Origin: Nitrospinota bacterium | GTDB taxonomy: Bacteria > JADFOP01 | Reading direction: 5' to 3' | Length of the DNA stretch: 19,700 nucleotides | NCBI GenBank assembly: GCA_022562795.1 | Contig: JADFOP010000041.1 | Span: 1-19,700 of the forward strand | Part shown: positions 1-19,700 of the stretch, piece by piece | How positions within the stretch are numbered: position 1 is the first letter of the stretch | Layout of the letters: every line of letters begins with the position of its first letter | Made by a program: the position numbers and the translations under genes | Notes under the pieces: model-generated | Told to the model about the DNA's origin: nothing | Database searches by the model: none | What the model saw: only the letters and a program-made list of their open reading frames with translations

Positions 1-1
1 G

Positions 2-892
2 CAACTGAAGGGTGAGGTCACCGAGCGCCATCGGGCCGAGGAGGAGCATGGAAAGGTCCGCGAGACCCTGGAAAGTCAGCTCCAGAATCGGACCGATGAT
101 CTGAAGGTGGCCCATGAGCATCTGAAGAGTGAGGTCACCGTGCGCCAGCGGGTCGAGGAGGAGCTTGGAAAGGTCCGTGAGACCCTGGAAAGTCAGCTCC
201 AGAATCGGACCGATGATCTGAAGGCGGCCCATGAGCAACTGAAGAGTGAGGTCAACGAGCGACAGCGGGCCGAGGAGGCGCAACGGTCCCAAAATGAGTT
301 CATCGAAAACGTGGTCCAGAACATCAAGGACGGGCTGGTTGTATTCGACAGGGACCTCCGCATCACCTATTGGAACAACGCCATGGAGGAGATTTCAGGA
401 ACGGCTGCAGACGAGGTACTAGGGAAGGTGGCCTTGGAAGTTTTCCCCCACCTCATTGAGGAGGGCGTGGATGAGCTGCTCAAAGCCGCCCTGGCGGGTC
501 AGGACGCTGCGAGGTCAAATATTTCTCATAAGACTTCGAATGGAAAGGTCAGGCGTACGAATGAAAGATATCTGCCCATGCGGGATCTGGCGGGAGATGT
601 CACTGGGGCGCTGGCCATTGTGGAAGATGTGACGGAGGCGCTCCGCTTGAAACTGTATGTAGACCACCTCGAGGAAGAGTTCAAGGAGTGCATGCTCGTC
701 GATATCGCCATGGGCATCATCATACAGGAGTTTGCCCTGTCGGCGGCTCAGGGCTATCGATTAATTAAGAAGCATAGCCTGGACAAGAAAAGAAAGGTGG
801 GAGAGGTGGCTATGGAAATTATTACTTTATTTGGGTCTCCCGAAGAGCAGAAAAAATCTGGGAAAAGATTTATTGGATCGATTGATGAATAA
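2..892 (+). CDS. PAS-ANTAR sensory/antitermination protein, 5' end outside window
   Basis: The frame is open from base 2, so the gene begins upstream of the window; 296 residues are visible. The first ~95 residues are a charged coiled coil built from a 39-residue repeat (RAEEELGKVRETLESQLQNR and onward). A PAS sensor domain follows (around IENVVQNIKDGLVVFDRDLR to GALAIVEDVTEA). The C-terminal ~60 residues look like an ANTAR domain: a helical segment with AMGIIIQEFALSAAQGYRLI and then VGEVAMEIITLF, matching the three-helix pattern 'A.GiLm...g.s...A...lr..a...r..l.eVA..ii'. ANTAR domains bind RNA hairpins and prevent transcription termination, so this is probably a signal-responsive antiterminator. 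The family assignments come from recalled patterns; the ANTAR call is good but not certain because the domain is divergent. The gene just downstream shares the same coiled-coil repeats. Confidence 0.75.
   Translation, partial: QLKGEVTERHRAEEEHGKVRETLESQLQNRTDDLKVAHEHLKSEVTVRQRVEEELGKVRETLESQLQNRTDDLKAAHEQLKSEVNERQRAEEAQRSQNEFIENVVQNIKDGLVVFDRDLRITYWNNAMEEISGTAADEVLGKVALEVFPHLIEEGVDELLKAALAGQDAARSNISHKTSNGKVRRTNERYLPMRDLAGDVTGALAIVEDVTEALRLKLYVDHLEEEFKECMLVDIAMGIIIQEFALSAAQGYRLIKKHSLDKKRKVGEVAMEIITLFGSPEEQKKSGKRFIGSIDE
50..283 (+). repeat. Tandem 117-bp coding repeat (coiled coil), two units
   Basis: GGAAAGGTCC recurs at 50 and 167, exactly 117 bp (39 codons) apart, with nearly identical sequence between. 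The frame is kept, so each unit adds 39 residues of coiled coil. A partial unit precedes position 50, so the array probably continues to the left of the window. Confidence 0.9.
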
Positions 893-964
893 TTTGAGGT
901 TAGCGGGGATGAGACGAAAGGTGAAGGCAAGACAAAAGGCCAACTTTGAAAGGAGGTGGTAAAA

Positions 965-1765
965 ATGCATCAAGAGAGACACCAAAGGATTGCTGAACGG
1001 CTTGCTCAATTGGGCGAAACATCTGACAACGAGTTCAGGCGGTTAAAAGGGGAGGCGCAGGAAGCCAAAGCCTACGCCGAGACCATCTTGGAGACGGTGC
1101 GGGAACCCTTTGTAGTCCTCAATGGGGACCTATGCGTGGTATCGGCAAATCAGTCTTTCTACCAGACATTCCAGGTCTCACCGGAGGAGGTGGATGGCCA
1201 CCTCATCTACAAGATGGGCAACGACCAGTGGGACATTCCCCGGTTGCGGGCGCTGCTGGAGGAGATGCTCCCGAAGGACACCCAGGTCCAGGACTTTGAG
1301 GTGGACCATGCGTTTCCGAAGATCGGGCGTAGGGCGATGCTGCTCAATGCCCGTCGCATCTCTCGGGATAACGGGGGAACCCCTTTGATTCTCCTCGCCC
1401 TTGAGGATATCACAGAGCGCCAGCGGGCCGAGGAGGAGCTTGGAAAGGTCCGCGAGACCCTGGAGAGTCAGCTCCAGAATCGGACCGATGAACTGAAGGC
1501 GGCTCATGAGCAACGGAAGGGTGAGGTCACCGAACGCAAGCGGGCCGAGGAGGAGCTTGGAAAGGTCCGCGAGACCCTGGAAAGTCAGCTCCAGAATAGG
1601 ACCGATGATCTGAAGGCGGCCCATGAGCAACTGAAGAGTGAGGTTACCGAGCGCAAGCGGTTGGAGGAGGAGATGAGTTCCCTCGAAGACCTCATCGAGA
1701 ACGAAGTCCAAAGCATCCGGGACAAGCTGGTCGCCGACGGACGGGCTACAAAGCCAACCTCATGA
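965..1765 (+). CDS. PAS-domain coiled-coil protein, probably C-terminally truncated
   Basis: The ATG at 965 is chosen because AAAGGAGGTGG lies just upstream (949-959), a near-perfect ribosome-binding site that overlaps the alternative GTG at 956. The protein has 266 residues. A PAS domain occupies about residues 37-150 (ETVREPFVVLNGDLCVVSAN, then DQWDIPRLRALLEEMLPKD and RRAMLLNARRI); this version is typical of chemotaxis-linked and histidine-kinase proteins. Two copies of the 39-residue coiled coil shared with the upstream gene follow. The end (DLIENEVQSIRDKLVADG, then RATKPTS and stop) matches the start of the PAS domain of the upstream protein (EFIENVVQNIKDGLVVFDRD) and then breaks off. No kinase or ANTAR domain remains. 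I infer a paralogue that lost its C-terminal PAS-ANTAR half. Confidence 0.75.
   Translation: MHQERHQRIAERLAQLGETSDNEFRRLKGEAQEAKAYAETILETVREPFVVLNGDLCVVSANQSFYQTFQVSPEEVDGHLIYKMGNDQWDIPRLRALLEEMLPKDTQVQDFEVDHAFPKIGRRAMLLNARRISRDNGGTPLILLALEDITERQRAEEELGKVRETLESQLQNRTDELKAAHEQRKGEVTERKRAEEELGKVRETLESQLQNRTDDLKAAHEQLKSEVTERKRLEEEMSSLEDLIENEVQSIRDKLVADGRATKPTS
1442..1675 (+). repeat. Second 117-bp coding repeat array, near-identical to that at 50-283
   Basis: GGAAAGGTCC occurs at 1442 and 1559, again 117 bp apart. The second unit here differs from the second unit of the upstream gene by only a few bases over about 90 bp, although the PAS domains of the two proteins are unrelated at this level. 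This suggests recent duplication or gene conversion between the arrays. Confidence 0.9.
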
Positions 1766-1820
1766 TGACGGCCGACAGCCAGGTTACCACAATATTCGGG
1801 CCATCCTTGATGGGGGGGAA

Positions 1821-2243
1821 TTGAAGAGGATACGGTGGAGGTGGTCGCCGAGCAGCATCCCTGAGGTTGCCCACCGCCAGTGGTGCGCTCTCTATGAGAC
1901 GTTCACCGGCCCGGTGGGGGCCACAGTCCACCTCCTGGAGCCGGAAAAGGACCTGCCTGACATGGTCTTCACCGCCTCGGACATGCACACCACCTGGCAA
2001 TGGGCCAAGCAGATCGCCGCCAGCGACTGGCTAGGGCGACATCCCTACCACCCCTACGGCGATTGGATGAAGCAGATCGCCCCGATGGAGACCTGGGAAC
2101 GCTGGCGGGGCGGACCGATGATCTTTCACCAGTCGCCCCTCAGAAGGCTTTGGGAAATTAATTTCCTCAGGGATTTGGAGCATCCGGTGAGAACCCCGCC
2201 TGCCAAACCGGACCCCCAGCCAAGCGTAGGTGACCGTCGGTAA
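1821..2243 (+). pseudogene. Chimeric remnant: amidinotransferase fragment joined to glycosyltransferase-like fragment
   Basis: This 140-codon frame carries pieces of two unrelated families. Residues 16-52 (HRQWCALYETFTGPVGATVH then LLEPEKDLPDMVFTA) match the N-terminal part of dimethylarginine dimethylaminohydrolase/arginine deiminase-like amidinotransferases, where the block normally ends LPDMVFTAN and is followed by the catalytic domain. Here it changes within two residues to MHTTWQWAKQIAASDWLGRH, then PYHPYGDWMKQIAP and GGPMIFHQSPL, which resembles the extracytoplasmic loop of polytopic GT39-type glycosyltransferases. Neither part has the rest of its protein, there is no convincing ribosome-binding site, and the C-terminus (PPAKPDPQPS) looks random. 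I read it as the scar of a deletion fusing two lost genes. Family identities are from memory of conserved blocks. Confidence 0.55.
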
Positions 2244-2343
2244 CGATGGGGCGCTAATCGAAAAAAGCGACCGGCCTGATTCCTTAACCTAAAGAAAGCT
2301 CTCTTGTCGAGAGTCTCCTGGGATAATTAATCCTAGGAATTTG

Positions 2344-2373
2344 TTGGACTTTTCCGCCCCCAGCATATATATT
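2344..2373 (+). promoter_or_regulatory. Putative sigma70-type promoter for leader element 1
   Basis: TTGGAC (2344-2349) is separated by 18 bp from TATATT (2368-2373); an overlapping TATAAT lies at 2375-2380. It sits about 30 bp upstream of the structured leader, as expected if the leader is at the 5' end of a transcript. The -35 box is imperfect. Confidence 0.4.
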
Positions 2374-2408
2374 ATATAATTAAAATAAAGTATCGTATCT
2401 CTCAATAA

Positions 2409-2496
2409 CCGCTATTCTGACCTTGGGGGAGTGAGTCAGTGAAAGCGGATTCTAGAAGCCAGGTTGCCCTTTAAGGAGGGTAGCTCGGCTTTTTTT
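2409..2496 (+). ncRNA. Structured leader RNA, copy 1: hairpin plus terminator-like hairpin
   Basis: P1 has a lower stem CCGCT/AGCGG (2409-2413 with 2444-2448), an upper stem CTGAC/GTCAG (2417-2421 with 2435-2439) and a 13-nt loop containing GGGGAG. P2 (2456-2491) pairs AAGCC with GGCTT and, after one mismatch, continues to a hexaloop TTAAGG (2471-2476); it is followed by seven T residues, so it is a good intrinsic terminator. The same layout, upper stem, loop length and TTGCCCTT segment recur at 19528-19616. That conservation with changed lower stems argues for a functional RNA, probably attenuation or antitermination. It matches none of the riboswitch consensus sequences I can recall. Confidence 0.6.
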
Positions 2497-2546
2497 ATTG
2501 TGAAATTTGACCTACGTGATAGGGGTCGGCCTTAAACTGGTACAAC

Positions 2547-2582
2547 ATTAAAGATGAAATGAAGAGCACCCTGGAGACCTGA
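2547..2582 (+). pseudogene. Start-lost, truncated remnant of a sensor-gene N-terminus
   Basis: Downstream of leader copy 1, GGTACAAC ATT AAA GAT GAA ATG AAG aligns with GGTACAAG ATG AAA GAT ACA AAG AAG downstream of leader copy 2 (19650-19675). The ATG is ATT here and the frame stops after 11 codons at TGA (2580-2582). I infer that the leader once preceded a paralogue of the right-edge sensor gene and that the coding part was lost. The next 125 bases hold a perfect 8-bp inverted repeat (CACCCTGG/CCAGGGTG, 2567-2595) and a 39-codon frame (2608-2727) that I do not recognise. Confidence 0.45.
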
Positions 2583-2851
2583 ATTCCCCAGGGTGTCGAT
2601 CAGGTTTATGGTGTGGTTGCTCCAGAGGAAGGTCACGGCTGCGGAGCTGATTGAGATGGGCTTCCGCGTGTTTTGGCCGCCTTCATATAGAAAGTGTAAC
2701 AAAAGGTCTGAAAAAGAGGAGATTTAGGTCATTGGCTATAAGCTGCCGCATAATCTCGGCTAAAATAAGGTTGTGGGCTAATGCGCTAAACTCCTTTGCC
2801 TAACAGCCGATAATATAATGGAGTTCTTTCAATTTTTAAAAAGGCGCAACC
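2583..2851. other. Intergenic/decayed stretch before the HD-GYP gene
   Basis: No gene can be supported here. A 39-codon frame at 2608-2727 (MVWLLQRKVTAAELIEMGFR and onward) has no ribosome-binding site and may be a fragment. A perfect -10 box TATAAT at 2814-2819 lies about 33 bp upstream of the next gene, without a clear -35 box. Confidence 0.4.
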
Positions 2852-3973
2852 ATGCGAGACCAAGATAGCACAGTACTTAACCATGCGCTCGATTCCTCAT
2901 CACGGAATGGGGAGAACCGCGAGAAGCATGTCTCTGACCCACAGCAACCAGACTCTGAGGTCTCCTCTTCCGTGGAGCTGTCGCCGGAGGGTGACCTCCT
3001 TTCTGACCTTCTGTACTGGCACGCGCGCAACGTAATTAGGGATCTATTTGACTGTGTGAGAAAGAAGCATCCGTGGGATCCGCTCGAAGCCCACATGCTG
3101 GCCTTCTCCCTTGTGGACAACGTCTTGACCAGCCAGTTCCTGCGGCCCTCCAACTTCATGGAGCATTACGAGCAGAGCCTCTTCCAGCGGGCGTTTTGCT
3201 TCGAGACCAACGTTTCGGATCTCGTGGAGCACACCCTCAAAGTCACCCTCTTAGCGACCAAGCTCGGCTCCCTTCTGAAGTACTCCCACTTTGAACTCGT
3301 CCGCCTCGCCTTAGAGTCTCTTTTCCACAACATGGGAATGGCCTTCATCTCGGGCAAAATCCTCAATAAACGCGGCGAGCTGACCCATGACGATAAAATT
3401 TCCATTCATATGCACCCGAAGATAGGGGCTGATTTTGTAAAAGAACTGGGCGAGAATTACAATTTCATTGCCGATGTTATCTATCAAGTGCACGAGCGGG
3501 AGAACGGGGAGGGCTACCCCGAGGGGCTCTCGGGAGACAGCATCCATATGGATGCCAAGATTATCGGCATCTGTGATGTCTACGTGGCTTTGTGCCAGGC
3601 CAGGATTAATCGAGAGGCCCTCACGCCTTACGAGGCCCTTCAGAAGATTCTTGATGATATGGAAGATCAGTTTGCCCCCAACATCGCCAACGCATTGCTG
3701 GAGGCTCTTTCCATGTATCCCGTGGGTAGCCTCATCCAGTTTGAGTCGGGTGAGATAGGGCAAGTCGTCGCGGCAAATCCACAAACACCCATGCGTCCCG
3801 TCGTCGAACGCCTTTCAGACACTACAGGCCATGTATATCCTCCCCAATTGGTGGATTTGGCCGAAGACTCATCGGTCAATATCAAGGCCATCCTCTCCAA
3901 AAGTATGCTTAAGGATATGATGAGCTCTATAGAGCGAGAAGGAATGCCAAGTAACGATGGCGAAGCCGCCTAA
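2852..3973 (+). CDS. Degenerate HD-GYP domain protein
   Basis: The protein has 373 residues. The first ~50 are hydrophilic and low in structure; an all-helical segment follows, then an HD-GYP domain at about residues 125-275. HD-GYP domains normally hydrolyse cyclic di-GMP using a two- or three-metal site. Visible landmarks are EHTLKV (H127), HNMGM at 159-163 where HDxGK is expected, HMHPKIGADF (H188), QVHERENGEGYP at 212-223 where HHE...GYP is expected, and D242 in the position of the usual DxYDAL. The GYP signature is kept, but the HD aspartate is Asn160, the lysine of HDxGK is Met and one of the tandem His is Val213. I infer weak or no hydrolysis; it may act as a c-di-GMP sensor or scaffold. 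The C-terminal ~90 residues resemble the tail found after such domains (PVGSLIQFESGEIGQVVAAN). The Shine-Dalgarno sequence is weak (AAAAAGGCG). Confidence 0.8.
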   Translation: MRDQDSTVLNHALDSSSRNGENREKHVSDPQQPDSEVSSSVELSPEGDLLSDLLYWHARNVIRDLFDCVRKKHPWDPLEAHMLAFSLVDNVLTSQFLRPSNFMEHYEQSLFQRAFCFETNVSDLVEHTLKVTLLATKLGSLLKYSHFELVRLALESLFHNMGMAFISGKILNKRGELTHDDKISIHMHPKIGADFVKELGENYNFIADVIYQVHERENGEGYPEGLSGDSIHMDAKIIGICDVYVALCQARINREALTPYEALQKILDDMEDQFAPNIANALLEALSMYPVGSLIQFESGEIGQVVAANPQTPMRPVVERLSDTTGHVYPPQLVDLAEDSSVNIKAILSKSMLKDMMSSIEREGMPSNDGEAA

Positions 3974-4044
3974 TTCACGCCCAGCCGCCTGGAACCTCTC
4001 TAATCATCTGCTGAATTAGCCCACTACCCTGAACAACGTTCGCT

Positions 4045-4073
4045 TTGACAGCCCCAGGGGGGCGTGGTATATA
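4045..4073 (+). promoter_or_regulatory. Strong sigma70-type promoter of the aldolase-dehydrogenase operon
   Basis: TTGACA (4045-4050), a 17-bp spacer and TATATA (4068-4073) stand 36 bp before the start codon at 4109. AGCCCC (4050-4055) and GGGGCT (4075-4080) form an inverted repeat around the -10 box, which could be a protein-binding site. Confidence 0.7.
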
Positions 4074-4108
4074 CGGGGCTCGACCTCGCCTAGGACGGAG
4101 GAGCGAAT

Positions 4109-5005
4109 GTGGAGTTACGAGGCATCCTCCCGCCCATCCCTACCCCTTTTAGGCCAGATGGCACTCTGGACCTCGAGTCCCTGAAAGCCAACCTTTCCAG
4201 GTGGAACACGACGGGGCTTGCCGGATACCTGGTGCTGGGCTCCAATGGCGAGGCGCCGCATCTAGCGGCCGAGGAGAAGCGGGCCGTTTTCGAAGCCGCC
4301 CGCGAGGCCATCCCGCCTAACTTGGTCTTCATGGCCGGAACCGGAGAGACTACGACCCGGGCCACCATCGCCACCACCCGCATGGCCGCCGAGGTCGGGG
4401 CTGACTGCGCCCTCGTCATCACCCCCTCCTTTTACCGTAGCAAGATGACTCCCGAGGTGTTGGCCGACCACTACCGGGCTGTGGCCGAGGCTACCTCCAT
4501 CCCCATCCTCCTCTACAACGTGCCGGCCTACACCGGGCTGAACTTCCCCCTCGAGGCGGTCTCAACCCTTGCCGAGCACGAGAACATCGTAGGGATCAAA
4601 GACAGCCTCGGCGACCTTGCCCAGCTCGGCCGCATCCTGAGTGAAACCCCCGAGGAGTTCAGAGTCCTTACAGGCAGTGCCCCTGCCTTTTACCCGGCCC
4701 TCTGCCTGGGCGCCCACGGGGGAGTCTTGGCCGTGGCCTGCCCCTTGCCGGAGCGATGCGTGGCTATTTACGAAGCCTTTCGGGCCGGCGACCATGCCGC
4801 CGCCCGCGCCGGCCAGTTCGCCCTCCTTAAGGTGGCCCGGCTGGTGACGGCCGCCCACGGCATAGGGGGCCTCAAGGCCGCTCTCGACCACCTGGGCTAC
4901 TACGGCGGGTCACCCAGGGCGCCGCTGCCTTCGCCTGGCCCAGAGGTGAAACGCGCCATAGCCGAGGCCCTCGACGCCCTCGGCCCGGTAGACGCCGAAG
5001 CCTGA
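4109..5005 (+). CDS. DapA/HOGA-family class I aldolase (dihydrodipicolinate synthase-like)
   Basis: This 298-residue protein is a typical (beta/alpha)8 member of the N-acetylneuraminate lyase/DapA superfamily, which cleaves or condenses 2-oxo acids through a Schiff base. The catalytic residues are visible: Tyr136 in LLYNVPAYTG and the Schiff-base Lys164 in GIKDSLGD. The substrate loop reads GSNGE (44-48), as in 4-hydroxy-2-oxoglutarate aldolases, rather than the GTTGE of DapA, so lysine synthesis is less likely than catabolism of a 2-oxo (sugar) acid. The GTG at 4109 is chosen because ACGGAGGAG (4095-4103) precedes it; the ATG at 4107 is in another frame. The dehydrogenase starts 41 bp downstream, which suggests an operon and a shared small catabolic pathway. 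Confidence 0.88.
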   Translation: MELRGILPPIPTPFRPDGTLDLESLKANLSRWNTTGLAGYLVLGSNGEAPHLAAEEKRAVFEAAREAIPPNLVFMAGTGETTTRATIATTRMAAEVGADCALVITPSFYRSKMTPEVLADHYRAVAEATSIPILLYNVPAYTGLNFPLEAVSTLAEHENIVGIKDSLGDLAQLGRILSETPEEFRVLTGSAPAFYPALCLGAHGGVLAVACPLPERCVAIYEAFRAGDHAAARAGQFALLKVARLVTAAHGIGGLKAALDHLGYYGGSPRAPLPSPGPEVKRAIAEALDALGPVDAEA

Positions 5006-5046
5006 GGCCATAGATTAAGAGGCGACGCCCGTCCCCCCTTTCGAAA

Positions 5047-6003
5047 ATGCGTGCCCTAACCTACATCGACCGGCTCCGGCTGGAGACCTCCTACCCCGTA
5101 CCGGAACGCCTGCCAGGCGAGGCTCTCCTGAGGGTCCGGGTGGCGGGCATCTGCGCGACCGACTTAGAGCTCATTCGGGGCTACATGGACTTCGAGGGGG
5201 TGTTGGGCCACGAGTTCGTCGCCGAGGTGGTCGAGGCCGACACTCCCGCCCTGGTGGGCCGGCGGGTGGTGGGAGAGATTAACTGCCCGTGCCGCGAATG
5301 CCCCACCTGCGCCGAAGGTCTGCAGAACCACTGCCCGGGCAGGACGGTCCTCGGCATCCTCGAGCGCGATGGGGCCTTCGCCGACTACACCACCCTTCCG
5401 GAGGCTTGCCTCCACCAGATACCGGAGGAGCTGGACGAGCGGGTCGCCGTCTTCGCCGAACCTCTAGCGGCGGCCCTCCGGGTGCTGGAGCAGGCGCCCG
5501 TTGACGGGGAGACCACCGTTTGCGTGCTGGGCGACGGCAAGCTGGGCATGCTGGTGGCCCAGGTCCTCCATACCACGGGCTGCCGGCTCACGGTGCTCGG
5601 CCACCACGAGGAGAAGCTCGATATTCTAAGGGCCCGTGGAATAGCGGCCAGCCTGGCCGAGGAGGCGCCGGGGGTGCGATACCAGGTGGTGGTGGATGCT
5701 ACCGGCTTGCCCGAAGGGCTTGGCCAGGCACTGGGCCTCGTGGCTCCCCGGGGGACCGTTGTGCTGAAGACCACTGTCGCGGGAGAAACCACGCTAACCC
5801 TGGCCCCGGTGGTCATCGACGAGGTAACCGTCGTCGGCAGCCGCTGCGGGCCACTTGATAAGGCCGTAGAGTGGCTCGCTGCCGGGCGGGTGGAGGTGGA
5901 GCCCCTCATCGAGGCGGCATATCCCCTCTCCGAAGGCATCGAGGCCTTCGGGCACGCCGCCCGCCGGGGCGCCCGGAAAATTCTCCTCACTATGGATTCC
6001 TGA
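5047..6003 (+). CDS. Zinc-dependent MDR alcohol/polyol dehydrogenase
   Basis: This 318-residue protein is a medium-chain dehydrogenase/reductase. The N-terminal GroES-like domain carries catalytic zinc ligands Cys36 (GICATDLE) and His55-Glu56 (LGHEF), with Glu138 (FAEPLAAAL) as the likely third position. The structural zinc site is the classical Cys82-x2-Cys85-x2-Cys88-x7-Cys96. The NAD(P)-binding Rossmann motif is GDGKLG (162-167). It oxidises an alcohol or sugar alcohol with NAD(P); the substrate is not readable. It is slightly short for the family (about 340) but nothing essential is missing. It lies 41 bp after the aldolase gene, so a sequential pathway is likely: oxidation of a hydroxy compound and retro-aldol cleavage of an oxo acid. 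Confidence 0.88.
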   Translation: MRALTYIDRLRLETSYPVPERLPGEALLRVRVAGICATDLELIRGYMDFEGVLGHEFVAEVVEADTPALVGRRVVGEINCPCRECPTCAEGLQNHCPGRTVLGILERDGAFADYTTLPEACLHQIPEELDERVAVFAEPLAAALRVLEQAPVDGETTVCVLGDGKLGMLVAQVLHTTGCRLTVLGHHEEKLDILRARGIAASLAEEAPGVRYQVVVDATGLPEGLGQALGLVAPRGTVVLKTTVAGETTLTLAPVVIDEVTVVGSRCGPLDKAVEWLAAGRVEVEPLIEAAYPLSEGIEAFGHAARRGARKILLTMDS

Positions 6004-6049
6004 GAGGCGGCTTGCGTGATGGGGAGAGGCTGACTTGAAGCGTCCTTCG

Positions 6050-7120
6050 CTAGGGGTATAGTTTCTTAAAGACTTCGTGGGCACGGGAAGATTTGAGGCT
6101 CTTCAGGTGTCCGTAAGCCTTCACGGCCCCTTCTCGTCTGCCCGCCTTGAGGTACGTATTGGCGGCTTCATACAGATAATGATCCGCCAGCGCCCTGCGC
6201 CCTTTTAAAGCATAGACCACTCCGAGGTGGTAGTTTGCCTCGGCTAAGTCTGGCTTATGGTGAATGGCTGCTTTGTAAGAGGCGATGGCCTTATCCGAAT
6301 GGCCCTTCTTCTCGTAAGCCATGCCGAGGTTGCGGTGGGCCTCTGCCAGGTCCGGCTTATGGCGGATTGCCTCTTCGTACGAAGCGATGGCGGCCTCGTT
6401 CCAGCCCTTCTTCTCATAGGCCATGCCGAGGTTGAGGTGGGCCTCTGCCAGGTCCGGCTTAAGGCGGATTGCCTCTTCGTACGAGGCGATGCTGGCGTCC
6501 AACGAGCCATCGGTCCTGCTGCGGGCCATGCCGAGGCTGTAGTGAGCCTCTGTCAGGTCCGGCTCCAGGCGAACCGCCTCTTTGTAAGAGGCCGTAGCCT
6601 CATCACGCTGTCCCATATCCTCGTAGGTCTTTCCTAGATAGAGATGGGCCCTCGCATTATCGGGCCGGAGGCTGATGATTCTCTTATAGACTGCGACGGC
6701 TTCCGCATCTTGGCCCTTTTTTTTATGGACGTCGGCCAGAAAGAAATGCAGGTCGACATCCGGCTTAAGAAGAATGGCCTCCCAGTATATGGAAATAGCA
6801 GTATCCAGATCCCCTTTGCCCAAATAGGCTCCCGCGAGCGCCCCGAGCGAGAAACTGATCTTTTGAGAGTCGGTCTCAAGGTCGAGAGCTTCCTTACACA
6901 AAATGATGTTTGTCTCCCAATCAGGGTTACGTCCCTGGAGGGCAAGAGCCCTATTTGCGCCTGAGGTCTTCACACATCGGCGCCACGGGGCCATCTCTTT
7001 CCGTGATGAAACTACCTCCCCGACCGCCCATTCAGGCGAGAGAACCGAGCCGCTGCACAAGACCCCAAGCAGCGTGGCTGCGACAGCAACCTCAAGTAAG
7101 CGGCGGTGGCTCCGTCTCAC
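6050..7120 (-). CDS. Exported tetratricopeptide-repeat protein
   Basis: This 356-residue protein starts with a basic stretch and a hydrophobic segment (LLEVAVAATLLGVLCSG), so it is probably exported or membrane-anchored. From about residue 88 it is a chain of 34-residue TPR units with the consensus AEAHLNLGMAYEKKG and AIASYEEAIRHKPDL. Three central units are almost identical, also in DNA (102-bp periodicity across about 6240-6540), which indicates recent repeat expansion. TPRs bind other proteins; the partner is unknown. The GTG start (complement of 7118-7120) has CGGGGGAACTG upstream. It converges with the dehydrogenase gene across a 46-bp gap. Confidence 0.85.
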   Translation of the reverse strand: MRRSHRRLLEVAVAATLLGVLCSGSVLSPEWAVGEVVSSRKEMAPWRRCVKTSGANRALALQGRNPDWETNIILCKEALDLETDSQKISFSLGALAGAYLGKGDLDTAISIYWEAILLKPDVDLHFFLADVHKKKGQDAEAVAVYKRIISLRPDNARAHLYLGKTYEDMGQRDEATASYKEAVRLEPDLTEAHYSLGMARSRTDGSLDASIASYEEAIRLKPDLAEAHLNLGMAYEKKGWNEAAIASYEEAIRHKPDLAEAHRNLGMAYEKKGHSDKAIASYKAAIHHKPDLAEANYHLGVVYALKGRRALADHYLYEAANTYLKAGRREGAVKAYGHLKSLKSSRAHEVFKKLYP

Positions 7121-7359
7121 ATCCAGTTCCCCCGAAAAATAATCCCCTTCCCAGGAATGGCCCTGGTAGAGGCGATAGACAATATATTTGACGATGGAAC
7201 GGAAAGAAACTTGCCCAGCAAGCCAGGACTATGTGCTATGGTATCTGCATATCAGCCCGCATGCTCCAAGCTTCTCCCTCAATATAGACTAACGGTAATA
7301 GGAGCGATGACTTTAATTAATTCGAGGGCCCTTACAATCATCATCAAGAGGAGAGCCTC

Positions 7360-7665
7360 ATGAAAACGCTATACTTCGCCGCTGTTGTTCTCATTTCCGG
7401 CATTTTTATCGCTGCCGCGGCGGGCCCGACCGTGGCTGAATGGCACGAGAAAGCCCAGCCTCCCAAGCTCGACATCAACAAGGCCACCCAGCGCGACATA
7501 GCTATAAAAATCAACCCGGTCCTGGGCAAAGACGTCTGCCACGCCATCACCGGCGACCGAAGGGAAAGGGGGCCTTACAAGAGCCTGGAGGAGCTCGCCC
7601 GCGTGCAAAAAATCACGAAGGCAGATGTGGAGAAGCTCCGCGATACGGTCTGCGTCGATTGCTGA
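7360..7665 (+). CDS. Small exported helix-hairpin-helix (ComEA-like) protein
   Basis: This 101-residue protein has a signal peptide (MKTLYFAAVVLISGIFIAAA, cleavage probably near residue 21-26). The mature part follows the ComEA helix-hairpin-helix plan: LDINKATQRDI, then GKDVCHAITGDRRERGPYKS and LEELARVQKITKADVEKL. Such domains bind DNA without sequence specificity, and ComEA takes up DNA in the periplasm. The first hairpin is degenerate (NPVLGKDV in place of LPGIG), and three cysteines (CHAI, CVDC) are unusual and could form disulphides. The ribosome-binding site AAGAGGAGAG is good. No other competence genes are visible. Confidence 0.75.
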   Translation: MKTLYFAAVVLISGIFIAAAAGPTVAEWHEKAQPPKLDINKATQRDIAIKINPVLGKDVCHAITGDRRERGPYKSLEELARVQKITKADVEKLRDTVCVDC

Positions 7666-7715
7666 TACATGCATCCAGGGCGTATGGCAGCCCTGGCCGG
7701 GCCGTTAAATAAGGA

Positions 7716-7745
7716 TTGACATTGCCCGAAAACCCCAATTATTAT
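7716..7745 (+). promoter_or_regulatory. Promoter of the tatA/E gene
   Basis: TTGACA (7716-7721), an 18-bp spacer and TATTAT (7740-7745) lie 50 bp before the tatA/E start codon. All spacing fits a sigma70-type promoter. Confidence 0.65.
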
Positions 7746-7794
7746 TATAGATAAGGCCACTCCGGTCTCCCCGTCAAGCTTTCCCGGAGGAATT

Positions 7795-8058
7795 ATGTTC
7801 GGTTTAGGGATGCAGGAGCTAATCATCATTCTGCTCATCGGGCTGCTCGTCTTCGGGGCCAACAAGCTGCCGGAGATAGGCCGGGGCCTTGGCAAAGGAA
7901 TAAGGGAGTTTCGTAAGGCATCCTCAGAGCTTACAGACTCACTGGAGGAAGAAGAAGAGCCGGAGAAGCCGTCCACCGTCGCCCAGGCGGAGGCCGGGAG
8001 CCCCGAGGAGGAGGAAAAAAAAACGGCGGATTCTCCGACCGAATCGCCGAAGAGCTGA
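7795..8058 (+). CDS. tatA: Sec-independent protein translocase TatA/TatE
   Basis: This 87-residue protein has the TatA plan: a very short N-terminus, one membrane helix ([20 protein letters not shown]), the [20 protein letters not shown] hinge and amphipathic helix, and an acidic disordered tail ([15 protein letters not shown]). TatA forms the pore through which folded proteins with twin-arginine signals cross the inner membrane. The start has CCCGGAGGAATT directly upstream and its own promoter. tatB and tatC are not next to it, so this is a stand-alone copy, common in deep-branching bacteria. Small TatA and TatE paralogues cannot be told apart here. Confidence 0.92.
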
Positions 8059-8170
8059 AAGAGAGAGCTTCCCGAGCAATTCCTGGGTGGCGCGGGGTGT
8101 CGAACCTGAAGCGACAGGCAAGGCGACTTAAGAGATGGGCGGGCCAGTAAGGCCTGTCGTTGGAAATATT

Positions 8171-8206
8171 AACCGGAGAGCCATTCCAGCGGCTCTCCGG
8201 TTTTCG
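8171..8206. terminator. Intrinsic terminator between convergent genes
   Basis: AACCGGAGAGCC (8171-8182) pairs perfectly with GGCTCTCCGGTT (8191-8202) around an 8-nt loop, followed by TTTTCG. The stem starts with AA on the other strand, so it can also serve the leftward gene ending at 8240. Confidence 0.8.
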
Positions 8207-8239
8207 TTACTCTAGGCTCTCGTGCGCCTCATAGAGGTT

Positions 8240-8455
8240 TCACGAGGGGCCGCGCTTGTGCAGGATGTGGTCGATCTCCTCTTGAACGCGCCGCTCGGCC
8301 TCTTCTCGACTTGCGACCTCGTCGATAAAGACGAGCCGGTCGCGGCCCGGCCCACGTTTCGTCTGAGGTCCAGCCTCTGGTATCCAGCCGTAGGCGAACC
8401 ACCGACCGCGCAGCTTATGGGAGCCGATGAGATAGCCCTGATACGGCCTATCCAC
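8240..8455 (-). CDS. Small uncharacterised protein (71 aa)
   Basis: I do not recognise this protein. It has the look of a compact conserved protein: an aromatic N-terminal half (YQGYLIGSHKLRGRWFAYGW), a basic linker (PQTKRGPGRDRL) and an amphipathic C-terminal helix (REEAERRVQEEIDHILHK). The GTG start is preceded by GAAAGGAG about 12 bp upstream. A good leftward promoter (8547-8574) and the terminator at 8171-8206 bracket it as a one-gene unit, which supports it being real. Confidence 0.6.
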   Translation of the reverse strand: MDRPYQGYLIGSHKLRGRWFAYGWIPEAGPQTKRGPGRDRLVFIDEVASREEAERRVQEEIDHILHKRGPS

Positions 8456-8546
8456 CCTACACTACTCCTTTCAATCAATCCGCACGGGGCAAGGAGCTTT
8501 AGAACGCCTCGCAACTTTAATGAGCACATCTGGTATTGCCCAGGCA

Positions 8547-8574
8547 AATGTACCACAATATGTTGAGCTGTCAA
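8547..8574 (-). promoter_or_regulatory. Leftward promoter of the 71-aa gene
   Basis: On the minus strand, TTGACA (complement of 8569-8574), a 16-bp spacer and TACATT (complement of 8547-8552) lie about 90 bp upstream of the gene start. Confidence 0.5.
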
Positions 8575-8883
8575 TGATTTTTTCAATTCGAGGGAGCCGC
8601 TTCGGGAGCAAGTGTCACAGGGGGGCAATTTGGTGGAGAAATATTAATCGTTATAATATTTTGGAAAACTCAACATCTCCCGAGATTGCCGATCTTTTAA
8701 AATACATCCGCGTTATCCAGGCCTTCCTCTCGTGCAAAAGAATAGTTCGACGGGTTGCTAACGCCGGCGGTGAGTTTTCTCTCAATGGCGGGGTTAAGTT
8801 ATTGAGCCAAATCGCCGATAAGTTAGGTGGATAGAACCCATGTTCCTGAATACTCCAGTCGGGATCTTGATGGGAGGTGTGGC
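8575..8883. other. AT-rich intergenic region upstream of the CBS gene
   Basis: No supported gene. On the plus strand TTTGGT (8629-8634), 17 bp and TATAAT (8652-8657) could be a promoter for the CBS-domain gene, leaving a leader of about 225 bases. A 104-codon frame crossing this region has no ribosome-binding site and no recognisable content. Confidence 0.4.
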
Positions 8884-9510
8884 GTGTTAACAAAGGAATT
8901 CATGACGACCAATGTAATTACCGTCTCACCCACGACTACCGTAGAAGAATCTTACGGTTACATGAAAGAATACCGTATCCGGCACCTCCCCGTGGTCGAC
9001 CGGCATGGAGACCTGGTGGGAATCGTGAGCGACCGTGACGTCCGGCAGGCGCTCGTTACTCCGTCTTCGGATAATCAGGCCTCCAGCGAGGTGACCGTGG
9101 GCGAGATTATGACCGAGAACGTCTTCACCGTCACTCCCCACACCGACATCGCAGAGGCGACCAGCCTCATCTATTTCCAAAAAATCGGCGGTCTGCCGGT
9201 TGTCGATGACGAAGGCAGGCTGGTCGGCATAATCACGGCGATAGACCTCCTCGGCCTTCTGATCAAGATGGTGAACATGATCGGTATCTCGGTCCGCATC
9301 GACGCGATCCCCGGCGAAGACCCCAAAGGCTTTTCGAAGGTCTCAAGGATTATGGCTGAACACGGCGGGGACATCATCTCCGTCTGGATGGACGGGGCCG
9401 AGGATGAGAAGGCCGAGAGGGTCTACAACTTCCGATTGGCGGCCTGCGATACCGGCCCCATAACTTCGGCTCTCGAGAAAGCGGGCTACACCGTGGTCGC
9501 CTGCGGTTAG
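8884..9510 (+). CDS. CBS-CBS-ACT domain protein (AcuB-like)
   Basis: Start at GTG 8884 is chosen because GGGAGGTG (8875-8882 region) sits just before it and the CBS domain begins at once; the longer frame from 8827 adds 19 residues without a ribosome-binding site. The 208 residues hold two CBS motifs (FMTTNVITVSPTTTVEESY with HLPVVDRHGDLVGIVSDRDV, then IMTENVFTVTPHTDIAEAT with GLPVVDDEGRLVGIITAIDL). The C-terminal ACT-like region contains ISVRIDAIPGEDPKGFSKVS. CBS pairs bind adenosine nucleotides, so this is a cytoplasmic energy or ligand sensor. The order matches AcuB-type proteins, whose biochemical role is poorly known. Confidence 0.85.
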   Translation: MLTKEFMTTNVITVSPTTTVEESYGYMKEYRIRHLPVVDRHGDLVGIVSDRDVRQALVTPSSDNQASSEVTVGEIMTENVFTVTPHTDIAEATSLIYFQKIGGLPVVDDEGRLVGIITAIDLLGLLIKMVNMIGISVRIDAIPGEDPKGFSKVSRIMAEHGGDIISVWMDGAEDEKAERVYNFRLAACDTGPITSALEKAGYTVVACG

Positions 9511-9663
9511 GCCCCCAGCCGCCTCCCCACACTAAGCAGCGTCCAAAGACTTGAACTCCACACCTCCCGACGGGCGGTCTCGTCGCCATCCTCTAAGTAA
9601 AGCCGGATAGGACTCATTCCTGCGGCCTGCGCCTAAAGGCCGAGGTTGCCTGACGCTCTTTTA
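9511..9663. other. Intergenic, no feature seen
   Basis: This is the short gap between the convergent CBS gene and the 52-residue gene. No clear terminator hairpin with a T tract is visible. Confidence 0.4.
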
Positions 9664-9822
9664 TTAGAAGGGGCGGAAGAACGAACTGTACCAGGGACCG
9701 TTGAGGAAGGTAAAGCTCAAGTAGGTTGTCCAGAGGGCGAAGCTCACCTCCTTGAACGAAACGTGAGTTTTGCCCCAGAGGTAGCCTCTATTGACAGATT
9801 GACGGAATTTTTGGGTACTCAT
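9664..9822 (-). CDS. Small aromatic-rich protein (52 aa)
   Basis: The frame runs from ATG (complement of 9820-9822) to TAA (complement of 9664-9666). TTAGGAGTTG lies 6-8 bases before the ATG, a better ribosome-binding site than most in the window. The N-terminus is basic and polar (MSTQKFRQSVNRGYLWGKTH); the C-terminal half is aromatic and hydrophobic (FALWTTYLSFTFLNGPWYSS and then FFRPF), so it may be a membrane-associated peptide. It lies 73 bp downstream of the ICMT-like gene on the same strand, probably in one operon. I do not recognise the family. Confidence 0.55.
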   Translation of the reverse strand: MSTQKFRQSVNRGYLWGKTHVSFKEVSFALWTTYLSFTFLNGPWYSSFFRPF

Positions 9823-9895
9823 TATACAACTCCTAATTTCATCTTACGGCGCCTTTTCCTTTTGACAGGTGGCGTAGATCTCCCAGAAGGTCTCA

Positions 9896-10690
9896 TCAAT
9901 ATACACCCGGGATGAGCCGGCGCGTTTGGACCATGTAGGTCTCGTATTCGGGAAACGCGTTTTTCAAGACGGTCTCTTCGTTCTGCATGCGCCGGATCTG
10001 GATGGCGACATGGAGGGCCAGCAACAAAACGGCTGGCAGCGAGAAAACCTGCACGCCGATACCCAGGACGGCGATCTCCTCGGCGAGATAGAGCGGATGG
10101 CGAACTATTGAGTAGACCCCGCGGGTCACAAGCCTCCGGGCTTCGGCCATGATGCTGAACGACCGGCCCAGTGTGCCGACCGCGATTATCGAGAAGGCGG
10201 TGCCGAGAGCGACCAGAATCGTACCGATGAGGGTCTGGAGCAACGAGGGTGGCGCCGCCGGGAACAGAATCAGGAGGAACATAAAAAAAGTTCCCACAAC
10301 GGCGGTGAGCCTCGGCATAATCCCCTTCGCCTTGCTCACCGGCTGTAAGCGAAACAGGAACAGTGCGATCATCAGCGACATGAACAGAATCTTTGAAAAC
10401 GACGAGATGACGATGGCATAGAATTGCACATCGGTGCCCGCAAGCTCAGGCCGGTTGAAAAATAGCCAGAGCCTTTTCGTCTCGGCCCTCACCAGCACGA
10501 AAAAAAGGACGGCCGGAACGACGCCGCTCACTAAATTGAAGAGGCGGTTGTAGCTGATTCTCTGGAACATGCTAAATTGACCCAACGCGAGCCTCCTACC
10601 TGGCCCGCCGGCCGAGACCTCCCCGGAGCTGCCGTCTTTCCGTAGGATCGAGGTGGCTAGCTCGCTCTTCATAATTTGCTTGAACTCCAT
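9896..10690 (-). CDS. Isoprenylcysteine carboxyl methyltransferase-type membrane protein
   Basis: This protein has up to 264 residues and about six hydrophobic segments. The C-terminal part has the ICMT/PEMT-like methyltransferase signature: GVYSIVRHPLYLAEEIAVLG, then a helix, then NEETVLKNAFPEYETYMVQT and RRLIPGVY. The family uses S-adenosylmethionine to methylate lipids or prenylated cysteine inside the membrane; bacterial substrates are mostly unknown. The ATG at 10690 lacks a good ribosome-binding site; a TTG within the frame (before GQFSMFQRISYN) has GTAGGAGG six bases upstream and would give a protein about 37 residues shorter. Either start keeps all membrane segments. Confidence 0.75.
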   Translation of the reverse strand: MEFKQIMKSELATSILRKDGSSGEVSAGGPGRRLALGQFSMFQRISYNRLFNLVSGVVPAVLFFVLVRAETKRLWLFFNRPELAGTDVQFYAIVISSFSKILFMSLMIALFLFRLQPVSKAKGIMPRLTAVVGTFFMFLLILFPAAPPSLLQTLIGTILVALGTAFSIIAVGTLGRSFSIMAEARRLVTRGVYSIVRHPLYLAEEIAVLGIGVQVFSLPAVLLLALHVAIQIRRMQNEETVLKNAFPEYETYMVQTRRLIPGVY

Positions 10691-11022
10691 CTCTAGAGAA
10701 TATAAGCAATTGCTATGCCAAGGCGTTCATACCTGGCCCCTTGATCCGTATAAGACATTAAGTTTGAGGCGCATACCAAGATTAAGCATGGGGGTGCGAT
10801 CGGCTAATTCGCTTCCAGGAGCCCTCCGGGATGTACCAAATGGTGTAAAAGCACCATAATTATGTTCAATTGCTCGACGGGTAAAAAAACTTTCTCTCCG
10901 ACAATGTATCGAGATTTAGGGCACTTTAGTTAAGGATTGACAATATAGCGGATTCGGGTGCAGCGTCGAGCGGAGGGCCGGTCGCTTAAGGGGCAGAGGG
11001 TTAGAGCGTCCCTCCTTTCCCC
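10691..11022. other. Intergenic region at the host/phage boundary
   Basis: No gene is supported. By analogy with Mu-like phages, where the repressor gene sits next to the left end, the left boundary of the phage segment should fall here. TTGACA near 10938 has no good -10 box. I found no convincing direct repeat shared with 19305-19530. Confidence 0.4.
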
Positions 11023-11841
11023 CTACTCCTGCCTCGCCCACCACCATGCGACTTTGCCGATGATGGTGTTCTCCTCCTCGGGCCGAATCAGCAGCGGCGG
11101 GTATTCCTTGTTGTAGGAGATGAGGAACCAGTTATCGCCGGAGCGCTGAAGCTCTTTGACCGCGACACCCCCTTCATGGCGGGCCGCCACCAGTTTCTTG
11201 TTGAGCCCCCTAAGGCTACGGCTTCTAAGGTGGACGGCAACGATGGAGCCCTCGGGCAACGCAGGCTCCATGCTGTCCCCGCTAAGGCGCACGCAGACGT
11301 AATCCTCCGGCCTCTTGCACCATGACTTGTAGATGAGGCAGTAGCCCTCAATGTCGTGGTCGGATATGGAGCGTGGGTCCTCAGCCACCGCATGCCCGGC
11401 AACCAGGGCCACGGGCACGAAGGCCTCCCAGCGCTCAAGCTCATTTAGCTTATGGCGGGAAATGACCTTGAGGTCCGGCACAGGCCGTGACGTTAGAAGC
11501 AGATGGGCCCGGATCTCATCAGGGATGGCATCGTATAACTTTGATTTGAGGACGATTCGCTCGAATTCTTCTTGTTCATCTTTGGCAAGGTGAGTGGTTA
11601 TTTCAAGCGCCCGCCCTAAAGCGTCCAGGTCTCGCTTGAGGCCCTTTCCCGTCAAGAGCCATTCTTCGCTCACATTAAAAACCTTTTGAATGGCCAGCAA
11701 TATCGACTCAGAAGGCCGCTTCTTCCCCCGCTCAATGGAAGATAGGTAGCCCTGCTTGATAAAAATTTTCTTAGCGAACTCTTTTTGCGTAAGTCCCCAG
11801 TCCTTTCTTATCTCTTTGATTTTGCTACCAATATCTTCCAT
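11023..11841 (-). CDS. Phage CI/LexA-type repressor with S24 autopeptidase domain
   Basis: This 272-residue protein has an N-terminal helix-turn-helix of the HTH_3 type (residues 5-65; LTQKEFAKKIFIKQGYLSSI, ERGKKRPSESILLAIQKVF). The C-terminal S24 domain has Ser190 in SGDSMEPALPEGS and Lys229 in GVAVKEL, 39 residues apart as in LexA/CI. Ala148-Gly149 (ALVAGHAV) is a plausible self-cleavage bond. This predicts a repressor that is inactivated on DNA damage. It is transcribed leftward from overlapping divergent promoters with two palindromic operators just outside its start, so it probably controls both itself and the rightward genes. Confidence 0.9.
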   Translation of the reverse strand: MEDIGSKIKEIRKDWGLTQKEFAKKIFIKQGYLSSIERGKKRPSESILLAIQKVFNVSEEWLLTGKGLKRDLDALGRALEITTHLAKDEQEEFERIVLKSKLYDAIPDEIRAHLLLTSRPVPDLKVISRHKLNELERWEAFVPVALVAGHAVAEDPRSISDHDIEGYCLIYKSWCKRPEDYVCVRLSGDSMEPALPEGSIVAVHLRSRSLRGLNKKLVAARHEGGVAVKELQRSGDNWFLISYNKEYPPLLIRPEEENTIIGKVAWWWARQE

Positions 11842-11851
11842 ATAACTAATT

Positions 11852-11902
11852 TATATCTCAGATATATTTTGCTTGACAAACATATCTGAGATATATTATC
11901 CT
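11852..11902. promoter_or_regulatory. Lysogeny switch: two operators and overlapping divergent promoters
   Basis: Two near-identical 13-bp palindromes, ATATCT-N-AGATAT, lie at 11853-11865 (extended to 15 bp, 11852-11866) and 11882-11894, centred 29 bp apart. The rightward promoter has TTGACA at 11873-11878 and a -10 candidate TATTAT (11894-11899) or TATCCT (11897-11902), so operator 2 fills its spacer. On the other strand TTGTCA (complement of 11874-11879) and ATATAA 17 bp on, overlapping operator 1, would drive the repressor gene. This is the classical layout for a dimeric repressor that blocks lytic transcription and regulates itself. Confidence 0.75.
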
Positions 11903-12066
11903 TATCTTCAACAGGTAATGCCTCTTATCCGACTACTTTGGAGCGAGGGTATCCCCCGCTGATGCTAAAGTCAAGTTTTCCTATTAATCAGGAAGTATGT
12001 AAAGGTTGGGTGCGCCCGAGCGCCGGACGTCTCCCCACTCCCACTTATAAGGAGCAATACCAGCCC

Positions 12067-12129
12067 ATGTCATCTCAGTCCATTAAAGCTTTTGGAAAAT
12101 TTTTTAAAACACTGGAAGGAGGGCTTTGA
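12067..12129 (+). CDS. Possible 20-codon leader peptide before the CII-like gene
   Basis: ATG 12067 opens a 20-residue frame (MSSQSIKAFGKFFKTLEGGL) that stops one base before the ATG of the CII-like gene, an arrangement that could couple their translation. TAAGGAG lies about 12 bp upstream. The same frame is open from TTG 11938. It may simply be untranslated leader. Confidence 0.25.
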   Translation: MSSQSIKAFGKFFKTLEGGL

Positions 12130-12130
12130 A

Positions 12131-12577
12131 ATGCACTCTTTAAAGAAGGTCCTCTACGAAACGGTCCACCGCCGGACGGGCAAGACCGTCGAAGCACTGG
12201 CCGACGAGCTGGGTATCAGCCCGAATTACCTTTACCGATCATGCCTCCCCGCAGATGAGAACGGGAGCGGTTGTCGCTTTCCCCTGGAGCTACTCATCCC
12301 TTTGATGAACGCCACGGCCGACCATAGCGTTCTGAAGCACCTGGCCCACAGGACCGGCCATGTCGTCTACCGAATTCCCCGTCGCCACCGGAGAACGTCC
12401 ACCGAGCTCAACGAACACCAAAAGACCCTGGCGGAGTACTTCGGGTCGCTGCTGAGGTTCTTCGACGGGGAGCTCGGCATGGACGAATGCCTCGAGCACG
12501 TCCACCGGGTGCTGGAGGAGGTAGCGGGCTTCAAGAAGAGCGTCAAGGAAGTCCGACAGGAAATCCTCAATATTTAA
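12131..12577 (+). CDS. CII-like phage regulatory protein (Phage_CP76 family)
   Basis: The ATG at 12131 has GGAAGGAGGG just upstream. The 148-residue protein begins with the pattern of phage regulatory protein CII of the Phage_CP76 type: YETVHRRTGKTVEALADELG, ISPNYLYRSCLP, PLELLIPLMNATADHSVLKH and LAHRTGHVVYRIP. These proteins are DNA-binding regulators of the lysis-lysogeny decision. The C-terminal ~60 residues form a helical extension (MDECLEHVHRVLEEVAGFKK) that may drive oligomerisation. It is the first gene of the rightward transcript opposite the repressor. Confidence 0.7.
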   Translation: MHSLKKVLYETVHRRTGKTVEALADELGISPNYLYRSCLPADENGSGCRFPLELLIPLMNATADHSVLKHLAHRTGHVVYRIPRRHRRTSTELNEHQKTLAEYFGSLLRFFDGELGMDECLEHVHRVLEEVAGFKKSVKEVRQEILNI

Positions 12578-12675
12578 CAAGGCCTGTGGACTGATTGAAG
12601 ACAGCCCGCCGGCTGGAAGGATCGGTCGTAAGTTTGACTCTTTAGCCGCCCCATGCGGCGGCGTAAGGAAAAACA

Positions 12676-12903
12676 TTGGCCCGGCGTTCCCGCCATAGGA
12701 TAGGTGCCCAAAGAACCCCCATGGTGTCCTCCTACCTCCCCCCCCACCCGGCGCCGGGCCAGTATATCCTGCCGGACCGAGCTTATATCCAGGAGGAACT
12801 TTGCCCCGAGGTGTGGGTGTCTAATAGAGTACCCGCCGTGATCTGGTACGACATTGCTTATCCCGTGCGAGAGGAGCTCCCCCGGTGCCAAGGCCTGCTG
12901 TGA
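12676..12903 (+). CDS. Small phage protein of unknown function (75 aa or shorter)
   Basis: The frame starts at TTG 12676 (TAAGGA upstream) or ATG 12721 (60 residues). It overlaps the next gene by 19 bp, as is common in tightly packed phage genes. The sequence is not repetitive (APGQYILPDRAYIQEELCPE, VPAVIWYDIAYPVREELPRC) but I do not recognise it. Confidence 0.4.
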   Translation: MARRSRHRIGAQRTPMVSSYLPPHPAPGQYILPDRAYIQEELCPEVWVSNRVPAVIWYDIAYPVREELPRCQGLL

Positions 12904-13469
12904 GCGATGAGGCGATCCTTGAGGTCATGCGCCTGGTCGCAAAGGAGCAAGGCGGCGCGCAGACATTGAGGGAGTGGGAGCGCCTTCGCCCGGTTGTGGC
13001 CCATGGCGGCCGCGCCCTCCGGCTCAGCGCATCGCTCATCCGCTCCCGCTTCGGAAGCTGGCCCGATGCCTGGGCGAGAGCGGGACTTGAGCCCGCAAGG
13101 CTCTCCAGGGGCGCCTACAGCGACGCATATCTGTGCGAGGCCCTGGAGAGGTTGGCGGCTCGGCTGGGCAGCTCGCCAACCGCACTAGAGATTCAGCGAG
13201 ACCCCGACACGCCCGACCCGCAGACCTACCGAGGCGCCTTCGGCTCACTCGCCTCGGCCTACGAGGAGGCGGGCCTCCCGCCGCCGTCCGGGCCGAGAGA
13301 GGCGCTCTCAAGGCCGGCCCTTACGGTGAGGAAGTGCCTCAGGTGCGAGCGGCCGTTTTCTTCCGAAGGGCCCCACAACCGCTTGTGCGAGGCCTGCCGG
13401 GAGGCCAATGCTGAGATGCTCGATCCGCAGGCGGCATTGGGGCGCGGCTTGAGCCTCAGGAGCCTGTAG
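12885..13469 (+). CDS. Homing-endonuclease-associated repeat protein with C-terminal zinc-finger-like knuckle
   Basis: The 194-residue protein (GTG start, GAGAGGAG upstream) contains two copies of the repeat often seen beside HNH homing endonucleases. The first is SDEAILEVMRLVAKEQGGAQ ... LIRSRFGSWPDAWARAGLEP; the second is SDAYLCEALERLAARLGSSP ... RGAFGSLASAYEEAGLPPP. Each looks like a winged or helix-turn-helix DNA-binding unit. After them comes CLRCERPFSSEGPHNRLCEA with C-x2-C and C-x2-C spacing (LCEAC), a likely zinc site. No HNH nuclease residues are present, so it is probably a DNA-binding regulator or an accessory protein, not a nuclease. It lies two bases upstream of the next gene's start. 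Confidence 0.7.
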   Translation: MPRPAVSDEAILEVMRLVAKEQGGAQTLREWERLRPVVAHGGRALRLSASLIRSRFGSWPDAWARAGLEPARLSRGAYSDAYLCEALERLAARLGSSPTALEIQRDPDTPDPQTYRGAFGSLASAYEEAGLPPPSGPREALSRPALTVRKCLRCERPFSSEGPHNRLCEACREANAEMLDPQAALGRGLSLRSL

Positions 13470-13471
13470 CC

Positions 13472-13807
13472 ATGTACGAGCCACGAGGCGAGCAGCTCAT
13501 CAACTGCCCCTTTTGTGAGAACGACCCCCGCGAACCCGACCACTACGTCGTGGGCAAGCTCCTGATGGAGCGGCCCGATGGAATCGTCGTGCAGCTTGCC
13601 ATGACGTGCGTCCACGCCCTGCCTGCCGAGCGACACGACCGGTGGGAGCCCTGGACGTTTTTCCTGGTTGAGAACCTCATGCAAAAGGGTGGGACGCAAG
13701 AGGGAGGCGAGCGCGAACGAGCTATCCCCATCGCTAAGGAGGATGAGGCGTGGGCCGAGAAGCTGCTTAAGCGGCTCGAGGAAGGGGTAGACGATGAAGC
13801 GGCCTGA
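13472..13807 (+). CDS. Hypothetical phage protein (111 aa)
   Basis: The ATG at 13472 comes two bases after the preceding stop, which suggests translational coupling. Visible features are an N-terminal CPFC knuckle (NCPFCENDPREPDHYVVGKL), a beta-rich middle (GIVVQLAMTCVHALPAERHD) and a helical acidic C-terminus (EDEAWAEKLLKRLEEGVDDE). I do not recognise the family. It overlaps the next gene by 14 bp. Confidence 0.6.
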   Translation: MYEPRGEQLINCPFCENDPREPDHYVVGKLLMERPDGIVVQLAMTCVHALPAERHDRWEPWTFFLVENLMQKGGTQEGGERERAIPIAKEDEAWAEKLLKRLEEGVDDEAA

Positions 13808-14042
13808 GCTCCGAGCAGGCGCCGCAACCCCGCCCCAGGCGGGTGGCGAGCGACTCTGCAACCCCCAAGGGGGCTTGCTCCGCCTGCTGCGCCGCCTAGA
13901 GAGGCTGGAGGGGAGGCTCCACGGGCTGGTGAATGACGCCTACGACCTGACCCGGTTCGTTGCCTCCATCCGCCAGAGCCTTACGCCGGGCTGTCTGCCG
14001 GGCCCCACTGTCCAGGGTGAGGAGGAGAAGGGGCCAAAATAA
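13794..14042 (+). CDS. Hypothetical phage protein with palindrome-encoded N-terminus (82 aa)
   Basis: The ATG at 13794 lies inside the end of the previous gene, preceded by GGAAGGGG. Residues 11-30 (ATPPQAGGERLCNPQGGLLR) are encoded by two palindromic repeats (13829-13843 and 13862-13873), so the original N-terminus has probably been remodelled. The rest is a short coiled coil (LLRRLERLEGRLHGLVNDAY). The function is unknown; confidence is limited because repeats supply much of the frame. Confidence 0.5.
   Translation: MKRPELRAGAATPPQAGGERLCNPQGGLLRLLRRLERLEGRLHGLVNDAYDLTRFVASIRQSLTPGCLPGPTVQGEEEKGPK
13829..13873. repeat. Palindromic repeats: CCCGCCCCAGGCGGG and CCCCCAAGGGGG
   Basis: CCCGCCCCAGGCGGG lies at 13829-13843 and CCCCCAAGGGGG at 13862-13873, followed by CTTGCTCCGCC. 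Both are inside a reading frame. The second recurs at 16773-16784. Confidence 0.8.
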
Positions 14043-14093
14043 CTATTTGGTAGGCGGAGTTGCATCGTGCCCGGAGATCGTGGAGGGGGGCCG

Positions 14094-14288
14094 ATGACGC
14101 AGTTTTTGGAAAAGTCCCTGCTCACCACGGTTGAGGTGGCCGACATCCTCGATTGCACACCCAGCAACGTCCGCAAGCTCTGGAACATGGGTAAGCTCAA
14201 GGGCGAGAAGCTCGGCCACCGCACGCTTCGCATCTATAGGGAATCGGTCCTGGAGCGCCTCGCCGAGCTCGCAGAAGAGGCCGATTAA
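14094..14288 (+). CDS. MerR/excisionase-type helix-turn-helix protein
   Basis: The ATG at 14094 follows TGGAGGGGGG. The 64-residue protein is a single winged helix-turn-helix of the excisionase/HTH_17 class: LLTTVEVADILDCTPSNVRK, LWNMGKLKGEKLGHRTLRIY, RESVLERLAEL. The R-x-Y wing after LGHR is typical of proteins that bend DNA at recombination or promoter sites. It could be an excisionase or a regulator of the genes to its right. No integrase is present in the window. Confidence 0.75.
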   Translation: MTQFLEKSLLTTVEVADILDCTPSNVRKLWNMGKLKGEKLGHRTLRIYRESVLERLAELAEEAD

Positions 14289-14382
14289 ATCCATCTCCTT
14301 GACGCGCTGGTCGCGCGTCCTCTAAAGACCCTTCTCACAAATCCATATAGGGACAGCCAGTGCCTTATAAAGGCGCTGCAAT

Positions 14383-14417
14383 CCCCACTGAGGCGGGGCT
14401 GGCGACCCCGACTACCC
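14383..14417. repeat. Composite palindrome plus CGACCCCGACTACC module
   Basis: CCCCACTGAGGCGGGG (14383-14398) is followed by CGACCCCGACTACCC (14403-14417). The same order recurs at 17759-17789 and 19331-19369. Confidence 0.7.
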
Positions 14418-14513
14418 GAAAGTTGGCGGTAGTTCTCTCACACTTTGACTGATTCCGCACCGCTCGATCCAGAATAAATCCGCTCCAAGCAAAAAAAATC
14501 GCCCTCCATTCGG

Positions 14514-14540
14514 GAAGTAGTGGAAGTACGAGAAGTACGT
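14514..14540. repeat. Three tandem 9-bp repeats
   Basis: GAAGTAGTG, GAAGTACGA and GAAGTACGT follow without gaps, 105 bp upstream of the M15 peptidase gene. They may be binding sites for a phage regulator. Confidence 0.6.
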
Positions 14541-14644
14541 GACGACAAGCCCACCTGATTTTTGATACTCCTCTCTTAGCGAAAGGGATTCGGTCCACCA
14601 GATGTGAGGCGGGCTCATGCCACACCTCAAGCGGAGGAGGAGAG

Positions 14645-14944
14645 ATGACGTTCCATGATTTTTGCGATGCCATTTCTCAACTTATGTGTGCGTGTGGTGG
14701 AAGGATTACCTCGTGGGGCCGCTCACCCTTCGGGAACGATGAGGTCGGGGGAGTGATAACAAGCTATCACACACTCATGATGGCCGTCGACTGGACGTGG
14801 AGCGAGGCTGAGCTGGCGGCGACGACTGTCTCCGATAAGGCCGGCCGCACCATGAGCGGCAGGCAGCGCATGATGGTCCTGGCCCCCCGTCTCGGGCTCG
14901 AGGTCCTGGACGAAGGCTCCCACCTCCACCTGGAGCCCGCCTAA
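14645..14944 (+). CDS. Peptidase M15-type endolysin
   Basis: The ATG at 14645 follows GCGGAGGAGGAG. The 99-residue protein has both zinc-site blocks of M15 peptidases: VGGVITSYHTLMMAVDW, matching S-x-H-xx(G)-x-A-x-D, and GLEVLDEGSHLHLEP, matching the H-x-H ending. The usual Gly between His and Ala is Met (HTLMMAVD). Phage M15 enzymes cleave peptidoglycan cross-links for lysis; this short single-domain form fits an endolysin. The stop codon TAA (14942-14944) lies in the centre of a palindromic repeat, and the last residues EPA are encoded by its left arm. Confidence 0.75.
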   Translation: MTFHDFCDAISQLMCACGGRITSWGRSPFGNDEVGGVITSYHTLMMAVDWTWSEAELAATTVSDKAGRTMSGRQRMMVLAPRLGLEVLDEGSHLHLEPA

Positions 14945-14950
14945 GGCGGG
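14936..14950. repeat. Palindrome CCCGCCTAAGGCGGG carrying a stop codon
   Basis: A perfect inverted repeat around CTAAG; its TAA is the stop of the M15 peptidase gene. Confidence 0.85.
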
Positions 14951-14967
14951 TTAGGGAAGAATAAGCC

Positions 14968-15417
14968 GTGTTCAGTGCTTTCCGGCGGGCCCAGGCCCCC
15001 TTTGGGGGGCCGCTTGCGGCTGTAAGCGCGATCCTCGCTGTCGCGGTTCTATCCGCTGGCCCGCAGCGTGCCGGGGGCACTTCACTGCCTGCCTTGGCAG
15101 TGAAGGTGACGACATATCCAGGGTCGGACTGGAAAACAGCACAGGGCGGCGTCGAGGAAATAAACGCCTATTGCAGCGAGGCGCTCGGCAATCCCGGCGA
15201 GGGCGCTAAATGGCTTGGGTGCATACTGCCTGAGAGAAAAGTGATCGCCTCATCCGATTGGGAAAACTGCCTCCACGAGGCCGTCCACGCAGCCGACGAG
15301 GAGTGGGGGAACACACCTGGCCACAGGCTGCTTTTTCGACCCCTGCCAGGGCAGCCGACTCCGCCTGAGGCGGGCTTGCGACGGGGGCTTGCCCCGCAGC
15401 TTACTGCTCCGCCTTAG
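14968..15417 (+). CDS. Exported HEXXH (zincin-like) phage protein
   Basis: The GTG at 14968 has AGGGAAG upstream. The 149-residue protein has a hydrophobic export segment (GGPLAAVSAILAVAVLSAGP) and then a domain with two cysteines (EINAYCSEAL, GCILPERKV). It ends in CLHEAVHAADEEWGN, a metallopeptidase HEXXH motif at 103-107. Such small proteins occur in phage lysis regions and may act on the envelope. The last ~25 residues (PLPGQPTPPEAGLRRGLAPQ and LTAPP) are encoded by four adjacent palindromic repeats, and the TAG stop lies inside the last. I infer that the true C-terminus was replaced. Activity is not demonstrated. Confidence 0.65.
   Translation: MFSAFRRAQAPFGGPLAAVSAILAVAVLSAGPQRAGGTSLPALAVKVTTYPGSDWKTAQGGVEEINAYCSEALGNPGEGAKWLGCILPERKVIASSDWENCLHEAVHAADEEWGNTPGHRLLFRPLPGQPTPPEAGLRRGLAPQLTAPP
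15081..15104. repeat. Palindrome TTCACTGCC/GGCAGTGAA
   Basis: Perfect 9-bp arms around TGCCTT, inside the exported HEXXH gene. The loop context CTGCCTTGGCAG is the same core found at 15846 and 16271. Confidence 0.8.
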
Positions 15418-15423
15418 GCGGAG
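15343..15423. repeat. Cluster of four palindromes at a gene end
   Basis: CTGCCAGGGCAG (15343-15354), TCCGCCTGAGGCGGG (15360-15374), CGGGGGCTTGCCCCG (15382-15396) and CTCCGCCTTAGGCGGAG (15407-15423). The last contains the TAG stop codon of the exported HEXXH gene and ends 16 bp before the next start codon. Confidence 0.8.
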
Positions 15424-15439
15424 AGAAGGAGGAGCCACC

Positions 15440-16204
15440 ATGGCTTACACACCGCAGACCGGAGGATTTTTCTCTTACCTCACCCCGGAGGGCGACCCCG
15501 GAGCGGGGCACATCTACCTGGGCGAGGCGCTGCCGAAGATTAGACAGGTCGGCGACGGCGTGGCCGACATAATCTTGGCGACCGGGCTCGTCCCCGCCTA
15601 CCGCGAGGTCTACAACAAGGGCTTCGTCAACGTGACCAGCAGGAAGATTCGAAGGTGGACCGCTGATTTCCTCACTGACAAACAGCTCCACGCGCCCACG
15701 GTAGGCAAGCCTACGTTTGCGACCGCCTACGAAGCGGTCGAGGCCTTGCTGCTTGGCGGCTGGGGCCACTCGGTCGAGTTCGCCCGCCATCACCTGGAGC
15801 TCACCTCCAAATGGGACCTGGAGCAGATCGCTGGCGAGCAGCAAGCTGCCTTGGCAGGGAAAAGCGACCTGATCCCGGCCATCAAGGAGGCCTGCCTCTA
15901 CATTGCTCAGTGCATCGTCGAGAGCTACACAATCGACGGCTGGCTCGACGACGGCAGCCCCGACCTCCCCTGGCTGCCGAGCAATTTCCAGAACGAGGAC
16001 GGCGCGACGACGGAGATGGTGCGGGCCGACGACTTCATTGACCCGGAGATGTACGACGACGGCTGGCGGTACACTTGGGCTCCAGTAAACCGAGCGGGTC
16101 TCGTTATGTGGCTCTGGCTGAACCAGAGGATCGTCCTGCACATCGTTGGGCAGATGAACCTGGTCGACTCCAGCCGCTCCCACGTCGCGGGCACAGGAGG
16201 ATAA
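15440..16204 (+). CDS. Hypothetical phage protein (254 aa)
   Basis: The ATG at 15440 is chosen over the upstream in-frame starts because AGAAGGAGGAG directly precedes it. I do not recognise the family. The protein is acidic and aromatic-rich with segments such as GGFFSYLTPEGDPGAGHIYL, FATAYEAVEALLLGGWGHSV, PWLPSNFQNEDG and a C-terminal hydrophobic stretch (AGLVMWLWLNQRIVLHIVGQ). EQQAALAGK in the middle is encoded by a palindromic repeat (15846-15857). It lies between the lysis-like genes and the holin-like gene, 5 bp before the latter, so it belongs to that operon; a structural or lysis role is open. Confidence 0.65.
   Translation: MAYTPQTGGFFSYLTPEGDPGAGHIYLGEALPKIRQVGDGVADIILATGLVPAYREVYNKGFVNVTSRKIRRWTADFLTDKQLHAPTVGKPTFATAYEAVEALLLGGWGHSVEFARHHLELTSKWDLEQIAGEQQAALAGKSDLIPAIKEACLYIAQCIVESYTIDGWLDDGSPDLPWLPSNFQNEDGATTEMVRADDFIDPEMYDDGWRYTWAPVNRAGLVMWLWLNQRIVLHIVGQMNLVDSSRSHVAGTGG
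15846..15857. repeat. Palindrome CTGCCTTGGCAG
   Basis: Within a longer stretch GCAGCAAGCTGCCTTGGCAG (15838-15857), nearly repeated at 16263-16282. It encodes QQAALAG in frame. Confidence 0.8.
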
Positions 16205-16209
16205 GGCGA

Positions 16210-16476
16210 ATGGCCAAGCAGACTAAAGCGACACCGGGCCCTCAAGAGGGCTTGCCCTCCCCGCAGCAGGCTGCCTTGGCAGGGGACGCCGGCTGGAGGA
16301 AGACGGCGGTCGTCCTGGCAGGCATCCTCGCGCTCTGCTACGCCGTCCATCCGTCCATTGCGGCGGTTTCCGCTTCTGAGTTCTACTACGGCGTCCTGCT
16401 GCTCTCGGGCGGCTACGCAGGCCTCAACGTTATGCAGCACCGGTGGTTCGCCTCGGCGCGACCGGGCCAAAAGTGA
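16210..16476 (+). CDS. Small membrane protein, possible holin
   Basis: The ATG at 16210 follows GGAGGATAAGG. The 88-residue protein has two membrane helices (TAVVLAGILALCYAVHPSIA and YYGVLLLSGGYAGLNVM) and a basic C-terminus (HRWFASARPGQK), the size and plan of a class II holin. It lies just upstream of the Mu gp25-like gene, after the M15 peptidase. Residues 9-27 (GPQEGLPSPQQAALAGDAG) are encoded by two palindromic repeats. The QQAALAG peptide is also in the preceding protein, though the proteins are unrelated. Its stop overlaps the next start (TGATG). Confidence 0.6.
   Translation: MAKQTKATPGPQEGLPSPQQAALAGDAGWRKTAVVLAGILALCYAVHPSIAAVSASEFYYGVLLLSGGYAGLNVMQHRWFASARPGQK
16238..16282. repeat. 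Palindromes GCCCTCAAGAGGGC and CTGCCTTGGCAG
   Basis: GCCCTCAAGAGGGC at 16238-16251 and CTGCCTTGGCAG at 16271-16282, both in the N-terminal coding part of the holin-like gene. Confidence 0.8.
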
Positions 16477-16808
16477 TGAGCCCGGACGTATTCCGGTGGG
16501 TCCTTACCGCCTTCCTCTCGCTCTTCAGCCTGCTTTGGGGCGCCATCGGGACGATTTTGTTGATCGAGCGCCAAAACATGCGGGAGAATTTTCAAGAAGT
16601 GAAGTCTCACATCAAGGATAACCACGCGGCCATCAGCACGCTGAGGGCGGGCATGGCCAGGGATTTCGTCCTCAGGACCGAATATCTGGGCAACGTGGGC
16701 AGGCTTGAAGCGAGGGTAGACGGCGTGAAGGAAGCCCTCGACAGACACCTTGGGTCCGCCGCCACAGGCGGACCCCCAAGGGGGCCTGCCCCAGAAGGGG
16801 GGCCGTGA
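16476..16808 (+). CDS. Mu gp25-like protein (DUF2730)
   Basis: The ATG at 16476 overlaps the preceding stop. The 110-residue protein has one N-terminal membrane helix (WVLTAFLSLFSLLWGAIGTI) followed by a coiled coil (NMRENFQEVKSHIKDNHAAI, LGNVGRLEARVDGVKEALDR), the standard plan of DUF2730 proteins, which precede the terminase genes in Mu-like phages. The role is unproven. The last ~17 residues (AATGGPPRGPAPEGGP and neighbours) are encoded by three palindromes in a row (16752-16804), so the tail is repeat-derived. The next gene starts at the stop codon (TGATG). Confidence 0.75.
   Translation: MSPDVFRWVLTAFLSLFSLLWGAIGTILLIERQNMRENFQEVKSHIKDNHAAISTLRAGMARDFVLRTEYLGNVGRLEARVDGVKEALDRHLGSAATGGPPRGPAPEGGP
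16752..16804. repeat. Three consecutive palindromes forming a gene end
   Basis: GGGTCCGCC/GGCGGACCC (16752-16775, 6-nt loop), CCCCCAAGGGGG (16773-16784) and GGCC-TG-CCCC/GGGG-GG-GCC (16783-16804). Confidence 0.8.
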
Positions 16809-17104
16809 TGGGCATAGCAGAAGAGCAAAACCGCCTGATACGTGGCCGGGTGCTGAAGCTGCTTAGGGCCGTCAACCTCAACCATATCGCGGCCGACGTG
16901 CTCGTGGCGACACTGGTCGGCTGCGGCCACAGGCTCACGATCCACTCACTTTTGGCCATCCTTCAATACCTGGTCGATAAGGGCTACGTGGAGGTACGCG
17001 AATCGAAGCTTGAGGGCGTGGGGACCGTGACCACGGCCCGGATCACCGCCCTCGGCATCGACCTGCTGGAGGCGAGCGTCGAGGACCCGGGGGTGGCTCT
17101 ATGA
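16808..17104 (+). CDS. Mu gp26-like winged-helix protein
   Basis: The ATG at 16808 overlaps the preceding stop; a GTG at 16805 is an equal alternative. The 98-residue protein has a winged-helix pattern: RGRVLKLLRAVNLNHIAADV, HSLLAILQYLVDKGYVEVRE and TTARITALGIDLLEASVEDP. Mu-like phages carry a protein of this size and content between DUF2730 and DUF3486. It probably acts with the terminase or as a DNA-binding protein. It overlaps the next gene by 4 bp. Confidence 0.7.
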   Translation: MGIAEEQNRLIRGRVLKLLRAVNLNHIAADVLVATLVGCGHRLTIHSLLAILQYLVDKGYVEVRESKLEGVGTVTTARITALGIDLLEASVEDPGVAL

Positions 17105-17664
17105 CGGCCGGCGTTAGGCGGAGGCACTTCAAGGTTGAGAGTCTTCCCGCAGAGGCGAAGGAGTGGGTCGACGAGCAGCTCGTAAAGACCGTCGATAGGC
17201 TCACTTACGAGCAGATCGCGCGCCAGGTCGAGGACCGGTGGGGCGTTAAGCTCGGGGTGTCGTCGATCCACCGTTACCGCTACAGCTTCGAGCACCAGAA
17301 GGAGAAGATGACCTTCCTCTTGAGCCAGGCCGAGAAGATGAACGACACGCTCGAGGGGGCCGGCCTCGAGCTCTGCGAGACAGCCCAGGCAATGGTGGCT
17401 AGCGACATCACCAACATCCTGGCCGAGGGCGGCCACGGTCTCGCCACGCTTGAGAGGCTCGCGCGCACGGTGGCCATCATGGGCCGCGCCTCCGCCCAGC
17501 AGGCCGAGGCGAAGGTCAAGTACGGAAAGGCCTTCAAGGCCTTCGAGGAGAGAATCCTAAAGCGCCTCCAGGAAGAGGTTGCAGCCGATGAAGAGCTCTT
17601 GAGCCGGCTGGAGGCGGCGGTGGCCGATGAGGCGGATAAAGCGACCGAGGAGGTGGCGGCGTGA
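17101..17664 (+). CDS. Mu gp27-like protein (DUF3486), probable small terminase subunit
   Basis: The 187-residue protein starts by overlap with the previous gene (ATGA). It has the DUF3486 plan: an N-terminal DNA-binding part (SLPAEAKEWVDEQLVKTVDR, LTYEQIARQVEDRWGVKLGV, SSIHRYRYSF) and a long helical C-terminal part rich in Ala, Glu and Lys (ARTVAIMGRASAQQAEAKVK). In Mu-like phages this protein lies directly before the large terminase and is thought to recognise packaging DNA. Here 143 bp containing three palindromes separate the two. Confidence 0.82.
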   Translation: MTAGVRRRHFKVESLPAEAKEWVDEQLVKTVDRLTYEQIARQVEDRWGVKLGVSSIHRYRYSFEHQKEKMTFLLSQAEKMNDTLEGAGLELCETAQAMVASDITNILAEGGHGLATLERLARTVAIMGRASAQQAEAKVKYGKAFKAFEERILKRLQEEVAADEELLSRLEAAVADEADKATEEVAA

Positions 17665-17807
17665 TGGAGGTGAAACCGGGTACTCATCCGCCCGAGGCGG
17701 ACTGAACCTGAGACCTTTGTCCGCCTTAGGCGGAGCGTCAGGATCGGGGGGTCGCAAGTCCGCCTCAGGCGGAGTCAGCCCGACTACCCAAAAGGAGAGG
17801 CGGTGGC
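17665..17807. other. Palindrome-filled gap between terminase genes
   Basis: Mu-like phages usually have these genes close together. Here a 13-codon frame (ATG 17664, MEVKPGTHPPEAD, stop 17705) and three TCCGCC...GGCGGA palindromes fill 143 bp. The large terminase's ribosome-binding site AAAGGAGAGG (17791-17800) follows immediately. Confidence 0.6.
17687..17789. repeat. Three TCCGCCNNAGGCGGA palindromes plus CCCGACTACCC module
   Basis: TCCGCCCGAGGCGGA (17687-17701), TCCGCCTTAGGCGGA (17720-17734) and TCCGCCTCAGGCGGA (17759-17773), then CCCGACTACCC (17779-17789). Confidence 0.9.
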
Positions 17808-19304
17808 GTGAGCATCCTCCACGACATTCTGCCGCCTAAAGTCTCCCGCTCCCCTGAGTCCGAAGCCCGCGTAGCCCTGGGTCTCAATCCGCCTAAGGCG
17901 GACTCAGGCGGATTCGGGTGGTGGTGTCACCACTACCTCCCGGATTACTTCAACCTCCCCTCGCCGCCTTTTCACGATGAGATAATTTCCGACCTGGAGT
18001 CCGTCTCAGATCCGCCTGAGGCTGACCACGCACAGCGTATCGTCGTTAGGGCCGCCCCCAGGGAGCACGCCAAGTCGACGCTTTGCACGCTCGCTCTGCC
18101 GCTCCACAGGGCCTGCAACGGCCTCGCCCGCTTCATCGTCATCGTCTCGGACACCGACACGCAGAGCCGGTTTTTCCTCTGGGCCATCCGGGAGGAGCTC
18201 GAGACCAACGAGCGCATCCGGGAGGACTACGGCGATCTGGTCGGCCGCAAGTGGACCGAGACGGAGATCATACTTGCCAACAATGTAAAAATTTTGGCCC
18301 GCGGCGCAGGTGCGAGCATGCGGGGCATAAGACATGGGCCATACCGGCCCGACCTCATCGTGGCCGACGACCTGGAGAACGACGAAAACATCGAGAGCCC
18401 GCTTCAGCGTGAGAAGATGACCCGCTGGTTCGACCGCACGCTCTTGAACTGCCTCGCCCCAGGGGGCTCGATGCTCGTTGTGGGCACGGTCCTCCACTAC
18501 GACTCGCTTCTCTCCCGGCTGCTTAAGCGCGGAGCAGACCCCCGTGGGGGGTTCAAGGCCAAAAAATACGCCGCCATCTCCGCCTCAGGCGGACCCCTCT
18601 GGCCGGAGCGCTGGCCCATTAAGCGCCTGGAGGCCAAGAAGCGGCAGATCGGCCTGGCGGCCTTCGAGCAGGAGTTCCAAAACGAGCCCCTCGACTCCGA
18701 GGCCCGCATCTTCCGGGAAGAGACTTTTGCTTACTACACGACCGAAGACATCGCCAGCAAGCAGCTCGCTACTTACGGCTTCATTGACCTCGCCATAAGC
18801 GAAAAGCAGACGGCCGACTACACGGCGCTCGTGACCATCGGCGTAGACGAAATGGGTAAGATTTACGTCCTCGACTACGTAAGGCGCAGGATGCCGATCG
18901 GAGCCCAGGTGCAGGCCTGCTTCCACGCCTACGACCGATGGGAGCACACGGCCCTCGGCGTAGAGGTCATCGCTTACCAGCGGGCCTTCAAGCAGCTCCT
19001 CGACGTTGAGAGCGCCAAGACGAGCAGGTGGATTCCTACGGTCGAGGTCAGGCCCGACGTGGACAAAGTCCGTCGCATCTCCACCCTGGCCCCTCTCATC
19101 GAGCGCGGCGACCTACTCTTCAGGCGAGAGCAGACGGAGCTGGTAGACGAGCTCCGCCACTTTCCCAAAGCACCCCACGACGACCTGGCCGACGCCCTCC
19201 ACGGGGCCGTCAACGTCGCCCGCAGGCAGGCGGTCGGCGTCATCGAGTTTAGGACGGTGGACCACAGGCGGGTCGGTAAGTCGCCTGCAATGGCCCGGTT
19301 TTGA
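17808..19304 (+). CDS. Phage terminase large subunit (Mu gp28-like)
   Basis: GTG 17808 has AAAGGAGAGG seven bases upstream. The 498-residue protein is the packaging ATPase-nuclease. The ATPase has a Walker A-like APREHAKST (83-91, Ala in place of the invariant Gly before KST), Walker B DLIVADDLE (182-190) and motif III VVGTVLHYD (224-232). The C-terminal nuclease domain has the acidic residues of an RNase H fold: GFIDLAIS near 325, and HDDLADALHGA near 460. It lies where gp28 lies in Mu-like phages. Three segments, NPPKADSGG (27-35), DPPEAD (68-73) and SASGGP (about 258-263), are encoded by palindromic repeats; they sit at likely loops, so the frame is intact. No portal gene follows. Confidence 0.88.
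   Translation: MSILHDILPPKVSRSPESEARVALGLNPPKADSGGFGWWCHHYLPDYFNLPSPPFHDEIISDLESVSDPPEADHAQRIVVRAAPREHAKSTLCTLALPLHRACNGLARFIVIVSDTDTQSRFFLWAIREELETNERIREDYGDLVGRKWTETEIILANNVKILARGAGASMRGIRHGPYRPDLIVADDLENDENIESPLQREKMTRWFDRTLLNCLAPGGSMLVVGTVLHYDSLLSRLLKRGADPRGGFKAKKYAAISASGGPLWPERWPIKRLEAKKRQIGLAAFEQEFQNEPLDSEARIFREETFAYYTTEDIASKQLATYGFIDLAISEKQTADYTALVTIGVDEMGKIYVLDYVRRRMPIGAQVQACFHAYDRWEHTALGVEVIAYQRAFKQLLDVESAKTSRWIPTVEVRPDVDKVRRISTLAPLIERGDLLFRREQTELVDELRHFPKAPHDDLADALHGAVNVARRQAVGVIEFRTVDHRRVGKSPAMARF
17888..17912. repeat. Palindrome and half-repeat inside the terminase gene
   Basis: TCCGCCTAAGGCGGA (17888-17902) followed by the right half CTCAGGCGGA (17903-17912), read as NPPKADSGG. 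Confidence 0.9.
18011..18025. repeat. Diverged palindrome inside the terminase gene
   Basis: TCCGCCTGAGGCTGA differs from the core by one base and is read as DPPEAD. Confidence 0.75.
18579..18593. repeat. Palindrome inside the terminase gene, other frame
   Basis: TCCGCCTCAGGCGGA is read as SASGG, a different frame from the other two terminase copies. Confidence 0.9.
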
Positions 19305-19527
19305 TGATGAAGGCTGTTTAGCTCCAGGAATCCGCCTCAGGCGGACCTGAGGCGGACGACCCCGACTACTTTTCTATGCGGTTAAAAATATAGGTGCAAT
19401 CGATATATTATTTATAGACTATGCAAATAATTATTAAGTTATCGAATAGTGGTTGACATTTCGTTTGAAGAGCGCACCTTTTTAGTTAATACCAGTTTCC
19501 AGACCAAGCTCAATATAAGCAGAAATC
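19305..19527. other. Right boundary region of the phage segment
   Basis: No gene is supported. The palindromes stop at 19369; after that the sequence becomes AT-rich. TTGACA at 19453-19458 has no -10 box at normal spacing. TATAAG near 19514 could be the -10 for the leader RNA starting about 19528. Confidence 0.4.
19331..19369. repeat. Palindrome, half-repeat and CGACCCCGACTAC module, last copy
   Basis: TCCGCCTCAGGCGGA (19331-19345), half-repeat CCTGAGGCGGA (19346-19356) and CGACCCCGACTAC (19357-19369), just outside the terminase gene. Confidence 0.9.
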
Positions 19528-19616
19528 CGCGAAGCTGACCGGAAGGGGAGAAGTCAGTGGCGTGAAGCTTACAGCCGAGTTGCCCTTAAAAGGAATTAAC
19601 TCGGCTTTCTTCATTT
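19528..19616 (+). ncRNA. Structured leader RNA, copy 2: hairpin plus terminator-like hairpin
   Basis: P1 has a lower stem CGC/GCG (19528-19530 with 19560-19562), an upper stem CTGAC/GTCAG (19535-19539 with 19553-19557) and a 13-nt loop with GGGGAG. P2 pairs AGCCGAGTT (19573-19581) with AACTCGGCT (19598-19606) around an interior containing TTGCCCTT and AAAAGG, and is followed by TTTCTTCATTTT. The start codon of a sensor-like gene lies 42 bases after the T tract. The shared layout with 2409-2496 makes a regulatory RNA likely. Confidence 0.6.
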
Positions 19617-19657
19617 TGAATGATAACCAACATGTAAGTGGTGTCTGAAGGTACAAG

Positions 19658-19700
19658 ATGAAAGATACAAAGAAGACCAAAGAGCAACTCGTCAATGAAT
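19658..19700 (+). CDS. Start of a sensor-like gene, cut by the window end
   Basis: ATG 19658 has GAAGG seven bases upstream. The 14 visible residues (MKDTKKTKEQLVNE) are charged and helical, like the N-terminal coiled coil of many PAS-domain sensor kinases and related proteins. The assignment is weak because the domains lie outside the window. It follows leader copy 2 and aligns with the remnant at 2547. Confidence 0.4.
   Translation, partial: MKDTKKTKEQLVNE

Follow-up and report, generated by a model that had tools for sequence, protein, structure and literature searches.

A genus-restricted family of leader RNAs with a G-rich-loop hairpin and an intrinsic terminator: a candidate transcription attenuator spread as a promoter cassette

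Introduction

Bacterial leader RNAs can be read in different ways. As lambda nut/boxB, HK022 put and the LoaP leader hairpins illustrate, a leader hairpin need not overlap the terminator. Regulatory signals also occur in multi-copy intergenic units in front of unrelated genes, such as the Correia elements of Neisseria and the pneumococcal BOX elements. The RNAs targeted by ANTAR proteins, on the other hand, are tandem small hairpins of 3-4 bp, with hexanucleotide loops that have A at position 1 and G at position 4 (Ramesh et al. 2012, PMC3369931). Here, we describe a leader RNA present twice in a stretch of 19,700 nucleotides from a Nitrospinota bacterium (referred to as the window), follow its family through the available genomes, weigh the explanations proposed for it and, finally, compare it with the systems above.

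Two leader copies in the window

Both copies, referred to as A and B, consist of a first hairpin (hairpin 1) and an intrinsic terminator (Table 1), and the original prediction located them correctly, including the shared CTGAC/GTCAG upper stem, the 13-nt G-rich loop, the lower stem and the terminator. GGGG is present in both loops and TTGCCCTT in both terminators, and the lower stems, which are unlike in sequence, each still pair. The whole leaders fold better than shuffled sequences (z = -2.7 for A and -1.8 for B), mostly because of their terminators, which reach z = -2.5 (A) and -4.0 (B) when folded alone; the hairpin-1 segment folded alone is unexceptional (z = -1.2 and -0.3, respectively). 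Over the 112 nt that lead from the terminator into the following start, A and B are 69.6% identical, so that the start-codon contexts align as predicted. The frame behind A breaks at once, and the gene that once followed is lost.

Table 1. Positions of the leader copies and associated features in the window
Feature	Position	Strand	Basis or remark
Palindromic box TCCTGGGATAATTAATCCTAGGA upstream of copy A promoter	2316..2338	+	left half matches the CCTGGGATAAT box
Sigma-70-like promoter, copy A (TTGGAC / TGGACT ... TATATT)	2344..2373	+	consensus match only
Leader RNA copy A, whole model match	2403..2499	+	model R1 E = 2.4e-15; model R2 69.9 bits
Hairpin 1, copy A	2409..2448	+	sequence, folding, arm-swap test; lower stem CCGCU (2409-2413)/AGCGG (2444-2448), upper stem CTGAC (2417-2421)/GTCAG (2435-2439), 13-nt loop CTTGGGGGAGTGA (2422-2434)
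Intrinsic terminator, copy A	2454..2496	+	folding, signature search; hairpin 2454-2493, signature AGCTCGGCTTTTTT at 2482-2495, T tract from 2490
Remnant start-codon context after copy A (ATG AAA TGA)	2554..2562	+	aligned with copy B context
HD_5/HD domain protein, next gene after copy A	2852..3973	+	352 nt away; regulation by A uncertain
Promoter-like region, copy B	19453..19480	+	promoter scoring; good -35 (TTGACA), poor -10
Leader RNA copy B, whole model match	19521..19615	+	model R1 E = 8.2e-20; model R2 82.9 bits
Hairpin 1, copy B	19528..19564	+	sequence, folding, arm-swap test; lower stem CGCG (19528-19531)/CGTG (19561-19564), upper stem CTGAC (19535-19539)/GTCAG (19553-19557), extended form GCTGAC/GTCAGT, 13-nt loop CGGAAGGGGAGAA (19540-19552)
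Intrinsic terminator and T-rich tail, copy B	19573..19615	+	folding (z = -4.0); hairpin 19573-19606, then TTTCTTCATT
Gene start downstream of copy B (MKDTKKTKEQLVNE...)	19659..19700	+	cut by contig end, about 16 codons

Size and distribution of the family

The window's genome (G000) and the only congeneric genome (G001, a Nitrospinae assembly) both come from uncultured marine bacteria. BLAST gave seven matches in G001 and, in G000, a third copy, which precedes a pyruvate kinase gene. The covariance-model search of related genomes that had been proposed at the outset was carried out with a model (R1) that returned, at E<=0.01, 6 copies in G000 and 20 in G001, with the best E-values reaching 1e-20, all E-values resting on a brief calibration. 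The duplication is thus real, but was understated, the family having 26 members in two genomes. Among the weaker matches, one in G000 (C33:579) consists of the terminator alone and was not counted in the family, and one in G001 (C44:44881) has hairpin 1 without a terminator. Several copies are incomplete, with hairpin 1 broken in C23, C663b and C277 and the terminator missing in C333c, C399 and C44. The exact terminator signature AGCTCGGCTTTTTT is largely private to the family, as, of the 14 exact sites that the two genomes contain, 13 sit inside leader copies. At G000 C32:4347 (L256) an exact-signature terminator lacks a recognisable hairpin 1 and is followed by a same-strand start about 115 nt on; it is possibly a decayed leader copy.

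A second covariance model (R2), run on 386 genomes, gave no convincing copy in the 384 genomes outside the genus, 10 of which each had a single match; the best 5 of the 10 alignments cover the terminator only. The third genome of the phylum likewise has no copy detectable with the covariance model. In a pattern scan of genome contigs, full elements were, among the matches listed, confined to contigs of JALLOF01 (the congener, G001), and the scan of viral contigs gave chance matches only. Many Streptomyces species are among the pattern-scan matches listed, and at these loci (L015, L018, L021, L036, L040 and others) a conserved GAAGCTGACGCAGGGGGYGTCAGC hairpin, unrelated to the leader family, lies about 30 nt before the start codon. 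When the window and six further copies were compared with Rfam 15 at E up to 5 and 2, no leader matched any family, and no described element that matches the leader was found in the literature. The leader is a previously unlisted RNA family restricted to one genus, and the assignment to an unknown class stands; its size and restriction are provisional, since the genus is represented by two genomes only.

Placement and target genes

A gene starts on the same strand within about 165 nt of the terminator in 23 of the 26 copies (18 of 20 in G001 and 5 of 6 in G000), a count that includes two terminator-less copies, C333c and C399, where the gene frame begins inside the leader, and copies B and C751, which were counted by sequence and whose genes run off the contig end. 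Copy C277 faces a gene on the opposite strand. With a same-strand gene near so many copies, the matches are not scattered without relation to genes. Upstream, promoter-like scores of at least 9.5 are found for 54% of the copies but for 6% of random windows. Counted from the start of the model match, the -35 box is mostly at -65 to -71 and the end of the -10 box near -40; copy A has a promoter of this typical geometry, whereas copy B combines a good -35 box with a poor -10 box. From this fixed spacing a transcript start about 30-35 nt before the modelled leader is predicted, implying a leader of about 130 nt from promoter to terminator. Promoter, 5' leader, intrinsic terminator and same-strand gene together form the anatomy of an attenuator or terminator leader. 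A promoter-to-terminator unit of this length, with an exposed loop and many paralogous copies, could also be a trans-acting small RNA that ends at its own terminator and finds C/U-rich mRNA sites with the G-rich loop as its seed; we regard this as quite improbable, as a same-strand gene lies close behind nearly every copy and the terminator-less C333c and C399 run straight into a gene frame.

The leaders had been described as standing in front of sensor-type genes, which fails as a rule given the diversity of the targets, with the gene behind A lost and that behind B cut at about 16 codons, an N-terminus that we take to be sensor-kinase-like. Pyruvate kinase (pyk) carries the leader in both species at the same locus, and further targets include TadE and a TadG-like protein (Tad pilus, the latter read from sequence), exported or membrane TPR proteins, a PEGA-domain lipoprotein, dienelactone hydrolase, NfeD, subtilase, GmrSD, DUF2817, a GDSL lipase and two methyltransferases. 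No pathway is common to them, but hydrophobic N-termini of exported or membrane proteins are more frequent among the targets (10 of 19) than among the ORFs nearby (18 of 86; Fisher p = 0.009). Several copies of exported proteins starting with MRRSKRW or MISKKRW (L203, L217, L222, G001 C751 and G001 C760) have the same upstream box, some with the leader RNA and some without.

Conservation of pairing

In an alignment of 28 rows, 84% of cells pair, compared with 25-43% when partners are slid. Compensated pairs number 8 versus 5.5 in shuffles, which is not significant, and the covariation score is beaten by 0 of 500 shuffles, a control that does not remove the relatedness of the copies. With the 21 best rows, and under the same limitation, 15 of 500 shuffles reach the covariation score, compensated cells are marginal and the rest is unremarkable. 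An alignment-free test, in which each 5' arm was folded with its own or with swapped 3' arms, all delimited by hand, favours own arms for hairpin 1 (p = 0.028) and for the lower stem alone (p = 0.012). In addition, the divergent copies C79 (CCTAAA...TTTAGG) and C7:69375 (GCTGCG...CGTAGC) keep the hairpin with changed stems. Overall, covariation is weak and mostly one-sided; the helices are conserved mainly in sequence, and the support for hairpin 1 is modest. The compensating changes from which selection on structure had been suggested do exist, and the arm-swap test speaks for them, but they are not clearly above the shuffle controls.

Spread of the leader as a cassette

Pairs of copies in G001 are alike from about -190 or -160 to the terminator end while standing in front of unrelated genes; C541 and C759, for example, share 87% identity over 283 nt, from -164 to about +115, with unrelated genes behind. 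Homology between copies stops sharply at the terminator. The left part of this cassette is a separate dispersed intergenic repeat of about 60-115 bp, which ends in TTCCTGGGATAATCGTAACT (65 sites in G001 and 8 in G000; 0 with the reversed pattern as control), carries inverted and direct copies of AATATTAACT and has its counterpart in the window at 2316-2338. Whether or not a leader RNA follows, this repeat often lies about 10-15 nt ahead of a -35 box. The CCTGGGATAAT box, often imperfect, is found upstream of 18 of the 20 G001 leader copies. At pyk, the gene, its untranslated region and the terminator are orthologous in the two species (90%), whereas the promoter and hairpin 1 differ; in G001 the hairpin is badly diverged and the 5' untranslated region conserved. 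This comparison suggests that cassettes were exchanged between loci.

Other repeats are also present. In contig C7 of G000 a hairpin repeat, GACAGCCTTTATGGCTGTC, precedes two leader copies, those at 50184 and 69375, and two short stretches of the window (14493-14551 and 19331-19357) match many places in G001 and are further dispersed repeats. The terminase large subunit gene of the window (17808-19304) is followed by copy B and the sensor-like gene behind it; in G001 C177 the terminase is followed by a long portal-like ORF, so that the phage-like region is interrupted in the window.

The copying and the suggested exchange at pyk make a serious rival of the view that the leader is a dispersed repeat, or a promoter cassette that moves about, and that its hairpins regulate nothing, its conservation reflecting recent copying and conversion between copies. 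Sequence identity outweighs covariation, several copies are decayed, homology ends sharply at the terminator while often reaching about -190 through the separate repeat, and at pyk the promoter and hairpin differ although what lies downstream is conserved. We nevertheless think this explanation unlikely, given the same-strand placement between promoter and gene in most copies, the fixed promoter spacing, the hairpin kept with changed stems in C79 and C7:69375 and the presence of the leader at pyk in both species.

Possible switching routes

Terminator-based regulation, by a riboswitch or through an antiterminator protein, was originally proposed for these leaders. In the case of a riboswitch, hairpin 1 would bind a small molecule or second messenger and control the terminator without a protein. 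The aptamer-like hairpin directly before the terminator, the scattered, envelope-rich targets resembling second-messenger regulons, the GGDEF proteins present (four in G000 and two in G001) and the HD domain protein behind copy A would all agree with this. The searches for a switch argue against it: for a pseudoknot between the hairpin-1 loop and the terminator, own pairs were no better than swapped ones (p = 0.56), pairing of the CU-rich 5' tail with the G-rich loop was no better than with shuffled tails or in swapped pairs, and antiterminator pairing of the terminator 5' arm with upstream RNA averaged 0.48 compared with 0.52 in shuffles, with terminator-arm refolding above the copy's own null in 9 of 24 copies. 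Moreover, a single small hairpin with little covariation would make a meagre aptamer, and the lack of an Rfam match extends to the c-di-GMP classes. A riboswitch thus seems a minority prospect. The upstream promoter, the terminator at the end and the same-strand gene fit terminator-based regulation, but no alternative antiterminator fold was found, so that a classical riboswitch is not demonstrated; since the terminator 5' arm has no conserved refolding partner, a factor acting via hairpin 1 is favoured over pure RNA refolding.

An ANTAR protein as this factor is tempting because, 1.5 kb ahead of copy A, positions 2-892 of the window encode a PAS-ANTAR protein (ANTAR domain 665-823) that is open at the contig end and has an ortholog in the congener (G001 C233); a gene for a PAS/coiled-coil protein (956-1765) comes next, beside that copy. 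ANTAR domains number two in each genome. With stems of at least 4 bp, however, all copies together gave 3 single hexaloop matches where 5.05 are expected in shuffles, and never two consistent across copies, and the dual hexaloop is absent. The other ANTAR protein adjoins a urea-transporter-like gene, which explains that protein otherwise. Despite the nearby PAS-ANTAR gene, we therefore abandon the suggestion that the leader is an ANTAR target as highly improbable.

Two further candidates were rejected. Control by CsrA was discarded on finding PF02599 absent from both genomes, with E. coli, B. subtilis and T. maritima positive as controls. A leader peptide that would use the G-rich loop as its Shine-Dalgarno sequence and begin at a GTG or ATG in the 3' arm was discarded on finding, by eye, the frame stopped in most copies; in C760, C707 and C772 the frame stays open as far as an ATGA that overlaps the gene start.

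Proposed model

Our preferred reading, to which we give a probability of about 0.5, is a genus-specific cis-acting transcription attenuator in which hairpin 1 is read by a putative factor, probably a protein, and which has spread as a promoter-leader-terminator cassette. In this model, a vegetative promoter would set the start of transcription about 30-35 nt ahead of the leader, and RNA polymerase would make hairpin 1, exposing the G-rich loop (around GGAGGGGGA). Next, between a few and about 160 nt ahead of the gene, the polymerase would run into the conserved intrinsic terminator, where by default many transcripts would end as an RNA of about 130 nt. The putative factor would recognise the loop and stem of hairpin 1 and act on the polymerase or the terminator, so that under some condition transcription would go on into the gene. 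As a cassette that often includes the upstream CCTGGGATAAT box, the unit has been copied in front of unrelated genes, many of them for exported or membrane proteins. The anatomy, the number of copies, their placement with respect to promoters and genes, the confinement to the genus and the duplication of the cassette are observed; termination in vivo, its conditionality and the recognising factor are what we infer from sequence, and a leaky constitutive terminator would give the same sequence picture. That the factor is a protein is favoured by elimination and with moderate confidence only. More tentative still, and in our view rather doubtful, is the proposal that the leaders form a new class of factor-read attenuators, defined by a G-rich-loop hairpin and a sequence-conserved terminator and distributed over the genome of a Nitrospinae-like genus as promoter-leader cassettes, through which one putative antitermination factor governs a scattered, envelope-rich regulon.

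If the attenuator is conditional, an uncultured marine genus ties dozens of unrelated genes to one RNA-reading signal by copying the cassette; the family would then show clearly how a regulon can grow when a cassette is duplicated, and would point towards a new antitermination factor. Should it be no more than a repeat, it still cautions that riboswitch families can be mimicked by dispersed promoter cassettes.

Comparison with known systems

ANTAR-controlled leaders (eut, nas and ami; PMC3369931) resemble the family in having a hairpin directly before an intrinsic terminator, and ANTAR proteins are encoded here. In contrast to their two 3-4 bp A1/G4 hexaloop hairpins, the leader has one longer hairpin with a G-rich loop of 9-18 nt, and hexaloops are not above chance. 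With the c-di-GMP riboswitches (GEMM; c-di-GMP-I and -II in Rfam) it shares many copies per genome and diverse exported, pilus and sensor-type targets, but neither an Rfam match nor the two-helix tetraloop-receptor aptamer, and a refolding partner was not found. A factor that acts on RNA polymerase would also suit the leader hairpin, as in processive or factor-dependent antitermination elements, although none of the known ones matches the leader, which is restricted to one genus. Finally, the cassette is multi-copy, intergenic and placed before unrelated genes like the promoter-carrying dispersed repeats of the Correia and BOX type; unlike these, its orientation and promoter spacing are fixed to the genes, it ends in a terminator, and its leader can be separated from the upstream repeat.
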